Shown here: positions 1 through 64,000 of the stretch, piece by piece
How positions within the stretch are numbered: position 1 is the stretch's first letter
Layout of the letters: each line of letters starts with the position of its first letter
Origin: Pseudomonas sp. Leaf58
GTDB lineage: Bacteria; Pseudomonadota; Gammaproteobacteria; Pseudomonadales; Pseudomonadaceae
NCBI RefSeq assembly: GCF_003627215.1
Contig: NZ_CP032678.1
Location: forward strand, 124,001-188,000
Length of the DNA stretch: 64,000 nt
Direction of reading: 5' to 3'
Position numbers and translations under genes: made by a program
Notes under the pieces: model-generated
Seen by the model: only the letters and a program-made list of their open reading frames with translations
The model's database searches: none
Told to the model about the DNA's origin: nothing

Positions 1-2
1 AG

Positions 3-272
3 GTGACGATTGACCAGGTGGTTGCGATCGAGCGTCCCGAGAGCCAAGCCTATTTCGACCAGATCATCGAGAACATCAAGGCGGAGTGTTTTTCTGAATG
101 GTACCCTCACCTGAAGTCCATCCCGCGTGAAAACGGCGTGGATTGGAACCCGCCTGAGACCTCGGATATCGCCGTGCATGCCATTTGCTCGGTCAGCGTG
201 CTGGTGCCGGCTAACTTGAGCAACTTGCAGGATCGACTAACATGCGGCGGCACCATTCTGCCAATCCGATAA
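3..272 (+). CDS. Hypothetical protein at the window edge, 5' end uncertain
   Basis: An open frame of up to 89 codons starts with GTG at base 3 and ends at 272. The frame may be open upstream, so the true start could lie outside the window. The product is acidic and Trp/Pro-containing (WYPHLKS, VDWNPPETSD) and matches no family I recognise. It lies about 100 bases before nrdB, where the ribonucleotide reductase large subunit might be expected, but its C-terminus lacks the redox cysteine pair of NrdA, so I do not call it nrdA. Confidence 0.45.
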   Translation: MTIDQVVAIERPESQAYFDQIIENIKAECFSEWYPHLKSIPRENGVDWNPPETSDIAVHAICSVSVLVPANLSNLQDRLTCGGTILPIR

Positions 273-278
273 CGGGTA

Positions 279-308
279 TTGGATATATTGGTTCGGCGAG
301 CCTAGAAT
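279..308 (+). promoter_or_regulatory. Possible promoter upstream of nrdB
   Basis: TTGGAT and TAGAAT are separated by 18 bases and lie about 70 bases before the nrdB start. The match is moderate and no other promoter-like pair is evident in this gap. Confidence 0.35.
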
Positions 309-376
309 AGACCTATGAACAACATTCCGTGGCGGCTATCCCTGGCCGCCACAGTCGTCTTCAAGAGGAAACTACT

Positions 377-1540
377 ATGCTTGACTGGAACGAAACCGAA
401 GAACCTGCTGCCGGCTCGCAGCCTGCTGCAGCCGCCCAGGGTGGTCTGTCCCACGCAGCACGCGCTGAGCTGGCGGCACTGGACATCGGTGTCGGCAAGG
501 CCGAACTCGAACAATCGGCGGCCAGCCGCGTGCAGGTGAGCCAGAAGGCCATGATCAATGCCCGCGCTGACGTCAACCAACTGGTACCGTTCAAATACGA
601 CTGGGCCTGGCAGAAGTACTTGGATGGTTGTGCCAACCACTGGATGCCCCAGGAAGTGAACATGACCGCTGACATCGCCCTGTGGAAGAGCCCGCAAGGC
701 CTGTCGATCGACGAGCGGCATATCGTCATGCGCAACCTGGGCTATTTCTCGACGGCAGACAGCCTGGTGGCGAACAACCTGGTGCTGGCCGTGTACCGCC
801 TGATCACCAACCCCGAGTGCAGGCAGTACATCCTGCGTCAGGCGTTCGAGGAAGCCATCCACACCCATGCCTACCAGTACTGCGTCGAGTCCCTGGGCCT
901 GGATGGCGGCGAAGTGTTCAATATGTACCGCGAGGTTGAATCGGTGGCCAAGAAGGCCGCCTGGAGCATCAAGCACACCGATGCGATCATCGACCCGACC
1001 TTCACCACGGGTACCCCGGAGACGGATGCCATCCTCCTGGAAAACCTCATCGCCTACTACTGCGTGACCGAAGGGATCTTCTTCTACTGCGGTTTCACCC
1101 AGATCCTCTCGATGGGCCGTCGCAACAAGATGGTGGGCGTGTCCGAGCAATTCCAGTACATCCTGCGCGACGAATCGATGCACCTGAACTTCGGCATTGA
1201 CGTGATCAACCAGATCAAGCTGGAGAACCCGCACCTGTGGACGCCTGAAATGCAGCGCAAGGCGACGCTCATGATCATCCAGGGCGTGATGTTGGAGACC
1301 GAATACGCTCGCGACACGATGCCACGTGGCGTCCTGGGCATGAATGCCGAGATCATGGAGGAGTACCTCAAGTTCATCGGCAACCGCCGCCTGGCCCAGA
1401 TCGGCCTGCCGGAAGAATGGCCTGGTGCGACCAACCCGTTCCCGTGGATGAGCGAGATCATGGACTTGAAGAAGGAGAAGAACTTCTTCGAGACCCGCGT
1501 GATCGAGTACCAAACCGGTGGCGCGCTGAGCTGGGATTGA
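377..1540 (+). CDS. nrdB: Ribonucleoside-diphosphate reductase, class Ia beta subunit
   Basis: NrdB houses the diiron-tyrosyl radical that NrdA needs to reduce ribonucleotides to deoxyribonucleotides in the cytoplasm. The 387-residue product is close to the usual length (E. coli 376). All iron ligands are visible: D99, E159 and H162 (EAIH), E232 (VTEG), and E266/H269 (RDESMH). The radical tyrosine is Y166, four residues after H162 as in E. coli Y122. The ATG at 377 is preceded by GAGGAA with good spacing; an in-frame ATG at 329 lacks a site. The first 50 residues are Ala/Gln-rich and probably disordered. nrdA is not in the window and may lie upstream. Plasmid- or phage-borne NrdB usually raises the dNTP supply for replication; that role is inferred. 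Confidence 0.96.
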
Positions 1541-1561
1541 TGCCCAGCAGCAGGAATAGAG

Positions 1562-1585
1562 AAGGGCCCTACGGGGCCCTTTCTT
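1562..1585 (+). terminator. Rho-independent terminator after nrdB
   Basis: AAGGGCCC, a short loop, GGGCCCTTTCTT. It sits between convergent genes and overlaps the last bases of the minus-strand gene, so it may serve both directions. Confidence 0.7.
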
Positions 1586-2099
1586 ATGCCATTGATTCCT
1601 GAATCAAGGCTTCAAAAGCTGGCGAGGTGAGAAACCCTGCTTGAAGGAAGCTCTCTCGAATGGCGTCCAGGGTCAGGTCTTCCTCGATGGCAAAAACAGC
1701 CTCCATGTCTTCACGGCAGCGTAACCCTTTGGGGTAGAAGGCCTTGACCGTGTGCTCAAGGTGCACGGAATCCATGTAACCATGTTCATCGAAGTAGTCC
1801 TTGTACACCATGTTAACCATGGCGCTGGCAGCAGCCATGCCCTCGTCGTCGTAGGGCTGAACCGAAAAATAGAAATCGGATGCCGCAAAGGTTTTTGGCT
1901 GCCTGACATAGAAGTCACGTTCGTTGGTGATGACCTCCTCATAATCTTCGTTGACCCAGACGGTACCCACGGTGGGGTGCGCAAACCGGCGAATTTCGCA
2001 CTCCATCACGTTGTTGAACTTGGCCTCGCGCTTCCACTCCTTTGCTTGGGTGGCAGGGTAGCGGGCGACCAACAGGGCTTTGCAGTCTGCTGTACTCAT
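1584..2099 (-). CDS. Hypothetical protein, 171 aa
   Basis: A soluble, acidic protein with no signal peptide or membrane segment and no motif I can name. The central part is aromatic-rich (RDFYVRQPKTF, DFYFSVQPYDDEG) and the C-terminal third is helical and acidic. The ATG at 2099 has AGGA eight bases upstream, and a TTGACA/TAATTA promoter lies just beyond. It is transcribed convergently with nrdB and divergently from the 2213 gene, with which it may share a regulatory region. Confidence 0.75.
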   Translation of the reverse strand: MSTADCKALLVARYPATQAKEWKREAKFNNVMECEIRRFAHPTVGTVWVNEDYEEVITNERDFYVRQPKTFAASDFYFSVQPYDDEGMAAASAMVNMVYKDYFDEHGYMDSVHLEHTVKAFYPKGLRCREDMEAVFAIEEDLTLDAIRESFLQAGFLTSPAFEALIQESMA

Positions 2100-2130
2100 G
2101 CGGCGTGTCCTGGGAGAATGCGATAGAGTT

Positions 2131-2159
2131 TAATTAACGGCTTATTGACAAATTGTCAA
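2131..2159 (-). promoter_or_regulatory. Promoter with palindromic -35 region, divergent
   Basis: On the minus strand TTGACA (2154-2159) and TAATTA (2131-2136) are 17 bases apart and face the 2099 gene. The -35 box is half of the near-palindrome ATTGACAAATTGTCAAT (2144-2160); the other half gives a plus-strand TTGACA (2145-2150) facing the 2213 gene with a poor -10 (GATCCT). This could be a shared divergent promoter or an operator. Confidence 0.5.
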
Positions 2160-2212
2160 TGCCTGGTGATCCTAAGCTTCATTTTGACCAATATTTGCTT
2201 AAGGGGATTTCC

Positions 2213-2455
2213 ATGGCAGAGACCGTCGCCGTTCGGGCCAAACACCTCAAGGCACTCCTGGAGCAGGCCGGGGATGAAGATGTGCTGCTCTTTCGCATTT
2301 TCTCGGAAGATGGGGATGATGCGCCGAGGTTCTGCAGTGATGTAGCAGATGCTTCCACCCTGCAAGGGGTGCGCAAGTTCGCCCTGCAAACGAGTGCGGG
2401 AGACTGCAATGTGTTCCGGGTGGATCTTGTCCTGGATCTGAACCTGGTCGACTAA
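2213..2455 (+). CDS. Small hypothetical protein, 80 aa
   Basis: The ATG at 2213 is preceded by AAGGGG; an in-frame upstream ATG at 2153 falls inside the divergent promoter and is unlikely. The product starts MAETVAVRAKHLKALLEQAG, a short amphipathic helix, followed by an acidic segment and a beta-rich C-terminus (VFRVDLVLDLNLVD). No family is recognised. It is monocistronic. Confidence 0.65.
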   Translation: MAETVAVRAKHLKALLEQAGDEDVLLFRIFSEDGDDAPRFCSDVADASTLQGVRKFALQTSAGDCNVFRVDLVLDLNLVD

Positions 2456-2489
2456 AGCCGTTGGGGGCAGCTCGTAGCCGGCAACCATG

Positions 2490-2513
2490 AAAAAGGGCCC
2501 CGCCGGGGCCCTT
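2490..2513 (-). terminator. Bidirectional terminator between 2455 and the AbiE-type operon
   Basis: GGGCCCC, a 3-base loop, GGGGCCC, flanked by AAAAA on the plus side, which gives the U-run when read on the minus strand after the abiEii-like gene. Confidence 0.7.
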
Positions 2514-2517
2514 GGTG

Positions 2518-3411
2518 TTAGGGGTTCGGCCCTGGATCGGGAATGTGCTCGGGGACGTGCGCCTTCTGCAGGGAGAGCATGTGATCCAGGGCGAACTGAA
2601 CGTAGTCAGCGCCTGGCGGGGTCATCATTTTCAATGCCCGGATCGCATTGGGCGAGAGGAACTTCTCCATTTCGGCCATGAACGTCTTGCAGGCGTCCGG
2701 TGAGCGCAGGCGATCGATGGAGGTGGCCAGCTTCTCGGCGAAATGCTGCGCGTCATAGTCCTTGAGCTTCTGGCTGACCAGGGCTAGGTCTGCCGGCGTG
2801 TTTCGATCGGCCAGGAACTTGAGATCCCAGAGGTCGCGGCCCTTGAGGTACCTGCGGTTGGCAATGGCCACCAGCTTGTCGGCCATGATCTCACGCTCGG
2901 ACTCGACCCTGAGCATGATCGCCGAGTGGGTATCATTGAGGAACGAGTAGCGCGGCTTGATGAGCTTGGCATTGACGTCGTGTGCCGGCACATTGCAGAA
3001 CTCGACCTTGATCATCTGTTTGCGAGCAAAGCCTGGGATGGCGATCTTGCACTGCCAGGTGCGCACGTCGACGCCATTGAACTCATTGTTCGACGGTTCC
3101 TTGATTTCCACTTCCAGGCCATAGCGATCAACCATCTGCTGCTTGAGCAGCTTCATCATGCCATCGACCACGAAGCCCTGGTTGTCGCCGGCACCGATGA
3201 CGAAGTCGAGGTCTTCGCTGTAGCGCTGACCGTCATAAAACAGGCGCAGTGCCGAACCCCCCTGGAAGGTGACGTCCCTGGCCAGGTCGCTGTCGCTGAT
3301 CGCTCGTAGAATGTCGTAGTGCAGGAGTTCCTTGGCGACCACGTCCAGGGGGGCGCCATCTTTGGATTGGTTCTGTGCTTGTTCCAGCAGTTGGGTAAAG
3401 GCGAGTTTCAC
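2518..3411 (-). CDS. abiEii: AbiEii-type nucleotidyltransferase toxin
   Basis: The 297-residue product has the two hallmark motifs of the AbiEii/MenT nucleotidyltransferase fold: GGSALR (51-56) and SEDLDF (65-70), whose two Asp residues bind metal. A further REIMADKLVAI segment near residue 170 matches the family's conserved Lys motif. Characterised AbiEii and MenT toxins transfer nucleotides, in known cases to tRNA, and stop growth; the target here is unknown. It lies directly downstream of the AbiEi-like antitoxin gene, 52 bases apart in one operon. Such pairs act in phage defence and plasmid maintenance. Confidence 0.85.
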   Translation of the reverse strand: MKLAFTQLLEQAQNQSKDGAPLDVVAKELLHYDILRAISDSDLARDVTFQGGSALRLFYDGQRYSEDLDFVIGAGDNQGFVVDGMMKLLKQQMVDRYGLEVEIKEPSNNEFNGVDVRTWQCKIAIPGFARKQMIKVEFCNVPAHDVNAKLIKPRYSFLNDTHSAIMLRVESEREIMADKLVAIANRRYLKGRDLWDLKFLADRNTPADLALVSQKLKDYDAQHFAEKLATSIDRLRSPDACKTFMAEMEKFLSPNAIRALKMMTPPGADYVQFALDHMLSLQKAHVPEHIPDPGPNP

Positions 3412-3463
3412 GGGAATTTTCCTCTTGTTATCAGCCTATTTTAAGGGCGCAGGAGCCTCGGAG

Positions 3464-3994
3464 TCATTCCCTTTCCTCTGCCGGAATGACCAGGTCGAGG
3501 TTTTTGCCGTACCGGGTCAGATCGGCCAGGGCTTTTTCGGGAGTGGCTTCCCACACCTGGCGAACCTCGCTGTAGTGCAGGTTGTTGGCCCAGGTGTCTG
3601 GGTTTTCCTCGGTGTGAACGAACTCGATGTCGCCGAGGAGCGTGCTGTAGCGGTAGGAGCGCCCGTTGGTGACGAAGGTCAGGCAAAACGGCATCTGGCT
3701 GATCCAGCCGTGCTCGCTCAACACCGACTCAGTACTCAGGTAGAACTGGTCATTCGGACGCAGGAAGTTGGCCAGGCGGTGCAAGGCGAACAGCGGCGGC
3801 TTGAGAAAGGGGTTGGCATAGAGCTTCGGGCCCATTTTTTCGACCAGGCCTGCCTTGACGTGACGGTTCAGGGCGACCCTCAGGGTATGAAGGTCAGGGT
3901 GACCTGCAGCAGCCGCCAGGGTCGATTCAGGAATGCACCAGATGCCGGCATCGGCGAGGGAGCGACAAACCTGAAGCAAGAGGGTGCGTTTCAT
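3464..3994 (-). CDS. abiEi: AbiEi-type antitoxin / transcriptional regulator
   Basis: A 176-residue protein with an N-terminal winged-helix-like segment (about 1-55: VCRSLADAGIWCIPE, LRVALNRHVKAGLVEKMGPKLYANP) and a C-terminal domain typical of AbiEi (YLSTESVLSEHGWISQ, GRSYRYSTLLGDIEF). AbiEi proteins repress their own operon and neutralise AbiEii without forming a stable complex (type IV system). Its position as first gene before the nucleotidyltransferase fits. The start at 3994 has GGAAGG upstream. Assignment rests on domain pattern and pairing. Confidence 0.78.
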   Translation of the reverse strand: MKRTLLLQVCRSLADAGIWCIPESTLAAAAGHPDLHTLRVALNRHVKAGLVEKMGPKLYANPFLKPPLFALHRLANFLRPNDQFYLSTESVLSEHGWISQMPFCLTFVTNGRSYRYSTLLGDIEFVHTEENPDTWANNLHYSEVRQVWEATPEKALADLTRYGKNLDLVIPAEERE

Positions 3995-4119
3995 GGCGAA
4001 GGCCTTCCGGAGATGGTGGAAGTAGCCTACGGCGCATCATGGATGCAGGTCAACGAAAAATTATCAAAAATGATGATTTATTTGAGGTGATTGGTGTTGG
4101 ATGGCATTGGCCCGAGGAT

Positions 4120-4293
4120 TTAGGCTGCTTGTGCCGAAGATGAGTCGGCCAAGCGCAGCAGGGCCTGTTTATTGGTGCGCTTGTAGTCGGTTTTTTGCGA
4201 ACGCACTACCTGCGGGCGGCACAGTGGCTGCATGACCATGGATTTGGCATGCGCGGCGCCATTCTTGACGCCTTTGGATTTCTTCTTGGCCAT
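4120..4293 (-). CDS. ArfA-like alternative ribosome-rescue factor
   Basis: The 57-residue basic product (MAKKKSKGVKNGAAHAKSMV, then MQPLCRPQVVRSQKTDYKR) resembles ArfA, whose core reads roughly HDPLFRQRVEKNKKGKGSY: the PL-x-R-x-x-V plus Lys/Tyr pattern is shared. ArfA enters stalled ribosomes lacking a stop codon and recruits release factor 2. The start at 4293 has GGAG at good spacing; an upstream in-frame ATG (4314) does not. The gene has its own promoter at 4372-4399 and a hairpin with a U-run between promoter and start. The GKG of classical ArfA is replaced by SQK, so the call is tentative. Confidence 0.55.
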   Translation of the reverse strand: MAKKKSKGVKNGAAHAKSMVMQPLCRPQVVRSQKTDYKRTNKQALLRLADSSSAQAA

Positions 4294-4312
4294 GGGGACT
4301 CTCCAGATAGAC

Positions 4313-4331
4313 AAAAGGGCCTTATGGCCCC
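4313..4331 (-). promoter_or_regulatory. Leader hairpin with U-run before the ArfA-like gene
   Basis: Read on the minus strand, GGGCC ATAA GGCCC is followed by TTTT, about 35 bases after the promoter -10 and 20 bases before the ArfA-like start. It could end transcription from the upstream 4426 gene, or attenuate the ArfA-like gene. Confidence 0.45.
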
Positions 4332-4371
4332 GTGTTGTACGAAACGAGTACTGACCCGTTCTTTATTTTCC

Positions 4372-4399
4372 AGTATACGTTGGAGTTGGATCGAGTCAA
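4372..4399 (-). promoter_or_regulatory. Sigma-70 promoter of the ArfA-like gene
   Basis: TTGACT (4394-4399 reversed) and TATACT (4372-4377 reversed) with a 16-base spacer, pointing at the gene starting at 4293. Confidence 0.6.
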
Positions 4400-4425
4400 T
4401 GACTGATCGGCAATATATGCCAAAC

Positions 4426-4965
4426 TCAAAGTCCTAGCTCGCGACCCAGGCCTTCCAGGATGCCACCGGATATCTGGTCGGTGGTACTGATGTCACACAA
4501 ATCCATCTGCCCATTGCCATTGAGCTGATAGATGAGCGAGAAGAAGGGGTCTTTCGGGGTGCCAGGCACCGTCTTGAGCACCACCAGCGCGTAGTTGCCA
4601 GAATTGCGCTGGAGAGACTTCAGGGTCACCAGGGCCAAATGCGCATTCGGTTTACCAATAACTTTCTCATAGGTCTTGGCCAGGCGCGCACCGACCACAG
4701 GCACAACTTGTTGCTTCATGGCGGTAAAGTTGCGCTCCGGCAGTGAGATGCGCTCTCGGTAGCCACAGCTGTCACTGATCTTCTCCGGAATTTTCGATTC
4801 CAGGATGACTTTCCAACTGTAGCCCTCGGCGCGCTGATCAACCATGGAACTCATGAATTCCCTGGCGGTCGATTGCGCATGGTTCTCCAGTGCTTTGTCA
4901 AAACCCTGGTCAGCAAGCACGAGTGGGGAAAAAGCGAGCAAAAACATCGATATAAACTTTTTCAT
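4426..4965 (-). CDS. Exported hypothetical protein, 179 aa
   Basis: The ATG at 4965 opens a clear signal peptide (MKKFISMFLLAFSPLVLA, cleavage before DQGF). The mature part has two cysteines that could pair in the periplasm (SCGYRER; LCDISTT) and an inhibitor- or lectin-like beta pattern (YALVVLKTVPGTPKDPFFS). No family is recognised. The C-terminus is GLGRELGL. A longer in-frame start at 4998 has no ribosome site and would bury the signal peptide. Confidence 0.7.
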   Translation of the reverse strand: MKKFISMFLLAFSPLVLADQGFDKALENHAQSTAREFMSSMVDQRAEGYSWKVILESKIPEKISDSCGYRERISLPERNFTAMKQQVVPVVGARLAKTYEKVIGKPNAHLALVTLKSLQRNSGNYALVVLKTVPGTPKDPFFSLIYQLNGNGQMDLCDISTTDQISGGILEGLGRELGL

Positions 4966-5040
4966 GGTCGTCTCTGACTTGACAGAATTGCCAGTCAATT
5001 TATACTTAAACTAGCAATTTCTCAAGTTTTGGGGGCGTCA

Positions 5041-5481
5041 ATGCGCAGGTTCTCTTGGTTGGGCGGATCAATGGTAATAGCTGCACTGCTGGCAGGCTGT
5101 GCCTACCAGGGCGGGTACCAGCAGCCAACGCGCCTGGAAGTTGGGCGTGTGATCGATGTCCAGCAAGTGCGCACCAATGGCAGCTGGATGCCAGGTGCGG
5201 CAATCGGCGGCGTGGCAGGGGTGCTGAGTGGAGGTGGGCATTCGACCGAGTCAAAAGTCATTCGGGGCGGTATCGGGGCGCTAGCCGGTGCTGCGATCAA
5301 CAAGGCACTGACCACTGGCAATACCCAAACTCACCTGGTCATTCAAAATCGTCTGGGGCAGGTCATTCAGGTCTCGCATGCCCAGAACGACATGATTCCG
5401 GGTGATTGTGTTCAGATCCAGAGTCGCTACGACGGTGATGTGCGCGTCTACCGAACCAGCTCAACCCAGTGCAATTTTTGA
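5041..5481 (+). CDS. Outer-membrane lipoprotein with glycine zipper (SlyB-like)
   Basis: The 146-residue product has a lipoprotein signal ending in LLAGC (Cys20), so the mature protein is probably acylated. Two Gly-rich stretches (GAAIGGVAGVLSGGG; GGIGALAGAAINKAL) form the glycine zipper typical of the SlyB/17-kDa antigen group, followed by a beta-rich domain that ends in a pair of Cys (GDCVQI; TQCNF). SlyB-type proteins sit in the outer membrane and help stabilise it. The ATG at 5041 follows GGGGGC. It heads a tight run of small genes. Confidence 0.78.
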   Translation: MRRFSWLGGSMVIAALLAGCAYQGGYQQPTRLEVGRVIDVQQVRTNGSWMPGAAIGGVAGVLSGGGHSTESKVIRGGIGALAGAAINKALTTGNTQTHLVIQNRLGQVIQVSHAQNDMIPGDCVQIQSRYDGDVRVYRTSSTQCNF

Positions 5482-5491
5482 GTATTTCCAC

Positions 5492-5731
5492 ATGAAAGAC
5501 ACGACCCAGCCCTGCATAATCCTTGAGAAGCATCCTGTCATAGGCGGGTGCGTAGCCACGTTCTCCGCGAATGGCCAGCTGCTGTTTGCAGACATACCGC
5601 TGGGTCATGCGCTGCCTGACAATTTTGAAATTTCCCTCGATGGTGAATTGTTTCAGGTCAGCCTGCAGGGCGATGATCACTTCATCTGTGCAGATGACCG
5701 GGATGCGTTCATCGCCCAAGTATTCGGGTGA
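5492..5731 (+). CDS. Small hypothetical protein, 79 aa
   Basis: It starts 10 bases after the lipoprotein stop (MKDTTQPCIILEKHPVIGG). A beta-rich soluble protein (FSANGQLLFADIPLGHALP, FEISLDGELFQVSLQGDDH) with no recognisable family. No strong ribosome site is seen, so translation may be coupled to the upstream lipoprotein. The next gene starts 4 bases after its stop. Confidence 0.55.
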   Translation: MKDTTQPCIILEKHPVIGGCVATFSANGQLLFADIPLGHALPDNFEISLDGELFQVSLQGDDHFICADDRDAFIAQVFG

Positions 5732-5735
5732 GTCT

Positions 5736-5999
5736 ATGTGTGAAGGCCAGGATTTTGAACAGCTGGTGCACATCCTGCAGCGCAGGGCGCACAGGCTCTG
5801 CAGCAACGTGAAAGGGGCGAGAATCCAGGCCGCAACCAGCACGTTGCGCTTTGATGGCTTTGCCGGCTCCCTCCTGGTCAGCCGTGATGGCTCCGGCATC
5901 ACAGTCACTCAGCCGCGCTCAGATGTGGTGGTGTTCTCAACCTACCTGAGTGAACACCCGGTGACAGAGCAGGGGGCGCAGCTGTGCGTGGCCTGGTGA
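5736..5999 (+). CDS. Small hypothetical protein, 87 aa
   Basis: It begins MCEGQDFEQLVHILQRRAHR four bases after the preceding stop, which implies translational coupling. An N-terminal helix is followed by a beta-rich region (LRFDGFAGSLLVSRDGSGIT). No family recognised. Third gene of the run starting at 5041. A further tiny GTG frame (5984-6043) overlaps its end and is not counted. Confidence 0.5.
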   Translation: MCEGQDFEQLVHILQRRAHRLCSNVKGARIQAATSTLRFDGFAGSLLVSRDGSGITVTQPRSDVVVFSTYLSEHPVTEQGAQLCVAW

Positions 6000-6205
6000 A
6001 TGAGATCACCGCGCTCCTGAGGGAGAACCAGCTGAGCCCGTGATCAGCATTGCTCTCACAGGTGGGCTTTATGCTGCGCCTGGATACCCTTTTCCAGCCG
6101 AGTCAGCACTGGTTCAGCCATCCTGGTCAACTTGATCCTCGGTATCATTCAAACCCACGGCTGCAGGTGCATGCTGAGGGATCCATCCTTGGCTTGGAGG
6201 TAAGC

Positions 6206-6505
6206 ATGCCTGTGGAAGTTGCCGCATACGCACTGAAGACAATGTTGGTCGTCATGGTTATCCATTCCGCCTGCAAGGCCCGTGTTGATCGTCTGCTGCT
6301 CGCCGTCCCGCCCCTGTTGATGATTGCGGGCGTTGAGCAGGGGCTCGCCCAGTATGGAGGATGGTCGGTCTTGCTAGATCTGACAGAAGATCAGGCCGTA
6401 GATGTGTTTGTCAGCGGTCTGATGTATGGCGGCCTGTTTATGTGCCTTGCCCTGTTGATTTGCTCGCGTATCGACAGAGTGGATACCGAGCGACCAAGCA
6501 GGTGA
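6206..6505 (+). CDS. Small membrane protein, 99 aa
   Basis: The ATG at 6206 has a near-perfect GGAGG five bases upstream, better than the in-frame ATG at 6071. Three hydrophobic segments are predicted by eye: ALKTMLVVMVIHS, LLLAVPPLLMIAGV, and GLMYGGLFMCLALLIC, joined by short charged loops. An inner-membrane protein of unknown function, last of the 5041-6505 group. Confidence 0.6.
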   Translation: MPVEVAAYALKTMLVVMVIHSACKARVDRLLLAVPPLLMIAGVEQGLAQYGGWSVLLDLTEDQAVDVFVSGLMYGGLFMCLALLICSRIDRVDTERPSR

Positions 6506-6525
6506 AAATAAATTGAAATCGAGCG

Positions 6526-6554
6526 TTGACAGTTTGGCAATATACACATAACCT
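6526..6554 (+). promoter_or_regulatory. Promoter of rtcB
   Basis: TTGACA and TAACCT with a 17-base spacer containing TTTGGCAATATAC. The whole 32-base stretch matches the minus-strand promoter at 37023-37051 in 27 positions. A leader of about 165 bases follows before rtcB. Confidence 0.6.
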
Positions 6555-6723
6555 GAGTTTAACGAATCAACCACCGTCTCCCCCGACTGGTGTTTTTAGG
6601 GCAAGTCTTTCTCCCCAGAAGCTTGCCCATTTTTTTTGTTCATCCTGTATGCTTGCGGTCGAAGCCTTCAGCGCTGCTGCCGCCTTTTTCTTCGCAGCAC
6701 CTAGAATTGAGGTTGAGGAAATC

Positions 6724-7944
6724 ATGAAAAAAGTAATTCAAGAGCCAGGATCGTCCCCAATCAAGATCTGGACGAACGACATTGAAGATGCAGCGCTGAC
6801 CCAGTTGAAGAACCTGGCACGCCTGCCGTTCATTGCGCGCAACGGCATCGCCGCTATGCCTGACGTCCATCATGGCAAGGGCTCGACCGTGGGCAGCGTG
6901 ATCGCGACCGACAAGGCGATCATTCCTGCGGCTGTTGGGGTGGATATCGGTTGCGGCATGAACGCAGTTCGCTTGTCGCTCAAAGCTTCCGACTTGCCTG
7001 AGAGCCTGGCCAAGATCCGCGCCCAGATCGAGCGGGATGTACCGCTGGGTGCTGGTGGTCGTCACCAGAAGGATGACGTGCTGCAAAGCAACTACGGCAA
7101 GCTGCCAGTGGCCGATGGCCTCGCTCGGCGCGCCATTGAAGAAGGCGTGTTCGGCGGTGATGTGGGTGGCTGGGAGGCGGCGGTCAAGAAGTCGATGGCG
7201 CAGCTGGGCACCTTGGGCAGTGGCAACCACTTCATCGAGCTGTGCCTGGACGAGAACCAGGATGTCTGGATCATGTTGCACTCGGGTAGTCGCGGCATTG
7301 GCAACATGATCGGCGACTACTTCATCAAGCAGGCGCAAAAGGCCATGGATCGCTGGTTCATCGACCTGCCAGACCGTGACCTGGCCTACATTCCGGAAGA
7401 GTCGGAGCTGTTCAAGGAATACATGGCCGCTGTTGGATGGGCTCAGGCCTACGCTTTCGAAAACCGTGCGGTGATGATGGAAGCCGTCCTCAAGGCGCTG
7501 CGCCTGCAAGTGGGCCGCGAGTTCGAGATCACCCAGGAGGCGATCAACTGCCACCACAACTATGTCGAGCGGGAAAACCACTTCGGCCAGAACCTGTGGG
7601 TGACCCGTAAGGGGGCGATCCGTGCTCGTGAAGGCGACCTGGGCATCATTCCGGGTAGCATGGGGCAACGCAGCTACATCGTACGAGGCAAGGGCAATCC
7701 GCAATCGTACTGCTCCTGTTCGCATGGAGCGGGTCGTCGGATGAGTCGCGCCCAGGCTGTGCGTACCTTCACCCTGGAAGACCTCAAGCAGCAAACCCAG
7801 GGTGTGGAGTGCCGTAAGGACGAAGCGGTACTGGATGAGATTCCAGCATCCTACAAGGACATTGACGTGGTCATGGGTAACCAGACCGACCTGGTCGAAG
7901 TCGTGCATACGCTCAAGCAGGTTTTGTGCGTGAAAGGTGCGTAA
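6724..7944 (+). CDS. rtcB: RNA-splicing ligase RtcB
   Basis: RtcB joins RNA 2',3'-cyclic phosphate or 3'-phosphate ends to 5'-OH ends using GTP and Mn2+. The 406-residue product matches the E. coli enzyme in length (408) and carries the active-site set: MPDVHHGKGSTVG (45-57), VDIGCGM with D75 and C78, GSGNH (165-169), LHSGSRG with H186, HHNYVEREN with H277/H278, SMGQRSYIVRG, and SHGAGR with H334, the predicted guanylylated histidine. The ATG at 6724 follows GAGG. A conserved promoter lies at 6526 and a terminator just downstream. E. coli rtcB is paired with rtcA under RtcR; neither is here. With KptA and the ArfA-like protein it suggests RNA damage repair on this element. Confidence 0.97.
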   Translation: MKKVIQEPGSSPIKIWTNDIEDAALTQLKNLARLPFIARNGIAAMPDVHHGKGSTVGSVIATDKAIIPAAVGVDIGCGMNAVRLSLKASDLPESLAKIRAQIERDVPLGAGGRHQKDDVLQSNYGKLPVADGLARRAIEEGVFGGDVGGWEAAVKKSMAQLGTLGSGNHFIELCLDENQDVWIMLHSGSRGIGNMIGDYFIKQAQKAMDRWFIDLPDRDLAYIPEESELFKEYMAAVGWAQAYAFENRAVMMEAVLKALRLQVGREFEITQEAINCHHNYVERENHFGQNLWVTRKGAIRAREGDLGIIPGSMGQRSYIVRGKGNPQSYCSCSHGAGRRMSRAQAVRTFTLEDLKQQTQGVECRKDEAVLDEIPASYKDIDVVMGNQTDLVEVVHTLKQVLCVKGA

Positions 7945-7962
7945 CCAGCCCTGATCTGGCCA

Positions 7963-7990
7963 AGGCCCGCAGCGATGCGGGCCATTTTTT
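7963..7990 (+). terminator. Terminator after rtcB
   Basis: GCCCGC, loop AGCGAT, GCGGGC, then a run of eight T residues that abuts the next promoter. Confidence 0.85.
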
Positions 7991-8019
7991 TTGGCTGATG
8001 CACCGATTTCCCGTATCAT
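7991..8019 (+). promoter_or_regulatory. Promoter of the methyltransferase-like gene
   Basis: TTGGCT and TATCAT with 17-base spacing, directly after the rtcB terminator and 27 bases before the 8046 start. Confidence 0.5.
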
Positions 8020-8045
8020 CCCCGCACCCTGAAGTGAGAGTTCCC

Positions 8046-8624
8046 ATGCACCTGACCTACGATCAATTGCCGGTGAATGCCCTGGATACCACGGCGGTAG
8101 ATGCGCAGCGCAGCGAAGCACTGTTCATCACCCTCAGTAAAACACTGATCGACAGCTTGGCGCGGTTCTTCGAAGGCAAGCGTGTACTGGAGTGCTATGC
8201 CGGTCGTGGTCACCTCAGTGCCCTGCTTCAACAGCAGGGGATTAACATCAAGCCCACCAGCCTGCAAATGGGCCATGATCAGACCGCCGAGCTCGGCTAT
8301 GTCACCGAGGTCGAGATTTTGAGTGTGCTGGAGGCGGTGAACAAGTACCGCGATTGGATGGATGTGCTGCTGGTGGCCTGGCCAATCTCCGATGAATCCC
8401 TGTACCGGGTTCTGCCAGAGCTGCCTGCCGGCTGCCCGATCGTGTTTATTGGCGAGGTGACCGACTACACCCTCCAGCCATTTCCATTCCTGGGTGGGTG
8501 CGCCAGCGATCGATTCTTCGACGCAGTGCAGGAGCAGCCCGAGCTGACCGCGCAGCTTAAATACCCGACTCGCCGGCAGGACACGATCAAGGTCTTTCAG
8601 TACGTCGAGCCAATAAACGATTAA
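8046..8624 (+). CDS. Methyltransferase-like (Rossmann) protein, 192 aa
   Basis: Residues around 47-60 read VLECYAGRGHLSALL, a class I SAM-methyltransferase motif I (E/DxxxGxG variant with AGRGH). Downstream come an acidic segment (DVLLVAWPISDESLYRVL) in the place of motif IV and GCPIVFIGEVTDYT as a following strand. The substrate cannot be told from the sequence. The start at 8046 is preceded by GTGAGAG. It is monocistronic between the rtcB terminator and the 8637 promoter. A catalytically inactive Rossmann protein remains possible. Confidence 0.55.
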   Translation: MHLTYDQLPVNALDTTAVDAQRSEALFITLSKTLIDSLARFFEGKRVLECYAGRGHLSALLQQQGINIKPTSLQMGHDQTAELGYVTEVEILSVLEAVNKYRDWMDVLLVAWPISDESLYRVLPELPAGCPIVFIGEVTDYTLQPFPFLGGCASDRFFDAVQEQPELTAQLKYPTRRQDTIKVFQYVEPIND

Positions 8625-8636
8625 CCCCTACGCTGG

Positions 8637-8666
8637 TTGACGTCCTGGCTATCGAATTCCTATACT
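8637..8666 (+). promoter_or_regulatory. Type-A plasmid promoter (TTGACG...TATACT)
   Basis: TTGACG and TATACT with an 18-base spacer (tcctggctat...), closely similar to the promoters at 12749, 13830 and 14821. It starts a leader of about 190 bases ahead of the 8860 gene; the leader holds short inverted repeats (for example GACCACCTGGTC) but no gene that I can support. Confidence 0.65.
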
Positions 8667-8859
8667 CAGGGCGTCAGTCAGTTCCTGCGGATCCTGCGCA
8701 GCGAGAGGTCTGATCGCTTGGCGAAGCGGCCCCGCCCGACCACCTGGTCAAGGTTCAAACGCGTGTAACCTGAACTACACCTCTCTTCCATGATGGCTCT
8801 TAATGAGCATGCGAAGTGAAATGGGCGGATCATTGCTTGGCATGCACGGGAGAAGCCTC

Positions 8860-10020
8860 ATGAGCACGATCGATCTGTTTGAATCCAAAGAGCAGCTTTT
8901 GTCATTTCGTGACAGGGTTGGCACTGTCCTGAGCGAAGCACTCTCCACCCGCGTAAAGGGGCGTCGGCTCGATGAGGTCTCGGCGCGGCTGCTGGGCGCC
9001 GCCGACTTCAATACCGCCCTGGGCCTGGTGGATCGTAAGGTAAGCACTTCTGTGCAGTCGATGGAGCCGTTGACCCAAGCACTTAACCTGATCTGGAGGT
9101 TAAGGGAGTACTGCAGGCAGCACGGGGCATACCCTCTTGAGGTCAAGCGCCTGTTGAAGTCGGATGAAGGTATCGAGGACTTTTTTGCGAAAGTAGCCCA
9201 TGCCGCCCTTACCGAAGGAAGTGCTCCAGCGCTGGATGTGAGCTTCCTTGACAATATTTTCCTGCGCCTGCCACGCAAGATCACCGTCGACAATGGCAGC
9301 ACCCTGATTCACCAGGTCTCTAATCACCTGGACAAGCACCTGCACCCTTGCCATGGGCTGATGAGCCTCCATGCCTATTCAGATGAGCGCTCCTGGAGCG
9401 TTGAGCCGCCCCGCCATTGTTCAGCGGTGTACCGGGACGGTTGGCTCGTAGCCGATCGCCAGGCTGTGAAGGGAGAACTCAGCCTCGACGAGGGGGATGC
9501 TGCAAATCATGTCAAGGACGGCCAGATTGGCGGGTTCCGTGGTCGACAGGCAGCGCAGCGTCGATTACTCCAGCACGATATCGACAACCTCCTGGAAAAT
9601 GAATCGAGGCTGAGTTTGCACCTCCGGCGTTCGGTCGAGGAGGATGGGTGGCGATGGATGTGCGATCGTGCCGGCTATGAATCCGTGGAGACATGGGCAT
9701 CTAAAGAGCTGGCCCTGTTCGACGGCATCAAATGCATGGGCGGCTTTGGTTTTTGCAATCAAAACGACTTCGAGCGCATCTATGCCACCGAAGGCTGGTT
9801 CTTCGACTTTTTTGATAGCGACGCTGATGGACTGGTAATCCAGCTCATGGGCTCGGAGCCTGAAGACGACACCACGCCAGCACTGACCGACGAGGAGGCC
9901 TGGGAATGGGTGGTGGCCCAAGCTAAGCTGGGTTCAGCACTGCACTTGAGGGCCTTGGAATGGCTCGGCGAGGTCAGCGAGAAAGAGCGCCAGCGTATCC
10001 GCGAACATACGGGTTATTGA
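8860..10020 (+). CDS. Hypothetical protein, 386 aa, with glyoxalase-superfamily-like N-terminus
   Basis: The ATG at 8860 has GGGAGA upstream; an upstream in-frame ATG (8803) is less well placed. The N-terminal segment RRLDEVSARLLGAADFNTAL resembles the short LA-x-x-LGF-x-x-WN-x-A motif found in plasmid-borne proteins annotated as glyoxalase superfamily. The remainder has regions with many Trp and acidic residues (EEAWEWVVAQAK, FFDFFDSDADG) and no catalytic motif that I can identify. It is transcribed from the type-A promoter at 8637. Confidence 0.65.
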   Translation: MSTIDLFESKEQLLSFRDRVGTVLSEALSTRVKGRRLDEVSARLLGAADFNTALGLVDRKVSTSVQSMEPLTQALNLIWRLREYCRQHGAYPLEVKRLLKSDEGIEDFFAKVAHAALTEGSAPALDVSFLDNIFLRLPRKITVDNGSTLIHQVSNHLDKHLHPCHGLMSLHAYSDERSWSVEPPRHCSAVYRDGWLVADRQAVKGELSLDEGDAANHVKDGQIGGFRGRQAAQRRLLQHDIDNLLENESRLSLHLRRSVEEDGWRWMCDRAGYESVETWASKELALFDGIKCMGGFGFCNQNDFERIYATEGWFFDFFDSDADGLVIQLMGSEPEDDTTPALTDEEAWEWVVAQAKLGSALHLRALEWLGEVSEKERQRIREHTGY

Positions 10021-10037
10021 GCTCATAGGGTGGAAAG

Positions 10038-10061
10038 GGCCGCATTTGCGGCCTTGTTCTT
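10038..10061 (+). terminator. Terminator after the 8860 gene
   Basis: GGCCGC ATTT GCGGCC followed by TTGTTCTT. Confidence 0.7.
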
Positions 10062-10197
10062 AGACGTCGTAAAGTGGCTCAATCGTCACCGCCACATATC
10101 AATATATGAAATAAAAATCTTGATTCCGTGCTGTCATTTACTTTAAAAAGGAAAGTGGACGTTTTTGACGTTCATCCACCCGAGTGAGGACAGTCAT

Positions 10198-10932
10198 GTG
10201 CGATCGTACGTTTTTTCACCTAAATTGTTAAGCGCCAGCGTCTGCATGACGTTGTTGATCGGTTGCGCGCCGATCACATCGCTGCAGCGCAGTGCACCTG
10301 TGGACAATCCGGCGTTCAGGGCAAACCAGGTGCTGATCAATCAAGCCACCAGTGCCTACCTTGAAGGCAATGCCAGCTACTGGGACTGGTTTCGAACGCC
10401 AGAGATTCGACAGCCAGTCAAAAAACCTGCAGCAACCCAGCCTCTCAATATCGATAGCAACCTCAAAGCCAAGGCCCTGGCAGGCACCTTGCAAGCCAAG
10501 CTTGAGATCTCCCCCAAGGTTGCTATCAATATCGCCCCGCTGATCGAAAAAAGCGCCGAAACCCATCAAGTCCCTTCTTCACTCATCGCCGCTGTAGTCA
10601 ATGCCGAGTCGGAGTTTCGCAGTGGCCGGCGATCGCCTGCCGGTGCCGTAGGGCTAACCCAGGTCTTGCCCAGGGTGTGGGGAAAGCAGTGCAACCTCAA
10701 GACCGATGCTGGCAATATCGACTGCGGAGCCAAGATCCTGGCCCACTATTACGAGCTGTCCGGGAGCTGGGGAAAGGCGCTGGCTTACTACAATGTTGGG
10801 CCTGGGAAGTATGAGCGGAGTAGGGCGGCGAGGAAGACTGGGCATCGCTATGCCAGTACGGTGCTGGCCAGCATGCAGCAGATCAAGGCGGGTAGGGAAA
10901 AGCTGATTCGCGAGTCAATTCGGGAGATTTGA
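10198..10932 (+). CDS. Lipoprotein lytic transglycosylase (SLT domain)
   Basis: Starting at the GTG at 10198 (AGGA at 7 bases), the 244-residue product has a lipoprotein signal ending in LLIGC (Cys23) and a C-terminal SLT domain (about 115-235). The catalytic glutamate is E137 in VVNAESEF, followed by the family motifs SPAGAVGLTQ and ALAYYNVGPGKY. Such enzymes cleave the MurNAc-GlcNAc bond of peptidoglycan, forming anhydro ends. On plasmids they often open the wall for transfer or pilus machines, but no transfer gene is next to it here, so this role is only inferred. Residues 30-110 form an unassigned linker. Confidence 0.88.
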   Translation: MRSYVFSPKLLSASVCMTLLIGCAPITSLQRSAPVDNPAFRANQVLINQATSAYLEGNASYWDWFRTPEIRQPVKKPAATQPLNIDSNLKAKALAGTLQAKLEISPKVAINIAPLIEKSAETHQVPSSLIAAVVNAESEFRSGRRSPAGAVGLTQVLPRVWGKQCNLKTDAGNIDCGAKILAHYYELSGSWGKALAYYNVGPGKYERSRAARKTGHRYASTVLASMQQIKAGREKLIRESIREI

Positions 10933-10954
10933 GGGGGCATCCCTGCCCTTTGCG

Positions 10955-11722
10955 TCAGTCTCTTTTGACGACGGACAGAAACGATGCTTTCTTGCCGTTT
11001 TCTGTGGCCTTGGGCGTGGTGTTGCCAGGTGTCCCAGGGGTTGTAGCAGGTGTTCCCTGAACAGCTCTGATAGCCGGCTTGGCGGGCTTCTGGCGGATCT
11101 GCTCCATGGCAAATCGCTCAACCATGGAGCCGCTCACCAGCTGTGACAGCATGCGTTGCGCACCATGCGAGTCACGGGGCACCAAGGCAAGTTCCAGCAG
11201 GTACTGGGCGACATGGTGAAAGATGTTGGTCTCGGTGGCTTCGGCCATGGCGGTGGCCATCATGTCGACCAATCTGCTCTCGAAGCCCTGATCGACCATG
11301 AAAGAGAAAGTCTCGTGCGCGGTTTCTTCGCAGTGCGGCTTGACCACCAGGTTGTTGACCAGGGCTTCCACGTCGGTTGCGATCTCGCGCTGCCGGGCCA
11401 TGCCTGCACCAAAAGCCTCCATGATCATCAAGGCAGTGCGAATGAAGTTGGTAACAAAACCCATGTCCTTGGTCGACATGTCCATGAAGATGCGATCATC
11501 CTCACGGCGGTAGCTGCCAAACAGTGGCCCGAAGGCGCTCTCAATTGCCTTCATTTCGTGGAGGCAAGCGTTCTCAGGGTCGACTTCAGACAGGTCTTCG
11601 GCCTTGGCTTCATTCATCCGATCATTGATTTCGGCAAGCGAATCAGTGTTCGCAACCAGGCCCCGAGTCATCATTTCGTTGAAAAAGTTTTGTAGCACGT
11701 CGGGATTATGGTTGTCTGTCAC
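10955..11722 (-). CDS. Hypothetical protein, 255 aa
   Basis: The start is GTG (11722) with GGGGAG eight bases upstream. A mainly helical, acidic protein (LAEINDRMNEAKAEDLSEVD, TDVEALVNNLVVKPHCEETA) ending in a Pro/Thr-rich, probably disordered basic tail (QGTPATTPGTPGNTTPK). No membrane segment, signal or known motif. It converges on the lytic transglycosylase gene with only 22 bases between them. Confidence 0.7.
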   Translation of the reverse strand: MTDNHNPDVLQNFFNEMMTRGLVANTDSLAEINDRMNEAKAEDLSEVDPENACLHEMKAIESAFGPLFGSYRREDDRIFMDMSTKDMGFVTNFIRTALMIMEAFGAGMARQREIATDVEALVNNLVVKPHCEETAHETFSFMVDQGFESRLVDMMATAMAEATETNIFHHVAQYLLELALVPRDSHGAQRMLSQLVSGSMVERFAMEQIRQKPAKPAIRAVQGTPATTPGTPGNTTPKATENGKKASFLSVVKRD

Positions 11723-11922
11723 GTCGGGCGCTCCCCAGAGTTACGTACACGTGCAAAATAGTGACCTAGAGCGTGCGTGTCAAGAATATCTGGTCGTTTT
11801 TGCGACAAATAAATCAAAATCGTTGTGATGACCAGTAGGTCAACTTTTTTTGATGGTGGGTGGGCCTGGGTCATTGAAAAATATCGATTTTTTCAGAAAT
11901 TGGTTTCAGTGGTCGGAAAAGC

Positions 11923-11951
11923 TTGGCAGCGAAGCCTCGCACGGTTTATAA
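11923..11951 (+). promoter_or_regulatory. Promoter of the 11991 gene
   Basis: TTGGCA and TTATAA separated by 17 bases, 40 bases before the start. The remaining intergenic DNA from 11723 is AT-rich and holds no gene I can support. Confidence 0.5.
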
Positions 11952-11990
11952 ATAAATTGAGAACTAAAATACATCCCCAGGGGAAACGGC

Positions 11991-12662
11991 ATGACCACTA
12001 CCAATAGCAACATCGAACTGGCCAAAAACGACAAGCTTATGAAAATGGAGCTGCGCCTGAAGGACGATGGCAAAATCCACGCCTTCCTGCGCGAAACCAC
12101 GGCAGACGGCGTAGAACTGCCCGTGCGCATGGCTTACGTCGACAAGATCGGCGACGGCGAGAACGCGTTCTTTGTCGTCAAAGCGCCAATGCGTGAAAAG
12201 AATGAAGACGGCAGTTTCAAGACCCGTGCCCGCCAGAAGGATGGCAAGTTCCTCGATGCCCAGGGCAAGGAAGTCGAAAGCGAAGACCAGGCCGAGCGCC
12301 AGTTTGTGCTGCTGACTCAACGCAACGACCCGACCAAGCTGGTCTACGGCCAGATCGGCACCTTGAACATCAAGAACTTCAAGGTGGACAAAACCCCAAC
12401 CGCCATGACCCTCATCACTGCCAAGCTGTGGAGCGACGAGGATGCGTTGGCTGCTGAGCGCATCGCGTTCCGCATGAGCGCCCTGGGCGCAGAGCATGCC
12501 GATTACCCAGCCTTGCAACAGGAGCTGAAGGACTTCCGTCGCAGCACCGGATCCTTTGCTGATTTCTTCATCAACAAAGGCCATCCGATCCTGCGCGATA
12601 TGGGGTTCTCCATCCGTGAGCGCGCCAAGCCAGGCGTTACCTCGGAAGCTGAACTGGGTTAA
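11991..12662 (+). CDS. Hypothetical soluble protein, 223 aa, next to ssb
   Basis: A highly charged protein (NDKLMKMELRLKDDGKIH, FKTRARQKDGKFLDAQGKEV) with a clear AGGGGAAACGGC ribosome site. No known motif is seen. It lies immediately before ssb but has its own promoter and terminator, so it is not in the ssb transcript. Position beside two SSB genes suggests a DNA-metabolism role; that is inference only. Confidence 0.7.
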   Translation: MTTTNSNIELAKNDKLMKMELRLKDDGKIHAFLRETTADGVELPVRMAYVDKIGDGENAFFVVKAPMREKNEDGSFKTRARQKDGKFLDAQGKEVESEDQAERQFVLLTQRNDPTKLVYGQIGTLNIKNFKVDKTPTAMTLITAKLWSDEDALAAERIAFRMSALGAEHADYPALQQELKDFRRSTGSFADFFINKGHPILRDMGFSIRERAKPGVTSEAELG

Positions 12663-12692
12663 TTCTCAGGGAAACCCCTGCAAACCCCAATG

Positions 12693-12714
12693 GGCCTGCC
12701 TTGCAGGCCTTTTT
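12693..12714 (+). terminator. Terminator after the 11991 gene
   Basis: GGCCTGC CTT GCAGGCC followed by TTTTT. Confidence 0.85.
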
Positions 12715-12748
12715 CGTAAAATAATTTCGAAATCGCTTTAAATATATA

Positions 12749-12777
12749 TTGACGACCGGGTATAGGATCCCTATACT
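12749..12777 (+). promoter_or_regulatory. Type-A promoter of ssb
   Basis: TTGACG and TATACT with a 17-base spacer containing GGGTATAG. The 20 bases upstream (aaatcgctttaaatatatat) are identical to those in front of the second SSB gene, so an upstream element is conserved too. The transcript carries the CACAACGCGAG element at 12818-12828. Confidence 0.8.
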
Positions 12778-12839
12778 TTGAATCGTGAACTGGCAACAAC
12801 TAGTCAGACACTCAAATCACAACGCGAGAGGCAAAACCC

Positions 12840-13337
12840 ATGAAAAAGCATATCGTCGTCGGCAACCTGGTTTCCGCAGTTTCCATCTCCAGCCAAAATG
12901 GCCGTGACACCGCCGCCATGACCGTTGCGGTCAACGAGTTCAAGAAAGCTGACGGCACCCAGGTCACCAGCTACCACTCGATCGTCGCCACTGGCAAATC
13001 GGGCTTCCTGGACAACGTCAAGGAATACCTGACCAAGGGCAAGGGCGTCACCGTGGTGGGTACCCCGTTCCTGAGCGAGCGTGAGAAGGACGGCCATGTC
13101 TACCGCAACCCAGGCATCCGCCTGACCCGCCTGGGCGATCTGCGCTTCACCGGCCAGGACATCGCCGCCGCCCCGGTCTCCGGTTCGGCACAGGAGCAGA
13201 AATCGCCTGAGCAAATCGCTGCCGAGCAGCAGGCCGCCGAACTCGCCCAGTCGGTTCAGCACCAGGCTTCGCCACAACCGGCAGGCAACGCCCCGGCAGC
13301 GGATTTCGACGGCCATGATGATGATATTCCGTTCTGA
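12840..13337 (+). CDS. ssb: Single-stranded DNA-binding protein
   Basis: A 165-residue SSB: an OB-fold N-terminal domain (about 1-110: KHIVVGNLVSAVSIS, AAMTVAVNEFKKADGTQV, TKGKGVTVVGTPFLSER), a Gln/Ala-rich flexible linker, and the acidic tip DDDIPF at the extreme C-terminus. That tip binds SSB partner proteins in replication and repair. The ribosome site is GCGAGAG in the shared leader element. The OB domain is divergent from chromosomal SSB, as in plasmid SSBs. Confidence 0.92.
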   Translation: MKKHIVVGNLVSAVSISSQNGRDTAAMTVAVNEFKKADGTQVTSYHSIVATGKSGFLDNVKEYLTKGKGVTVVGTPFLSEREKDGHVYRNPGIRLTRLGDLRFTGQDIAAAPVSGSAQEQKSPEQIAAEQQAAELAQSVQHQASPQPAGNAPAADFDGHDDDIPF

Positions 13338-13391
13338 GTGAGTATCATTCGCATCTAGACTTTACGGTTTAGATGCGCTGAGAATCCAGTA

Positions 13392-13424
13392 AAGCCCTGT
13401 TAATTCAGGGCTTTTCTGTTTTTG
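13392..13424 (+). terminator. Terminator after ssb
   Basis: AAGCCCTG TTAATT CAGGGCTT followed by TTCTGTTTTTG. A second inverted repeat, GCATCTA...TAGATGC, lies just upstream at 13351-13376. Confidence 0.85.
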
Positions 13425-13506
13425 TTTTACAAAATGGTCTAGGTAGCTTTTCGGGCGCTTAGAGTTACGGGATAGCATTAAATTGGTTAAGGGTCATGGG
13501 GGTAGC

Positions 13507-13812
13507 ATGAACGTCAATCTGCCATTTCTGGTGTTCGGTCAAAACGCCCTGGGGGACAGGGAGGTGGCCGTGGTCGAGGTGGATATCTCGGTGGCTCACT
13601 ACCTGGCTGGGGAGCATTACGCCGAGGCCGCGCTACTGGCCCAAGAGCAGGGCCTGAAGCCGCCGATGGTTGCGTTTGGCCCCGAAGAAGTGGGGATCTT
13701 GGCGGATTCCCTGGGTACGCTCAAACAGCTCCTGGTGGGCCGCGAGCGTCTGCAGCTGCTGTTGCAGCGCGCCAGGCAATACGATCTGAAAAATATTCGA
13801 GAAATTGCGTAA
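13507..13812 (+). CDS. Hypothetical protein, 101 aa
   Basis: The ATG at 13507 follows GGGGG. A soluble protein with a beta-rich N-terminus (MNVNLPFLVFGQNALGDREV) and a helical Leu/Gln/Arg-rich C-terminus (LKQLLVGRERLQLLLQRARQ). No family recognised. It sits between the two SSB genes. Confidence 0.6.
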   Translation: MNVNLPFLVFGQNALGDREVAVVEVDISVAHYLAGEHYAEAALLAQEQGLKPPMVAFGPEEVGILADSLGTLKQLLVGRERLQLLLQRARQYDLKNIREIA

Positions 13813-13829
13813 ATCGCTTTAAATATATA

Positions 13830-13858
13830 TTGACGTCTGGGTATAGCATTCATATACT
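13830..13858 (+). promoter_or_regulatory. Type-A promoter of the second SSB gene
   Basis: TTGACG and TATACT, 17-base spacer with GGGTATAG, and the same upstream 20-mer as the ssb promoter. It gives a leader with CACAACGCGAG at 13899-13909. Confidence 0.8.
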
Positions 13859-13917
13859 GAGAGCGTGAATTAGGGAAAACACCCTGATCCAAATAAACCA
13901 CAACGCGAGGATTCACC

Positions 13918-14292
13918 ATGAACAAAATCATTCTTTCCGGCAACCTGGCTGCTGACGTCCGTGTTGGCACCGTCAACGAAAAAACCCAGGTCATCAACGG
14001 CACCCTGATGGTGGACAACTCCTACACCAAAGATGGTCAGCGCGTCGAGCAGTCCATGGCCTACCCCTTCGCCTACTTCGTGGACACCGGCAAGACCGGC
14101 GTTGCCCCGCACCTGACCAAGGGCCGCACCATCACCATCGAAGGCAGCCTGCAGCGCCCTGAGGGCAACCTGGCCAGCAACGGCAAGACTTACCATGACG
14201 TGCAAGTCCGCGTCGACGAAATCGAACTGGGTCGCAAGCCACACGCCCAGGAAGCCGCCGAGCGCGCTGCCAACGCTGCGGCCACCGCCTAA
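13918..14292 (+). CDS. SSB-like OB-fold protein without acidic tip
   Basis: A 124-residue protein with an SSB-type start (NKIILSGNLAADVRV) and OB-fold strands (LTKGRTITIEGSLQRPEGN, YHDVQVRVDEIELG). It ends in an Ala-rich tail (AAERAANAAATA) and lacks the acidic DDDIPF tip, so it should bind ssDNA without recruiting SSB partners. It shares promoter and leader design with ssb at 12840 and may act as a specialised or accessory SSB. Confidence 0.82.
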   Translation: MNKIILSGNLAADVRVGTVNEKTQVINGTLMVDNSYTKDGQRVEQSMAYPFAYFVDTGKTGVAPHLTKGRTITIEGSLQRPEGNLASNGKTYHDVQVRVDEIELGRKPHAQEAAERAANAAATA

Positions 14293-14308
14293 CGGCCAGT
14301 GATCAAGG

Positions 14309-14331
14309 GGTGGCCTGCGGGCCACCTTTTT
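14309..14331 (+). terminator. Terminator after the second SSB gene
   Basis: GGTGGC, a short loop, GCCACC, then TTTTT. The small gene at 14361 follows, so read-through is probably needed for its expression. Confidence 0.8.
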
Positions 14332-14360
14332 CAATTCAAGTATTCGAGGTGCACCCCCTT

Positions 14361-14543
14361 ATGAGCGGTATGAGTCCGAAAAAAATAGAAACCTTGGCAG
14401 CTGAGTGGTTGGCCGGTAACGAATCCACCCGTACGCGCATCCAGCACGAGATGCGTGGCGGCACCAACCTCAACCTGCTGGTCACCGCGATCGGCAAGAA
14501 GGTTCCGGCGCCAGCGCCCGAGGCTCTGCAACAGACGGCTTGA
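14361..14543 (+). CDS. Small hypothetical protein, 60 aa
   Basis: Begins MSGMSPKKIETLAAEWLAGN with GAGGTG nine bases upstream and ends with PAPAPEALQQTA. Mostly helical and soluble. It is flanked by terminators on both sides and has no clear promoter of its own, so it may depend on read-through from the SSB-like gene. Confidence 0.5.
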   Translation: MSGMSPKKIETLAAEWLAGNESTRTRIQHEMRGGTNLNLLVTAIGKKVPAPAPEALQQTA

Positions 14544-14560
14544 TCGTTTGGGAGCAAAGA

Positions 14561-14586
14561 AGGTCAGCTTAGCTGGCCTTTTTTTA
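14561..14586 (+). terminator. Terminator after the 14361 gene
   Basis: AGGTCAGC TT AGCTGGCC followed by seven T residues. Confidence 0.8.
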
Positions 14587-14820
14587 TGCCTCAGATTCGG
14601 GATAGATGAAAATTGGTGGGCATCGGGGCATTGCCTGGAGGGGATCGCTACTTCCGGCTTGCCGGGCTGTCGTACAGGCACCCTGGGTCAGTGAGAACGG
14701 GTGATCGCGGGGCAAGCTCCAACTCATCAGGGAGCTTTGCGCCTGTTCCGGATGGGTGAGTGTTAGCCGCGAAGTTAAGATTATGGTCGACACTTATTTG
14801 ACGGTAATTTAAATAAGATA

Positions 14821-14849
14821 TTGACGTCCTGGTATAGCATCCTTATACT
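14821..14849 (+). promoter_or_regulatory. Type-A promoter without a downstream gene
   Basis: TTGACG and TATACT with 17-base spacing and internal GGTATAG, nearly identical to the SSB promoters. No open reading frame with a ribosome site lies between it and the terminator at 14958. The preceding 14587-14820 stretch holds no gene I can support. Confidence 0.75.
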
Positions 14850-14855
14850 CCCAAT

Positions 14856-14982
14856 ACAGACCAAAAATGCTGTTCGATCAGCCGCTTAGGTCAATTTTTT
14901 CTCTGCATCGGGGTCTTCCTGGTGCGCAGATTAGTGCACTCGCGTTGTGCTAATCTTAGGGCTCTTCGGAGCCCTTTTTTTC
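14856..14982 (+). ncRNA. Candidate small RNA, about 125 nt
   Basis: The transcript is defined by the type-A promoter (14821-14849) and the intrinsic terminator (14958-14982). Inside are a first stem-loop, AGATTAG-TGCAC / GTGCTAATCT (14928-14956), and the terminator stem with a TTCG tetraloop. The 5' half is unstructured by eye and T-rich (tcaattttttctctgc), which would be available for base pairing or Hfq binding. No start codon with a ribosome site is present. Start and end are inferred; the mvaT-like gene downstream has its own promoter. Confidence 0.55.
14958..14982 (+). terminator. Terminator of the candidate small RNA
   Basis: AGGGCTC TTCG GAGCCCT followed by seven T residues. Confidence 0.9.
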
Positions 14983-15013
14983 GTCTGCAATTTTGAATTT
15001 GATGTATAGGTCG

Positions 15014-15042
15014 TTGACATGAATTAATTTTATTACTAATAT
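15014..15042 (+). promoter_or_regulatory. Promoter of the MvaT-like gene
   Basis: TTGACA and TAATAT separated by 17 bases, in very AT-rich DNA of the kind H-NS-type proteins bind, so autoregulation is plausible. Confidence 0.65.
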
Positions 15043-15097
15043 TCTTGTCAGGCCATGAGCCATTTAATTCACCTGCGCCCTGTATGGAGTCAATCAC

Positions 15098-15466
15098 ATG
15101 AGCAAAATCGCCGAATATCGTGAACTTGAAGCTCAAATTCAGCTTCAAGCGGCCCGCCTGGAAGAACTTCGCCCGAAGTACGAAGCCACTGAAGTACTGG
15201 TTGATCTGATTCTTTCCGAAGCCAAAGAGAAAGGCCTGGATCTGGAAAGCATCGCCCTGGCCATTGCCCCTCACCTGGGCAAGGCATCTGGCAAGACCGC
15301 CGCCATCGCCGGCGTTACCCGCACCCCGCGTAAAGCACGGGTGGTGAAAAAGTACAAGAATCCGCACAGCGGTGAAACCGTCGAAACCAAAGGTGGCAAC
15401 CACAAGGTGTTGAAAGAGTGGAAGGCCCAGTACGGCGCCGATGTTGTAGAAGGCTGGCTGGAATAA
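15098..15466 (+). CDS. MvaT/MvaU-family H-NS-like silencer
   Basis: The 122-residue protein has the MvaT layout: an N-terminal coiled-coil oligomerisation region (about 1-60, SKIAEYRELEAQIQLQAARL), a linker, and the C-terminal DNA-binding domain with the family signature KKYKNPHSGETVETKGGNHK followed by LKEWK and VVEGW. MvaT proteins bind AT-rich DNA and silence foreign genes in Pseudomonas; plasmid copies such as Pmr of pCAR1 lower the cost of carrying the plasmid. Chromosomal MvaT is 124 aa, so this copy is full length. It has its own promoter and terminator. Confidence 0.94.
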   Translation: MSKIAEYRELEAQIQLQAARLEELRPKYEATEVLVDLILSEAKEKGLDLESIALAIAPHLGKASGKTAAIAGVTRTPRKARVVKKYKNPHSGETVETKGGNHKVLKEWKAQYGADVVEGWLE

Positions 15467-15481
15467 CAGCCTTTTCAAAGA

Positions 15482-15505
15482 AACCTCGCCTCGGCGGGGT
15501 TTTTG
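15482..15505 (+). terminator. Terminator after the MvaT-like gene
   Basis: AACCTCGCC TCGG CGGGGTT then TTTTG. Confidence 0.8.
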
Positions 15506-15589
15506 TTTATTGGTATATTTAGTTGTAAGGAACCGGCGTACCACTCATGTTGTTCGTTGTCAGTTGTTGATCTGATCATTAGAGCGCTT

Positions 15590-15616
15590 GGCCATCCCTG
15601 TGATGGCCTTTTTCTT
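15590..15616 (+). terminator. Second, orphan terminator downstream
   Basis: GGCCATC CCTGT GATGGCC followed by TTTTTCTTTTC, 85 bases after the MvaT-like terminator. Only a 7-codon frame lies in between (ATG at 15548), so the segment may be another short transcript or a back-up terminator. Confidence 0.6.
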
Positions 15617-15631
15617 TTCTGCATTCGCAAT

Positions 15632-15659
15632 TTGACAAGCAATGTATACCAAGTATACT
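15632..15659 (+). promoter_or_regulatory. Promoter of the small membrane-protein cluster
   Basis: TTGACA and TATACT with a 16-base spacer containing GTATACC; related to the promoter at 19697. Confidence 0.7.
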
Positions 15660-15688
15660 CACGCTCAGTATTCATTGGAGTATGGATT

Positions 15689-15940
15689 ATGATCCGCGTG
15701 CATCATAAACCCAGGAGCCGAGACCTGGGCTCGCTGGTGGGATGGGCACTGTGTATTGCCGGCGCCTTCGTAGGTGCACTGCTCATCTACTTTGGCTTGT
15801 CCTCGGGCCAGGTAGACACCGAGCCGAAGGCGCTGGTAACCACCCTTCTGGGCGTCAGCATCGTACTCTTCTTTGTTGCGGGTTTACCGAAAGGCGCCCG
15901 CTCGTGCAGTTCGGACAAGCCGCCGCACACCAACAGATAG
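15689..15940 (+). CDS. Small membrane protein, 83 aa
   Basis: The ATG at 15689 has GGAG nine bases upstream and a strong promoter 30 bases before. Two membrane segments are visible: LGSLVGWALCIAGAFVGALL and ALVTTLLGVSIVLFFVAGL, with a basic N-terminus and a Cys/Pro C-terminal tail. Function unknown. It starts a run of three closely packed small membrane-protein frames. Confidence 0.6.
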   Translation: MIRVHHKPRSRDLGSLVGWALCIAGAFVGALLIYFGLSSGQVDTEPKALVTTLLGVSIVLFFVAGLPKGARSCSSDKPPHTNR

Positions 15941-15946
15941 CCGGGT

Positions 15947-16276
15947 GTGGCAGAGCCTGACTTTGCCCGCCCAGGAGACCGCCATGCTAGCGCCCAAGCT
16001 CACTCCTCCCGCTTCGTGCCTATCGTGCGCACCTTCCCTACAGCATCCCCCGCGCCTGAAGCGCTTGCTCAGGTGTGCCGGGCCCTGATCTTTCTGATGG
16101 TAAGCCTGGGGGCCTCTATTGGTGCCTCCCACACCCATAGCTTCCTTGCGCTGCCAGGCTATCCCGTGGTGGCCATTGAGCTCCTGGTGATCTGCCTGGC
16201 CATTGCCCTCTGCGCGCTTATCAGCTGCGTATTGGCTGCTGTGCACGCCGTCCGCCTGGCGTTCAGCCATGGCTAG
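15947..16276 (+). CDS. Small membrane protein, 109 aa, GTG start
   Basis: The frame opens with GTG six bases after the previous stop. It contains two hydrophobic segments: VCRALIFLMVSLGASIGAS and IELLVICLAIALCALISCVL. The start is uncertain: a well-placed ATG with AGGAGA (15984) is in another frame and gives only 34 residues (MLAPKLTPPASCL...). The hydrophobic pattern supports this frame. Coupled to its neighbours on both sides. Confidence 0.45.
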   Translation: MAEPDFARPGDRHASAQAHSSRFVPIVRTFPTASPAPEALAQVCRALIFLMVSLGASIGASHTHSFLALPGYPVVAIELLVICLAIALCALISCVLAAVHAVRLAFSHG

Positions 16277-16388
16277 TGTGCTGGCCCGGTGCAAGCGCGG
16301 CTGCATGCGCGTTCTCTACGCATTGGTTTCCGTGTTGCTATGGCTTAAAAACCTGATCTCGACCAAGCATGACCACATGGGTTTGTAG
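16269..16388 (+). CDS. Very small membrane protein, 39 aa
   Basis: The ATG at 16269 overlaps the stop of the upstream frame by eight bases. The peptide has a basic, Cys-containing N-terminus (MASVLARCKRGCMR) and one membrane segment (VLYALVSVLLWLKNLI). Overlap and composition suggest a translationally coupled single-pass peptide, but it is too short for certainty. Confidence 0.35.
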   Translation: MASVLARCKRGCMRVLYALVSVLLWLKNLISTKHDHMGL

Positions 16389-16519
16389 GGGTGATGGGTG
16401 GTTATGAAATTGGTCTTGATGTGCTGGCTTTACATTGAATTTCATGGCTACAATGAAATCATCAACCACCGCTGAGCCGCCGCCCAGCGACTCTGCAATC
16501 CCTCTCAGGAGTACCGCAC

Positions 16520-16678
16520 ATGAGCCAAGCACAAGCTGCCGCCGCCGCTAAACCAGCCATCAGCTGGGATGAAGACATCGCCGACAACGACGAAGGTTTT
16601 GTCCTGGAAAGCGACCAGGCAGCCGATGTTCCCAAAGCCTGCTCGATCGACAATCCGGAATGCGAAGCCTGCACTTAA
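16520..16678 (+). CDS. Small acidic protein with Cys-rich C-terminus, 52 aa
   Basis: A 52-codon frame with an excellent AGGAG eight bases upstream, so it is very likely translated. An Ala-rich start (SQAQAAAAAKPAIS) is followed by a strongly acidic stretch (WDEDIADNDEGFVLESD) and a C-terminus with three cysteines (ACSIDNPECEACT). No family is assigned. The C-terminal Cys pattern could bind metal or be a modification site. It is followed by its own terminator. Confidence 0.6.
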   Translation: MSQAQAAAAAKPAISWDEDIADNDEGFVLESDQAADVPKACSIDNPECEACT

Positions 16679-16698
16679 GCTGCGCCTCGCTGGTGATC

Positions 16699-16724
16699 AA
16701 AGCCCGACACGTTCGGGCTTTGTG
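16699..16724 (+). terminator. Likely terminator after the 16520 gene
   Basis: AAAGCCCGA, short loop, TCGGGCTTT; the T-run is poor (TGTGCATTTT). Confidence 0.55.
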
Positions 16725-16763
16725 CATTTTGAATGGCCATTTTGGCAAATATTGGGTTGCTGG

Positions 16764-16793
16764 TGTCAATATACGGGTATATTATCCGTATAC
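16764..16793 (+). promoter_or_regulatory. Variant type-A promoter before the zinc-ribbon gene
   Basis: GTCAATATACGGGTATATTA followed by TCCGTATACC aligns with the GGGTATAG-ATCC-TATACT part of the SSB promoters, but lacks the TTGACG box. The leader downstream carries CACAACGCGAG at 16832-16842, as in the SSB genes. Confidence 0.45.
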
Positions 16794-16850
16794 CCACTAA
16801 GGGTCACAGAAGCCATCAGGCTCGGTCACACCACAACGCGAGAGACAGCC

Positions 16851-17075
16851 ATGCATACACTCGATACCCCTCTGGCGGCTGGTCAGAGTCTGGTTTGCCC
16901 CCACTGCAATGCCGATCAGGGTGAGCAGGTTGAAGACTTCGTCATCCCTGGTCGCGTCGGCGAGGCCTCGGCGTGCACCGACAGCTGCTGCAGCTGCGGC
17001 GCCCCCTTCCGCGTGGTGTGCGTGGAGCCGAGTAAGTTCCTGGTGTCCGTTGCCGACGCTGATCTTGTGGCGTAA
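16851..17075 (+). CDS. Zinc-ribbon-like protein, 74 aa
   Basis: The product has two Cys pairs in ribbon spacing, CPHC (about 16-19) and CCSCG (about 46-50), joined by an acidic/Gly stretch, and a beta-rich C-terminus. It probably binds one zinc ion. The start follows the shared GCGAGAG leader, eight bases away, placing it in the same expression group as the two SSBs and the ParB-like protein. Function unknown; small single zinc ribbons often bind nucleic acid or protein. Confidence 0.65.
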   Translation: MHTLDTPLAAGQSLVCPHCNADQGEQVEDFVIPGRVGEASACTDSCCSCGAPFRVVCVEPSKFLVSVADADLVA

Positions 17076-17084
17076 GGGGGGAAT

Positions 17085-17579
17085 ATGCACGATCGAACGG
17101 ATCTTCAAATTCAGGCAATGGCTGTTGCCATGTGGGCCAACTACATCGAAACCGGTGATGTCAGCATCAGCGCCCGCGATGCCCAGAATGCTAAACTTTC
17201 CTTCAAGGCGCTGACCACTGAACAGTCGCGTACGGTGCTGCGCTTTCGCGATCTGAGTGCCAGCTTGCTCAGGCAAGACTCGCAGCTTAATTTGGGTGCA
17301 AAAGCTGGCTTGTCAGCGCCAGCGCCAGCGGCCCAGACACCATCTTTTCAGCTGGTGTGGAGCGACGATCCACAGGCCGTCCAATCGCTGAAGGTCGGGG
17401 CAATCAAGTTCGCCACCATCAGCAATGCGGTAGTGGCGAAGAACACGCCCAGGAAATTCCAGGCAACGTTCCTGCTCAAGGGTATCAAGCCTGATCAGGG
17501 GCTGTTCGATTCGATTGAAATGGCCAGGGCACATCTGGAGCGAGCCGCGAAGGGCTGGCTTAAGGCGCTGGAGGGATGA
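17085..17579 (+). CDS. Hypothetical protein, 164 aa
   Basis: The ATG at 17085 has AAGGGGGG upstream and lies nine bases after the zinc-ribbon stop, so the two are in one operon. A soluble protein: helical N-terminus (LQIQAMAVAMWANYIETGDV), Ala/Pro linker (LSAPAPAAQTPS), and a C-terminal domain (VGAIKFATISNAVVAKNTPR). No family recognised. Confidence 0.65.
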   Translation: MHDRTDLQIQAMAVAMWANYIETGDVSISARDAQNAKLSFKALTTEQSRTVLRFRDLSASLLRQDSQLNLGAKAGLSAPAPAAQTPSFQLVWSDDPQAVQSLKVGAIKFATISNAVVAKNTPRKFQATFLLKGIKPDQGLFDSIEMARAHLERAAKGWLKALEG

Positions 17580-17738
17580 ATGATGATCAAGCAAGCGGAA
17601 TCGCTGCAAGCGCGGCGGGTCAAAGCGGTAAAGGCGGCGGCACTGGTAGTGCTGTTCGTGCTGGTCTCGTTCGCCCCATGGTCAAAAGACCATCAGCGCC
17701 ACACGGTGCCAAGCTACCAACTGCAGGTCGCCAGGTGA
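17580..17738 (+). CDS. Small single-pass membrane protein, 52 aa
   Basis: The ATG at 17580 lies five bases after GGAGG and directly follows the preceding stop. The product (MMIKQAESLQARRVKAVKAA) has a basic amphipathic start, one membrane segment (ALVVLFVLVSFAPW) and a short polar tail ending LQVAR. A competing frame from 17576 covers the same bases but is low-complexity. This frame has the better ribosome site and protein-like composition. Confidence 0.5.
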   Translation: MMIKQAESLQARRVKAVKAAALVVLFVLVSFAPWSKDHQRHTVPSYQLQVAR

Positions 17739-17875
17739 AAGGCGAGTGGCTGTCCATGGCCTTCATTGTAGGACTGGTAGCCGCCAGCTCACTGGTTAAG
17801 GCCGAGGCGGATGCTCAGGCGATCGGCGCTGCCGGTCGGCCTGCTCACTGGCACAACGCACAGTCGGGAGAATAG
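17735..17875 (+). CDS. Small membrane or exported peptide, 46 aa, GTG start
   Basis: The GTG at 17735 overlaps the stop of the 17580 frame (GTGA), and the frame runs to 17875, two bases before the next gene. The sequence has one hydrophobic segment (LSMAFIVGLVAASSLVKAEA) that could be an anchor or a signal with an AEA-type cleavage site. The same frame extends upstream to 17576, but that part looks like a shadow. Confidence 0.4.
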   Translation: MKGEWLSMAFIVGLVAASSLVKAEADAQAIGAAGRPAHWHNAQSGE

Positions 17876-17877
17876 CC

Positions 17878-18453
17878 ATGGGTATGTCTACCTGTAAGGC
17901 CGGGGTGCCGCCAGCGCCTCCGGAAGCGCTGGATGATTTCTGCTACGTGCAGCGACTGAGGCTGGCTGACGCCGACCGGCGCCCAGGCTTGCGCTTTGGC
18001 GAGGCCTTCAGTCTGGAGTACATGGGCGCCGCCGAGTACGAGTTTGGCGCCTTTGCGCGATTTTTGCGCACTGCCAATGATTGTCGCGATCACCTGGTCG
18101 AGGCCAAGGCAGTCATTGCCTACGGTGATGATCAGGTGATTTGCACGGTCACCTGCTTTTACGATCCTCAGACGCAGAGCTGGGCGCACATTGAAAAGCA
18201 GCTGACGTTGCTGGCACAAGGCAAGCTGCACACCAAGTGCGGCGCACACTTCCCTGCAGCGGACACCAGGTCACTAGCCCCTGTCAAAGGGCGCAGGAAG
18301 GCCGCTGAGCATCCGCCTAGGCCAACCACCTGCGGCTGGGTGGAGATCGGTCAGAACGTGTTCTGGACAACGTCCGAGATCACCTTGGCGCAGTATCGAG
18401 ATCTGCTGCACGCATCCGTTGAGCACATGGATGCGCAAAAGGCCCAGCAGTAG
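17878..18453 (+). CDS. Hypothetical protein, 191 aa, with EYMGAAEYEFGA motif
   Basis: GGGAG is seven bases before the ATG at 17878. The segment SLEYMGAAEYEFGAFARFL (about 53-71) resembles a recurring LEYMG-x-AE-x-EFGA motif that I recall from plasmid and phage proteins of unknown function. The rest is soluble with several Cys (CTVTCFYD). It ends the 16851-18453 gene run, after which a strong terminator follows. Confidence 0.65.
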   Translation: MGMSTCKAGVPPAPPEALDDFCYVQRLRLADADRRPGLRFGEAFSLEYMGAAEYEFGAFARFLRTANDCRDHLVEAKAVIAYGDDQVICTVTCFYDPQTQSWAHIEKQLTLLAQGKLHTKCGAHFPAADTRSLAPVKGRRKAAEHPPRPTTCGWVEIGQNVFWTTSEITLAQYRDLLHASVEHMDAQKAQQ

Positions 18454-18471
18454 GGCGTCTTGAGTTGCCAA

Positions 18472-18500
18472 GGCGCCCCTCCGTGGGGCGCTTTTCGTTT
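18472..18500 (+). terminator. Terminator after the 17878 gene
   Basis: GGCGCCCC TCCG TGGGGCGC followed by TTTTCGTTTTT. Confidence 0.8.
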
Positions 18501-18601
18501 TTCGGGGGCTGAATCAGCGCCCATCACTAGACACGCAAGCCGACCTGGCTTGCACTCAGGGCGTCCGAGGGCGGGTGCCTCGATCCACAAGGAGGGTCAT
18601 C

Positions 18602-18760
18602 GTGGTTTCACTGTTTCGCATTGCTTCACTGTTGGGCGCTGTCTGGGTCAGCTTGGCAGGGCACCATGACGTAGGATCCGGGGCGCACCTGAGTGTCCGT
18701 CGCGCCCGCACCAAAGAGCATGCTTTCCACCAGGTGCAGCGCGGCCCACAGCCAACCTGA
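18602..18760 (+). CDS. Small exported or membrane protein, 52 aa, GTG start
   Basis: An ideal AAGGAGG lies five bases before the GTG at 18602, a strong reason to believe translation. The product has an N-terminal hydrophobic helix (MVSLFRIASLLGAVWVSLAG) and a basic, His-rich polar remainder. No family is recognised. It lies between a terminator and the promoter of the tRNA transcript. Confidence 0.5.
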   Translation: MVSLFRIASLLGAVWVSLAGHHDVGSGAHLSVRRARTKEHAFHQVQRGPQPT

Positions 18761-18766
18761 AAGTGT

Positions 18767-18795
18767 TTGACAGCTCGTTTGCTTAACCATAATAT
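18767..18795 (+). promoter_or_regulatory. Strong promoter of the tRNA-Arg transcript
   Basis: TTGACA and TAATAT separated by 17 bases. The only downstream feature in range is the tRNA at 19010, so the primary transcript would have a 5' leader of about 205 bases. I see no gene in that leader. Confidence 0.6.
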
Positions 18796-19009
18796 TGAAC
18801 CCGCTTCGACGCTTCACCCCGGTAAGCTGGATAGCTGCCGACGTTTGTCTCCGCTCATTGAGTGCTGATGCCTCGGTCAGTTAACAGCCATTGACCCATC
18901 TGCGCAGGTGGCCAGGATGCCGGACGGTAAGTGTCACCCGCACATGACCTGAAGCGAATGCGCAGGTTGTGGAAGCAACGGCCACCTGGTGGGAAGGGTG
19001 GCCACTCCC

Positions 19010-19086
19010 GCGCCAGTAGCTCAGCTGGATAGAGCATCCGCCTTCTAAGCGGATGGTCGCAGGTTCGAGTCCTGCCTGGTGCGCCA
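19010..19086 (+). tRNA. tRNA-Arg (anticodon TCT)
   Basis: A 77-base cloverleaf with encoded CCA. The acceptor stem pairs GCGCCAG with CTGGTGC (one G-U). The D arm is GCTCAGCTGGATAGAGC, the anticodon arm TCCGC CTTCTAA GCGGA, and the T arm CAGGTTCGAGTCCTG. Anticodon TCT reads AGA (and AGG by wobble), rare codons in Pseudomonas. Such tRNAs are carried by large plasmids and phages and are frequent integration targets; no integrase is seen beside it. Confidence 0.95.
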
Positions 19087-19107
19087 TTTTCCCTTTGAGT
19101 AGCCTCC

Positions 19108-19365
19108 ATGACGACTGCCCATTGCGATGCCAGCCTCAGCGCCTGGCTTGAACAACACAAGCCCGCCATGCCCCGCAAGATCGCCGTTGTGCTCAGCACC
19201 AGACCGGTTGCCGTGGACGACTGCATACTGATGGTGGCTCCCTCCAGGTCTGAAAGTGCAGAACGGGCAGCCCAACCGCTTACCATGCATATTGCCAAGC
19301 CACGGCCTAGTATGGGCGAATTCACCTTCCAGTACGCCCCTGGTGCGCTGGATTTACTTCAGTGA
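19108..19365 (+). CDS. Hypothetical protein, 85 aa
   Basis: Starts 21 bases after the tRNA. Soluble, with a strand-rich middle (KIAVVLSTRPVAVDDCILMV) and no recognised motif. The ribosome site (GAGTAG) is weak. It could be cotranscribed with the tRNA. Confidence 0.45.
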   Translation: MTTAHCDASLSAWLEQHKPAMPRKIAVVLSTRPVAVDDCILMVAPSRSESAERAAQPLTMHIAKPRPSMGEFTFQYAPGALDLLQ

Positions 19366-19406
19366 GTCCTGCGGGCTTTTAGAAATCTTTCTGATGGAGC
19401 CATTCC

Positions 19407-19652
19407 ATGACCGAAACCGTGCCCGAGCCTGACTATGAAGGCATTGCCAGGGTCAAGCTGAGCTCCGCCAGGGAGTCTCAGCTGGTTGAGCTGTGCTCCG
19501 CCAGGACACTGACTCGCTCGAACGTGCGCGCCAACACCAGGGCTCTTGCTGCGCTGGTCAAGCTCGGGTTCGCTATCGAGATCACTGCTTTTGGCGAACG
19601 TGCCTGGCAGATCACTGACACCGGGCGTATCCGCTGCACAACGATCTACTGA
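19407..19652 (+). CDS. Small hypothetical protein, possible winged-helix fold, 81 aa
   Basis: GGAG lies eight bases before the ATG at 19407. The middle has a helical pattern (NTRALAALVKLGFAIEI) followed by a strand-turn (GERAWQITDTGRIRC) that looks like the wing of a small winged-helix domain (x-W-x-x-T-x-x-G). That reading is tentative. It precedes the ParB-like gene, which has its own promoter. Confidence 0.5.
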   Translation: MTETVPEPDYEGIARVKLSSARESQLVELCSARTLTRSNVRANTRALAALVKLGFAIEITAFGERAWQITDTGRIRCTTIY

Positions 19653-19696
19653 TCTCATTCCAAAACAATTTAGGTGTAAATTGGCCGGCCTGATGG

Positions 19697-19724
19697 TTGA
19701 CGGTTAGCGTATACCTAGTATACT
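19697..19724 (+). promoter_or_regulatory. Type-A-like promoter of the ParB-like gene
   Basis: TTGACG and TATACT separated by 16 bases with an internal GTATACC. The leader carries TACAACGCGAGG at 19773, matching the SSB-gene leaders. Confidence 0.75.
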
Positions 19725-19790
19725 CAAATCCATGGCCGGAACAATCGGTCTGCGCAAAGACGCATATCACATACAACGCGAGGATTTGTC

Positions 19791-20858
19791 ATGAGCGAAA
19801 TTCAGAAAGATGCCCTGTGTGATCACGTTGCGAGCCAGTTCGGCCTGAACCCAACGCTGCGCTTCAATCCAATCGCCGGTCGCGTCAAGGTGGCGATGGA
19901 AGACATCGGTACCAAGAAGGACATGTACAGCGTCAAGCTGACCGAAACCATCGTCATTGACGGCTTCAACCCGCGTATCAAAGACGAGAAGTACTGGGAG
20001 GGTATCCGCGCCCTGGCAGCGTCGATGGAAAAGCATGGCTGGTACCCTGACAAGCCACTGGCCGGCTATGCCATCAAGAAGGATGGCAAGGACGTGATCG
20101 TCGTTGTCGAGGGTGGTCGTCGTCGTGATGCCGGCCTGATGTACATTGAAAAAATGTCCAAGACCGACAAGGACTTCGCGGACAAATGGCTTGCACCGAT
20201 GGTCACCAAGAAAATGGGTACCAGCGAGCTGGATCTGCAGTACGGCCTGGCCCAGGGCAACAACACCGAACCGTTCCGTCCGTACGAGCTGGCGATTCTG
20301 TGCAAGCGCCTGTACGTGGTCTTCGACCAGACCGAAAAACAGATTGTCGAAGGGATGCAAGGCCTGGTCTCGGCCTCGCACCTGCCAAAACTGCTGCTGC
20401 TGGCATCGGCGCCCCTGGAGATCGTTGAAGCGGTCGAGTCGGGCTCCATGTCGGTGACCGAGTCCTACGACCTGATGATGGCTCACGGCGACAAGGCTGT
20501 GGAAGTTCTCAAGCAGGCGGCCCTGGTCTCCAAGGCAGCGGGCGCGAAAAAGATCATGAAAAAACACATGCCTGGCGTGAAGTTCGCAAAAGCATTGGTC
20601 AAGGAATCCCGCCCGCTCTTCGAAATGGCCGAGGAGATCCAGGCCGACGAAGGCTACCAGGCTCTGTCAGAAGGCACCCGCGCCAAGCTCGACGACATGC
20701 TGCGCGAAATCAAGGCTATGCAGACCAAGTTCGCCGAAGACGACGCCAAGATCCTGCAAGCGGCGCGTGATGCCGAGGCCGAAGCCGCTGGCCAGACCAG
20801 CCTGGACATGGCGGGTGCGGACAACGACGAAAATCTGGGTGCGCAGCAGGTCGCCTGA
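19791..20858 (+). CDS. ParB/Srx-domain protein, 355 aa
   Basis: The N-terminal region (about 50-130) fits the ParB/sulfiredoxin nuclease-type fold: a target-parameter strand (TIVIDGFNPRIKDEKY), LAASMEKHGWYPDKPL, and VIVVVEGGRRRDAGL (103-115), the equivalent of the ParB GxHR box that in CTP-binding ParBs contacts nucleotide. The middle is helical (about 175-260) and may include the helix-turn-helix; the tail is acidic. No ParA partner is adjacent, so it may be a regulator or nuclease-like ParB-superfamily protein instead of a partition protein. It shares promoter and leader with ssb. Confidence 0.72.
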   Translation: MSEIQKDALCDHVASQFGLNPTLRFNPIAGRVKVAMEDIGTKKDMYSVKLTETIVIDGFNPRIKDEKYWEGIRALAASMEKHGWYPDKPLAGYAIKKDGKDVIVVVEGGRRRDAGLMYIEKMSKTDKDFADKWLAPMVTKKMGTSELDLQYGLAQGNNTEPFRPYELAILCKRLYVVFDQTEKQIVEGMQGLVSASHLPKLLLLASAPLEIVEAVESGSMSVTESYDLMMAHGDKAVEVLKQAALVSKAAGAKKIMKKHMPGVKFAKALVKESRPLFEMAEEIQADEGYQALSEGTRAKLDDMLREIKAMQTKFAEDDAKILQAARDAEAEAAGQTSLDMAGADNDENLGAQQVA

Positions 20859-20876
20859 CGATCACCTGTTTTGTAT

Positions 20877-20898
20877 GGGCCCTCCGGGGCCCTTTTTT
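20877..20898 (+). terminator. Terminator after the ParB-like gene
   Basis: GGGCCC TCCG GGGCCC followed by TTTTTT. Confidence 0.85.
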
Positions 20899-20992
20899 CT
20901 ATCCACAGGGCGGCTGCCCCATTTTAAAATGGGGGTGCCCTGGTGGAGCTGGGCAGGGGCGGGGTCGCATCTTCCAGCTTGCTGGTCTGCCG

Positions 20993-21379
20993 TTAATGTG
21001 GCTGACGCTTATGCGCCTTGTCATCCAGGGCTGCCAGGTGCCTGGCTGTCGCTTGCAGCATATGGAATGAGGCCAGCGCCGTCGCATTGCTCAAGGTGTT
21101 CATGAAGCCTGGCGAAATTTCCTTGGCGTACTGGGTGATCACACCCTCAAACGGCGCATAGGCTGAATTCGGTGGAATTTGAATGTCGAATTGCACCTGC
21201 ATGCCATAAATGCCATTGATGTAAATCTCAAGCAGCACGGGCATGACGCGCTCAATGCCAGCCTGGGTGAGGATACATTCATTTTTCAGGAATTCATGCA
21301 GCTTGAAACGCAGATGTTCGTCAAACGCATATTCCGCCTCAGCAGCAGTGCGCTCTTTGAGCAATAGGGTAGTGTGCAT
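20993..21379 (-). CDS. Hypothetical protein, 128 aa
   Basis: The ATG at 21379 has AAGGA eight bases upstream. A helical N-terminus rich in charge (KERTAAEAEYAFDEHLRFKL) leads to a Val/Ile-rich middle (VMPVLLEIYINGIYGMQVQF) and an Ala/His-rich C-terminal helix. No family recognised. It has its own promoter (21406-21434) and ends near the ParB-like terminator. Confidence 0.65.
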   Translation of the reverse strand: MHTTLLLKERTAAEAEYAFDEHLRFKLHEFLKNECILTQAGIERVMPVLLEIYINGIYGMQVQFDIQIPPNSAYAPFEGVITQYAKEISPGFMNTLSNATALASFHMLQATARHLAALDDKAHKRQPH

Positions 21380-21405
21380 TCTTATTGTCCTTGTCAATAT
21401 ACGCT

Positions 21406-21434
21406 AAAATACTGCTGCGACCGATTCCTCGCAA
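21406..21434 (-). promoter_or_regulatory. Possible promoter of the 21379 gene
   Basis: On the minus strand TTGCGA and TATTTT, 17 bases apart. Confidence 0.35.
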
Positions 21435-21507
21435 GCTCAAAATTTGACAAGCGGTCGAATTGGATACAGACTCCGCCTCCATGGATGGGTCAAGTGAGTA
21501 AGTCAAG

Positions 21508-21921
21508 ATGCTACAGCACCGGGTCACGCGACAAGAACTCTTCGAAGCTGATAGCCACTCCTGCGACTGGCAAGCCCACCAGCTGTGGCGCATCGAGCGT
21601 TGCAAAGCCCGCGCTGCAGAGCAGCTGGGACTGCCGCTGGAAAAGATTCACCTGATTTACCAGGACAAGCAGCCTCTGGAACTGATCAATCGCAAGGGTG
21701 AGCACACCATCTATCGTCCTGAGGGCATCATTACCGAATGCGTGCCCGGCAGGGCGCCTGCTTTTTTCATGGAATTTGAGGTCAGCTGGGTTGACCCCTG
21801 GCTGTTTGCCCACCGCGCCACCCGCACTTTTACCGACATCATCATCGGAGCCACCGATGAATTCACTTACCTGCGCAAAATGCGCGAGATTCGTCGGGTG
21901 CGTGAAAGTCGGATGGTGTAA
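21508..21921 (+). CDS. Hypothetical protein, 137 aa
   Basis: A soluble protein rich in Arg, Trp and His (SHSCDWQAHQLWRIERCKA). The middle is strand-rich (LELINRKGEHTIYRPEGIIT) and the C-terminus basic (RKMREIRRVRESRMV). Ribosome site weak (GTGAGTAAG). No family recognised. A Fe-S or nucleic-acid role cannot be argued from sequence alone. Confidence 0.55.
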   Translation: MLQHRVTRQELFEADSHSCDWQAHQLWRIERCKARAAEQLGLPLEKIHLIYQDKQPLELINRKGEHTIYRPEGIITECVPGRAPAFFMEFEVSWVDPWLFAHRATRTFTDIIIGATDEFTYLRKMREIRRVRESRMV

Positions 21922-22039
21922 GGCAGCGCGTCAGCAGCATCACCAAGTCTCCTCGCCAGGCAAAGCACGACCAGGCGAGGATTCAGCCCGTTAGGGCGGC
22001 TCCGGTTTGTGCGCAAAGCTGTTGATCTTCTTTGAGACC

Positions 22040-22070
22040 AAAAAAAACCAGAGCTTTTAAGGGCTCTGGT
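22040..22070 (-). terminator. Terminator of the HDOD gene
   Basis: ACCAGAGC, 8-base loop, GCTCTGGT; read on the minus strand it is followed by eight T residues. Confidence 0.85.
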
Positions 22071-22090
22071 TTGCAAGTTTAGGCCTTTGC

Positions 22091-23410
22091 TCAGGTCGAT
22101 CGACGGGAAATCATGTTGGCCTGGGTTCGGTAATCAGAAATTTGTTTCAAGTTGGCATTGATAACCGATTCCGCGACCGGGAAGCTGGGGATTTCGCGCC
22201 AGCCGAACGGCACAAACGACAGCGGGACAAGACCACTGTCACCTACGGCGATCTGCCAGCTGCGCACGTTGTTGGCCAGGCTGTCAGCACCACTGTCATT
22301 GTAGGTCGACAAGGCCGTACAGGAGTCGACCATGTTCTGCGGCATGCTCCAGGACTTCATCAGCAAGTGGGTGGCAGACGCAAAGCTGATCCGGAACACT
22401 TCACGGGACAGCGACTCGCGGGACAGGTGAGGGTTCAGCTCATGAAGGCGCATGAACCGCACCGCATGGTCGGAGAGGAAGTGCATCAGCAGCATTTCGC
22501 CCAGGTTGTGCATGAGCCCCACCAGGTAAGCCGACTGGGGAGAGGCTCCACCCTCAAGGCGGTGAATGTGGCTGGCTCCGAAGGCAGACATCAACGAGTT
22601 GAAGCAGGCTGACTCCACCATGGGGGCCAGGTCTTTGCGCACCCGGAAAGAGTTGGACATTGCCGACTGCATGGCGTATTGCAGCGTTTTGTTGATGCCA
22701 AGGCGGCTGATAGCCCCCTGTACCGAGTAAATCGACCCTGCAGGGCGATTGGTGGTCGCCGCAGCATTGGCCCAGGAAATCACTTGGGCGCTGATCGGAG
22801 CATCCTGCTCCAGGATCTCGACCAGGTCTTGCATCGGGAATTCCCCGCCTTGCTGGAACAGCTCAATGATCCGCCGTGCCGTTTCAGGGAAGGGTGGGAT
22901 CGTGTTGTCCTCAAGGCCGAGCTGCTCGATGCGCTTTCGGTTGTAGACCCCGACATCAAATGCCTGCTCATGCAAGGCCTGAACGTTTTTGAACTCGGTG
23001 GGAACAACCAGATCCTGGTAGTGCTCGACAAATGCCTCGGTTTTCAGGCAAAGGTATTGACCGCGCTTGCCGGTGGGCAACACCAGGTGCTCGCGCTCAA
23101 GCAGCTTTGTATCAACAAACATCTGGATGTTGTTGTTCAGAAGCGTCATGGCTTCAAGCCGACCCCGTTCGAGCAGGGCACTGATGACAGACTCAGGGTA
23201 GGATTCAAAGCCCTCGAATCCTGCCGGCAGGTCTTCGGGGGCCAGGAACGACGTTTGCGCAAGCAGGATTTGCGCTGGCCGCCCGTTGAGCTTGATCGCA
23301 TAGGGGCTGACGGGATGATCGTAAGGCGGGCGCGGGAGCCCTTTGGGCATCATCTCGAATGCGACGCCTTTGTCAACCAGGTACAGGTCGAGAGTATTGA
23401 TTCCGGTCAT
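22091..23410 (-). CDS. HDOD-domain signalling protein
   Basis: A 439-residue protein with an HDOD domain (about 170-370). Its start is typical: IPPFPETARRIIEL, DLVEILEQDAPISAQVISWANAA, then VQGAISRLGINKTLQ and a helical core (YLVGLMHNLGEMLLMHFL). HDOD proteins lack the catalytic HD metal site and act as scaffolds in stress, motility and c-di-GMP signalling. The first 150 residues (FEMMPKGLPRPPYDHPVSPY, QILLAQTSFLAPEDLP) resemble a degenerate YbaK-type deacylase domain, an arrangement I recall from other Pseudomonas HDOD proteins. It has a strong promoter and is monocistronic. Confidence 0.82.
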   Translation of the reverse strand: MTGINTLDLYLVDKGVAFEMMPKGLPRPPYDHPVSPYAIKLNGRPAQILLAQTSFLAPEDLPAGFEGFESYPESVISALLERGRLEAMTLLNNNIQMFVDTKLLEREHLVLPTGKRGQYLCLKTEAFVEHYQDLVVPTEFKNVQALHEQAFDVGVYNRKRIEQLGLEDNTIPPFPETARRIIELFQQGGEFPMQDLVEILEQDAPISAQVISWANAAATTNRPAGSIYSVQGAISRLGINKTLQYAMQSAMSNSFRVRKDLAPMVESACFNSLMSAFGASHIHRLEGGASPQSAYLVGLMHNLGEMLLMHFLSDHAVRFMRLHELNPHLSRESLSREVFRISFASATHLLMKSWSMPQNMVDSCTALSTYNDSGADSLANNVRSWQIAVGDSGLVPLSFVPFGWREIPSFPVAESVINANLKQISDYRTQANMISRRST

Positions 23411-23433
23411 AGAGTGTCCCTCGGTGTGCAGTC

Positions 23434-23462
23434 AATATATGGAAGAACACGTGGAGCGTCAA
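23434..23462 (-). promoter_or_regulatory. Promoter of the HDOD gene
   Basis: TTGACG (23457-23462 reversed) and TATATT (23434-23439 reversed), 17-base spacer. Confidence 0.65.
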
Positions 23463-23671
23463 GTTAGTTATTGCCAAAGTGGCAATCATTAACGAAACCA
23501 CACTTATTTTTTTCACGTAAATTGAGAAAAAAATGGTGCAATCGGTTAGACTCCGTTGCTAATGTGGAATTATCAGATCGGGAATGCCCAGCTACTGCCG
23601 CCCCTGCGGGGATTTGTGCTAGGATCGGGGGAGTCCTGAAGGAAAGGTCAATTTTTGAGGCTAGCACAGCA

Positions 23672-24970
23672 ATGACTACCAAGCTCAACGTAATTCCCCG
23701 TCAAGAAAACAACAGGATGCGTGGACTCATCCTCAGTGGCCGTGCTGGCATCGGCAAGACCAGCGCCCTGATGGCCCTGGTCAGTGACGGAGAAGAGTTT
23801 GTCCGTATCCCGATGGCCTCGCGCAGCGCCGAAGACTTCGGTGTGTACCCGGTGCCTGACAAGAAGTTCAAGCATGACGCCGAAGGCAAACGCCTGAAAG
23901 ACGCCGACGGCGAGGATGTGTCTTTCTGGACAATGGCTCAGCCGCTGATCGAATCGCAAATCATCCCGCTACTCAAAGAAAACATCAAAGGTGGCTACGG
24001 CGTTCTGCTGCTTGACGACGTGACGCTGGCTGACCCGCGTCTGCAGTCCGGTCTGCTGGAGCTGGTGCAGTTCGGTCGCATCGGCGACTTCGAGCTGGGC
24101 GAGAACGTCCTGATTGCCATGACCGGTAACGGCGTCGGCGACGGTTGCTCTGCAGTCGAGTGGAACAAAGCCCTGCTGGGCCGCTCGATGTTCGTTGAAT
24201 ACGAGCCGGACTTCGATGCCTGGCTGAAGTACCCCTGCAACGTAAACCTCGATCCTGCTGTTGTCGGCTTCCTGAAGGAGCAGGGCTCCTTCTTCGCCCC
24301 CGGTGCGGATGACGACAAGTATTCGGACGAGAACGGCAAGACCCCGTCGCCACGTGACTGGACGTCGCTGGGCCTGGAGTTCGCCAAGTGCGGTGGCGTG
24401 CGCAACTACACCCCACGTGCCTTCTGGCCAACCGCTTCGAGCTTCGTTCGCTCCATGTGCGGCAAGCCTGCCGGCGATGCGTTCAACATCTTCGCCACCA
24501 TGCTGATGGAGTACCCGACCTCGGAAGAGATCCTTGAAAATCCAAAGGTGTGGCGCGATCTGCCGGAAGAAAAACGCAACCAGATGGGCTGTGTCTTTGC
24601 CATCGCCACCTCGCTGCGTGCGACTGTCATCCGACTGAACGACAAGATCAACGATAAGCACGCCAACTTGCAGGGTGAGCAGGCGCGTGAGGCCAAGGAA
24701 GAGCTGACCAAGAAGATGTGCTACGCCACTGCGGCTCTGATGTCGGGCAACCGCGAAATGGGCGCTTTCGTGGTGCGTGATGTGATGGCCAACCAAATGG
24801 CGGCCAATCTGGGCAAAAGCGAAAAAGACTCCACCCGCGATCCATTCGGCTCCATCATCGCGAAGTGGGTTTACAACCTGAAAGGTTTGAATGATCCAGT
24901 GCTGCAAGAAGCTCAGTTTGACAAGGTGATTGACGACATCAAGCGCATGAGCGCATCGCTCAGCAACTGA
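23672..24970 (+). CDS. MoxR/CobS-type AAA+ ATPase
   Basis: A 432-residue ATPase: Walker A GRAGIGKTS (23-31), Walker B VLLLDD (111-116, with DD in place of DE), sensor-1 Asn in IAMTGN, and an arginine-containing GRSMFVEYEPD that may supply the arginine finger. MoxR-type AAA+ proteins work with VWA-domain partners to remodel or insert cofactors into target proteins; this pairing is present downstream (25362 and 25985). The ATG at 23672 has only a distant TGAGG. An intrinsic terminator separates it from the partner genes, so read-through or separate transcription must supply them. Confidence 0.85.
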   Translation: MTTKLNVIPRQENNRMRGLILSGRAGIGKTSALMALVSDGEEFVRIPMASRSAEDFGVYPVPDKKFKHDAEGKRLKDADGEDVSFWTMAQPLIESQIIPLLKENIKGGYGVLLLDDVTLADPRLQSGLLELVQFGRIGDFELGENVLIAMTGNGVGDGCSAVEWNKALLGRSMFVEYEPDFDAWLKYPCNVNLDPAVVGFLKEQGSFFAPGADDDKYSDENGKTPSPRDWTSLGLEFAKCGGVRNYTPRAFWPTASSFVRSMCGKPAGDAFNIFATMLMEYPTSEEILENPKVWRDLPEEKRNQMGCVFAIATSLRATVIRLNDKINDKHANLQGEQAREAKEELTKKMCYATAALMSGNREMGAFVVRDVMANQMAANLGKSEKDSTRDPFGSIIAKWVYNLKGLNDPVLQEAQFDKVIDDIKRMSASLSN

Positions 24971-24986
24971 GCAACAACTGCATTGT

Positions 24987-25013
24987 AAGCCCTCCTCTGG
25001 AGGGCTTTTTCGT
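24987..25013 (+). terminator. Terminator after the AAA+ gene
   Basis: AAGCCCTCC TCT GGAGGGCTT followed by TTTCGTT. Confidence 0.85.
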
Positions 25014-25051
25014 TATTAAAGAGTTGTGATTCTAGAATTTTGTTATAGAAA

Positions 25052-25266
25052 GGCGTTGGGGGAGACAGGATCAAGGGCGTGTTTGGGGGGTGCGGGGGAG
25101 ACGACGGGACGGAGGGAAGGGTGGAGCGAAAAAGCGGAAAAGGCCGAAGCGAAGCCAACACCATCGCTGCCAAACTTCCGGTCAGTGTCGGACAACATGT
25201 GTGGGCGCCAGCCCTGCGAAGGCTTTTTGCTCTCCCCTTCAAATCACTGGTCGGTGTCGGACAACA
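25052..25266 (+). repeat. Dispersed non-coding repeat, copy 1
   Basis: The block starts GCGTTGGGGGAGAC, continues with GCGTGTTTGGGGGG, then AAGCGAAGCC, CAAACTTCCGGTCAGTGTCGG and ACAACA. The same ordered blocks appear at 43041-43163. The end motif GTGTCGGACAACA occurs twice here (25185-25197 and 25254-25266) and once in copy 2. The stretch has no supportable gene and separates the ATPase terminator from the VWA-module genes. Nature unknown: possible mobile-element end, protein-binding site or structured RNA. Confidence 0.6.
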
Positions 25267-25305
25267 TTCGGCCCTATCAAGCAATTTACGTTAAAAAGGA
25301 GTAGA

Positions 25306-25365
25306 ATGAAGCGAAGTGCACATGTCAGACTGAATTATGACATTACAACAAGGTTCGCATCATGA
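25306..25365 (+). CDS. Possible leader peptide, 19 aa
   Basis: ATG at 25306 has a strong AAAAGGAG six bases upstream. The 19-codon frame (MKRSAHVRLNYDITTRFAS) ends in TGA that overlaps the start codon of the metallopeptidase-like gene (ATGA). The arrangement suggests a translated leader that couples ribosomes into the next gene, which itself has a poor ribosome site. Too short to be sure it is a functional peptide. Confidence 0.45.
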   Translation: MKRSAHVRLNYDITTRFAS

Positions 25366-25988
25366 GTGACCAGGCCACAACCATCAAGCCCGCGATGACC
25401 GAGAAGGGGCAGTACGATAAGGATTTCCTCGACTACATGCGTGTGGTCTTGATGGAGCTTCGCAACCACAACCCGTTCTTCGGGGTGTTGGCCACTGAGA
25501 TGTGGATTGCCGGCCCCACTGACAGCATCCCAACCATCGGGGTCTCTCCGAAGGGCGTGGTGGTCTACAACGAGGAGTTCATGAAAAAGCTCCCTGTAGG
25601 GGAGATGATCGCCGTTCTGGTGCACGAAGCGCTGCACGTAGCCTTGGACTACTGGAAGCGTTTCGAAGGTCATGATCCGGAGATCGCCAACTGGGCGCAT
25701 GACTTCGCCATCAACTCGATCATCATCAAGGGTATGGCGACAATCCAGATCAAAAAGGTCAAAGGCGACTCGTACTCGATCACCGTGAAGCTGCCAGAAG
25801 GCGGCCTGTATGACAGCAAATACGACAACAACTCCGGCGAAGAAATTTATCACAAACTCTATGAGGGCGTGAAAGAGCGCACCAAGCAGATTCGCGAGCA
25901 GCTCAAGAACGCAATGGGCGGTGGTGGCCAGCCGAGCGCCGACCAACAGCGCGAGGAAGCAATCAAGGCCGAAACTCGTCAGTCATGA
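25362..25988 (+). CDS. HExxH metallopeptidase-like protein of the VWA module
   Basis: The 208-residue product corresponds to the N-terminal putative metallopeptidase domain of DUF2201-type VWA proteins. HEALH (88-92) supplies a zincin-type metal site, followed by WAHDFAINSIII, where further ligands may lie. In many bacteria this domain is fused to the VWA domain; here it is a separate gene whose stop overlaps the next start (ATGA). Residues 160-208 form a Gly/Gln-rich charged tail (MGGGGQPSADQQREEA). It starts at the stop of a 19-codon leader frame. Confidence 0.75.
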   Translation: MSDQATTIKPAMTEKGQYDKDFLDYMRVVLMELRNHNPFFGVLATEMWIAGPTDSIPTIGVSPKGVVVYNEEFMKKLPVGEMIAVLVHEALHVALDYWKRFEGHDPEIANWAHDFAINSIIIKGMATIQIKKVKGDSYSITVKLPEGGLYDSKYDNNSGEEIYHKLYEGVKERTKQIREQLKNAMGGGGQPSADQQREEAIKAETRQS

Positions 25989-28018
25989 TCGACGGTATGC
26001 GTGTTGTTGGTAAAAAACGTGAGCGCCTGCAGAAAGAACTCGGTATCTACAAAGACCTCAATGCCGAGCGCCAAGAGTTTCGTTCGCTGCTCAAGAACAA
26101 TGATGGCTTCTCCATGCGGGATAACCTTGGTGAAGTTGATCGCGCCAACAACAACCCGTTCGAGCAGGACGGCGTGGCCAATGCCGACAAGAAGGCCGGC
26201 AGTTTCGACCACAAGGCGCCGCAACAGCCAAGCTCGCACACCCACAACCCGTTCTCGGAAGCCAATGAGAAGCTGAACAAGCAACTCATGGAGGACTTCA
26301 AGGAATACATGGGCAAGGAAGTGGAGCGCATCACCTGCAAGGTTGACGGTGAGCCCGAGCCGACCACCAAGGAAAACAACCTGCGCGAGCTGGACGAGGC
26401 CATGGGCAAAACCGCCGACGAATACGTCGACGAAGTTACCAAGAATCCTCAGCCAGAGGTGGAGGGTGGTAACGACCAGCCTCAGCAGGGTCAGGACAAC
26501 AGCGCCGAAAATGGTAACCAGCCTGGGAATGAAGGCACCGATCCAGGGCAGGGCGAAGGGCAGCCAGGTCAGGGTCAACCAGGTCAAGGTCAACCAGGTC
26601 AGGGTCAACCAGGTCAGGGTCAACCAGGTCAGGGTCAACCAGGTCAAGGTCAGCCAGGTCAGGGTCAGGCAGGTCAGGGTCAACCAGGTCAAGGTCAACC
26701 AGGTCAGGGTCAACCAGGTCAGGGTCAACCAGGTCAGGGTCAACCAGGTCAAGGTCAGCCAGGTCAGGGTCAGGCAGGTCAGGGTCAACCAGGTCAAGGT
26801 CAGCCAGGTCAGGGTCAGGCAGGTCAAGGTCAGCCAGGTCAAGGTCAGCCAGGTCAGGGTCAGCCAGGTCAGGGTCAGCCAGGTCAGGGTCAAAGCTCGA
26901 ATGGCCAGCCTGCTCAGGGCGCTCAGAGTGGACAGCAACCGGACGGTGGCCAAGGGCAGGGCAATGGCCAGCAGGGCGCCCAGGCGGGTCAGGAGGCTGG
27001 ACAGGCTGCAGGCCAAGGTTCTGGCGCAACCGGTGAGGGCCCAATGTCCCAGGGTCAGGCTAAGGCCGACGTGGCGGATGCACTGAAAAATCTCGAACAA
27101 GAGATTCAGAATGCCCTGCGCGGCAAGGAAAACTCGACTGGCCTCGAAAAGGGCATGGCGTCGGGCCAGAACATGATGGAGCAGGGTGCCTGGCAGAAAG
27201 CGCTGCAAGAGATGGCCAAAGAGCTGGGTGCAGGTGGCATGCAGGGTGACATCAACATCAACTGTGATGACATCGCCGGCAACCCGTTCAAGGGGGAGAC
27301 CCCCGAGAAAACCCAGGAGCGTAAGCGTCAGATGCTCAGCCAGGCGGCTCGTCAGGACAAGATCCATGGTGGTAACGGCTGGGGTAGCCTGCCGAACTGG
27401 GCCAAAGATGAAATCAACGGCATTCTGAACCCGCCGCTGCGCCTGGGCCAGAAAATCAAGAAGGTGATCGGCAACTATGGTCGTCCTGACAGCGCGACCT
27501 TCAAGCGCCCCAACAAGCGCAACAGCTTCCGTGAGTACACGCCGCTGCTGCCGGGCAAGAAGAAGAACTCCTCCAGGATTTACATCCTGATGGACACCTC
27601 TGGCTCGATGTTCAACGAAACGGACAAGGACAACCTGCGGATGGCGATGGGCCTGGTCAAGCGCCTGGCCTCCTCCAAAGGCATGGAAGTAGTCGTGGTG
27701 CAGTGTGACGCCGGCTTGCAGCGGGTGATGACCACCAAGGAAGCCCTGGCCCAGATCGAGCAAGGCAAGTTCGAGGTCAACGGCGGCGGTGGTTCCGACT
27801 TCTCCGAAGGTTTCGAGTACATCTGGAAGGAGATGAAGGAAAAGGATGCTCTCTACGGCGCCCCGATCATCGTCTTCACTGACGGCGCAATCACGGTGCC
27901 GGAAATGCCACCCAAGCATCTGCCTCGGCACCAGACGCTCTGGATCACCACACCAGGGCAGAGGGCACCAACCAGTAAATGGGGTGAGCACCTCATCCTG
28001 GCTGACCTCAGCGGTTAA
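25985..28018 (+). CDS. VWA-domain protein with a PGQGQ repeat linker
   Basis: A 677-residue protein. The N-terminal 170 residues are charged and helical; then comes a Gln/Gly/Pro linker with 22 tandem PGQGQ or AGQGQ units (about residues 194-303) extended by GQ-rich sequence; the C-terminal 150 residues are a VWA domain with MIDAS motif D537-T-SGS, a GGGGSDFSEG segment for the second metal loop, and IIVFTDGAIT for the third. VWA partners of MoxR ATPases recognise the target. It overlaps the metallopeptidase-like gene by four bases, and split plus repeat linker is an unusual form of the module. It ends at a strong terminator. Confidence 0.85.
   Translation: MIDGMRVVGKKRERLQKELGIYKDLNAERQEFRSLLKNNDGFSMRDNLGEVDRANNNPFEQDGVANADKKAGSFDHKAPQQPSSHTHNPFSEANEKLNKQLMEDFKEYMGKEVERITCKVDGEPEPTTKENNLRELDEAMGKTADEYVDEVTKNPQPEVEGGNDQPQQGQDNSAENGNQPGNEGTDPGQGEGQPGQGQPGQGQPGQGQPGQGQPGQGQPGQGQPGQGQAGQGQPGQGQPGQGQPGQGQPGQGQPGQGQPGQGQAGQGQPGQGQPGQGQAGQGQPGQGQPGQGQPGQGQPGQGQSSNGQPAQGAQSGQQPDGGQGQGNGQQGAQAGQEAGQAAGQGSGATGEGPMSQGQAKADVADALKNLEQEIQNALRGKENSTGLEKGMASGQNMMEQGAWQKALQEMAKELGAGGMQGDININCDDIAGNPFKGETPEKTQERKRQMLSQAARQDKIHGGNGWGSLPNWAKDEINGILNPPLRLGQKIKKVIGNYGRPDSATFKRPNKRNSFREYTPLLPGKKKNSSRIYILMDTSGSMFNETDKDNLRMAMGLVKRLASSKGMEVVVVQCDAGLQRVMTTKEALAQIEQGKFEVNGGGGSDFSEGFEYIWKEMKEKDALYGAPIIVFTDGAITVPEMPPKHLPRHQTLWITTPGQRAPTSKWGEHLILADLSG
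26564..26893 (+). repeat. Minisatellite, 22 copies of a 15-base unit
   Basis: Twenty-two head-to-tail units of CCAGGTCAGGGTCAA (variants: AAG for AGG, CAG for CAA, and three units starting GCAGG). Each encodes PGQGQ or, in units 8, 15 and 18, AGQGQ. The copy number should be unstable by slippage but any change keeps the frame, since 15 is divisible by three. The antisense strand is open for 698 codons only because of this repeat. Confidence 0.97.
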
Positions 28019-28023
28019 GGACA

Positions 28024-28048
28024 AAGCCCGGCGAAAGCCGGGTTTTTT
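28024..28048 (+). terminator. Terminator after the VWA gene
   Basis: CCCGGC GAAA GCCGGG with a GNRA-type loop followed by TTTTTT. Confidence 0.9.
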
Positions 28049-28236
28049 GTGTCCAAATATCTTGCGTTTGAACAAGCTTTTTGTGCTGTAATCATGACAA
28101 AAATGTGATGGACATCTGGCCGGCAGCTCTCCAATATTAGTGTAAATGTCTGTATACTCGGGCCTTCAGTCAATATCTTCTGGCCTCTGTGGAGTAGACA
28201 CGCACTAGGAAGCAGCCCGGAACCTATACAGCAGTC

Positions 28237-29109
28237 ATGATGATCTATCTATTTTTCCCAGTATTGCTGCTCCTGACCATCCATTTGCAGAAGCTGCAGG
28301 TCAATCAATACGCTACCCGCTACCTGACCTCAGCTACCCTGAGCCTCACTGGTTTTTTGCTCATGGCTGGATATCTGTGCGTACGGCAAGCGCCGGTCAC
28401 CCTCGATTTTCTCAGTGACTATCGTTTTTGGGTAACTCAGGTCGGGCTGCTGGTCTTCGTAAAGACCCAGATCAAGGCCCGCAAGCTCAATGAGAAAAAC
28501 CTCACCGTCTTCAACTTTGCCAATTTCCTGATCGATGCCCTGGTGCCTTTCACCTCTGTCCTGGTGGTGTGGTTCTTCGGCATGCAGGGGACAATCGAGG
28601 CGCATGACCGAACCTGGTTCGATCGGGGCTTGATGAGTGCGATCATCGTGTCGCTGCTGATCCTGTTCTACCGCAGCAAGATCAAATCTCGCGAGTGCAA
28701 TCGCCCAGGCCTGCTGCTGGGGAACTGTGTCCTAGGTGCGGTGGTGCTGATGATGCAGGGCAAAATGATCCAGCAATACGACCCGGCAAGCTTTCAAGCA
28801 GCAAGCTCCCTGATCATGCTGGTGGTGTTCGGCTACTTCTCCCTCAGTCGCAAGGAGTATCGGCGGTTCGACCCCAAGCAGTTCACGCCATCAGTGGTGT
28901 CCCAGTTGGTCATCTGCCATTGCGTCACGCTGGTGCTGGTGCTGATGATCGTTACCCAGATCCCTGCCGAGAACTATACCATCATCCGAAACAGCGGCCT
29001 TGTGCTGGCGGGTTACCTCTATGCCCAGGCACTTGAGCACAAGAAGCTCTACAACTGGCAGGACTGCCTGATCCTGTGTGGAATCATTTCGGTGGCTGTG
29101 CTGATTTAA
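28237..29109 (+). CDS. Multipass membrane protein, 290 aa
   Basis: About nine hydrophobic segments spread along the length (LFFPVLLLLTIHL; ATLSLTGFLLMAGYL; FWVTQVGLLVFV; FLIDALVPFTSVLVVWFF; GLMSAIIVSLLILFY; LLLGNCVLGAVVLMM; SSLIMLVVFGYFSL; VICHCVTLVLVLMIV; DCLILCGIISVAVLI) mark an integral inner-membrane protein. No transporter signature is identified. The ribosome site before ATG 28237 is poor. It stands alone between two terminators; a stretch of about 190 bases before it has no other gene. Confidence 0.7.
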   Translation: MMIYLFFPVLLLLTIHLQKLQVNQYATRYLTSATLSLTGFLLMAGYLCVRQAPVTLDFLSDYRFWVTQVGLLVFVKTQIKARKLNEKNLTVFNFANFLIDALVPFTSVLVVWFFGMQGTIEAHDRTWFDRGLMSAIIVSLLILFYRSKIKSRECNRPGLLLGNCVLGAVVLMMQGKMIQQYDPASFQAASSLIMLVVFGYFSLSRKEYRRFDPKQFTPSVVSQLVICHCVTLVLVLMIVTQIPAENYTIIRNSGLVLAGYLYAQALEHKKLYNWQDCLILCGIISVAVLI

Positions 29110-29132
29110 TATACGGCTTCAAGCCGAGTAGG

Positions 29133-29154
29133 GGGCGCTGCGGCGCCCTTTTTT
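29133..29154 (+). terminator. Terminator after the 28237 gene
   Basis: GGGCGC TGC GGCGCCC followed by TTTTTT. Confidence 0.85.
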
Positions 29155-29168
29155 ACGTCTGAACGGGC

Positions 29169-29417
29169 TTACTGCGGGGTTGTGCTCTGGCGACTGAGAA
29201 GTCGGGAAGTCAGGCCTTCAATCGGCAAGTTGATTAGACGGTCAATCCGAAGACCTGCATTCATGTTCTGAATGATCATGATAGCCTCGGAGACCTGCTG
29301 AAAGTCCTCGTCCTGACCAACCTGATTCGCAAGTCGCCTCAAGTCGCTCGCAGCCTTTTCCAGGTTGCTTGCCATGGCTGCCAGCGTGCTCTCAAGTTTT
29401 TCCGTGTACGTGCTCAT
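29169..29417 (-). CDS. Small coiled-coil-like protein, 82 aa
   Basis: The ATG at 29417 has GGGAG eight bases upstream. The first 60 residues form a heptad-like helix (YTEKLESTLAAMASNLEKAA, DLRRLANQVGQ), followed by a helical C-terminus (INLPIEGLTSRLLSRQ). Soluble, unknown function. It lies 71 bases after the 706-aa gene in the same direction and is probably cotranscribed. Confidence 0.6.
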   Translation of the reverse strand: MSTYTEKLESTLAAMASNLEKAASDLRRLANQVGQDEDFQQVSEAIMIIQNMNAGLRIDRLINLPIEGLTSRLLSRQSTTPQ

Positions 29418-29488
29418 ATCAAGGGCTCCCGCTGGACTTGTTTTCGCGTCAGGCCTGGTCACGCCAGGCACGATTGTTGTTGTGAAGG

Positions 29489-31609
29489 CTAGTTGTCTTC
29501 GCCCGCTTTTTCGGATGCTTCTGGCTCAGGGTCGAGACCAGGGACATGATTACGGAAGGGGTACACATAGCCGCTTTCCGAGAAGTAGCCGAACGCTTCA
29601 GGCCTTGGAGCCGTCTTCCTGATGTGGTTGACGGCGCGGGTGGACATGGCCACGCGGATGTTGAACAGGTAGTGCTCTTCCCATGGGTTCTGCAAGGCCC
29701 AGGCAATGGGGTCGATACGGGAAAGCAAGTGATTGCCCGTGCTATCCGTCTCGACATGCCAGTGCTGCAACACATCGGGCAGTTCATCCACCTGGGTGTT
29801 GGTCAGGAAGGCCAGGTCTTCTTTGCACTGTGGGCTGATGCCCAGGATGTAGCTGGAAGTCGAGCCATTCAGATGGCAGTAGGGCACCTTGGCCTTGCTG
29901 TTCCAGCCTTGGTTTAGGGCGGTTTTCGCCTCAAAATGGCGATGCTTGCGCTTCCATTCCTCGTGGGTAAGCATCTCGGTCAATTGGTAGCGCAGGTGTC
30001 CTTCCTCTGTCTTATAGGTGCATGTTGCGCTGAAGCGCTTGTTGCCCTGCGGCAGCTGATATTCGCCCCAGACCCCTTCCGTATGGGCCATGGCGTACAC
30101 GCGTTCGATGTTGGCTTCGATGCGGGCCCGGTACCAGGCCAGAATCTCTTCTTTGCGCGCCTCGAACTCCCTGTCCGCCAGGCGCTGGATTTCCATGGCC
30201 AGGTTGTGGCGTGCAATGAAGATCCGGTCGGCGGCCAGCTTCTCACGGGTGCCGAAGGAGGAGCTATCCAGATGGCGGATCGGGTAACGCTGCTCCTTGT
30301 CCATGATGCTGTTACCCAGACCACGGCGGTCAGCTACTGCCAATGCAGTTGGCGCATCCTCGTTGGCAGAGGTGATGTAGATGATGGTGGTGCCAGTGCT
30401 CAGCATGTTCATGGAAACCTCGTGAACACGGTGTTTATAGCGCTCGATCATCCATTCATTGTGATTGCCGCCGTCTTTTCCCAGCGCGGATACCAGATCA
30501 CCTTGTGGCGCAGCGACGTCTTCAACGGCCAGCGATGGCAAGCTCAAGCCTTCGTACTGAACCACCGGCAGTCCTGCAGACGATGCGCGCTCGATGAGGG
30601 TGGATTCCACCCGGATCATGTCACCCGTATAAGACAGCTGCTGAGGCTGTGCCGGCTGGCGCCAGAAGCGTTCCGCAATCAGCTCGAACATCAGGGTGAT
30701 CCAGATCACTTCGTGTGGATTCAGATCCTTCAGGGCACTCAAGGGGAAGGCTTGCTGGTTGATCGGCACAATGCCAGCTGCGCCGTTTTTGCGTTCAAAG
30801 TAGATGCGCCCTTGCTCTTCATCGTACTTCATGTCGGTCAGGTGGTAAGGGAACCAATTTTGGCACACACGTTCGCCAAACTGCTTGTCAGGGCGCCGCG
30901 ACATGTATTGTTGCAAGGGGTGAGCGTTCTCCGGCACGTCGGAGAGGGTGATGACGTGACCACCGTTGCGAATGGAGAAGACAAAGTACGACTGGAAGTT
31001 GTCAGGGGTTCTGATCAGGTTGATCGAAACCCCCGAGGGCGAACTGCAGACACACTGCAGCAGTGAGTTGATGTTCCAGAACTGAAAGACCTCGCGGTTG
31101 TAGCGGGGCCGCACACCCTCAGGCTCGGGCTCTCCGGCGAGGAAATGGTCGACCCGCAGGTTCTTCATCGAGCGCAGGGCATCGCGGCGCAGGAAGCCCA
31201 TTTCGTAGTCGTTTTCGATCAGGCTCATGACCTCGGGGGTATCAGCCTGATAATGACGCACTGCCTGGCGGGTGGTCAGCTGGAAGTGTCGAAGGTCTTC
31301 GAGCATTTCGGGGTCTGTGACGATGGCACGCAACTGGCCAGACCTGGCCAAGAAGTCGTTGACCTTGTCCGGGTCGGTCAGCATTTCACTCACGGTGAAG
31401 TGCGTGCTCTTGAAGAAGCTGTCGGCAAAGTACCCCAGCAGCAGGAAGCCGGTGATGTTCTGGTCGTCGAGCTCAAGGCCTTCGCGAATCGCGTTGCTCA
31501 TGCGATTGATGTCCCAGTCACGCACGCGACCCTGGCTGCGGCGATCATCGAACTCGGTGAGTGACACCCAGAGATTTAGCGCTTGGACAAGGCGTTCGTG
31601 ATTGGTCAT
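29489..31609 (-). CDS. Large hypothetical protein, 706 aa
   Basis: The ATG at 31609 has GGAG seven bases upstream; an in-frame ATG at 31663 lies inside the promoter. A soluble protein without signal, membrane segment or recognisable catalytic motif. It has helical regions rich in Asp/Arg (RDWDINRMSNAIREGLELDD), a long basic helix near residue 480-520 (EIQRLADREFEARKEEIL), and an acidic tail (DPEPEASEKAGEDN). Its length and single promoter suggest a major plasmid function that the sequence does not reveal. Confidence 0.8.
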   Translation of the reverse strand: MTNHERLVQALNLWVSLTEFDDRRSQGRVRDWDINRMSNAIREGLELDDQNITGFLLLGYFADSFFKSTHFTVSEMLTDPDKVNDFLARSGQLRAIVTDPEMLEDLRHFQLTTRQAVRHYQADTPEVMSLIENDYEMGFLRRDALRSMKNLRVDHFLAGEPEPEGVRPRYNREVFQFWNINSLLQCVCSSPSGVSINLIRTPDNFQSYFVFSIRNGGHVITLSDVPENAHPLQQYMSRRPDKQFGERVCQNWFPYHLTDMKYDEEQGRIYFERKNGAAGIVPINQQAFPLSALKDLNPHEVIWITLMFELIAERFWRQPAQPQQLSYTGDMIRVESTLIERASSAGLPVVQYEGLSLPSLAVEDVAAPQGDLVSALGKDGGNHNEWMIERYKHRVHEVSMNMLSTGTTIIYITSANEDAPTALAVADRRGLGNSIMDKEQRYPIRHLDSSSFGTREKLAADRIFIARHNLAMEIQRLADREFEARKEEILAWYRARIEANIERVYAMAHTEGVWGEYQLPQGNKRFSATCTYKTEEGHLRYQLTEMLTHEEWKRKHRHFEAKTALNQGWNSKAKVPYCHLNGSTSSYILGISPQCKEDLAFLTNTQVDELPDVLQHWHVETDSTGNHLLSRIDPIAWALQNPWEEHYLFNIRVAMSTRAVNHIRKTAPRPEAFGYFSESGYVYPFRNHVPGLDPEPEASEKAGEDN

Positions 31610-31635
31610 GGGAAAGCTCCGACTTAGGTATACCG

Positions 31636-31663
31636 AATATACCTTATATTGAGGTGATGTCAA
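31636..31663 (-). promoter_or_regulatory. Promoter of the 706-aa gene
   Basis: TTGACA (31658-31663 reversed) and TATATT (31636-31641 reversed), 16-base spacer, followed by GGTATACC as in other promoters of this window. Confidence 0.6.
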
Positions 31664-31756
31664 ATGCGTGTCAAATTGACCCTTTGTTTGAGGCTATGCA
31701 AAACTTGAAGTTACTTTGACGACAGGCGTCTGCATTGCAGGGGCTGGAGAAATTAC

Positions 31757-32596
31757 ATGCAGAGATATAGGACATGGGTGGCGGCGTTGGCGCTGGCCTG
31801 CGTATCGGCGGGTGCGTACGCCGCCAACGAAATCCGCCTCGCCGCCCCGATCATAAAAGGAAGTGGGGGATCTGGTGGCAGTGGAGAGCCGCTTGCAGAG
31901 AATGGCCGATGGGTGCCTAATGATCCGCTGCTTGGCGAATGGGTCAATAGCGGCGCAGCGGAGTGCTCCATCTGGTCGCCAGCGGTAGAGACCCAGGTCA
32001 ATCGGGTGGAGTTCGTCCAGACGGGGGATGCTTGCTCTCAGGTGCAGATCCGCAGTGTCCAGCCATCGGAATACAATGATCTGACCTACGAAGTGAGAGC
32101 GGTCGGGGAGCCTTATACCGAGAGTCAACGCATCGAAGTGGCGCCGCTAACCCAGAAGGCCAAGGGGACGCTGCAGGGCGACTTCATGGATATCCCGAGA
32201 AAGTACCGTATCTACGAAACGAACAACGAATATTGGGGCTTCGCTGACCTGTACTTCGGCAGGGAGAACTTCTCCAACGGGGCGCGGATGGGCAGTGTGC
32301 GCTACTCCGACTACACCAAGGCCGGGGTCAAGGGGAACTACATGCTGATCCTGCAGTTGTTCGACAACCCAGGCTTTGCCACCAACGCCGAGGCGGCTGC
32401 GTACATCAAGAGCACCTTCGGCGATGTGTACGTGCCGGCGCTGGGCGTTACCCTGGAGTCAAGCAAAGCCTCGTTCAAAACCAAGGCTGAAAATGACCTC
32501 CAGCCGTTCTGGCCGCTGACCAAGGCGCAATTTGAGGCCATGGGTGGACGCACCACCGAAGGCTCCTTCCGGATTGTGTTTACCAATCCCCAGTAG
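31757..32596 (+). CDS. Secreted NEIR-type protein, copy 1
   Basis: The 279-residue product has a signal peptide (QRYRTWVAALALACVSAGAY, cut before ANEIRL). The mature N-terminus NEIRLAAPI, a Gly/Ser linker, and a W-x-P / C-x-W-x-P region (AAECSIWSPAVETQVNRVEF) align with the minus-strand gene at 61926 (NEIRITAPI; GCSWDPPSSSVAYTAQVNQ). Two cysteines in each could pair. Function unknown; the presence of pilin-like adhesin genes near both copies suggests a surface role. C-terminal halves differ. Confidence 0.7.
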   Translation: MQRYRTWVAALALACVSAGAYAANEIRLAAPIIKGSGGSGGSGEPLAENGRWVPNDPLLGEWVNSGAAECSIWSPAVETQVNRVEFVQTGDACSQVQIRSVQPSEYNDLTYEVRAVGEPYTESQRIEVAPLTQKAKGTLQGDFMDIPRKYRIYETNNEYWGFADLYFGRENFSNGARMGSVRYSDYTKAGVKGNYMLILQLFDNPGFATNAEAAAYIKSTFGDVYVPALGVTLESSKASFKTKAENDLQPFWPLTKAQFEAMGGRTTEGSFRIVFTNPQ

Positions 32597-32653
32597 CTCA
32601 GCTTGGCGCCAGCCTGCTGCGCCTGGGGTCGGCTGGCGCGGACACCCTGGCGC

Positions 32654-33961
32654 TTAAAGCCCGAGGTCTTCTGCCAGGGCGCGATCCAGCTGGGACTCCA
32701 GCTTTTGGAGGTACCTTTTGTCGCCTGTGGCGCGGTATAGGGCGTTCCAGTGAACATCCTGGGTACAGAGGGGTTCTAGGATTTCACGCGGCTCCTGGCG
32801 TATCAGGTGATTGATCTGGCGCAGTTTGGCTTGGGCTTGCCAAACGGTAGGATCCTCACCGTATTCAACGGCCTTGGTCATCAGTTGTTCCAAGTACAGG
32901 GCGTGGCGCTGCTCGGGTGTCATGGAACGGTAGACACTTAAGGCGGCCTGCTTACTGTATTCCTTGAAAGACTGGCCAACATCCGTCGCCAGATGGGTGC
33001 TGGTTTTGGCGAAACGCTCAACCAAGTCCTCATAGTTGAGGGTCGCAATGTTGAGAATGTCGGATCGCGAAATCCCTGCCTTTTCGAAATCAAGCATCAG
33101 ATTGACCATGAGTGCGTGCTGATCTGCATTGATCGCAGCCTCCATGCGACTTAAGAAGCCAAAATCCAGGAGCATGCCGCTGTCTTCCTTGCCCAGCAGC
33201 TCCAAATACCCTGGCAGTAGAGCGATCTTGTGATCCACGGACGGGATAGTGGTGTACTCAAGCTTGCTTCCCCGTATCTTGCAAGGGGCAGCTGGGTTGA
33301 GGAGGGCCATGTGCTCTTTGGAGTACAGGGCCGATACTTGATTCTTGTAGCGTCTGACCATCTCCGCTTCGCTGATGGATGAACCATCGGGCAAGGACAC
33401 CCGGATGTTCGACAGGGGATCATAAGGCACCTGAGCCAGAGCCTTAACCGCTGTACTGGGGTCGCATTGCTGCAGTTTGGCGAACGCTCTGGGGTTGTCA
33501 TCCATGACCACCTTTAGCGCAAAATGGTACTTCCCTGTGCAGTAGAGCATGAGAAAAAGGTCGAGGCTGAGCTCGCCGCAGTTTTCAAATTGCTGCACAT
33601 AGTCGACCTCTACTCGATTCGCCAGCAGGCCGACCAATCGCGAAATCTGACCCAACGGGAGATTGTCATTGAGCGTGCAATGCTTCAGCTGGCCGATGTC
33701 TTCGACTGCCACCAACGCGACCGTCATGCACAAGAAAGGTGAGCATAAGCGATCGGACGAGGAGAGTGAATCCTTGCCGAATTGGACTTCAAAGATGGCG
33801 TTGTAGACCTCACTGAGATTGGTATTACCGTGCTCCTGCACAACCTTGGAAAAAAAATCCATTGCCTCCCGCTGATAGCTGCCGTCGCGCAACCGATCAG
33901 GATCAAGCCCCGAAACTTCTTTGATCAAGGCGTAACTGGGCAATGTCGCAGGAATGTTCAT
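32654..33961 (-). CDS. Hypothetical protein, 435 aa, ending DLGL
   Basis: A soluble, mostly helical protein. The start at 33961 (MNIPATLPSYALIKE) is chosen over a longer frame from 34018; its ribosome site (GAGAAG) is moderate. No known domain is seen. The C-terminus ALAEDLGL shares the last four residues with three other large unknown proteins of this window (47463, 53703 and 57437). It converges on the secreted protein gene 31757. Confidence 0.72.
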   Translation of the reverse strand: MNIPATLPSYALIKEVSGLDPDRLRDGSYQREAMDFFSKVVQEHGNTNLSEVYNAIFEVQFGKDSLSSSDRLCSPFLCMTVALVAVEDIGQLKHCTLNDNLPLGQISRLVGLLANRVEVDYVQQFENCGELSLDLFLMLYCTGKYHFALKVVMDDNPRAFAKLQQCDPSTAVKALAQVPYDPLSNIRVSLPDGSSISEAEMVRRYKNQVSALYSKEHMALLNPAAPCKIRGSKLEYTTIPSVDHKIALLPGYLELLGKEDSGMLLDFGFLSRMEAAINADQHALMVNLMLDFEKAGISRSDILNIATLNYEDLVERFAKTSTHLATDVGQSFKEYSKQAALSVYRSMTPEQRHALYLEQLMTKAVEYGEDPTVWQAQAKLRQINHLIRQEPREILEPLCTQDVHWNALYRATGDKRYLQKLESQLDRALAEDLGL

Positions 33962-34229
33962 GGTGACGTCTTCTCTGGGCTTTCCACCATCATAGGGAGT
34001 GCGAGCGTATGAATCCAAGCAACTTTGGAGATTCCGGGCATCGCCAGGCCGTGGTTCCTTGAACGAGCGGACGCCGACTGGTATTTTGCGAGGGTATTGC
34101 CGACCAGGGCTTCAGACCAGCCCCTCACCTGATCAACCTTAGGGCAAGGCCCTCCAAAGCATTTCCGGGTACGGCGACCCCTGCGCCCCGCCATTTAACA
34201 ATCATCAAAGCAATCAGAGCACTCAAAAC

Positions 34230-34901
34230 ATGGACTTTCGCATCACCACCGCGTCAGCGCTATTGGCTGGCATGCTGCTTTTCACGTCCACCCTCGCGGG
34301 CGCCGCTACGCTGCAGGAGCAGGCAAAAAGCCTTGAGCACTCGGTCAAGACCGTCGAGCAGCGGCGCAAGGAAGCACTGGCTGACCTCAACATCCATGTG
34401 CTGAAAGCCTACCGGGATGCCATTCAAATCACGTCCGTGAACACCGACGTCGCAGAGGTGTTCGATCGAACTGTACGGGTGCGGGTGGTGGTCACCTATG
34501 CGGTGGATTTTGAACGCGCCAGGCAGGTGAGAAGCACCCTCAGCCAGTACTTCACGACCAACACCGACAAGGAGGTTGGGGTGGAGCCGTACGGCATGAT
34601 CTACACCAACTTCGACGACTGCGTTGGCCAGTTCTGCGCGGTGAAGAAGGAGACCACGCGCTTCCTGAAGAACTCGGGGGTTGGTATCAACGTCTCCTTC
34701 CTCGGCAATTGGGAAACGGGGCTGCTGATGAACGGGAGTGGGCGCTACGAGCTTAAGCCCGGAAAATACACCTTCCTGATCGATGTGCCGAAGCACAAGA
34801 TCAAGGGTGACCCGAAGCCGGTGGTAAAAGGACAGATTTACGATGTACATTATTGCGATGGAAATGGCGCCTGCGATGGCGTGACCTTCTCCCAGCGATA
34901 A
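34230..34901 (+). CDS. Exported hypothetical protein, 223 aa
   Basis: A signal peptide (ASALLAGMLLFTSTLAGAA) precedes a helical segment (LQEQAKSLEHSVKTVEQRRK) and a beta-rich domain with four cysteines in two pairs (DDCVGQFC; HYCDGNGAC) that probably form disulfides in the periplasm. No family recognised. The 270 bases before it hold no supportable gene. Confidence 0.7.
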   Translation: MDFRITTASALLAGMLLFTSTLAGAATLQEQAKSLEHSVKTVEQRRKEALADLNIHVLKAYRDAIQITSVNTDVAEVFDRTVRVRVVVTYAVDFERARQVRSTLSQYFTTNTDKEVGVEPYGMIYTNFDDCVGQFCAVKKETTRFLKNSGVGINVSFLGNWETGLLMNGSGRYELKPGKYTFLIDVPKHKIKGDPKPVVKGQIYDVHYCDGNGACDGVTFSQR

Positions 34902-35189
34902 TTCCAGATGTATGGGTAGGCCAGGGCGGTGGTGTGACGTCCTGGACAGTATTTAAATCAGTGGGTGATATTTTGTCCTCACTCAATTGGACGGTATTGA
35001 AATTGTCGAATAATAAGAAAATTGAGGTTGTTCAGGTGGAAATGGGGCGTGGAGTAAGTGCTGGCATCCAGGATGCAGCTGCCACACCCCGCCCGACAGA
35101 TGGCTGTTGCGGTCTCTGCTCAGGGAAAACCGAGGCAGGCCATGAACAGTCGGAACCTCGCAAAACCTGTGCATCCAGGGGTCATGGCC

Positions 35190-35786
35190 ATGCATAAAAA
35201 ACTGGTGGTAGGGCTGTGTTTTGTTGTCACTGCCGGGATGCTGGTTTTCACCTGGATGGATACCGCGCCCTACCGACAGGCCCTGGCGAAAGTCCCCCAG
35301 TCCATGCCGGTAGCCGACATTCAGAAAGGTTATGATGAGGCCACACTGGAAGCGACCCGGTTCACGGGGTGTACGGGCATTGGCGGGTTCGGCCTGCAGT
35401 ACAGTGCAGAAGAAAGGGCCTGTTTGATCCAGGCAATGGATCAGACCACGGGCGTGATGGGAGCGATCATGTATGGCACCACTGCCTCGACATGGGTGAG
35501 GCATCAACCGGCTGACGAGGAGATTCGTGCTGCCGCCTTACGATCGATCGAACGGGGTCGAGCGGCCATGGTCGCCACCAAGGCCTGGGCCTATGATGCG
35601 CCGCAAGCCTTGGCCAAGGCCCATGACCAATCCCTGTTGCTCAGGCTTGCTCACGGGCGTATGAATACGGGTAGCCGGTTCGTCGATGATGCACAGCGAC
35701 TCGATACCCTGGAGTTTTCGCTATTGATGCCGGCAGTCAGTTACCGGCAAAGCCAGTGGTTGAAGGCTGAGTTCATTTCCAAGTAA
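35190..35786 (+). CDS. Membrane-anchored or exported hypothetical protein, 198 aa
   Basis: The ATG at 35190 lies nine bases after AGGGG; the in-frame ATG at 35184 is too close. A hydrophobic N-terminus (KKLVVGLCFVVTAGMLVFTW) is either a signal or an anchor. The remainder is helical with two early Cys (TGCTGIGG; ERACLIQAMDQ). Function unknown. About 290 bases upstream hold only AT-rich DNA. Confidence 0.6.
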   Translation: MHKKLVVGLCFVVTAGMLVFTWMDTAPYRQALAKVPQSMPVADIQKGYDEATLEATRFTGCTGIGGFGLQYSAEERACLIQAMDQTTGVMGAIMYGTTASTWVRHQPADEEIRAAALRSIERGRAAMVATKAWAYDAPQALAKAHDQSLLLRLAHGRMNTGSRFVDDAQRLDTLEFSLLMPAVSYRQSQWLKAEFISK

Positions 35787-35869
35787 CCAGGGGCAAAGCC
35801 CTGCGGTAGGCTGCTCAACCTGGATTGGGCGGGCGTGCCCGTCGAACCCAGGCGAGTGCTGCAGGTGGC

Positions 35870-36465
35870 TCAGCGCGGCGTGTCGTCAGCGCCCACAGCT
35901 TGTCGGATGTCCTGGAGGACACAGCGCCCCAGCAGTGTCTTGAGGCTGTGCACGATGTTCTTGCCCGCCGCCTCGCCATCCCCACAAAGGGGGTCAGCAG
36001 CAGGTTGTGCTCGATCAGGAAGTTCTGTACCGGCTCCAAGGCATGCCAGTTGTTCCAGGCGATCTTGTCTGCATCCTCTAGCTCCGCCAGACGCGCCAGC
36101 AGGCGATTGATTGTAGGCCCATCAAACAACGGCTCCAGGGGGCCTACACGGGTGTAATAGCCAGGCTCAGGGTGGAACTGATCGGACTCGGTGTATTCAT
36201 GAAACGTCTTGCCCTGACGGCTGACCAGGGCCCGCCAGGCGCTGGGTGCAGGTTGTGCCAGGGCGGGGGCTTCAGCACGCCCGTTCCACGCTTCCAGCAA
36301 GTCATCATATGACTCTGATTTGGCCTTGAAGTACGAGCCGCACGCCAGGCAGTGGCAAAAAGGCCCAATGTTCATTTGCAGGCCCTGGTCGATGTAGACC
36401 TGGAAGCGCACCTGATCCTGATCCGCATTGCCACAGCTTTTGCACGGTTGCAGATTTGGTTGCAT
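35870..36465 (-). pseudogene. Lar-like zinc-ribbon protein broken by a frameshift
   Basis: From ATG 36465 (GGAG upstream) the frame reads QPNLQPCKSCGNADQDQ, then CHCLACGSYFKAKSE and EAWNGRAEAP, the double-Cys ribbon and W-N-x-R pattern of Lar-like proteins (Lar modulates type I restriction). At a run of five G (35989-35993) the open frame slides into an Arg-rich, unlikely tail ending at 35815. A -1 shift there restores a natural continuation (GDGEAAGKNIVHSLKTLLGR, then CVLQDIRQAVG) ending at 35870. One base appears lost in the homopolymer: a real mutation, a sequencing slip, or a -1 frameshift. Confidence 0.65.
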
Positions 36466-36522
36466 GGAATTCTCCAAAAAGAATGTGATCAGCCAATTAT
36501 TGCGAAAATCGTTTTTGGGTAC

Positions 36523-36547
36523 AAAAAACCCCGGCTCTGCCGGGGCA
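36523..36547 (-). terminator. Terminator of the 36993 lipoprotein gene
   Basis: On the minus strand GCCCCGGC AGA GCCGGGG followed by TTTTTT. Confidence 0.85.
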
Positions 36548-36564
36548 CTTTGAGGGCCTGGAAA

Positions 36565-36993
36565 TCAGTAGGGCGCGTATTGGCGCTCGATCTCGCGCTG
36601 GGCGCGGATGTACTGGAACTCGGTCAGGGTCTTGTCTTCGTACTTCTTGTCGTTTTCGACCAGTTTCTGATCTTTCAGGAATTGGGCATGGGTGCGGGTT
36701 GCGTAGTAGTTGCGGGCCTGGGCAGCATTGTGGGTGTCAAAGGGCATCCACAGAGGCCCCAGGAAGGGGTAGAGGGGCAGGGTCGTAAAGGCTAAAACAT
36801 AGTTCCCCGAATAGAAATAGCCGACCATTGGGAGTATGCCCAGCCCTGCAGCCAGGGCTTCGTTGCGTTCGTTCACCTTCAGACCCTTGGCCTCGTAGGT
36901 CGCCAGCTCTTGTTTCTGGCCTTCGATCAGCGAGGTGGTGCAGCCTTGCAGGGCAGTTGCGAGAACCAGCAGCGACAGTGCTTTTTTCAACAT
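36565..36993 (-). CDS. Lipoprotein, 142 aa
   Basis: Signal peptide ending in LQGC (Cys18), so the mature protein is probably lipid-anchored. A helical segment (EGQKQELATYEAKGLKVN), a central hydrophobic region (YSGNYVLAFTTLPLYPFLGP) and a charged helical C-terminus follow. Unknown function. GGGGG lies before the ATG, and the gene has a promoter at 37023-37051 and a terminator. Confidence 0.72.
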   Translation of the reverse strand: MLKKALSLLVLATALQGCTTSLIEGQKQELATYEAKGLKVNERNEALAAGLGILPMVGYFYSGNYVLAFTTLPLYPFLGPLWMPFDTHNAAQARNYYATRTHAQFLKDQKLVENDKKYEDKTLTEFQYIRAQREIERQYAPY

Positions 36994-37022
36994 GGGAACC
37001 CCCGGACGTCAATGAGGGCCTC

Positions 37023-37051
37023 AGATTATTGGTATATTGCCAAATCGTCAA
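37023..37051 (-). promoter_or_regulatory. Promoter of the lipoprotein gene
   Basis: TTGACG and TAATCT with a 17-base spacer containing TTTGGCAATATAC, shared with the rtcB promoter at 6526. Confidence 0.65.
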
Positions 37052-37258
37052 TACTCGCAAAAAGGAGTACTGATAGTTTTTTCATGCTTTTCCTGGTATG
37101 AGTCTGGTTTTCCGGTTGCAGGCTTCACACCAGCTCCCTTTCCTTGGGCGAGGCTTGGGGTCGATACGAACAGGGCTGATTGGCACAGCCTCAGCCTCCG
37201 TCATTCGGGTGAAGACCTTGAGGAAGAGGCGATGGTTGGTTGGCACAAAAGAATGCCA

Positions 37259-37286
37259 TTGTCGGTCGATTTCTGTATCATAATCT
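37259..37286 (+). promoter_or_regulatory. Possible promoter of the pilin-adhesin gene
   Basis: TTGTCG and TAATCT separated by 16 bases, 27 bases before the ATG at 37314. The rest of 37052-37258 holds no gene I can support. Confidence 0.4.
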
Positions 37287-37313
37287 CAGCAATAAAAATA
37301 TTTAGGGCCTGAG

Positions 37314-38786
37314 ATGAAAAATGGTATCTATCGGCCTCCGCCCCAGCGTGGAGTCACTCTTCTTGAGATGATTCTTGTCATGGCGCTGCTGGCGATCGCC
37401 ACCCTGATGGGGTTAGAGAGTCACCAGGCCGAACTTGAGCAAGCCCAAGCGCGGGCCGTGGGGCTTAAGCTCAGTCAATACAACAATGCTGTGCGCAGCC
37501 TGATTTCCAAGACACCAAGCTTAGCAGCAGGGCAAAAAATGGGTAGCGCCTGGCTGAAGAGCACGGAATGTGGTGGGCCTTTCACCAAAGGTAGTGAATT
37601 TCTTCCCTGTGATTTTCCCGCCGCCACGGTGGCAGATCCTATCAAGTATGGCCAGCTCAGCATCAATTCGACCATTGATGTTACCGGTACCGGCAGCGAC
37701 AAGCGCATTACAGTTACGACACTGAGCGCCCCATTTACTGTCATGGAATCTAATCGCAAGAAAGTGCGCTCCGATCTGTCGGGTTTGGCTGCGATTACTG
37801 CCGCCTCTGCGACCGAGAATGGCTATTCAGCGGGCTCCAGTTACAACTCAAACCCGGCTGATGGACGCATTACCATGGTGGCCAGCAACAAGCCAGACAA
37901 TGATGTGTGGCTGCGCACCGATGGTAGCAACAAGATGCATGCCAACTTGCAATTCGATAATGCCGATCCGCTGGGACGACAGATAGTCGGTGCGTCCAGA
38001 ATTCAGAACCTTGCTGGCCAAATGCTGTACCTAGGCGCCGCGTCTGGTATCGCCGCTGCCTGGAGTAGCGGTGTGGTGGTCGATGCCAATACCGAGATCA
38101 TTGGTGATGTATTGATGAGGCGGACGTTGAATGTGCAGTCCAATGCATCGGTGTCGGGTTCTGCGACGGTCGGGGGTAATGTTGCCGCAAGCGGTAACGT
38201 CACAGCTGCAGCCAACGTGATAGCGGGTGGCAGTGTGGGCGCCAGCTCCAACGTCACTGCGGGAGCTGCTGTGATGGGGCAGTTGTTCTACGATTCCAAC
38301 AACACTGCGTTCTACCTTGACCCCGACAAGTATAGCAATCTCGCTAATCTGCAAACCCAGTCACTTTACAACACGGGGACGATGACGTCGTTAGGCCGCA
38401 TTACCGCCAACGAATACGTGGATCTCAATGGCATCGCCTATGTTGGCCAGCTCTGCCCCAAGCGAGGCCTGATCGCGAGCGATGCCAATGGCAAGACCTT
38501 GTCGTGCCAAGACGGTGTGTGGAAAGCCGGTGGGGGAGGCTCCAAGGTGCTGACAGGGTTTGTGACTAATGGCCAGCAGATCCCAATCCCTGACGGCGCC
38601 GACCCCTCGTCGTGCACCTGGTCATCGGCGAGTGCAACCAACGCCCACCCAGGCTCACGCCCAGACTACGCTGGAGGCAACTACTCAATCGTGGGAGCTG
38701 ACAGAATCGTGACGTGCGGGTTCAAGGACAAAGGGGCGGTCATTGCGGGCGGCTACTGCAGCTTTGTCATCTCGTGCGAAGGTTGA
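37314..38786 (+). CDS. PilV-type type IV pilin-adhesin, copy 1
   Basis: The 490-residue protein starts with a prepilin leader: cleavage between G13 and V14 with Glu at +5 (RGVTLLEMILVMALLAIAT). The long body resembles PilV minor pilins of thin conjugative pili: GRITMVASNKPDNDVWLRTD, RQIVGASRIQNLAGQMLYLG, a run of beta-helix-like N-V/A-S repeats (SGSATVGGNVAASGNVTAAA), and GQLFYDSNNTAFYLDP. A C-x-DGVWK motif near 405 ends the conserved part; the last 80 residues, with four Cys, form a distinct tip domain. Such adhesins select recipient cells. A prepilin peptidase lies at 55093. Confidence 0.85.
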   Translation: MKNGIYRPPPQRGVTLLEMILVMALLAIATLMGLESHQAELEQAQARAVGLKLSQYNNAVRSLISKTPSLAAGQKMGSAWLKSTECGGPFTKGSEFLPCDFPAATVADPIKYGQLSINSTIDVTGTGSDKRITVTTLSAPFTVMESNRKKVRSDLSGLAAITAASATENGYSAGSSYNSNPADGRITMVASNKPDNDVWLRTDGSNKMHANLQFDNADPLGRQIVGASRIQNLAGQMLYLGAASGIAAAWSSGVVVDANTEIIGDVLMRRTLNVQSNASVSGSATVGGNVAASGNVTAAANVIAGGSVGASSNVTAGAAVMGQLFYDSNNTAFYLDPDKYSNLANLQTQSLYNTGTMTSLGRITANEYVDLNGIAYVGQLCPKRGLIASDANGKTLSCQDGVWKAGGGGSKVLTGFVTNGQQIPIPDGADPSSCTWSSASATNAHPGSRPDYAGGNYSIVGADRIVTCGFKDKGAVIAGGYCSFVISCEG

Positions 38787-39121
38787 TGGAGGGATTGTAA
38801 GTCCCTGGGGTAATACCTAGAAGGCAGTGTCTACATCAGCGTGGCCCTGTAGCGCACCCATAAGAAGAAGCTGGCCAGCATTCGCGCTGATAACCGGCTT
38901 TTCGAAATTCCGGCCAGAAGCCCATGACAAATCAAAACCTTCTGCTCTTAGAGGCCGGTGGGGGTATCCGCTTCGTAGCCCTCAGTAAGAGGTCGGGCAA
39001 CCGGTTACCGGCTAGTCACACAGCGCTGCGGGCGATTTTACACAGGGGCTGGAGTGTGTCACCTTCCTGGGTGGTGGCAGCATGCCGCCCACTTTATTGT
39101 CCAGGTAGAAAGGAGCTCAAA
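38787..39121 (+). other. Intergenic DNA with no gene recognised
   Basis: About 335 bases after the pilin-adhesin. An in-frame upstream extension of the next gene (ATG 38924) has no ribosome site. I find no shufflon-type repeat, tRNA or terminator with a good U-run here. Confidence 0.4.
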
Positions 39122-39655
39122 GTGCGTGACACCATCGAGCCTGTTGATCCTGGTGGAGTATCAGGCAATCAGGGCCAAACCGGGGTGGCTGGAAGTGTGA
39201 GAAGCCTGAAGCGGACGAACCAGCCGCCTCAGATGATCGCAAATATTGGCCCCGACATCCTGGCGCTGGTTGCCAAGGCTGAGCGAGCCATGGGTGATGT
39301 CCAGCAGGTGGGAGAGTGGCCCTTGAAGTCCAGGCTCATCGGAAAGCTGTTTGCTGATCAGTCTCCCTCTGTGGCCAGACAAGTGGAGATGGCCCTCGGC
39401 AACCTCGGCGAACCATCGAGCATTCAATGCATCGTTGGATGGCTTCGCGTTATGGCGGAGCTGGCCAAGACCAGCAATGCCAATCTTGAGGGGGTAGACC
39501 ACCCTAGCGTGAGGGAGGTGCGTAACCTCAAGTTGTCCGGGATGGATTTGACAGTCCCATCAACGTTCAACGCCATGGAATTTGCCAGTTTCTCGGTACT
39601 GGGTGACGTGATGATCAATAGCGACGGGGCTATTGCCTTTGGTGGCTTGGCATGA
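39122..39655 (+). CDS. Hypothetical protein, 177 aa, GTG start
   Basis: AAGGAG lies six bases before the GTG at 39122, far better than the upstream ATG at 38924. A polar N-terminus (DPGGVSGNQGQTGVAGS) leads to a helical core (DILALVAKAERAMGDVQQ, SVARQVEMALGNLGE) and a strand-rich end (LKLSGMDLTVPSTFNAMEF). No family recognised. The following small frame overlaps its stop. Confidence 0.55.
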   Translation: MRDTIEPVDPGGVSGNQGQTGVAGSVRSLKRTNQPPQMIANIGPDILALVAKAERAMGDVQQVGEWPLKSRLIGKLFADQSPSVARQVEMALGNLGEPSSIQCIVGWLRVMAELAKTSNANLEGVDHPSVREVRNLKLSGMDLTVPSTFNAMEFASFSVLGDVMINSDGAIAFGGLA

Positions 39656-39921
39656 GCATCACAGGTCGCGTGGCCGATGATTTCTGTGTGCCCAGAACGC
39701 TGTATGACATCGAGGGGCCGAATGCCAGGGTAACAGAGCGCATCACGTGCCTGGACTGGAGGGTGCTAGTTGTATGGGGGCGGGTCGCTTGCAGGGGGCG
39801 TGAGGAGGAAACCGCGCCCTTCTATTGCTATACTTTGCGTGCACAATCGCAGAGCAAATGCGTTAATGATGGGCAAAAAAATACCCTCAACGGCGAGGGC
39901 GGCAGGCGATTTGCTTTCTAG
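39652..39921 (+). CDS. Possible small protein, 89 aa
   Basis: ATG 39652 overlaps the preceding stop (ATGA), typical of coupling, but composition (many Arg and Cys, VWGRVACRGREEETAPFYCY) is not strongly protein-like and no ribosome site is clear. Confidence 0.3.
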   Translation: MSITGRVADDFCVPRTLYDIEGPNARVTERITCLDWRVLVVWGRVACRGREEETAPFYCYTLRAQSQSKCVNDGQKNTLNGEGGRRFAF

Positions 39922-40000
39922 TTATTGTGTGAAAAGTATACCAGGGTTGTTTTGATGCGGCAATATATTGATAACCCGAATATCCGGTCTGACAGGCATG

Positions 40001-40022
40001 AAAAAGCCGGGGCATCCCGGCT
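40001..40022 (-). terminator. Terminator of the DUF805 gene
   Basis: Minus strand: AGCCGGG ATG CCCCGGCT followed by TTTT. Confidence 0.75.
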
Positions 40023-40066
40023 CATCTCAGTGCTCAACAGCTGGTAGGGGCTGTCCCCGCAAGCAA

Positions 40067-40381
40067 TCAGAGCGCGTGATTGGCGGCGGGCTTGCTGATC
40101 TGCGCCCACATGATCCACAGTGGAATCCAGCCGACCACAGGCACGAAGTACAGCAGGGTCAGCAGCGCATGGAAGCCAGCATCACGCAGGCGGCGTGCCG
40201 AGATCGACAGCACTGGCAGCAGTGCCAAGGCCAGGTAGATGGCTTCCAGGCGCTTGTTGAGGACGAAGAACACGATTGCGATCACGGCATGGATGGCGTA
40301 GAACTCCCAAAATGCTTTGCGATCGGTCTTGCCCGTGAAGTCCAGCAGGTTCTTGTAGGCGTTGATGTAAGACTGAAACAT
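40067..40381 (-). CDS. DUF805 membrane protein, 104 aa
   Basis: The product shows the DUF805 pattern: FTGKTDRKAFWEFYAIHAV (F-x-G-x-x-x-R-x-x-FW), ISARRLRDAGFHALLTLLYF (ARRL-x-D-x-G), and PVVGWIPLWIMW, with three membrane segments. These are small inner-membrane proteins of unknown function common in proteobacteria. The ATG at 40381 follows GAGGGAAA; a longer frame from 40462 has no site. Confidence 0.85.
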   Translation of the reverse strand: MFQSYINAYKNLLDFTGKTDRKAFWEFYAIHAVIAIVFFVLNKRLEAIYLALALLPVLSISARRLRDAGFHALLTLLYFVPVVGWIPLWIMWAQISKPAANHAL

Positions 40382-40458
40382 GTGTCTTTCCCTCAATGAG
40401 TGTGTGGCGCGAATTATAAGCATATTGTGCTGGACTGACAATTGCCCAGCAATATTCT

Positions 40459-40830
40459 TCAAAACCGTATTTCAGCAATTCGTTGCGCGAGGAGCGGATC
40501 GTCAATCGCCAGCTCCAGGGTGAATGCATCGGTGCTGATTTCAAGCAGACGTGGGCCCAGGGAGGCATCTACCACTGTGCCGTTGGTTGCCGACCATGAA
40601 ATCACCAAGTTGCCGTTGTGTTCAAGGAAGACTGCAAGATCCTGCCCCGGCAGAGGCAAGGTCTGGCTCAGTGTCGCCAGGCTTTCCAGTGACTGGGGGT
40701 TCATGGGCAGGGCGTCGCGGCCATCCCAGCCAGCCTCAGCCGCGCTCAACCGCTGCAGACGATCGCCAACCCGATCCCCTAGCTGGTGGCGCAAGATGGC
40801 AATCTGGTGGTCGATGACTGATTGGCTCAT
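40459..40830 (-). CDS. Hypothetical protein, 123 aa, coupled to kptA
   Basis: Its ATG overlaps the kptA stop (ATGA), so it is probably cotranslated. A helical N-terminus (HQIAILRHQLGDRVGDRLQR) contains AGWDGRDALPM, and a beta-rich remainder follows (DLAVFLEHNGNLVISWSATN). No family recognised; coupling suggests a role linked to RNA repair, which is inference only. Confidence 0.65.
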   Translation of the reverse strand: MSQSVIDHQIAILRHQLGDRVGDRLQRLSAAEAGWDGRDALPMNPQSLESLATLSQTLPLPGQDLAVFLEHNGNLVISWSATNGTVVDASLGPRLLEISTDAFTLELAIDDPLLAQRIAEIRF

Positions 40831-41423
40831 GCTGGGCCATCCAGGCCTTCAGGCTCGTTTCGCAGGCTGACGGTTTGCAAGTAGCGGGGCGGCACCACAT
40901 CGGTCAACCAGACGTTGTTCTCGCTCAGGTAGAACGCGTGACCATCGGCGAGCATGGCATTGCAGTCTACGTTGAGCAGCACTGTCTTGCCTTTGCGGCG
41001 CTGGGCAACACGCTGGGCGGTTTCGACATCCGCTGACAAGTGCACGTGCTGGCGGGAGCGAGGATGAAGTCCCTGCGCCATGATCGCTGGAATGAAGCCC
41101 TCGATGGTGCCGTGAAAGAGCCTTGCGGGCGGAGTGGCAGCCTTGAGCTGCAAATCCACGTCAATGGAATGCCCCTGCAGCGCCCGGATTTGCTGGCCGT
41201 CTGGGGAAATGGCGTAGCGGCCCTTGTCGTTGTGCGCCACCACCTGCTCGATCTTCTCGCGGGACACGTCGCCCAGGTTGGCGGGAGCGTGCGCCACGAT
41301 GTAGTCGATGCTGCCCCAGCCCTGCTTATCGACATCCAGCTGTATCAACTGAGGCTCGTGCCGAAGGATAAGGGCAAGAAACCGACTGAGGTTCTTGAAT
41401 TCGCGTTCTGCCATGCTGGCCAT
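40827..41423 (-). CDS. kptA: RNA 2'-phosphotransferase (Tpt1/KptA)
   Basis: The 198-residue product has the Tpt1/KptA signature: LSRFLALILRHEP with R21-H22, DKQGWGSID, IRALQGHS with R80 and H85, LFHGT, and QHVHLS followed by AQRVAQRRKG (Arg142/143 region). KptA transfers an internal RNA 2'-phosphate to NAD+, giving ADP-ribose 1''-2''-cyclic phosphate and nicotinamide; 2'-phosphates arise from some RNA ligase pathways. Start at 41423 (MASMAEREF) fits GGA nine bases upstream. It is coupled to the 40830 gene. RtcB on the same element does not leave 2'-phosphates, so the substrate source is open. Confidence 0.92.
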   Translation of the reverse strand: MASMAEREFKNLSRFLALILRHEPQLIQLDVDKQGWGSIDYIVAHAPANLGDVSREKIEQVVAHNDKGRYAISPDGQQIRALQGHSIDVDLQLKAATPPARLFHGTIEGFIPAIMAQGLHPRSRQHVHLSADVETAQRVAQRRKGKTVLLNVDCNAMLADGHAFYLSENNVWLTDVVPPRYLQTVSLRNEPEGLDGPA

Positions 41424-41497
41424 TGATTGTTTCCATATTTGAATGCTGCGGCTCCTGACCACTCCCCTGACGGTACCACCTTGACTTCCTCCCCGCC

Positions 41498-42592
41498 CTA
41501 AAGAGCGGGGATTCCTTCTGCAAGCGCCTGAAGTCCCAGGCGGGCAATGTTTCGTGCGGCATTGACGTCGCGATCATGAACCGATCCGCAACTGCTGCAT
41601 GTCCACTGCCTTATTCCAAGTCCGGCCCTACCTTTCGGACTGCTGGGCGGATTAACGCCACAGCACGAGCACGCTTGGGTTGAAAACGCTTCATTGACCT
41701 CTGCAAACACCACTCCCTGCCTCATGGCCTTGTACTGGAGTTGTGTTCTGAACGTAGTCCAGGCTGCATCGAGCACGGACTTGGCCATGCTGGTTTTGGC
41801 CAGGGCACTGGCGTTCACGTTGCCAACGAAGATGGCGGCATGATTTTTCACCAGAGCGGCGGTTTCCTTGTGAAGGGCATCTTTGCGCTGGTTGGCGATG
41901 CGGGCGTGGATTGCCCGCACCCGTTTCTTTTTTCTGGCTCGCTGAGCGATACCCAGCGCTGCCTGGGCCTCGCGCTAGCGGCGCCTGGGCTCGAAGGCCT
42001 GGCCGTTGGAGTACGTGGCCAACGCCTTGAGGCCGAGGTCGATGCCTAAGACCGATGTGTCAGCAGGTACCCGCTTTTCCTCGACCTCAACTCTGACCGC
42101 CACGTTGAGGTACCAGCGGCCCCGCGAGTCCTCATTGAAGCTGCCGGCCTTCAAGGTGTACTTCGACAACCCGTAGGAATCCCATAGGCCTATATTGATA
42201 CCGTTGAAACGCACCTGGCCATTTCGATAGGTGACGGCGCGGGCCTTGAAGGGCACCCAGCCCAGCGAATATTTGGGGGATTTTCGGTCGCTGACGCGCC
42301 AATTGAGGCGCTGGCGCTTGAATTGGCGTAGTCGGGTGGCGAATTCCTCACAGACCTGCTGCTGAGTGGCCGACCCGATGGTCACGCCTTCGCATTTTGA
42401 AAAGCCGTTGGTGAGTTTTTGCAGATCGAACCCGGAAAGCCAGGTTTTGGGTTTATTGCAATAGCGTTTGAGGCTGCGAAATTGTGTTTCGTTACAGAAA
42501 TTCCACACCTGGTTGACGTCGCGAGCCATCGCAAGCATCGCTTTGGCATGCTTGTCCTTAATTCGCAGTTTTAGGGTCTTGGTAATTTCCAT
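41498..42592 (-). pseudogene. tnpB: tnpB (RNA-guided nuclease family) interrupted by an amber codon
   Basis: One frame from 42592 to 41498 encodes a full TnpB, but TAG at 41975-41977 interrupts it after FEPRRR; reading resumes REAQAALGIAQRARKKKR in the same frame. RuvC-I Asp is in VLGIDLGL, RuvC-III in HDRDVNAARNI, and the zinc ribbon is CSCCG...CSSCG. The usual RuvC-II glutamate (VxxExL) is replaced by Gly in IFVGNVNAS; an alternative Glu about 41 residues later (VFAEVNEAF) matches the rearranged active site described for Fanzor-related TnpBs. The first 198 codons or the amber-suppressed whole could still be expressed. Confidence 0.8.
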
Positions 42593-42677
42593 AGTGGAAA
42601 TGTAGCATGTATTGAGTCGCCCGTATAATTTCGAAGACCAATTCCACTACGGTCGCCTGGAGCGACTGTGCTCTTGA

Positions 42678-42697
42678 CCTCGGGCTGAACCCCGAGG
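42678..42697. repeat. Hairpin upstream of tnpB resembling its right end
   Basis: A 7-bp stem with 6-base loop, preceded by CTTGA and followed by GCTTCTCGCA; the right-end hairpin at 41491 is preceded by CTTGACTTCCT and followed by ATTCCTTCTGCA. Probably the left end, or a remnant right end of another copy. Confidence 0.5.
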
Positions 42698-43040
42698 CTT
42701 CTCGCACATCTGGTGACGATTTTCGGGTCAATTCCCTTCTTGGCGCAGATCCGAAGCTGTTTTTTTGCCGTCAAATGCCCCCGTGCTTTTGCTTTTAGGA
42801 ATGCTGTTTGTCTTTTACCAGGCTTTTGCACTGGCTCTGCCGTTGAGGGTGAGCTTGTGCTGTGCGGCCATTTCGCTGCCGGCGAAAGGCCGATTCCATG
42901 GCGCATGGGGCTGAGCCTGGGTACGCGGTGCGTCCTGCTACGATGATACGGGGAAGCTCAGGCTGGCGGTGATGGTCTTCTACAGCGCCCAGGTGCCGGC
43001 AGAACAGGGCGTCAGGAGCAGGGCATCAGGGCAGAGCAAA

Positions 43041-43163
43041 AGCGCTGGGGGAGAAAAACGGACGGTCGTGTTTGGGGGTTGTAGGGGATGGGCGTGTCCT
43101 GAAGCGGCTTAAGCGAAGCCGCCAACCGCTCTCGCTCAAACCTTCGGCCAGTGTCGGACAACA
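43041..43163 (+). repeat. Dispersed non-coding repeat, copy 2
   Basis: Contains in order GCGCTGGGGGAGA, CGTGTTTGGGGG, AAGCGAAGCCGCCAA, and CCTTCGGCCAGTGTCGGACA followed by ACA, matching copy 1 at 25052. The 42700-43040 DNA before it has no gene I can support; a minus-strand frame across 42571-42906 lacks a ribosome site. Confidence 0.6.
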
Positions 43164-43167
43164 AGCC

Positions 43168-43713
43168 TTAGCCGGTAAACATTCGCTTGAACTTCGCCGT
43201 CATCTTGGCCTGGGTCATGCGAGGGAATAGCTCCTCTCGGGCAGCGTCACCGTACTCAAGGGTCAGGACGGCTTCAACGACCGTGTCGATCAAGTCCTTG
43301 AGTTTCTCGGCGCTGAAATGCGCATCGTCAATATCAGGCGCCTTGCCAAGGATGCGTCGCAGTGTCTGCCTGTCGTCCTGCAAGCTTTTGAGTTGCGCTT
43401 CGGCAGCGCTGATCTTGAGCGTCAAGCCAAGGTCAGTATCAAGCATGCGCAAGACGTCAGGGGCGCGATAGGTGGGAGGCAATGACCACCACTCAAGTTG
43501 CTCAAACAACTCGCCCAACTTGGCCGACAGCAGCATAACCTCCAGGGGGGTGTGCTGGGCGGGATCAGGCTCTCGCAACAGCTGAATGTCGCGCTTCACC
43601 AGTGCCATGAGGTTGGCCAGGTGGGCGATATGATTCTGGAGCGCGGCGAGGTGTTCAGCCATTTCCTCAGGCCTCATCCCGGACAACCTGTCGTACATGT
43701 CGTTGGACGTCAT
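43168..43713 (-). CDS. Hypothetical helical protein, 181 aa
   Basis: Starts MTSNDMYDRLSGMRPEEMAE at 43713 with AAGG eight bases upstream. Long amphipathic helices dominate (HLAALQNHIAHLANLMALVK, LKISAAEAQLKSLQDDRQTL). No domain recognised. Last gene of the minus-strand operon 44475-43168. Confidence 0.65.
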   Translation of the reverse strand: MTSNDMYDRLSGMRPEEMAEHLAALQNHIAHLANLMALVKRDIQLLREPDPAQHTPLEVMLLSAKLGELFEQLEWWSLPPTYRAPDVLRMLDTDLGLTLKISAAEAQLKSLQDDRQTLRRILGKAPDIDDAHFSAEKLKDLIDTVVEAVLTLEYGDAAREELFPRMTQAKMTAKFKRMFTG

Positions 43714-43726
43714 GAGCGATGCCTTC

Positions 43727-43972
43727 TTAGTCGTCATCCGGGTCGTTGGCACGCACCCTGTCATAAGCGGCTTTGGGATTGTCGCTTGCCAGCTGGGCCA
43801 GCTCGGGGGAGAGGGCCTTAAGTGCATTCCAGGCGACAGCGCGGTTCTTGTGCTCGATATTGAAATACTGAATTTCCGTCAAGTACCGCAGCGCTTCCTG
43901 CAAGCGTTCGTCGGTCAATGCCGGGATCTCAGCCCTGGGCACATAGGCGACACCGTCGATTAGGACTTCCAT
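43727..43972 (-). CDS. Small hypothetical protein, 81 aa
   Basis: The ATG at 43972 has AAGGGG seven bases upstream and starts three bases after the preceding gene ends. A strand-rich start (MEVLIDGVAYVPRAEIPA) precedes a helical part (ERLQEALRYLTEIQYFNIEH) and an acidic end (NDPDDD). Middle gene of the operon. Confidence 0.65.
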   Translation of the reverse strand: MEVLIDGVAYVPRAEIPALTDERLQEALRYLTEIQYFNIEHKNRAVAWNALKALSPELAQLASDNPKAAYDRVRANDPDDD

Positions 43973-43974
43973 GG

Positions 43975-44475
43975 TCACACCCCTTCGCCAGAGGCGGACA
44001 GGGTTGAAATCAGGTGGCCGGTTTTCGTGCGCCACTCACGCCCATACCTGAAGTACTGCTTCATCAGCCAATGCTGAACGGCGACACGCTGTTCCACACC
44101 CTGGTCAGGCAGAACCACGCCAGCGCTGAGCAGCTTGGCGCCCTGCTCGGCAATATCGGTATCGTTCAGGGCCAGGATCTTTTTGAGGTCGGCTGTCAGG
44201 GGCAGCTCGGGTACGCCGCCTGGAACAAACCCTGTATCAATGGGTGAGCCGCAAGCTGGGCAGAATTTGTAAAGGGTTTTGAACCCGATGTGGGGAAGGG
44301 CGTGGCGTTTTGTCGCCTCGTTCCACAACTCGATCATCCCCTCGAACTTCAGCGCCTCCACCGCCCAGTCGCGAACCATAACCTCCTTGCTGCCAATGTG
44401 GCCAGCCAGGCACATGCCTTCAGGGCAAGGTGTGGTAGGTGCCGCAGGTTTGGGGTTCTTACGGGTGACTGACAT
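43975..44475 (-). CDS. Hypothetical protein with zinc-ribbon motif, 166 aa
   Basis: CAGGAG lies six bases before the ATG at 44475. The sequence has two possible zinc sites: CPEGMC near residue 16 and FCPACG near 71. The remainder is helical (DLKKILALNDTDIAEQGAKL). First gene of the operon transcribed from the type-A promoter at 44596. No family recognised. Confidence 0.65.
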   Translation of the reverse strand: MSVTRKNPKPAAPTTPCPEGMCLAGHIGSKEVMVRDWAVEALKFEGMIELWNEATKRHALPHIGFKTLYKFCPACGSPIDTGFVPGGVPELPLTADLKKILALNDTDIAEQGAKLLSAGVVLPDQGVEQRVAVQHWLMKQYFRYGREWRTKTGHLISTLSASGEGV

Positions 44476-44595
44476 GGGAGACTCCTGTGGCTCAATTGCG
44501 TCAGGCATCGGCGAAACGTGGCGCTGGCCGATACGACCAGGTGCTGCGCTGGTTGCGACAGGTCATAGGCCTGTAGCGCCAGCGATTAGGCCGTG

Positions 44596-44625
44596 AGTAT
44601 AGAGATACAGGCTGGACACCGTCAA
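44596..44625 (-). promoter_or_regulatory. Type-A promoter of the 44475-43168 operon
   Basis: Minus strand TTGACG and TATACT with an 18-base spacer that contains TGTATCTC, resembling the 8637 promoter. The leader to the first gene is about 115 bases. Confidence 0.7.
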
Positions 44626-44631
44626 TTTGTC

Positions 44632-44655
44632 GCTAACGCCCGATAGGGCGTTAGC
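44632..44655. repeat. Perfect 10-bp inverted repeat overlapping a stop codon
   Basis: GCTAACGCCC GATA GGGCGTTAGC. It contains the stop of the 44857 gene and lies just upstream of the type-A promoter at 44596. No U-run follows in either direction, so it is either a weak terminator, an mRNA 3'-end hairpin, or an operator. Confidence 0.6.
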
Positions 44656-44857
44656 AGGTAATCCCACATTTTGGGCAATTGCAAGCAATCCCGTGAATGC
44701 AGGGGCCGTGGGAGCTTCGCCCGGTGCCATGGCAGCGCGGACATTGATCATGCAGGCAGGGCCTGAATGGGGGGTTGTTTGCCTCAAGCGATTCCAGGTG
44801 CTTGCGCTGGCGCTCACGCAAGTCACGCTCATACGTGGCGCGGTCGATCTCGGACAT
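44651..44857 (-). CDS. Small Cys-rich (DnaJ-type zinc) protein, 68 aa
   Basis: A charged N-terminal helix (DRATYERDLRERQRKHLESL) precedes a Cys-rich half: CLHDQCPRCHGTG (a CxxCxGxG-type motif as in DnaJ zinc fingers), CIHGIACNCPKCG. It should bind one or two zinc ions. No J-domain is present. AGG lies 8 bases before ATG 44857. Confidence 0.65.
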   Translation of the reverse strand: MSEIDRATYERDLRERQRKHLESLEANNPPFRPCLHDQCPRCHGTGRSSHGPCIHGIACNCPKCGITC

Positions 44858-44865
44858 TTGGCAGC

Positions 44866-45210
44866 CTATTGGTCGGATTGATGGGGGAACAGAACAAGTA
44901 AACCAGGTTTCGGCGCATAGGAGTCTACCGCGACGAAATAGCCTTTTCCGTCGTCGGCATTGTACTCCATCAGCATGAAATCGGAGTCGTGGCGTACCAG
45001 CAATTGACTGAGTTCAGCCCAGGAGGGGCGAATACTTCCCTGAATTTCGAACCAGGCGGTGTCAGAGCCGGCGCCGGGGAAGAGGTGGCTGGGCAGGTTG
45101 TCGTCACTCGGCGGCGTGCAGGGGCCAATCATCAGCGAAAATTCGCCAGAATGAGGCTGCGGTTGCTCCGCTGTGTCGATACCATTGCCAATTTTACTGG
45201 AAACCATCAT
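44866..45210 (-). CDS. Hypothetical protein, 114 aa
   Basis: Start uncertain: ATG 45210 gives MMVSSKIGNGIDTAEQPQPH; a longer frame starts at 45276. Soluble, with SHLFPGAGSDTAWFEIQGSI and a strand-rich end (GYFVAVDSYAPKPGLLVLFP). It ends 8 bases before the Cys-rich gene and is probably cotranscribed with it. Confidence 0.5.
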   Translation of the reverse strand: MMVSSKIGNGIDTAEQPQPHSGEFSLMIGPCTPPSDDNLPSHLFPGAGSDTAWFEIQGSIRPSWAELSQLLVRHDSDFMLMEYNADDGKGYFVAVDSYAPKPGLLVLFPHQSDQ

Positions 45211-45363
45211 TAACCCACTGTTTTTATTGTAGTTATTGGAAAGGTTGCGGGATATAAGGTGTCTCCTGTTGCACATTAACCCGGTTAAGGTGCCGCCAGG
45301 TGCGTTTTAACTCGCCAATGACTTTCATTTGCCCGGCACCATTTGCGAACCCTGCGTTGCGGG

Positions 45364-45921
45364 TTAGCGATCGCATTCGGCTTGCTCCAGCGAGCGGACT
45401 GCGCTGGCAAAGGGACGCTGGGGTAGGTTCGCCCCTGTGTAAACACCTTTCTCGGAATGACCATGGGCCGTGCGCAGAATCCCGGCCATTCCACCTTGGA
45501 GAACCTCATCGGTGTCCAGCGACATCAGGTCGCTGCTGATCGTCCCGAAAGCCAGCAGGTCGGGGGTGTGCTCGTCCAGTTCTTTGCGGTGAGCTTCAAA
45601 CAGCGCCAGATCTTGACGGAAGCAGTAGAGGTACACCGAGCCGAACTCCGGATCCGATTCGAGCAAGGTGTGCTCAAACACCGACCAGTACTCTGGATCA
45701 CCCTTTAGGGCAAAGATGTCGCCGATCAACCGGGTCTTGTCATAGCCTGCCTGATCCCTTTGCTGGGGATTCATGTACAAGGCGGCATGACGCTCCGCCA
45801 GGTGATTGAGGACGGTGCCAGGGGGCTGATCAGTTGGGGCGATTTCGGGCGCTCCCAGGTGGATGCTGCGAAAACGCTTGAGGTCTTGGTGGAAGCTGTG
45901 GGGGCTGACCTCACGCTGCAT
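45364..45921 (-). CDS. Hypothetical protein, 185 aa
   Basis: Its ATG overlaps the stop of the upstream gene (TGATG-type overlap at 45921), showing coupling. A helical soluble protein (HHLAERHAALYMN-like segment NHLAERHAALYMNPQQRDQA; FEHTLLESDPEFGSVYLYCF). No family recognised. Both genes share an ALYxxN motif, perhaps pointing to a common origin. Confidence 0.6.
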   Translation of the reverse strand: MQREVSPHSFHQDLKRFRSIHLGAPEIAPTDQPPGTVLNHLAERHAALYMNPQQRDQAGYDKTRLIGDIFALKGDPEYWSVFEHTLLESDPEFGSVYLYCFRQDLALFEAHRKELDEHTPDLLAFGTISSDLMSLDTDEVLQGGMAGILRTAHGHSEKGVYTGANLPQRPFASAVRSLEQAECDR

Positions 45922-46367
45922 CAGGGCCTGAATGAACGCAGTTTTGTAGGGCGGATGACCCAGGCCCAGGATAATCCGCGACCCATCTGCTGCGTGTTCC
46001 GGGTGCTTTCACAGGGGCTATTGGCCACGTATAAGGCCGCATCGCCTTCAGCGACTTGTTCAATCGTCTGGCATTCGAAGTGGAGTGGATCCGAGCTGAT
46101 CAGCGCGTGAAGCTGATCGGTCAGGCGCTCCTGATAACGGGCACGGAACTCTCCATAGCTGGTAACGCCATGTTGCTTGTCGACCCTGTGCAGGGTTTGG
46201 TCAAATGCCTGCCGGTAGTCCGGGTGCATTTCGTAGTTCTGGTAGAGCGACAGAACCTGCGCTGAATGATCAGCGAATCGTGGTTTCAAAAACATTTTTG
46301 CGAAAAGACTCGCGTGCAGCTCGGCGCGGTGCGCCAGGGAGCTTGGGGTAAGAGAATGTGCAGACAT
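45921..46367 (-). CDS. Hypothetical protein, 148 aa
   Basis: First gene of a two-gene operon. Helical, His- and Gln-rich (HRAELHASLFAKMFLKPRFA, MHPDYRQAFDQTLHRVDKQH), no recognised domain. The segment EQVAEGDAALYVANSPCEST resembles the NHLAERHAALYMNPQQRD part of the next gene, and both carry an F-x-x-TL helix, so the two may be diverged duplicates. Confidence 0.6.
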   Translation of the reverse strand: MSAHSLTPSSLAHRAELHASLFAKMFLKPRFADHSAQVLSLYQNYEMHPDYRQAFDQTLHRVDKQHGVTSYGEFRARYQERLTDQLHALISSDPLHFECQTIEQVAEGDAALYVANSPCESTRNTQQMGRGLSWAWVIRPTKLRSFRP

Positions 46368-46585
46368 GATCTATCCGAAAAGACGAGTTGATCTATTTTC
46401 TAGGATAGGGGGCTGGGTGTACAGGGCTGCATCGATTAATTGCTATATTGACAGGATGGCTATGCATGGTCAAGATTCATGCTACATTCAAGTAGTGATT
46501 TCTCAGATGACCTTGCTGGGTGTCAAGCTCGGCGCGGATCGGCCAGGCTCTGGATGACCCTGCTGTTCAATACTGGAGGTGGTTT

Positions 46586-46789
46586 ATGGATCGCTATCAA
46601 AACCTTTGTGAGTGCGTACAGCTCCAGCTGACACCTGAGGACGAGCTGCGCCTCAGAACCGCACATATCAGTGTATATGAGGCTTTCGCTCGCGAGGTGG
46701 TCAACAAAGGCCTGCGTCCGCTGGTGATTGACCCAGATTGTTGCGCATGCGGCGGATCAGGCTGTGTTGAGGAGCGGGATGCTGCTTAA
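46586..46789 (+). CDS. Small Cys-containing protein, 67 aa
   Basis: An ideal GGAGG lies six bases before ATG 46586. The product has a helical body (LTPEDELRLRTAHISVYEAF) and a C-terminal CCACGGSGCVE motif that resembles half of a zinc knuckle. Unknown function. Confidence 0.6.
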   Translation: MDRYQNLCECVQLQLTPEDELRLRTAHISVYEAFAREVVNKGLRPLVIDPDCCACGGSGCVEERDAA

Positions 46790-46798
46790 GGCGACGGT

Positions 46799-46827
46799 TT
46801 GATGCCCCATATGCAATAGCTTATATT
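46799..46827 (+). promoter_or_regulatory. Promoter of the 46862 HTH gene
   Basis: TTGATG and TATATT with 17-base spacing, 35 bases before the start. A nine-codon frame (46845) overlaps the start region. Confidence 0.45.
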
Positions 46828-46861
46828 GGCATCAGGATTACGCTTATGTTGGTTATTGAAC

Positions 46862-47347
46862 ATGAATTTGTCTGATCTAGATGCCCCGGCTGAAAATTCT
46901 CATGTCGGCGCTATGGTGGGCCTCACACTGCTCTCGTCGATGGCGCGTGGCAATGTCGATGACATCACCCAGGCCTTGATCGGCACCAGGGACTACCACC
47001 TGCGCTGCGCGCTCTACTTTGTCCTGAAGGGCGAGCGATTGCCCGAGTCTGTCCGCGACCTCATGGATGCTGAGGTGACGGTGGAGCTTGCGCGGATGAA
47101 AGACCAGTACCGCGCTGCTTGTCTGCATGCCCTGAACCTGGTGCAGCACCAGGAGGCGAGGCAGCAACATACGGCTGACCAGCGGCGCTTTGACCAGGCC
47201 GCCGTCAAATTTCGCGCCATGAATGCGCCAGCGCCAGAGGGCACGGTGGATGAGCTGGCCAAAAGACACGGGGTGTCGAAGAGCCATGTCCGCCTGCTCA
47301 AGCGTGAGAACCGCCTGCATGAGTTGACCGGGGCAGCCTCGCAATAG
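46862..47347 (+). CDS. Helix-turn-helix protein, 161 aa
   Basis: The C-terminal segment TVDELAKRHGVSKSHVRLLK followed by RENRLHEL is a clear helix-turn-helix (about 130-155), so the protein probably binds DNA. The N-terminal 120 residues are helical (VGLTLLSSMARGNVDDITQA, RRFDQAAVKFRAMNAP). The start at 46862 (MNLSDLDAP) has no strong ribosome site. Likely a plasmid-encoded regulator; target unknown. Confidence 0.65.
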   Translation: MNLSDLDAPAENSHVGAMVGLTLLSSMARGNVDDITQALIGTRDYHLRCALYFVLKGERLPESVRDLMDAEVTVELARMKDQYRAACLHALNLVQHQEARQQHTADQRRFDQAAVKFRAMNAPAPEGTVDELAKRHGVSKSHVRLLKRENRLHELTGAASQ

Positions 47348-47462
47348 CGTGCACGCGAGCAGGTTCCCGCACTGCATGAACCCGCAGGCCTGTGTGGTGC
47401 CGAGAGGTTGATTGCCCAGATAGGGCGGCTCTGCCCATAATAGGGCAATGGAGGGCCTCATC

Positions 47463-49013
47463 ATGGCAACTAGGCAAGCAGCGATCATTTCAAACGATCA
47501 CCGACTCAGGGCTAAGAAGCCGTATGTGCTTCGCTTCTATCAGCATTTCAGCCGGGCAGGTGACGATCAAATCCTGAAGGATCAAACCTTTTGGACGGAG
47601 GTCATGTTTGCCAGTCGAGAGATGCTCGACAAGGCAATGGACAAGCCTGACAGCCTCATAGAGGGCTGTCGCCAGGAACTGATTGCCTACGCCGCCGACA
47701 TGCATCACCGGGGGTATGAGGTTCAGGATCTGGTGGTCAGTTTTGATGGCGTTCACGGGTTCGAGGTCGAAGCCCTGGATGCACGCCATGTCAGGATGGC
47801 TTTGCGCAAGCATGACAGCCTTGCGCTCGATCGAAAGGCTGGCAAGGTCGAGCAGCACTTGAAAAAGGCCTGGAAGGTCAGCCAGGATGCGCAATTCGGA
47901 CAAGCCCTTGAGGTTTCGTTTGAGGCCTGCATGCAGAACCTTCGCCCGCGCACGGAGCACCTGAAAAATCTCCTGTGGCTGGATGAATCCAAAATCGTCA
48001 AGGAGTTCTTGCGTGTAGCCCCCATCTGGTCACAGCATGAGAAAGGCTACGGGCGCATTGAGGAGTTTTTCGGCGCGCTGCTCAAGGATGGGAAATTCGG
48101 TGCACATCGGCAATGCCTTGGCATCTGGGGCGAGCAGATTCATGCCAAGCCTGCGCGATTCTCGAAAAGCTATGACATCAATGAGCTGACGTTGAGTCCT
48201 GGGGAAATCATTCCCAATCCGCAAGTGACCGCCGCAGACAAGCCGTCTTTGCTCAACACCTACCTGGCGTTGGATCCTTGCGCATGCCTGGCAGAAGGCA
48301 GCAACCTGCTTTCCGATGCTTGGCGAGCATCGCTCCAGGACGAATCCCTGCGCAGCGCCACCGTGGTGGCACTCATGTCGGGGTACATGAGGTTTCAGAC
48401 CACTATTGCCAGGCGTAGTCGCGGCCAGGATGCGGAGAACGCAGCCCCCGGCCCCATGAAATCTGCCAAGGTGTTCTTCGACCTGGTGGCAGCATCAGCA
48501 GGGATGGATTTCAGCGCACTTCTGGATGAGATTCCGGATTTTGGCACCGAGCCCTCTGAGCCTGTTCGGCGCTACTATGCCAACGAAATTGCCCTTGCTG
48601 GATCATATGGCCGCCTTGGCCTGACGATTCCTAGGGCCATCTCAACGATCACGCCAGTCTGCTACTGCGAGGAGATGCTAAGCCTGGCGCTCAAGGCCCG
48701 GTTGCTTGCCACCCCTTCGCATATCGCCTATGCGACAACCAAGTACCCGAGAGACCAGGACGAGGCCTATTTTGGCAAAGTTATCACCAACCCGCACACG
48801 AGCCTTGCCCAGGTTGTGGGGGTGGTTGACCCTAACTACATGCACAAGTCGAACTTCAGGCAGTTGGAGCAGGTGGATTTTGGACAGGCGTACGTGGCGC
48901 AAATCCCAGACAAGACGCGTCAGGAACTGATTGCCAAGGGAATGATCCCCCTTTCGCTGCTGACCCATGAATCTGACATTGCGATGGTGCTTGAGGTGGA
49001 TTTGGGGCTCTAG
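47463..49013 (+). CDS. Hypothetical protein, 516 aa, ending DLGL
   Basis: GGAGG lies eight bases before ATG 47463. A large soluble protein of helices and charged loops (ALRKHDSLALDRKAGKVEQH, IVKEFLRVAPIWSQHEKGYG), with no recognised domain. Its C-terminus VLEVDLGL shares DLGL with the proteins at 32654, 53703 and 57437. It stands alone on the plus strand. Confidence 0.75.
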   Translation: MATRQAAIISNDHRLRAKKPYVLRFYQHFSRAGDDQILKDQTFWTEVMFASREMLDKAMDKPDSLIEGCRQELIAYAADMHHRGYEVQDLVVSFDGVHGFEVEALDARHVRMALRKHDSLALDRKAGKVEQHLKKAWKVSQDAQFGQALEVSFEACMQNLRPRTEHLKNLLWLDESKIVKEFLRVAPIWSQHEKGYGRIEEFFGALLKDGKFGAHRQCLGIWGEQIHAKPARFSKSYDINELTLSPGEIIPNPQVTAADKPSLLNTYLALDPCACLAEGSNLLSDAWRASLQDESLRSATVVALMSGYMRFQTTIARRSRGQDAENAAPGPMKSAKVFFDLVAASAGMDFSALLDEIPDFGTEPSEPVRRYYANEIALAGSYGRLGLTIPRAISTITPVCYCEEMLSLALKARLLATPSHIAYATTKYPRDQDEAYFGKVITNPHTSLAQVVGVVDPNYMHKSNFRQLEQVDFGQAYVAQIPDKTRQELIAKGMIPLSLLTHESDIAMVLEVDLGL

Positions 49014-49133
49014 CGGGCGGGTGCTGGCTACCGGTGGTTTCTGTGGATTGATGAGTGGCTTGGCTTGCCAAGCACCTTCGATCATCATAGACTTTTGGTA
49101 CGATTTACCGATTTATTGAGTATCAGGTGTCGC

Positions 49134-49436
49134 ATGGACTCCCCCCGCAGCCCAAACACGGACAAACCATCGCTTATCTCCCTCATTCTCACGGATGCAG
49201 CGCTCGTGCTGTTTGCCTTCTGTGCAGCCTCTTTTGCCGCCTGGCAAATCGATGCCCGGCAGAATCCGCAAGAGAATGCGCCCCATAAAATCGGTTCAAA
49301 CCAGTCGAGTGATCAAAGAGTGTATTTGCAGCTTAAGGGCACTGAGCAAACCCTAGGGGTGCAATACCGAGCATTCAACGATGATCATGCATCGGCTGGA
49401 TCAGTATTGATCGTTCAATCAAAAGACAGTCAATAG
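49134..49436 (+). CDS. Single-pass membrane protein, 100 aa
   Basis: AGGTG five bases before ATG 49134. A polar N-terminus is followed by a membrane segment (LISLILTDAALVLFAFCAAS) and a periplasmic polar domain (RVYLQLKGTEQTLGVQYRAF). It lies 13 bases before the next gene, with which it probably forms an operon. Confidence 0.6.
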   Translation: MDSPRSPNTDKPSLISLILTDAALVLFAFCAASFAAWQIDARQNPQENAPHKIGSNQSSDQRVYLQLKGTEQTLGVQYRAFNDDHASAGSVLIVQSKDSQ

Positions 49437-49449
49437 GGGCTCATGCACG

Positions 49450-50031
49450 ATGCCGAAGACTCAAGCAAATTCCGTCAAATCGATTGTTTTCCTGCTTGTG
49501 CTCACCATTTTTCTCACGTTTTTCATGCTGGCGATCGCCAACGTTAGGGACAGGGATCGGATTGTGAAGCGTGAGGCCATGGAGGTGCTTAGCATTTATC
49601 AGAAAGACCCTCAGATCCACGACCCGAAGCCGATCGAGGCGTATCACAACAAGGGCTATGGGTATGCCACAGCCCTGCTGATCAAGCGGGCTGAGCAGAA
49701 GAGCGACTTCCAGGAGCGAGACCGCCTACTATCCGAGGCTGCTAGTCGCTTTACCAACATCGAGCTTGCTGGTCTGCTGATTGCGCATCGTGAGTCATTC
49801 GACCCACAAAAGCGTGCAGAACTGCTAATTGAAGCCGCGAAAATGCCGTCTGGGCCTGGCGTCGACCGGTTGTTGCAGCGCGCCACCACGATCCTCCCTG
49901 AGGATGTGCAGGCGGCAATGCTGATGTGCTCGAAGTTGTTATCAAGCCGTTACGACACAGGGTATGAGACGCTCGATAAAACTCGTTTCACCTGGGACTA
50001 CATCTGGCAGACGCGCTCCTGTCGAAGCTGA
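49450..50031 (+). CDS. Membrane-anchored hypothetical protein, 193 aa
   Basis: One N-terminal membrane segment (SIVFLLVLTIFLTFFMLAIA) is followed by a helical, Sel1-like or repeat-rich soluble domain (ATALLIKRAEQKSDFQERDR, AASRFTNIELAGLLIAHRES). AGGGG lies about 10 bases upstream. Unknown function; second gene of a two-gene unit with the 49134 gene, followed by a terminator. Confidence 0.65.
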   Translation: MPKTQANSVKSIVFLLVLTIFLTFFMLAIANVRDRDRIVKREAMEVLSIYQKDPQIHDPKPIEAYHNKGYGYATALLIKRAEQKSDFQERDRLLSEAASRFTNIELAGLLIAHRESFDPQKRAELLIEAAKMPSGPGVDRLLQRATTILPEDVQAAMLMCSKLLSSRYDTGYETLDKTRFTWDYIWQTRSCRS

Positions 50032-50048
50032 ATTATTTGGGACATGAA

Positions 50049-50075
50049 ATCCGCCCTTGAGGCGGATTTTTCGTT
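50049..50075 (+). terminator. Terminator after the 49450 gene
   Basis: AATCCGCC CTTGA GGCGGATT followed by TTTCG. Confidence 0.85.
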
Positions 50076-50219
50076 GGTAGACGGCAATTGCCAAATTGTC
50101 AATGATTTTTTCGTTGCTTTGCTCAATATATTGATTTATCGTTTTCTCAACTGGTTTGACAGGCGCGAAATCTGCGTTAGACAAACTGGTAAAAATAATA
50201 AAAAGTCCCAGGAGGACAC

Positions 50220-51566
50220 ATGATTGAGAAAGTGCGTGGTAAATTTGGTGTGCCTGCAAAACTGGGTCTTGCCGCATTTATCGCTTTATCGTCATATTGG
50301 GTAACTTTTCACGAAGTCCTCTATTACAACGAAGCAGGCTACCAAGCCCACATCCGCACCAAGTTCGGCACTGAGAAGGTTGCTGACACCCTCGGATACA
50401 CTACGAAGTGGTTTGGCAATGTAACGGCCTGGCCACGCCAGATGACGGCCCAATCCGTATCCGATCCAAACCTCTTGAAATCGGGTGGCGACATGGACGG
50501 TTTTGGCGCCTCGATGATCACCTCTTTCCCGGTGACGTTCCTTGGCGGTGTGACCGCTTCGGTTGACTCCAACGTGCGCATCATTCTGCCCACGGGTGAT
50601 CAGTTCCTGCAGATCGCCCGTGATTATCGCAACCCAGAAAACTTCATTAGTCAGGCATTGACTCCAGCGCTGAAAAATACCTTGCAGTCGACCGCGCAGA
50701 TGATGACGGCTGATGACTACTACTCGGGTGCCCGCTCGGAATTCGCTGCGAATTTCCGCGACCAGATTTCCGATGGCATCTACCTGGTCAAGCGCACCGA
50801 GGTGCACACCCCGAACAACACCCCGAAAAAGACTGCAATCCTGCAGCTGGGTACCGATCAGGGTGAGTTCGGCGACAACACCACCACCCGCTTTGTGACT
50901 GAGAAGGTGCTGGGCAAGAATGGCCTGCCAGTTCGCCTGGAGCAGCAGTTCCGCAAGCTGGGTGTCCAGGTGGCCGAAGCCAACATCCTGAACCTGACGC
51001 CGAATGCCAACTTCATGGAGCGTATGAAGCGTCTCCAGCAGTCCCAGGCTGACCGCATGCTGGCGCGCCAGGATCGTGCCAAAGAAGAAGAGCAAAAGAC
51101 CCTGGTAACTGCACGCGGTGAGCGTGAGGTGGAGGAGAACCGTCAGAACTCACTCAAGGCGCAGGTGCAGCAGACCACCGAGGCAGAGACCGCTCGCCAG
51201 CTGACCATCATCAATGCGCAGCGTGAGAAAGAGCGCGCTGAGATTGAAAAGCAGACTGCCGAGGTGACTTACGCCAAAGCCCAGGTCGAAGCCAAAACCA
51301 TCAAGGAGCTGGCAGACGCCCACGCCTATGAAAAGAAGGCGGCCATTCTGGCGGACGGTGCGCTGGCGCAGAAGCTGGAAGCCTTCGTGCAGGTTAACAA
51401 GAGCTGGGCTGATGCAGCATCGCGGGCTCAGGTGCCGGGTATCATGATGGGCGGTGGCGCTTCTGGGAATGCTGGTGCTCGCCAAGGCGAGTTCAACGAC
51501 TACCTGAACATCCTGGCCACCAAGGCAGCGAAGGATCTTCAGTTGGACATGTCGGTTAAGCAGTAA
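50220..51566 (+). CDS. SPFH/band-7 (prohibitin-like) membrane protein, copy 1
   Basis: AGGAGG lies before ATG 50220. One N-terminal membrane segment (KLGLAAFIALSSYWVTF) anchors an SPFH-type domain (about 30-260: FPVTFLGGVTASVDSNVRI, FRKLGVQVAEANILNLTP) and a long Glu/Lys/Gln-rich coiled coil (about 270-390) typical of prohibitin/stomatin families, ending in a Gly-rich stretch (MMGGGASGNAGARQGEF). SPFH proteins form large membrane cages that control proteases or membrane microdomains. A second SPFH protein is at 58692. Confidence 0.8.
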   Translation: MIEKVRGKFGVPAKLGLAAFIALSSYWVTFHEVLYYNEAGYQAHIRTKFGTEKVADTLGYTTKWFGNVTAWPRQMTAQSVSDPNLLKSGGDMDGFGASMITSFPVTFLGGVTASVDSNVRIILPTGDQFLQIARDYRNPENFISQALTPALKNTLQSTAQMMTADDYYSGARSEFAANFRDQISDGIYLVKRTEVHTPNNTPKKTAILQLGTDQGEFGDNTTTRFVTEKVLGKNGLPVRLEQQFRKLGVQVAEANILNLTPNANFMERMKRLQQSQADRMLARQDRAKEEEQKTLVTARGEREVEENRQNSLKAQVQQTTEAETARQLTIINAQREKERAEIEKQTAEVTYAKAQVEAKTIKELADAHAYEKKAAILADGALAQKLEAFVQVNKSWADAASRAQVPGIMMGGGASGNAGARQGEFNDYLNILATKAAKDLQLDMSVKQ

Positions 51567-51581
51567 CGCGTGTGTTCATGA

Positions 51582-51611
51582 AAGCCTGCTGACTTCAGCG
51601 GGCTTTTTTGT
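51582..51611 (+). terminator. Terminator after the SPFH gene
   Basis: AAGCCTGCT GACTTC AGCGGGCTT followed by TTTT. Confidence 0.8.
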
Positions 51612-51709
51612 GGTTGGCTTTCACAATATAGGATTAAAGGGTTATCATGAGCGTCTATCAACCCACTCGGGCGGATGTATGCTGATGCCGCCAAGATGTC
51701 GAGAGAAAT

Positions 51710-51901
51710 ATGGCCAATACTGCGCTGCGCAACGCTTTCCCTGCGAGCACTGAAGATCAACAGGCTCCCATCATCAACAACGTGCAACAGGGAGGTAATC
51801 CCTTGTGCAGCCAGGAGTCAGAGGTTCATTCAGGCCTGGGGATCGCGCTTGATCACACCAAAGCCCTGCGTGTTTCCAGGCAGCTTAAGCGTAGGCGGTA
51901 A
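51710..51901 (+). CDS. Small hypothetical protein, 63 aa
   Basis: ATG 51710 follows GAGAGAAAT. Sequence MANTALRNAFPASTEDQQAP then IINNVQQGGNPLCSQESEVH, ending with a basic RQLKRRR tail. It looks more protein-like than the overlapping frame from 51675. Soluble, unknown function. Confidence 0.5.
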   Translation: MANTALRNAFPASTEDQQAPIINNVQQGGNPLCSQESEVHSGLGIALDHTKALRVSRQLKRRR

Positions 51902-51988
51902 TAAAGGCGTTCCATTAATTTCTGAAAAATGATTTTAGAAAAAATTGATGCCGCGTTGGCGTTACTGATTCTTCATGGGGTGACATTG

Positions 51989-52621
51989 ATGAGCTTTCTG
52001 AAATCAGCGATTGGGTCAGCATTCAAGATATTGATCGCATCTGCGATAGTGTTGATTCTGTCTATTATTGGTGCACGGCTTGCACTCAGCTACATGATTC
52101 ATGAGACCAAGCAGCGCTGGAACGATGCAGCTGCATTTACTCAGCTGTATGGAAAGAAAGCGGGGGATCCTGCACTGGATGCCCTGATGGCCAGGCACCT
52201 GACCGGTGACACGGCGGCCACCCAGACGCTGATGAATAAGGCGTTGGCCGAAGGCCGTATGACCCAGCGCATGACCTTGTTTTGGGAAGCTGTCGAGCGC
52301 GCCCCCGATCCACAGCTGTATGATTTGCTGGCAAAACACCAAAAGTGGTTCCACGAGCCTGATCCGCTCGCGCTGATGGAGCCGTCTGCAAAGAAGGCCT
52401 TTTTGAAGACCCTGGGCGTCGTGAAGGCAGCGGCCCTTCCGACCATTGCGCCGGCTGTCCGCACCTCGCTGCGCGTGTGCTATGACCGGTTTGAAGCCAG
52501 ATACGAAGGCACGTTCGGCGGCCCTCTGCGCGCCTATGACGCCTACAGATCCAAGCGCAGCTGTGAAATCTCGCTACATGCTGCGCCACAACCTAAGTCA
52601 GTGATTGAAGGAAAGGAGTAA
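51989..52621 (+). CDS. Membrane-anchored hypothetical protein, 210 aa
   Basis: GGGGTG lies six bases before ATG 51989. One membrane segment (FKILIASAIVLILSIIGARL) is followed by a helical domain (DPALDALMARHLTGDTAATQ, QRMTLFWEAVERAPDPQLYD). The layout (short cytoplasmic start, anchor, helical domain) is like the 49450 product, and the two may be distant paralogues. The next gene follows 4 bases later. Confidence 0.65.
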   Translation: MSFLKSAIGSAFKILIASAIVLILSIIGARLALSYMIHETKQRWNDAAAFTQLYGKKAGDPALDALMARHLTGDTAATQTLMNKALAEGRMTQRMTLFWEAVERAPDPQLYDLLAKHQKWFHEPDPLALMEPSAKKAFLKTLGVVKAAALPTIAPAVRTSLRVCYDRFEARYEGTFGGPLRAYDAYRSKRSCEISLHAAPQPKSVIEGKE

Positions 52622-52625
52622 CCAG

Positions 52626-52901
52626 ATGACCGATATCGACGAAGTGGCAAAGCTGTCAGCCGATGGCCTGCGAGCGCTCGAACGCACACTACTTGAGATG
52701 CGGCTTTTGGCCTCTATGACGAATTGGAGTGATCAGCGTCGAGTGCTCATCTACCAACTGGCCGACGCCATGCACAACGTGCCCAAGGCGATTAATGACA
52801 TTGGCTCGGACGAAGGGCATGAGCAGTGGGCCATCGAAGAGCTGAAGCAAATCCCTGAGCGCTTGGGGTCATTGTTGGCCAAGGCTCCCGATCTGCTCTA
52901 G
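52626..52901 (+). CDS. Small helical protein, 91 aa
   Basis: GGAG lies seven bases before ATG 52626. Helical, charged (LSADGLRALERTLLEMRLLA, QWAIEELKQIPERLGSLLAK). Unknown function; cotranscribed with the membrane protein before it. Confidence 0.65.
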   Translation: MTDIDEVAKLSADGLRALERTLLEMRLLASMTNWSDQRRVLIYQLADAMHNVPKAINDIGSDEGHEQWAIEELKQIPERLGSLLAKAPDLL

Positions 52902-52916
52902 CGGGCAGCAGGTAGC

Positions 52917-53276
52917 TCAGTCGATGATGAGCGGCTTGATGTCATCCCAATCATCCGGGGAGGCATCGCCAAAATGGAACGCCATACGCATCCCCACCGT
53001 AGGGGCGCCGCGCTTCATCAGGAGCGCCGACGCACCTGCGCACATGCGCTCCTCCCCAGAAGGGGCGTAAGTGTAATCACCGTCTTCAGTCTCCAGCTCT
53101 TCGCCAGTTGCCGTCTTGTGGCAAGGGAAGGGGTGGTGATCGTTGCTCAATAGGTCTTCAATGATGCCCTGTAGACGACCGTCGCGCAGTTCGATAGCGC
53201 CTTTGAGGAGAAACGGACAGTTGGCACAAGGCTTCTTGAGCTTGAAGTAGTCCCTGATTGACTGTACCTGTTTCAT
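52917..53276 (-). CDS. Four-cysteine protein, possible metal binder, 119 aa
   Basis: The motif set KKPCANCPFLL (C17, C20), HPFPCHKT and ERMCAGAS resembles DUF6283-type small proteins, where Cys residues probably ligate iron or zinc. CAGGA lies eight bases before ATG 53276. It is second in an operon with the 53608 gene (five bases apart) under an operator-bearing promoter. Confidence 0.7.
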   Translation of the reverse strand: MKQVQSIRDYFKLKKPCANCPFLLKGAIELRDGRLQGIIEDLLSNDHHPFPCHKTATGEELETEDGDYTYAPSGEERMCAGASALLMKRGAPTVGMRMAFHFGDASPDDWDDIKPLIID

Positions 53277-53281
53277 GTCTT

Positions 53282-53608
53282 CTATTCCTGAAAGTAGCCG
53301 CGTTCTCGAATGCTCTGGCGCAGTTTGTCATAAAACGCGGTGGCTTGCTCGTCACTGTCACCATTGGCGGGCCACTGGGCGGTCGAATCGTCGGTCAGCA
53401 CCTGGGCAAAGCTGGTCAGCAAGTCTTCCCGTTCCAGGGTGTCGATGGCCCCAGATGCGCACGACTCGATGTGCTTGATGGTGGTGCGCAGTTTGCGTTG
53501 GGTGAGATTGGCCCGACATTCCAGCCAGAGAATTTGCGCCTGATCTTCTTCCAGTTCCACGCGCATGGCCCGTTTAGCCAGCTTCCGTACCGCATTTACG
53601 CCTGACAT
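53282..53608 (-). CDS. Hypothetical protein, 108 aa
   Basis: GGAG lies five bases before ATG 53608. Basic N-terminus (MSGVNAVRKLAKRAMRVELE) and long helices (QAQILWLECRANLTQRKLRT). No family recognised. First gene of the operon whose promoter has a perfect palindrome between -35 and -10. Confidence 0.65.
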   Translation of the reverse strand: MSGVNAVRKLAKRAMRVELEEDQAQILWLECRANLTQRKLRTTIKHIESCASGAIDTLEREDLLTSFAQVLTDDSTAQWPANGDSDEQATAFYDKLRQSIRERGYFQE

Positions 53609-53665
53609 AAAAACTCCGTGAGTCAAGGTGAGCATTAGCCTAACCATGGCAAAGCATGAGTCAGA

Positions 53666-53694
53666 CTATAATTACCATTATGGTAATTTGTCAA
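53666..53694 (-). promoter_or_regulatory. Promoter with a palindromic operator in its spacer
   Basis: Minus strand TTGACA and TTATAG with 17-base spacing. ATTACCATTATGGTAAT (53671-53687), a perfect 8+1+8 palindrome, occupies the spacer. A repressor bound there would block RNA polymerase. It serves the 53608-52917 operon. Confidence 0.75.
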
Positions 53695-53702
53695 TGCCAC
53701 CA

Positions 53703-54944
53703 CTAGAGCCCCAGATCGATCTCAAGGCATTCTGCTATCAATTTTGGATGGTGCGCGACACATTTTGGCAAGTAAGGGGTTTGTAGGAGGTCTGTGCGCA
53801 CCCAAGCTTTGTGGCCTTCACGCTCCAGGAGATGATTGCAGACAGCAGTGATTTTTTTTAAAGTGCACGCATGGATGCCTTGTGGGTCAGCTTTTGTATG
53901 CTTGAGAGACCCCTCTACGGCATGAATAATTTCGTTTGTCCGCCAACTGGCGGTGTCATCGACATTCAAGGCACTGATAATTTGATCTGCGGACACCACA
54001 GGGCTTTCCATCACCGCGCATAACGCTCTACCCCATGCCCGACCGGCGTACGCGTTGCGCTTATCGCTGGTGGCTTTGGTTCGGATGTATTCGATCAAAT
54101 CCTCATCTTTGGCAGGGTAGTTGGCAAGTCCAAGGGCCCGGACACGAACGAAGAACCGTGGGTCATCATGTTCATTGGCATGGTGCTGCACAAGTGTCCG
54201 CACACTCTGCTCCGGGAGCCCTTCCGCAAACGCCTCAATGGTTTCCAAGGGTAAGGAATGCTCTTTGCTATAACTGGTGAGTTTTCTGTGAATGGCTGCC
54301 AGCAGTTCGTGGTGCTCACGCAACAGATCTAGTACCGGTCGAGGCAATTCACGACTGAATGCCTTGGGCGGCCTATGGTATTCGCCATCTATATAGATGT
54401 TTTCTGGCTTCATGTATTCCCTCAGAAGCCAGATGATCGAGCGCTTTTCACACATGTTAACTATCTCATGGCGATCCCCGTGCGACAGCAAAGCTTTAAG
54501 CGCAATGGCAAAGGCCTTTGGGAAGCCGTGAGCGCAGAAGTGGTCGGCGAGCACTACGAAACGGGACGGCACCATGACATTTTTCTTTAGATGCTGAGTG
54601 AGTAGTTCCGAGTGGATTTCATCGGTGCTTTTTTTCGAATACATTTCGGATTGGGCAGGGGGCATGTGTTCGATAATTTCACTGAAAACCTCTGGCGGAA
54701 TAACGCCAGAAAGCCTGCGCGCAATGAGTTGATCGAACTGAATGGCGCGATACATGTCCTCTGAGAGCTTCGTGGACACGTTGAGGTGGCCATGCTCTAA
54801 CGCCTGGATCATGCAATCCCTGTACATAAAAAACGCGTCCCGCACCTCGGCTGGGTTGTTGTTGTCTATTGCCGATTTGATTGCGGTGATTACGGTGCCG
54901 CTGTAATGATGGCAGTCATTGAGGTTCATCAGTGGGCGTCTCAT
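53703..54944 (-). CDS. Helical hypothetical protein, 413 aa, ending DLGL
   Basis: Start uncertain between 54944 and 54929; neither has a good ribosome site. The N-terminal 100 residues (AIDNNNPAEVRDAFFMYRDC, STKLSEDMYRAIQFDQLIAR, then MPP) align with the 57437 product (ALKKNDFEMAQRARSQFSKA, SSLTSTMWHAFKIEQVIQDF, FPP), so the two are paralogues. Helical repeat-like architecture; no catalytic motif. C-terminus ECLEIDLGL. Function unknown. Confidence 0.72.
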   Translation of the reverse strand: MRRPLMNLNDCHHYSGTVITAIKSAIDNNNPAEVRDAFFMYRDCMIQALEHGHLNVSTKLSEDMYRAIQFDQLIARRLSGVIPPEVFSEIIEHMPPAQSEMYSKKSTDEIHSELLTQHLKKNVMVPSRFVVLADHFCAHGFPKAFAIALKALLSHGDRHEIVNMCEKRSIIWLLREYMKPENIYIDGEYHRPPKAFSRELPRPVLDLLREHHELLAAIHRKLTSYSKEHSLPLETIEAFAEGLPEQSVRTLVQHHANEHDDPRFFVRVRALGLANYPAKDEDLIEYIRTKATSDKRNAYAGRAWGRALCAVMESPVVSADQIISALNVDDTASWRTNEIIHAVEGSLKHTKADPQGIHACTLKKITAVCNHLLEREGHKAWVRTDLLQTPYLPKCVAHHPKLIAECLEIDLGL

Positions 54945-55031
54945 TCAGGGTGTCCGGGATAGGTGCATTATAGGCACAGTGATACCCACATTGCCCAGCA
55001 CCCAGCCGACCAAGAAAGAGGGATAAGAATA

Positions 55032-55060
55032 TTGTATTAACATTGGGTTATAGCTAAAAT
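55032..55060 (+). promoter_or_regulatory. Possible promoter of the prepilin peptidase gene
   Basis: TTGTAT and TAAAAT with 17-base spacing, 32 bases before ATG 55093. Confidence 0.4.
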
Positions 55061-55092
55061 GACATTCTGTTTTCTAGCTTTTTGGATAGCGT

Positions 55093-55821
55093 ATGTCGTC
55101 GTTACTGGATGCCGCATGCATGCTTTTGGCAGGGGCATTGGCAGGTGGTGTTTTGAATGTAGTGGCTTGTATCCTTCCTCGGCGTATCAAGGAAAGTGCG
55201 CTCACTGAAGCCATGGTGGTGCTGCACCTATCGGCGAACCAAGATGATGTGAACCGCGAACCTTGTGTTTCCATCTGGCGAGCGTTTCGGGGAAACCCCT
55301 TTACGATTGCGATCTGCGCCAGTATAGCTTTTGGCATATGTCTGTCGCAGGGACTTAGTCTCTGGAGCGTGGCCTGCATTATATTTGGTTGGGTGGCAGT
55401 GCTGGTTTCTAAAATTGACCACAAGCATGGCTTAATTCCCGATGAAATTACACTCCCGCTGATTTGGGTCGGCCTGATGCTTGGTTATTTTGAGGTGATC
55501 ACTGATATAGAATCCGCCCTATGGGGTGCGATAGCGGGTTACCTTTCATTATGGATTCTCTATAAGGCGCATCTCAAAATCACGGGAGTGGAAGGGATGG
55601 GTCATGGCGATTTCAAACTTTTGGCGTTGATGGGTAGTTGGGGTGGGTGGCAGATTTTACCACTGACTATTTTTTATGCAAGCCTACTTCTCTTTGCAGC
55701 AATGCTCCTGTATTTGAGCACCATTAGTCCAAAAGACTTCGATGCACGCGGAGGAGTCGCATTGGGGCCTTACTTGGCAATTGGAGGGTGGGTTTCTCTT
55801 CTTCAAGGTGGTGGAATCTAA
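55093..55821 (+). CDS. Prepilin peptidase (A24 family)
   Basis: A 242-residue multipass protein with the two aspartates of type IV prepilin peptidases: D109 in SKIDHKHGLIPDEITLP and D173 in GMGHGDFKLLALMGSW. Membrane helices surround both. The cytoplasmic Cys-rich methylase domain of PilD is missing, as in shorter plasmid or TadV-like peptidases, so it may cut the leader without methylating. It lies 43 bases before the second pilin-adhesin gene and should process both pilins here. Confidence 0.85.
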   Translation: MSSLLDAACMLLAGALAGGVLNVVACILPRRIKESALTEAMVVLHLSANQDDVNREPCVSIWRAFRGNPFTIAICASIAFGICLSQGLSLWSVACIIFGWVAVLVSKIDHKHGLIPDEITLPLIWVGLMLGYFEVITDIESALWGAIAGYLSLWILYKAHLKITGVEGMGHGDFKLLALMGSWGGWQILPLTIFYASLLLFAAMLLYLSTISPKDFDARGGVALGPYLAIGGWVSLLQGGGI

Positions 55822-55864
55822 GAGCCTTGTTCAAAATGTGTATTAATAAATATGGAATTAATTA

Positions 55865-57180
55865 ATGAAGAAGATAAAAGGAGTTACACTCCTTGAATTG
55901 ATGCTTGTTGCAGGAATCATTGCCATTGGCACACTGATGTCGCTTTGGAATAAACAGGCTGACCTCGAACAGCAGCAAAGTCTCAGGTCGGGTTGATTTT
56001 GTCGCAGTATAACAACGCTGTGCGGAACTATCTGGCCAAGCATTCGGATACCCCATCTGGAATAAAAATTGGGTCTACATGGTTAAAGAACACAAATTGT
56101 GGCGGCCCATTCGCGCCCAATGCTGAATATCTACAATGTAGTTTCCCCGACGCCTCCACCGCAAGTCCCATTAAATTTGGTCAATTGAGTTTGACTACAG
56201 TGATCCAGGCTACGGGTACCTCCCCGAATCGTAGGGTGTCTGCCACCACCACCACCACACCTTTCAAAATACTCAAGAATCGTGACTTGCAGGTCAGGTC
56301 GGATTTGTCGGGTATTGCAGCCATGACTGCTGCCGCTGGCAGTGGCATTAATTACGATCAGAATGCTGCAGCCACCGCCGTTACTAGTGATGCCAGTTAC
56401 AGCTCGAATCCTATAACGGCCCAGATCACTATGGTGGCCAGCAACAGTGCGGATAACGACATCTGGCTGCGGACTGACGGGGGGAACCAGATGCACGCTC
56501 CTTTGCGCTTCGATAGCGCTATCGATGGAAACCGGGAAATTATTGGCGTGAGCCGAATTCAGAACCTGAGCGCGCAGATCCTTCACCTTGGGTCACCTTC
56601 GGGGGTTGCAGCGGCTTCGGGCGCAGGTCTAATCGTCGATACAGATAGCGAGATCATCGGCAACCTCAGAATTATAAAGGAACTAAAGGTTGACAATGGA
56701 GCTTCGGTAACTGGATCTGTTTCTGCCACGGCCAACGTGGTTGCGCAGCAGAATGTCGTTGCTGGGCAAGCGTCATCGGCACAGATTTTTTATGACGCCA
56801 ACAACAGCAGTTATTACGTTGACCCTGACAAGGTATCAAATCTCAATTCATTGGCGGCAAATTACATTAGCTCAAAAGGACGCTTACGGACAGAAGAGTA
56901 CTTGGAGCTTGGAGGGGTTGCTACTCCAGGTAAAGGTTGCTCGCCGAATGGATTGCTGGGAAGAACTCCAGATGGAAAACCCCTCTCTTGCGAATCTGGA
57001 ACCTGGAGGCGTCTTGAGGGGGGGTTAGATGGGCCATATCAAGTTTCTGGCACCTACCTTGGAAACTGGAAGCTCTGCACTCTAAACTACACGAGTGGTA
57101 ACTCAAAACAGGTATACTACGACGGATCACAATGGATATGGAAAGGCAGCGGTACACAGCTGGTATATTGCTATAAATGA
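55865..57180 (+). pseudogene. PilV-type pilin-adhesin, copy 2, frameshifted
   Basis: ATG 55865 starts a prepilin (MKKIKG cleavage, VTLLELMLVAGIIAIGTLMS) that stops at TGA 55994-55996. The body continues in the next frame to 57180. Alignment with copy 1 (ADLEQQQSLRSG-LILSQYNN against AELEQAQARAVG-LKLSQYNN) shows that one T is missing from GGTTTGATTTTG. After the shift come RSDLSGIAAMTAAAGSGINY, NDIWLRTDGGNQMHAPLRFD, QIFYDANNSSYYVDPDK and C-x-SGTWRRL, then a different C-terminal domain. The gene is inactive unless the indel is a sequencing error or phase-variable. Confidence 0.82.
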
Positions 57181-57436
57181 AGAAGTAGTACGACCAGTGT
57201 CATATTCTAATTCTAAGCGATCGCGTTCATATATTAACCTATTGCCAAATGCACCCTCCCGCTACCAAGTCCTGTAAAAATAAGTTTGGGAGTAAAATAA
57301 ACCGCCTTGTTAAGAGCGTTTTTTACTGGCAGCGAGGCTTAGAGGTCGACGAAAAGCTTGCGGTGGGGCATTAAACGGTTCAACGGATAAAGCCTATCCA
57401 TGGCTCGCTCATGCATAAGGATAGTGCTGTTACCTG

Positions 57437-58585
57437 TTAGAGGCCAAGATCGACGCCTAGCATTGTTTCATGCAATATGGGAATCTCCAAGATGCTGTCC
57501 CGCTCCAACCCATCTATGCTTAACAGTGCTTGCGGATAACCAGGAGGGATTCGGCTCATGGAGCAGACGGAAAGAATCAAGGCGCGAATCTTCTCGTTTT
57601 GCAATTCGTTGCGCTGTGCAATTGCGATCGCCTTGCAGGTCTGAGCTAATGCTTCCATCCAAGGCTTGAAAATGCCGGCCAGATATTTCAGGAAGTCAGT
57701 AAATTGCGCCATATCTATGTGGTTGCTGCACAGGGCATAAACCGCAGCACAGACATTGGTTTCCGTGGTGTATTGAAGCTTTGTCTTGAGGGTTGAAAGC
57801 ATGGGGCGGAAGCCCATTGCCTCAAGATCAATCAGGCTCCATGGCTGAGCGGAATTAAACATCCATGCTGGCGCCATCGCATTTACAACATCGTGTGCTC
57901 CCGCCTGATGCAGTTGCTTCAGGATATTCAGGTTCAGCGATTTTTGTTCTGAATAGGCACTTTCAGAACGCTCACTCACTTGGATAAGCAACGCTTGATT
58001 GTCAGCAAGGATATTTAGAAGTGACGCTGGGATCTTTTTGCCAGATGGGTAATCTCTACCAAACTCGTTGATATATTTTATCAGGGGTGTGGCACTCCCC
58101 TTCGCGATAAACTCCGGTGTGACGGTTGAGAAAAATCTTGTCAGGATTACAGCGAGAGCCTTATGGCTGGCGCGATAACTTAGATCCGAGATAATGTGAA
58201 GCAACGCGTTACATTGGGGATCGTCGTGGTCGACCAGTGCTTCAATCAGCATCAGGTCAATATCAAGCCGTGTGATGGTTTTGTCCAGGCTTCGGATCAC
58301 AGAGGTTGTGGGTGGAAACAAGTTGAGACATAGACGGAAAAGTGGCTCGGAAATCCGTGCTAGTCGGAAGTCCTGAATTACCTGCTCGATCTTGAACGCA
58401 TGCCACATCGTCGATGTCAGGGATGAGGCCAACATGAAGCGACCTGTCTTTGCAGCGTGACAGGTCGCCTTAGAGAACTGGCTCCGGGCTCTCTGAGCCA
58501 TCTCAAAATCATTTTTCTTGAGGGCTTGTTGGAATGAGCACCGAGCATTGGCCACGTCCCGCTCAAGCTCGCTTGATCGAATCAT
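57437..58585 (-). CDS. Helical hypothetical protein, 382 aa, ending DLGL
   Basis: ATG 58585 has GGAG eight bases upstream. Mostly helical with no known motif. Paralogue of the 53703 product over the first 100 residues (shared G-x-x-x-L-x-S-x-L, M-x-x-A-x-x-x-x-Q-x-I and PP positions). The C-terminus MLGVDLGL ends in the same four residues. The gene is isolated between the pilin pseudogene and the second SPFH gene. Confidence 0.75.
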   Translation of the reverse strand: MIRSSELERDVANARCSFQQALKKNDFEMAQRARSQFSKATCHAAKTGRFMLASSLTSTMWHAFKIEQVIQDFRLARISEPLFRLCLNLFPPTTSVIRSLDKTITRLDIDLMLIEALVDHDDPQCNALLHIISDLSYRASHKALAVILTRFFSTVTPEFIAKGSATPLIKYINEFGRDYPSGKKIPASLLNILADNQALLIQVSERSESAYSEQKSLNLNILKQLHQAGAHDVVNAMAPAWMFNSAQPWSLIDLEAMGFRPMLSTLKTKLQYTTETNVCAAVYALCSNHIDMAQFTDFLKYLAGIFKPWMEALAQTCKAIAIAQRNELQNEKIRALILSVCSMSRIPPGYPQALLSIDGLERDSILEIPILHETMLGVDLGL

Positions 58586-58640
58586 CACAGGCACTCCATT
58601 AGTACTAGTAACATTGGCTTTTTGGAATAGTAGTGCAAAA

Positions 58641-58674
58641 CAAAAAGCCCCGGAAGTTCAAGTCTACCAGGGCC
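58641..58674 (-). terminator. Terminator of the second SPFH gene
   Basis: Minus strand GGCCCTGG, 13-base loop, CCGGGGC followed by TTTTTG. Confidence 0.65.
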
Positions 58675-58691
58675 TAGTGGACTTGACGCAA

Positions 58692-59624
58692 TTAGCTGAG
58701 AGGCAAGGTCACCTGGGCGCCACGCTCACTGACCATTACAGTGAGCAGGTTGGCCGCCAGCTCAGCCTTGGTCTTTTCATCCATCCTGATCGATTCTTGA
58801 CCGTTTGTAATGGATTCCATGGACTTGATGGCATCTTTAACCACGGTGACAGTGGATGCCACCAGGATCTTTCGTGAATCCATCAGGGCGCTGGCCTGCT
58901 GGCGCTGCAGCATCACGCCGGCGATTTCCGGTGCATAGGACAGATTGGTGAAGTTGGCGTCGAGCACTTCCATCCCGATGTTGCTGACGATCAGCTGGAT
59001 TTCTTCTTTGAAGCGAGCAGAGATCTCTTCCGAATCATCCCGCAGGCAGACGTTACCCTTTTCATTCGCGTCATGACTGCCACTGATGTCGTAGGCATAC
59101 AGGGAGACAGTTTTGCGCAGTACACGGTCGATTGCGTTCATGACCAGAGCTTCGGTGTCATCCGCATTGAACGTGTAAGCCTCAGGGTCAACAACCTGGG
59201 TGCTGACCACGGCTGCCGCCATGATGGGGGAGCCTGTCTTGTCATTGACTTTGATCTGCTCAGACTCAAAGTTTTCGATCTTCAAGCTAACCTTGCGGGT
59301 ACTGGCTAGCGGGTTGATCCAGAAGAACCCATTATCCATCATGACTCCCGAGAATTTGCCGAAAAATAGCAGCACTCTGGCTTCTTTAGGTTCAATAATC
59401 GCAAAACCCATGGTCATGAAGATGTTGAACAAAACCAATGGAATGATCAGCCAGTCGAAGATGTCGCCATTGAGGATTCTCGTCGAATTGCCATAGCTGG
59501 CCGGTTGAGTGATGACATGTGGGAGCCAGCATGCCATCGCGAGGCCGGCAAGGATGATCAGGATGGCAACCGCACCGGGCAAAATGGTCACCTGCGGTTT
59601 TTGAATGGACTGGCTGATGGACAT
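58692..59624 (-). CDS. SPFH/band-7 (slipin-like) membrane protein, copy 2
   Basis: ATG 59624 (MSISQSIQKPQ) has AAGGA eight bases upstream; the open frame upstream to 59975 is not used. Two N-terminal membrane segments (ILPGAVAILIILAGLAMACW; FDWLIIPLVLFNIFMTMGFA) precede an SPFH domain with IIEPKEARVLLFFGKFSGV, NGFFWINPLASTRKVSLKIE, and a helical tail with LQRQQASALMDSRKILVAS. SPFH proteins build oligomeric membrane platforms. It is more slipin-like than the 50220 protein. Confidence 0.82.
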   Translation of the reverse strand: MSISQSIQKPQVTILPGAVAILIILAGLAMACWLPHVITQPASYGNSTRILNGDIFDWLIIPLVLFNIFMTMGFAIIEPKEARVLLFFGKFSGVMMDNGFFWINPLASTRKVSLKIENFESEQIKVNDKTGSPIMAAAVVSTQVVDPEAYTFNADDTEALVMNAIDRVLRKTVSLYAYDISGSHDANEKGNVCLRDDSEEISARFKEEIQLIVSNIGMEVLDANFTNLSYAPEIAGVMLQRQQASALMDSRKILVASTVTVVKDAIKSMESITNGQESIRMDEKTKAELAANLLTVMVSERGAQVTLPLS

Positions 59625-59884
59625 GGACAAGATCCTTGGCTGGGTAAGTATCGACGTGCATTTAATCATATATTGATTGAGGGTCAAGCGGATTTTGTCA
59701 GTGAATCCCCCTGGATTTTCAGGATGCCCCACACAGCAGCGACCAAAAGCTTTTTGGCTGCAAAAAACCGTGGGAGAGGCTGCCCGCTGGTGTTTCATGC
59801 CTGCAGACGACGGGCCAATAATATTTGATAGCCTGGCTTCGGCGGCATCATAATGAGGAAAACGAACACGCAGGATAAGCGGGC

Positions 59885-61069
59885 ATGACCACCCTTGAAA
59901 ACAAATCCGAACTGCAGCTGCTGATCCAGAATCCGGGCTTTCAGGCACTGCTTGAAATCGACTCATCAGAAGCATTTCTGCAGCGAGCGCTTGAACATCC
60001 CAATCAACAGTTTGAGTACTATGCGGGCAAATGGGATGAGGAGGGGGCGGGCGTAAAGCTGTTCCAAACCCCCATGCGTGGCAACAATTGCGGGGCCGCC
60101 TATGGCACCTGGTTGAATGTCGCCAAGCTGTATGGGAGCCCTGATTTACCGTATCGGGTTCAGGCGGCGGAGTACGTCCCGTGGGGTGTTGAGGTTGATC
60201 TGGAGAACATCGGGGATTTCAAGACCCTGGGTGAGGCTCTGGATTGTGCCTTTGCGGTGCACGAACATGGCAGCATTGAGCTGGATGTCAGAGGCTTCGA
60301 CGCCGAAGGCCGGTATGGTAAGGGCGACCCGAGGATCGACCTGGCCGCTGGTGATACCCTGAGTGTTGAGGCACTGGCGGTCAACGCCATGCTGGAAAGC
60401 CTAGCCGAACGGCGCCAGGAGCACTTGGCAATCGAACGTGAGAAAGCTCAAGTCCGACAAATGCGCTATGACGTGCCGGTTGATTTGAACCATGCGCCGG
60501 CCCTGCTCGGGCTTATCAAAGAGAGGCTGAAGCAGGCTGACCTTGAGGAAGCCTGTTCAACGCATATCGAGCTGGCTGCTTCGATCAACAAGCACCTGTT
60601 CGCCGATCAGGGTCACCTGTTCACCTGCTACAACAATGATTTGAGACAGCACCAGGTCGAGCCTGATGGCTCCACATTTGTGGCGATCGAGGTAGGCCAG
60701 GATCTGCGTTACTACAACGTCGATGGCATGTTTGAGACTTGGGAGAAAGCTGAAGCCTCACTGGTTGCGCATCTGACCGAGATCTACAAACCGCAATTCC
60801 AAGATCTGGGGGATGGCGGGCCAAAATTGTCCTTTTGCCACCTGGAAATTTATGGGGCTGACGGGGAGGATCATGAAGTTTATCTCGATGACAACACCCT
60901 TCAGCCGATCACGGATGTGCCCGCGTTACCCGAAGTCGATGACCTGGATCCGGAGGTGCCGGAGGAAGTCGTTGCCGACCGCATCGTAAAGGCCGTCGCT
61001 CATGAATACAAAATCGCCAGGGAGAAGCGTCTACAACAGGCCTTGCGCGACGAAGGTCTGTCGCTCTAA
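59885..61069 (+). CDS. Acidic hypothetical protein, 394 aa
   Basis: AGGA precedes ATG 59885 at about 10 bases. A soluble, strongly acidic protein (VDDLDPEVPEEVVADRIVKA), with a helical middle (ERRQEHLAIEREKAQVRQMR) and repeated aromatic strands (YYAGKWDEEGAGVKLFQTPM; LRYYNVDGMFETWEKAEASL). No domain recognised. Monocistronic and convergent with the secreted NEIR-type gene 61123. Confidence 0.7.
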   Translation: MTTLENKSELQLLIQNPGFQALLEIDSSEAFLQRALEHPNQQFEYYAGKWDEEGAGVKLFQTPMRGNNCGAAYGTWLNVAKLYGSPDLPYRVQAAEYVPWGVEVDLENIGDFKTLGEALDCAFAVHEHGSIELDVRGFDAEGRYGKGDPRIDLAAGDTLSVEALAVNAMLESLAERRQEHLAIEREKAQVRQMRYDVPVDLNHAPALLGLIKERLKQADLEEACSTHIELAASINKHLFADQGHLFTCYNNDLRQHQVEPDGSTFVAIEVGQDLRYYNVDGMFETWEKAEASLVAHLTEIYKPQFQDLGDGGPKLSFCHLEIYGADGEDHEVYLDDNTLQPITDVPALPEVDDLDPEVPEEVVADRIVKAVAHEYKIAREKRLQQALRDEGLSL

Positions 61070-61095
61070 TCCAGCTTGCTCAGTCGTAAGGCATG

Positions 61096-61117
61096 AGCGG
61101 CGCCAGCCTGGCGCCGC
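61096..61117. repeat. Inverted repeat between convergent genes
   Basis: GCGGCGCCAG CC TGGCGCCGC. No U-run follows on either strand. A related GGCGCCAGCCTG sequence lies after the paralogous secreted gene at 32602. Confidence 0.5.
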
Positions 61118-61122
61118 CTACC

Positions 61123-61926
61123 TCAGTTTTCCTTTGGGTTGTAGACCCTGAAGCCAGTGACCGCACCCAGGTCGACCTTCAAGATCGAAAAAACGTTCTG
61201 CAGGGGTGCCTGCATGCCGTAATCGCTCAAGTTAGTTTGATACTCGTTGCCAGAAGCGCCACCAGACGCCGAAAGAGTATAAGTTCCCAGTACATTCCCT
61301 GAAGGCCCAAGGAGATCAATATGCGAATACCGCCTACTCCATCCCAATGCGAGTTGATAGTCTGAGGTGGCGGTAACATTAAGTGTTGCCACCAATTTTC
61401 CAGGTTGCCATGAGTATTGTTCGAACGAAACCCCTGCGGCTTTTAAGCCAGGAATGGCAATGGTGGCGACGGTACCGACCCAGCCTTGCCTGGCTCCCCA
61501 GTAGTATACTCCATACCAATCTAGGTACTTGGCAACCATTTTGCCAGTGAAGTCACCGTACACGGTGCGGGTTTTGTAAAATGGGTTGGAGACTTGGAAT
61601 TCGTCGTAAGGTGGTGCGGTTTCCCGCAAAATGCCGGTCTTGGTGCTTCTTTCCAGAGGCCTGACCTCTCGGGCTTGCGTGACGCCACAGGTGCCGGTCT
61701 GATTGACCTGTGCTGTGTACGCTACCGATGAGCTTGGCGGATCCCAGGAGCATCCGGTGCGGACATCCCTCCATGACCCTCGCATCGTGGCATCAATCCA
61801 GCGTTCAGGCGCAGCCTCGGGAATAGGGGCGGTTATGCGAATTTCGTTGCTCGCCTGGATCGAAAATGGAGCGAAAGTCAGCAAACCGAAGGCCAGTGAC
61901 ACGAAAAGTGAAGATTTTTTGTTCAC
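61123..61926 (-). CDS. Secreted NEIR-type protein, copy 2
   Basis: GTG start at 61926 with GGGGTG four bases upstream. Signal peptide (NKKSSLFVSLAFGLLTFAPF, cut near IQA-SNEIRI). The mature N-terminus NEIRITAPI and the Cys/Trp region (GCSWDPPSSSVAYTAQVNQ, GTCGVTQAREVRPLE) align with the 31757 protein. The C-terminal half has beta-strands with Trp/Tyr (YSWQPGKLVATLNVTATSDY) and is different in the other copy. Possibly a secreted receptor-binding or pilus-associated factor; inference. Confidence 0.7.
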   Translation of the reverse strand: MNKKSSLFVSLAFGLLTFAPFSIQASNEIRITAPIPEAAPERWIDATMRGSWRDVRTGCSWDPPSSSVAYTAQVNQTGTCGVTQAREVRPLERSTKTGILRETAPPYDEFQVSNPFYKTRTVYGDFTGKMVAKYLDWYGVYYWGARQGWVGTVATIAIPGLKAAGVSFEQYSWQPGKLVATLNVTATSDYQLALGWSRRYSHIDLLGPSGNVLGTYTLSASGGASGNEYQTNLSDYGMQAPLQNVFSILKVDLGAVTGFRVYNPKEN

Positions 61927-62191
61927 AACTCACCCCGTGGTTTATGCGTTTCATCTCCATGTTAATTTACTATGCCGATCTAAATAAAGTCTCTGACGGG
62001 CTCAATTAACGAGTTAAGAGTTTTGGCCTAGAATCATTAGAAATATTGGAGCCCACTTATGGTTATAACAAGCCTCATTGAATTGTAATGTTAACTTCAT
62101 TGGCACTGGTCGGGGAGGTGTGAAGCGGTTTGCCCGAGTGGGCTTTGGGTTGGTACAATGGCTTTAAGAACAATCTTCAGGAAAGAACTCC

Positions 62192-62710
62192 ATGAGCCGC
62201 AGCCCAGACGACATTCCAGGCCTGATTCAAGAGGCCATCACTCAAAACATCGAGAAATATGGGCTGCATGTGCAGTACGTGTTTGCCTCTGAGGATACTC
62301 CGTCCTTCATCTATACGATCGGCATGACCGACATCGGTGCGCCCGAGCTGTTGGTGTTTAGCCTACCACCGCAGGATTTGTACGAGGCTATCAGTCAGCT
62401 GTACCACGAAATGAGGATGGGGCAACGCCCGAAGGATTCCGACAGAATCACTGATCTGTGGTCTGTGCCGATGATTCTGGAAAGCGTCGACCGCGAGGAT
62501 GCGGCTCAGTATACCCTCCAGGCCGAGGCGTACTACCGTGGAAAAGGGGTGAAGCCTGTCTACAAGCAGATGGTGTGGCCGGACACCCATGGCAAATACC
62601 CGCACCAGTATGGCTTTGACAAGACGCTCAGGGCGTCTCAACCCTACCTCGGCAAGCGCCACCCCCGTCTGGATGATGACTGTGGGGTGGAGTATTTCTC
62701 CCACCACTGA
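62192..62710 (+). CDS. DUF4262 protein, 172 aa
   Basis: The DUF4262 features are visible: HVQYVFASEDTPSFIYTIGM (Y-T-I-G), PELLVFSLPP, and near the end VYKQMVWPDTHGKYPHQYGF. Members are small soluble proteins of unknown biochemical function found in many bacteria. AGGAAAG lies eight bases before ATG 62192. The 265 bases before it show no gene. Confidence 0.85.
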   Translation: MSRSPDDIPGLIQEAITQNIEKYGLHVQYVFASEDTPSFIYTIGMTDIGAPELLVFSLPPQDLYEAISQLYHEMRMGQRPKDSDRITDLWSVPMILESVDREDAAQYTLQAEAYYRGKGVKPVYKQMVWPDTHGKYPHQYGFDKTLRASQPYLGKRHPRLDDDCGVEYFSHH

Positions 62711-62740
62711 TTGCATCGTTCCGTTCGAGTTATGTGTAAA

Positions 62741-62768
62741 TTGACTAGAATTGATCTTTGTTTATAAT
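62741..62768 (+). promoter_or_regulatory. Strong promoter of the ketoacyl-synthase gene
   Basis: TTGACT and TATAAT (consensus -10) with a 16-base spacer, 46 bases before ATG 62814. Confidence 0.7.
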
Positions 62769-62813
62769 CCGGTCATCTGGGGCAACGGCCCCACTTGACC
62801 TGGATAATGCCCC

Positions 62814-63854
62814 ATGAAACTGATTGCCAGCGCAATCGAGCTGCCGCGCCGTTGCGTCACCTCCGCCGAACTGGACACCCTGTCCGGACTTCCCCAAGGC
62901 CAGACAGAAACCAGCTTCCTGATCAAACGGCGCTACTATGCCGACCCTCAAGGCGGTGAGACTGCCGATTACCTGGGCGCCAGCGCACTCAAGCAAGCGC
63001 TGGCTGAAGGGGGGCTGTCAATTGAGGACGTGGACTGTCTGATTGCTGCCTGCGCCACCTCAGCCCAGGCCATCCCGTACAACGCTGCCAGCATCTATCG
63101 GCACATGGGCTCCGATCGGCGCATCCATACCTTTGATGTCGGCATGACCTGCCTGTCCTTCCTGCAGGCCCTGGACGTGGCCAACCTGTACCTGAGCAGC
63201 GGGCGGTACCGCCGCGTGGCCATTGTCAGCGCTGATCTGGCCTCGGTGGGACTCAATCACGCACATCCCGAAGCATCAGCGATCTTCGGCGATGGTGCGG
63301 TGGCCTACATTTTCGAGGCGGTGAGCGTCTTGAGCTGGGGTCGCAGCCGCGAAGACGCAGACAAGCTGGTGTTTGGTGTCAAAAGCATCTGCTTTGAAAC
63401 TGTTCATCAGGCCTATGATTTCTGTGAGATCCGGGCGGGCGGCAGTAGCCGGCACATCAGTCAAGTGCAGGACGCTGAGGCGCTTGAGCAGTTCCGCCTG
63501 GATAACGCATTCAAAATGGACGGCAAGCGCCTGTACCGCCACGTTCTCAAGGATTTCAGACCTTACGTTGACCGGCACCTGACGCAGCTGGAGATGACTT
63601 TGGACGACGTCAGCCTGGTGATTCCGCATCAAGCCAGTGGTCATGGCCTCATGCACGTCCAGCGCTTGCTGGAGGTTGAGGATGAGCGCTTCTTCAATGT
63701 CTTCAGCCAGTATGGTAATCAGGTGGCGGCGTCCATTCCCTGTGCGCTGCACCTGGCCAGGGTCGCGGGGCGCTACAAGGCGGGTGACACCTTGCTGCTC
63801 CTAGGAACCTCTGCCGGGATGTCGTATGGCAGTGTGGTGGTGGAAATACGATGA
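62814..63854 (+). CDS. Beta-ketoacyl-ACP synthase III-like enzyme
   Basis: A 346-residue thiolase-fold enzyme with the KAS III catalytic triad: C113 in VGMTCLSFLQ, H272 in VIPHQASGHG, N302 in YGNQVAASIP. FabH condenses acetyl-CoA with malonyl-ACP to start fatty acid synthesis; FabH-like paralogues prime secondary metabolites or special acyl chains. The length (E. coli FabH is 317) and inserts near 170-235 suggest a specialised paralogue. The next gene overlaps its stop (ATGA), so the pair is likely a pathway unit continuing past the window. Confidence 0.88.
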   Translation: MKLIASAIELPRRCVTSAELDTLSGLPQGQTETSFLIKRRYYADPQGGETADYLGASALKQALAEGGLSIEDVDCLIAACATSAQAIPYNAASIYRHMGSDRRIHTFDVGMTCLSFLQALDVANLYLSSGRYRRVAIVSADLASVGLNHAHPEASAIFGDGAVAYIFEAVSVLSWGRSREDADKLVFGVKSICFETVHQAYDFCEIRAGGSSRHISQVQDAEALEQFRLDNAFKMDGKRLYRHVLKDFRPYVDRHLTQLEMTLDDVSLVIPHQASGHGLMHVQRLLEVEDERFFNVFSQYGNQVAASIPCALHLARVAGRYKAGDTLLLLGTSAGMSYGSVVVEIR

Positions 63855-64000
63855 CCTTCCAAAGATTCGAATTGGTCTTCGGGTGTCGTGCGCTGATGAT
63901 TGGCTGCAAGGCTTTTTTACGGGGTGATTTGCTGGATAAGCCCACACACCCGCTGAAACGCATCATTTTTGGCATGTGGTTCTGCGTTAATGCGCTCGCC
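63851..64000 (+). CDS. Partial protein coupled to the ketoacyl synthase, runs off the window
   Basis: ATG 63851 overlaps the KAS III stop (ATGA) and 50 codons are open to the edge (MTFQRFELVFGCRALMIGCK, then KPTHPLKRIIFGMWFCVNAL). The part seen is basic and partly hydrophobic. Its coupling suggests it acts with the synthase, but family cannot be told from this fragment. Confidence 0.6.
   Translation, partial: MTFQRFELVFGCRALMIGCKAFLRGDLLDKPTHPLKRIIFGMWFCVNALA

What the first reader, a model, noticed from the sequence alone, without database searches (positions are those of the whole stretch)
12749..19791. A shared promoter and leader cassette links two SSBs, a zinc-ribbon gene, a ParB-like gene and an RNA
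Promoters at 12749, 13830 and 14821 are near-identical: TTGACG, 17 bases with internal GGTATAG, TATACT; 8637, 19697, 15632 and 44596 (minus) are variants. The ssb and second-SSB copies also share 20 identical upstream bases. Four genes (12840, 13918, 16851, 19791) carry the leader element CACAACGCGAG (or TACAACGCGAGG) directly before their starts. This looks like one regulon with common timing, for example expression on entry to a new host. The internal GTATAG could be a repressor or alternative contact site.
Basis: partly seen in the sequence, partly recalled or inferred. Interest (0 to 1): 0.75.

Follow-up and report, generated by a model that had tools for sequence, protein, structure and literature searches.

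The report
Megaplasmid RNA silencing tagged SSB genes
On four giant plasmids, three of them known to be from Pseudomonas, a predicted small-RNA gene carries a stretch complementary to a short tag in front of the plasmid's single-strand-DNA-binding protein genes and one or two other genes, and tag and RNA differ together between plasmids, so the RNA likely switches those genes down by pairing with the tag.

Summary
In detail: three near-identical promoters and four leader elements lie in 7 kb of a 904-kb megaplasmid. A fifth copy of the element lies antisense in a hairpin of the predicted RNA (14856-14980): CTCGCGTTGTG there is the reverse complement of the leader CACAACGCGAG. Marker gene, ssb1, ssb2, RNA and mvaT recur in that order in three diverged Pseudomonas megaplasmids (pMPPla107, FeN3W plasmid, pPL1), with SSB2 only 25-42% identical. 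Leader and RNA change together: element position 2 is A-U here and C-G in the other three (13 of 13 cognate pairs; 18 of 39 cross-plasmid pairs). Best reading: a trans-acting small RNA that pairs at the ribosome-binding sites of ssb1, ssb2, the zinc-ribbon and ParB-like genes and represses them; it shares the palindromic promoter type (GTATA-N7-TATAC) of ssb1 and ssb2, so expression would be a pulse. Pairing is supported by sequence; repression, pulse and timing are inferred, with no expression data. Limits: four plasmids, possibly one or two change events, no pairing preference among the other three plasmids, and weak RNA signals in pPL1. No Rfam family reaches threshold.

The parts
12749..12777 (+). 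ssb1 promoter; palindrome GTATAGGATCCCTATAC (N7) at 12760-12776 covers most of the -10
12785..12811 (+). predicted 5' hairpin of the ssb1 leader
   Evidence: predicted fold; a 5' hairpin in 11 of 11 leaders folded alone
12818..12828 (+). leader element CACAACGCGAG (target tag) before ssb1
12840..13337 (+). SSB1, 165 aa
   Evidence: Pfam SSB 5.4e-11
13830..13858 (+). ssb2 promoter; palindrome 13841-13857 (N7)
13899..13909 (+). leader element CACAACGCGAG before ssb2
13918..14292 (+). SSB2, 124 aa
   Evidence: Pfam SSB 1.7e-9
14821..14849 (+). promoter of the RNA; palindrome 14832-14848 (N7)
14856..14980 (+). predicted small RNA, ~125 nt (ends inferred from -10 and terminator)
   Evidence: fold z-score -4.29 for 14854-14985; RNA in the same place in three other plasmids
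14928..14956 (+). anti-leader hairpin; predicted loop 14939-14945; CTCGCGTTGTG (14939-14949) is the reverse complement of the leader element
14958..14981 (+). intrinsic terminator of the RNA (stem-loop then T run)
   Evidence: and sequence
15098..15466 (+). MvaT/H-NS-like gene that follows the RNA in all four plasmids; not itself tagged here
   Evidence: Pfam MvaT_DBD 2.8e-21
16777..16793 (.). palindrome GTATATTATCCGTATAC (N7) upstream of the zinc-ribbon gene; no good -35 found with it
16832..16842 (+). leader element CACAACGCGAG before the zinc-ribbon gene
19697..19724 (+). promoter of the ParB-like gene, GTATA-N5-TATAC type (19709-19723)
19772..19782 (+). leader element TACAACGCGAG before the ParB-like gene
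19791..20858 (+). ParB-like protein, 355 aa (TIGR00180 match below cut-off; some relatives on plasmids annotated ParB family)

Best explanation
The cassette is the target side of a predicted small-RNA regulon: a predicted ~125-nt RNA (14856-14980), whose predicted hairpin holds the reverse complement of the 11-nt element before ssb1, ssb2, the zinc-ribbon gene and (10 of 11 nt) the ParB-like gene, likely pairs with those four mRNAs and would block their ribosome-binding sites. Shown: the complementarity, its position 8-11 nt before the start codons, the linked difference of element and RNA between plasmids, and the shared palindromic promoter of ssb1, ssb2 and the RNA. Predicted: the RNA's ends, its fold, the 5' hairpin of the leaders and a partly single-stranded element. 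Inferred: the loop nucleates a kissing contact that extends to a 9-11 bp duplex reaching the GAG/GAGG ribosome-binding site, translation falls, and because the RNA and the ssb genes fire from the same promoter class the proteins are made in a pulse that the accumulating RNA ends. A DNA-binding repressor at GTATA-N7-TATAC is inferred as the common input.
For: Element in 4 leaders and, antisense, once in the RNA, against 0.13 expected in the window. RNA with promoter, hairpins and terminator, fold z -4.29, 0 of 200 shuffles as stable. The block recurs in pMPPla107, the FeN3W plasmid and pPL1, with tagged leaders and an RNA before mvaT. Longest exact complementarity of RNA to its own leaders: 11,11,11,10 here; 10,9,10 pMPPla107; 9,9,8 FeN3W; 9,9,9 pPL1; dinucleotide-shuffled RNAs reach the summed value in 0, 0, 6 and 1 of 400. 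Position 2 pairs in 13 of 13 cognate and 18 of 39 cross-plasmid combinations; position 1 in 11 of 13 and 12 of 39. This plasmid's four leaders bind their own RNA seed at -18.1 to -19.7 kcal/mol and the other three seeds at -12.4 to -16.0. On whole plasmids, 3 of 4 CCAACGCGAG sites in pMPPla107 and 3 of 4 in FeN3W are the ssb1, ssb2 and ParB-like leaders. SSB2 is only 25-42% identical across these plasmids. With a TTG[A/T]C -35 and an exact palindrome, the N7 promoters are ssb1, ssb2 and RNA in this plasmid and in pMPPla107, and those three plus one in FeN3W.
Against: No transcript or protein data. Only four plasmids; the linked difference at position 2 sets this plasmid against the other three and may be one event. 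Among the other three plasmids cognate pairs are not preferred: pMPPla107 leaders bind the FeN3W seed better (-19.2 to -19.6) than their own (-16.8 to -17.2), pPL1 leaders bind the pMPPla107 seed about as well or better than their own, the FeN3W ssb leaders match the pMPPla107 RNA over 10 nt and their own over 9, and the third pPL1 leader matches our RNA over 10 nt and its own over 9. Positions 10-11, nearest the ribosome-binding site, pair in only 7 of 13 each. Two of the 13 leaders (zinc-ribbon here, third in pPL1) were found by the motif itself. The ParB-like relative in pPL1 (30%, 77.7-78.6 kb minus) has no CCAACGCGA near it, and the zinc-ribbon relative in pMPPla107 has no tag in leader position. 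In pPL1 the element sits 12-13 nt from the ssb starts with a separate GAGG downstream, the RNA is longer (~353 nt), its promoter lacks the palindrome and such promoter matches are near chance there (2 found, 0.9 expected), and its SSB1 is a sub-threshold Pfam match (E 0.0069). Mean unpaired probability of the element is only 0.47-0.80. The stem that holds part of the seed must open.
Confidence: 0.75

Rival explanations
1. The RNA activates its targets: pairing at the element remodels the leader or protects the mRNA from decay and raises translation.
For: A stable 5' hairpin precedes the element in 11 of 11 leaders folded alone, which could tie into mRNA stability; RNA and ssb genes share a promoter type.
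Against: The element touches or contains the ribosome-binding site in most leaders, and no common leader helix that the RNA would open stood out in the predicted folds.
Confidence: 0.12
2. The transcript is only an attenuated 5' leader of mvaT, and the complement of the ssb element is incidental or serves mvaT regulation.
For: The RNA lies directly before mvaT in all four plasmids and ends in a terminator.
Against: A separate promoter-like site follows the terminator (by eye in the sequences; found by the tool in pPL1); 11-nt complementarity that differs in step with the ssb leaders is not explained.
Confidence: 0.06
3. Copy-and-paste cassette: promoter and leader were duplicated among genes and the element is a translation enhancer or protein-binding site, with no RNA pairing.
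For: ssb1 and ssb2 share 25 identical upstream bases; in FeN3W 125 nt upstream of the two are 86% alike.
Against: Duplication does not explain the antisense copy in the RNA hairpin, nor why the RNA differs in step with the leaders between plasmids; the ParB-like promoter is of another type yet carries the element.
Confidence: 0.07

Closest known systems
Trans-acting sRNAs that expose an anti-Shine-Dalgarno loop (RNAIII type; recalled)
   Same: Hairpin loop complementary to the ribosome-binding region of several mRNAs; discrete gene with terminator.
   Different: Plasmid-borne; all targets here carry one uniform 9-11 nt tag, and ssb1, ssb2 and the RNA share the promoter type; no sequence match (best Rfam scores far below gathering).
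FinP-type plasmid antisense RNAs (recalled)
   Same: Plasmid-coded RNA pairing through hairpin loops at a ribosome-binding region.
   Different: FinP is transcribed opposite its target; this RNA lies apart from all four targets.
Plasmid-encoded sRNAs of pNDM-HK (PMC5880898; search listing and start of abstract only)
   Same: sRNAs coded by a plasmid.
   Different: Other plasmid and RNAs; sequences and targets not compared here.
Plasmid ssb and leading-region genes expressed early after transfer (recalled; RP4 zygotic induction PMC7314908, listing and start of abstract only)
   Same: Plasmid SSB and partner genes coordinately regulated.
   Different: No evidence here that this block is a leading region; no RNA regulator is part of what I recall for those systems.
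pMPPla107-type Pseudomonas megaplasmids
   Same: Same gene order, promoter palindrome, leader element and RNA.
   Different: Nothing known was found about the RNA: the feature table used holds no RNA genes in any case, and term searches of two pMPPla107 papers found no mention of sRNA, small RNA or ssb.

Membership tests
Trans-acting base-pairing small RNA | own promoter and intrinsic terminator | tested here: met
   for three plasmids; in pPL1 the promoter is not above chance
Trans-acting base-pairing small RNA | complementarity to several separate mRNAs near the start codon | tested here: met
   13 leaders in 4 plasmids, 11 of them chosen by gene, 2 by the motif
Trans-acting base-pairing small RNA | pairing kept by matched changes | tested here: met
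   positions 1 and 2; few independent events, and no cognate preference among the other three plasmids
Trans-acting base-pairing small RNA | not a coding transcript | tested here: inconclusive
   No ORF of 50+ codons starts 10-200 nt after the -10 in this plasmid or FeN3W; pMPPla107 shows a 93-codon frame there. Smaller frames not tested
Trans-acting base-pairing small RNA | transcript detected; target level changes; Hfq dependence | not testable with these tools
   no expression data
FinP-like cis antisense RNA | transcribed from the strand opposite its target | tested here: not met
   RNA at 14856-14980, targets elsewhere on the same strand
Known Rfam family | score above gathering threshold | tested here: not met
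   only a tRNA in the window; best local hits E 0.22-0.58, far below gathering
Single-stranded-DNA promoter (Frpo type, recalled) | promoter formed by folded single-stranded DNA | not tested
   the N7 palindrome could fold, but this was not examined

The most novel reading that the evidence does not exclude
The tag and loop form an RNA address code for megaplasmid identity: a resident plasmid's RNA silences the SSB and ParB-like establishment genes of an incoming plasmid carrying the same tag, an RNA-based exclusion system that would treat pMPPla107, FeN3W and pPL1 as one group and this plasmid as another through matched changes at element positions 1-2.
Probability: 0.12. Interest if true: 0.85.

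Novelty: new variant of a known kind. Interest (0 to 1): 0.62.

Why it matters
Megaplasmids near 1 Mb are poorly understood, and how they set the level of their own SSB proteins is open. A plasmid RNA that controls two plasmid SSBs and a ParB-like protein through one uniform tag would be a compact, testable control of plasmid establishment or maintenance, and the loop/leader differences between plasmids give a ready-made specificity test.

Tried and rejected
Gapped duplex scan of all gene starts against the whole hairpin: the script had an edge bug, gapped duplexes were noisy and in the part of the output shown the true leaders were not clearly on top; not used. String scan with a loose start-codon rule: with the full 11 nt, 4 of 5, 2 of 2 and 2 of 2 sites fall in 'leader position' (this plasmid, pMPPla107, FeN3W), but one of our 4, at 377075 minus, lies in an uninterrupted reading frame (by eye); with 10 nt 6 of 9, 3 of 6 and 3 of 4; with 9 nt the counts 8, 6 and 4 lie inside the range of 60 permuted elements (maximum 12, 13, 10), so only near-full elements are informative. 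Viral contigs: 19 promoter-leader pattern hits, none judged relevant from the printed context; the 223-aa marker protein, none. Phages: marker protein, none. Genomes: ParB-like at E<=1e-20 in 8 of 398 genus genomes, all but our own at 28-34% identity, their leaders not read; promoter-leader pattern in 1 of 398, our own; marker protein in 2 of 398 family genomes (ours and G609, whose coordinates match the FeN3W plasmid), 1 of 392 relatives (ours), 1 of 56 of G609's genus (G609) and 1 of 254 of the order (ours). Vibrio megaplasmids: in 28 kb of each of 3 of 4 records the marker homologue is present without the syntenic block, though one neighbour on the other strand is annotated SSB in one record. 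Leaders of the 33-35% ParB-like relatives on other Pseudomonas plasmids were not read.
Full report
WHERE. The window is bases 124001-188000 of contig C2 (904,163 bp) of a two-contig, 6.3-Mb genome.

OBSERVATION. The three promoters are real and exceptional: 3 matches at up to 3 mismatches in 64 kb, none in shuffles, one more in the whole genome. ACAACGCGAG occurs 5 times in the window against 0.13 expected: four times before the named starts, and once on the minus strand at 14939-14948. In the whole genome there are 13 copies, 8 of them elsewhere and, by eye, none of these with an ATG 7-13 nt downstream.

THE RNA. From the promoter at 14821 a transcript would start near 14856 and end at a terminator with a T run near 14980. 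The predicted fold of 14854-14985 is unusually stable (-47 against -31.9 +/- 3.5 kcal/mol for 200 shuffles, z -4.29). The third hairpin (14928-14956) holds CTCGCGTTGTG, the reverse complement of CACAACGCGAG; seven of these bases form the predicted loop, the rest the 3' arm. Rfam gives nothing above threshold.

RELATIVES. In this plasmid, pMPPla107 and FeN3W the order lytic transglycosylase, marker protein (223 aa here), ssb1, ssb2, RNA, mvaT, ParB-like is kept, with other small genes between. Leaders read T/C-CCAACGCGAGGA in pMPPla107 and T/A-CCAACGCGAGGA in FeN3W; the RNAs hold GATCGCGTTGGA and CCTCCGCGTTGGA in a hairpin. The FeN3W RNA also holds a second, 8-nt complement (to ACGCGAGG). pPL1 has marker, ssb1 and ssb2 with ACCAACGCGAA, a third tagged gene at 102.9 kb, and a hairpin TTGACCTACCGCGTTGGTCAA before mvaT. 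All six SSBs of the three relatives match Pfam SSB, pPL1 SSB1 only below the cut-off (E 0.0069). SSB2 is 25-42% identical to ours, so the 9-11 nt match is not simple lack of divergence. Not shared: the pPL1 ParB-like relative (30%) has no CCAACGCGA near it, and the pMPPla107 zinc-ribbon relative (36%) has no tag in leader position.

LINKED CHANGE. Over 13 leaders in 4 plasmids (11 chosen by gene, 2 by the motif), element positions 3-9 never vary. Position 2 is A here (4 of 4) with U in the RNA, and C elsewhere (9 of 9) with G in the RNA: 13 of 13 cognate pairs form, 18 of 39 cross-plasmid pairs form. Position 1 pairs in 11 of 13 cognate (C-G, U-G, U-A, A-U) and 12 of 39 cross-plasmid cases. 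Positions 10 and 11 pair in 7 of 13 each. Counts are by sequence, not by event: position 2 may be a single change on each side. Duplex energies separate this plasmid from the other three (own leaders -18.1 to -19.7 with their own seed, -12.4 to -16.0 with others) but do not separate the other three from one another; pMPPla107 leaders even bind the FeN3W seed better than their own. RNA shuffles reach the observed complementarity in 0, 0, 6 and 1 of 400 (this plasmid, pMPPla107, FeN3W, pPL1).

LEADERS. The 11 leaders with an assigned promoter (of 13; the zinc-ribbon and third pPL1 leaders were not folded) are all predicted to begin with a hairpin when the untranslated part is folded alone; with 60 nt of coding sequence 9 keep it, and those of the ParB-like gene here and of FeN3W ssb1 rearrange. 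In these longer folds the element is unpaired with mean probability 0.47-0.80. The element's last base lies 7-13 nt before the start in all 13, 8-11 nt in this plasmid.

PROMOTERS. GTATA-N-TATAC was counted at spacings 0-15. This plasmid: N5 7, N7 5, against 0.42 expected per spacing, with 1 each at N11 and N13. pMPPla107: N7 7 against 0.65, with 1 each at N2 and N5. FeN3W: N5 4, N7 4 against 1.12, with 3 at N12, 2 at N2, 1 at N14. N7 is clearly enriched in the first two and modestly in FeN3W; N5 clearly only here. Of the 5 N7 sites here, 4 belong to this cluster: ssb1, ssb2, RNA, zinc-ribbon. The fifth (779153) and a FeN3W site (64960) precede related genes (39% identity over 130 aa, E 3.5e-30); a 34% relative in pMPPla107 at 851.6-851.9 kb has none of the listed N7 sites. 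The pattern suggests a dimeric repressor; none was identified.

MECHANISM. The simplest account is an RNA that pairs at the ribosome-binding site of its co-regulated targets and lowers their translation, giving a pulse of SSB1, SSB2 and partner proteins when the promoter class is opened. Pairing is supported by sequence; repression, pulse and any link to conjugation are inferred.

LITERATURE. Eight searches of an open-access library (some lists capped, empty) listed no paper whose title or abstract start describes this RNA or tag; two pMPPla107 papers were searched for terms only. Subscription papers and preprints were not covered.

Noticed in passing
own contig C2 779153 (minus) and FeN3W plasmid 64960 (plus): N7 palindromes precede related genes of unknown function (132 and 135 aa, 39% identity over 130 aa), a possible conserved transcriptional co-member without the leader tag.
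   Followed up: yes
window 11991-12662: 223-aa protein without a Pfam or NCBIfam match, just before ssb1 in all four megaplasmids; 24 homologues found in a 5.8-billion-protein set, and distant ones in Vibrio megaplasmids outside this block.
   Followed up: partly
L023:10690-10743 and L041 about 8460-8494: mvaT leaders of FeN3W and pPL1 hold CCAACGCA, 7 nt of the tag, perhaps a weaker target; not seen before mvaT here or in pMPPla107 (by eye).
   Followed up: no
L068:1501-2066 (pPL1 102.9 kb): A third tagged gene in pPL1 of unknown function (MNWKNVMW...).
   Followed up: partly
window 19010-19083: Plasmid-borne tRNA gene, 91-94% identical to stretches on very large Acinetobacter and Pseudomonas records in the plasmid collection.
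   Followed up: no
L023 10511-10610: FeN3W RNA carries a second complement of the tag (CCTCGCGT) upstream of the main hairpin.
   Followed up: no
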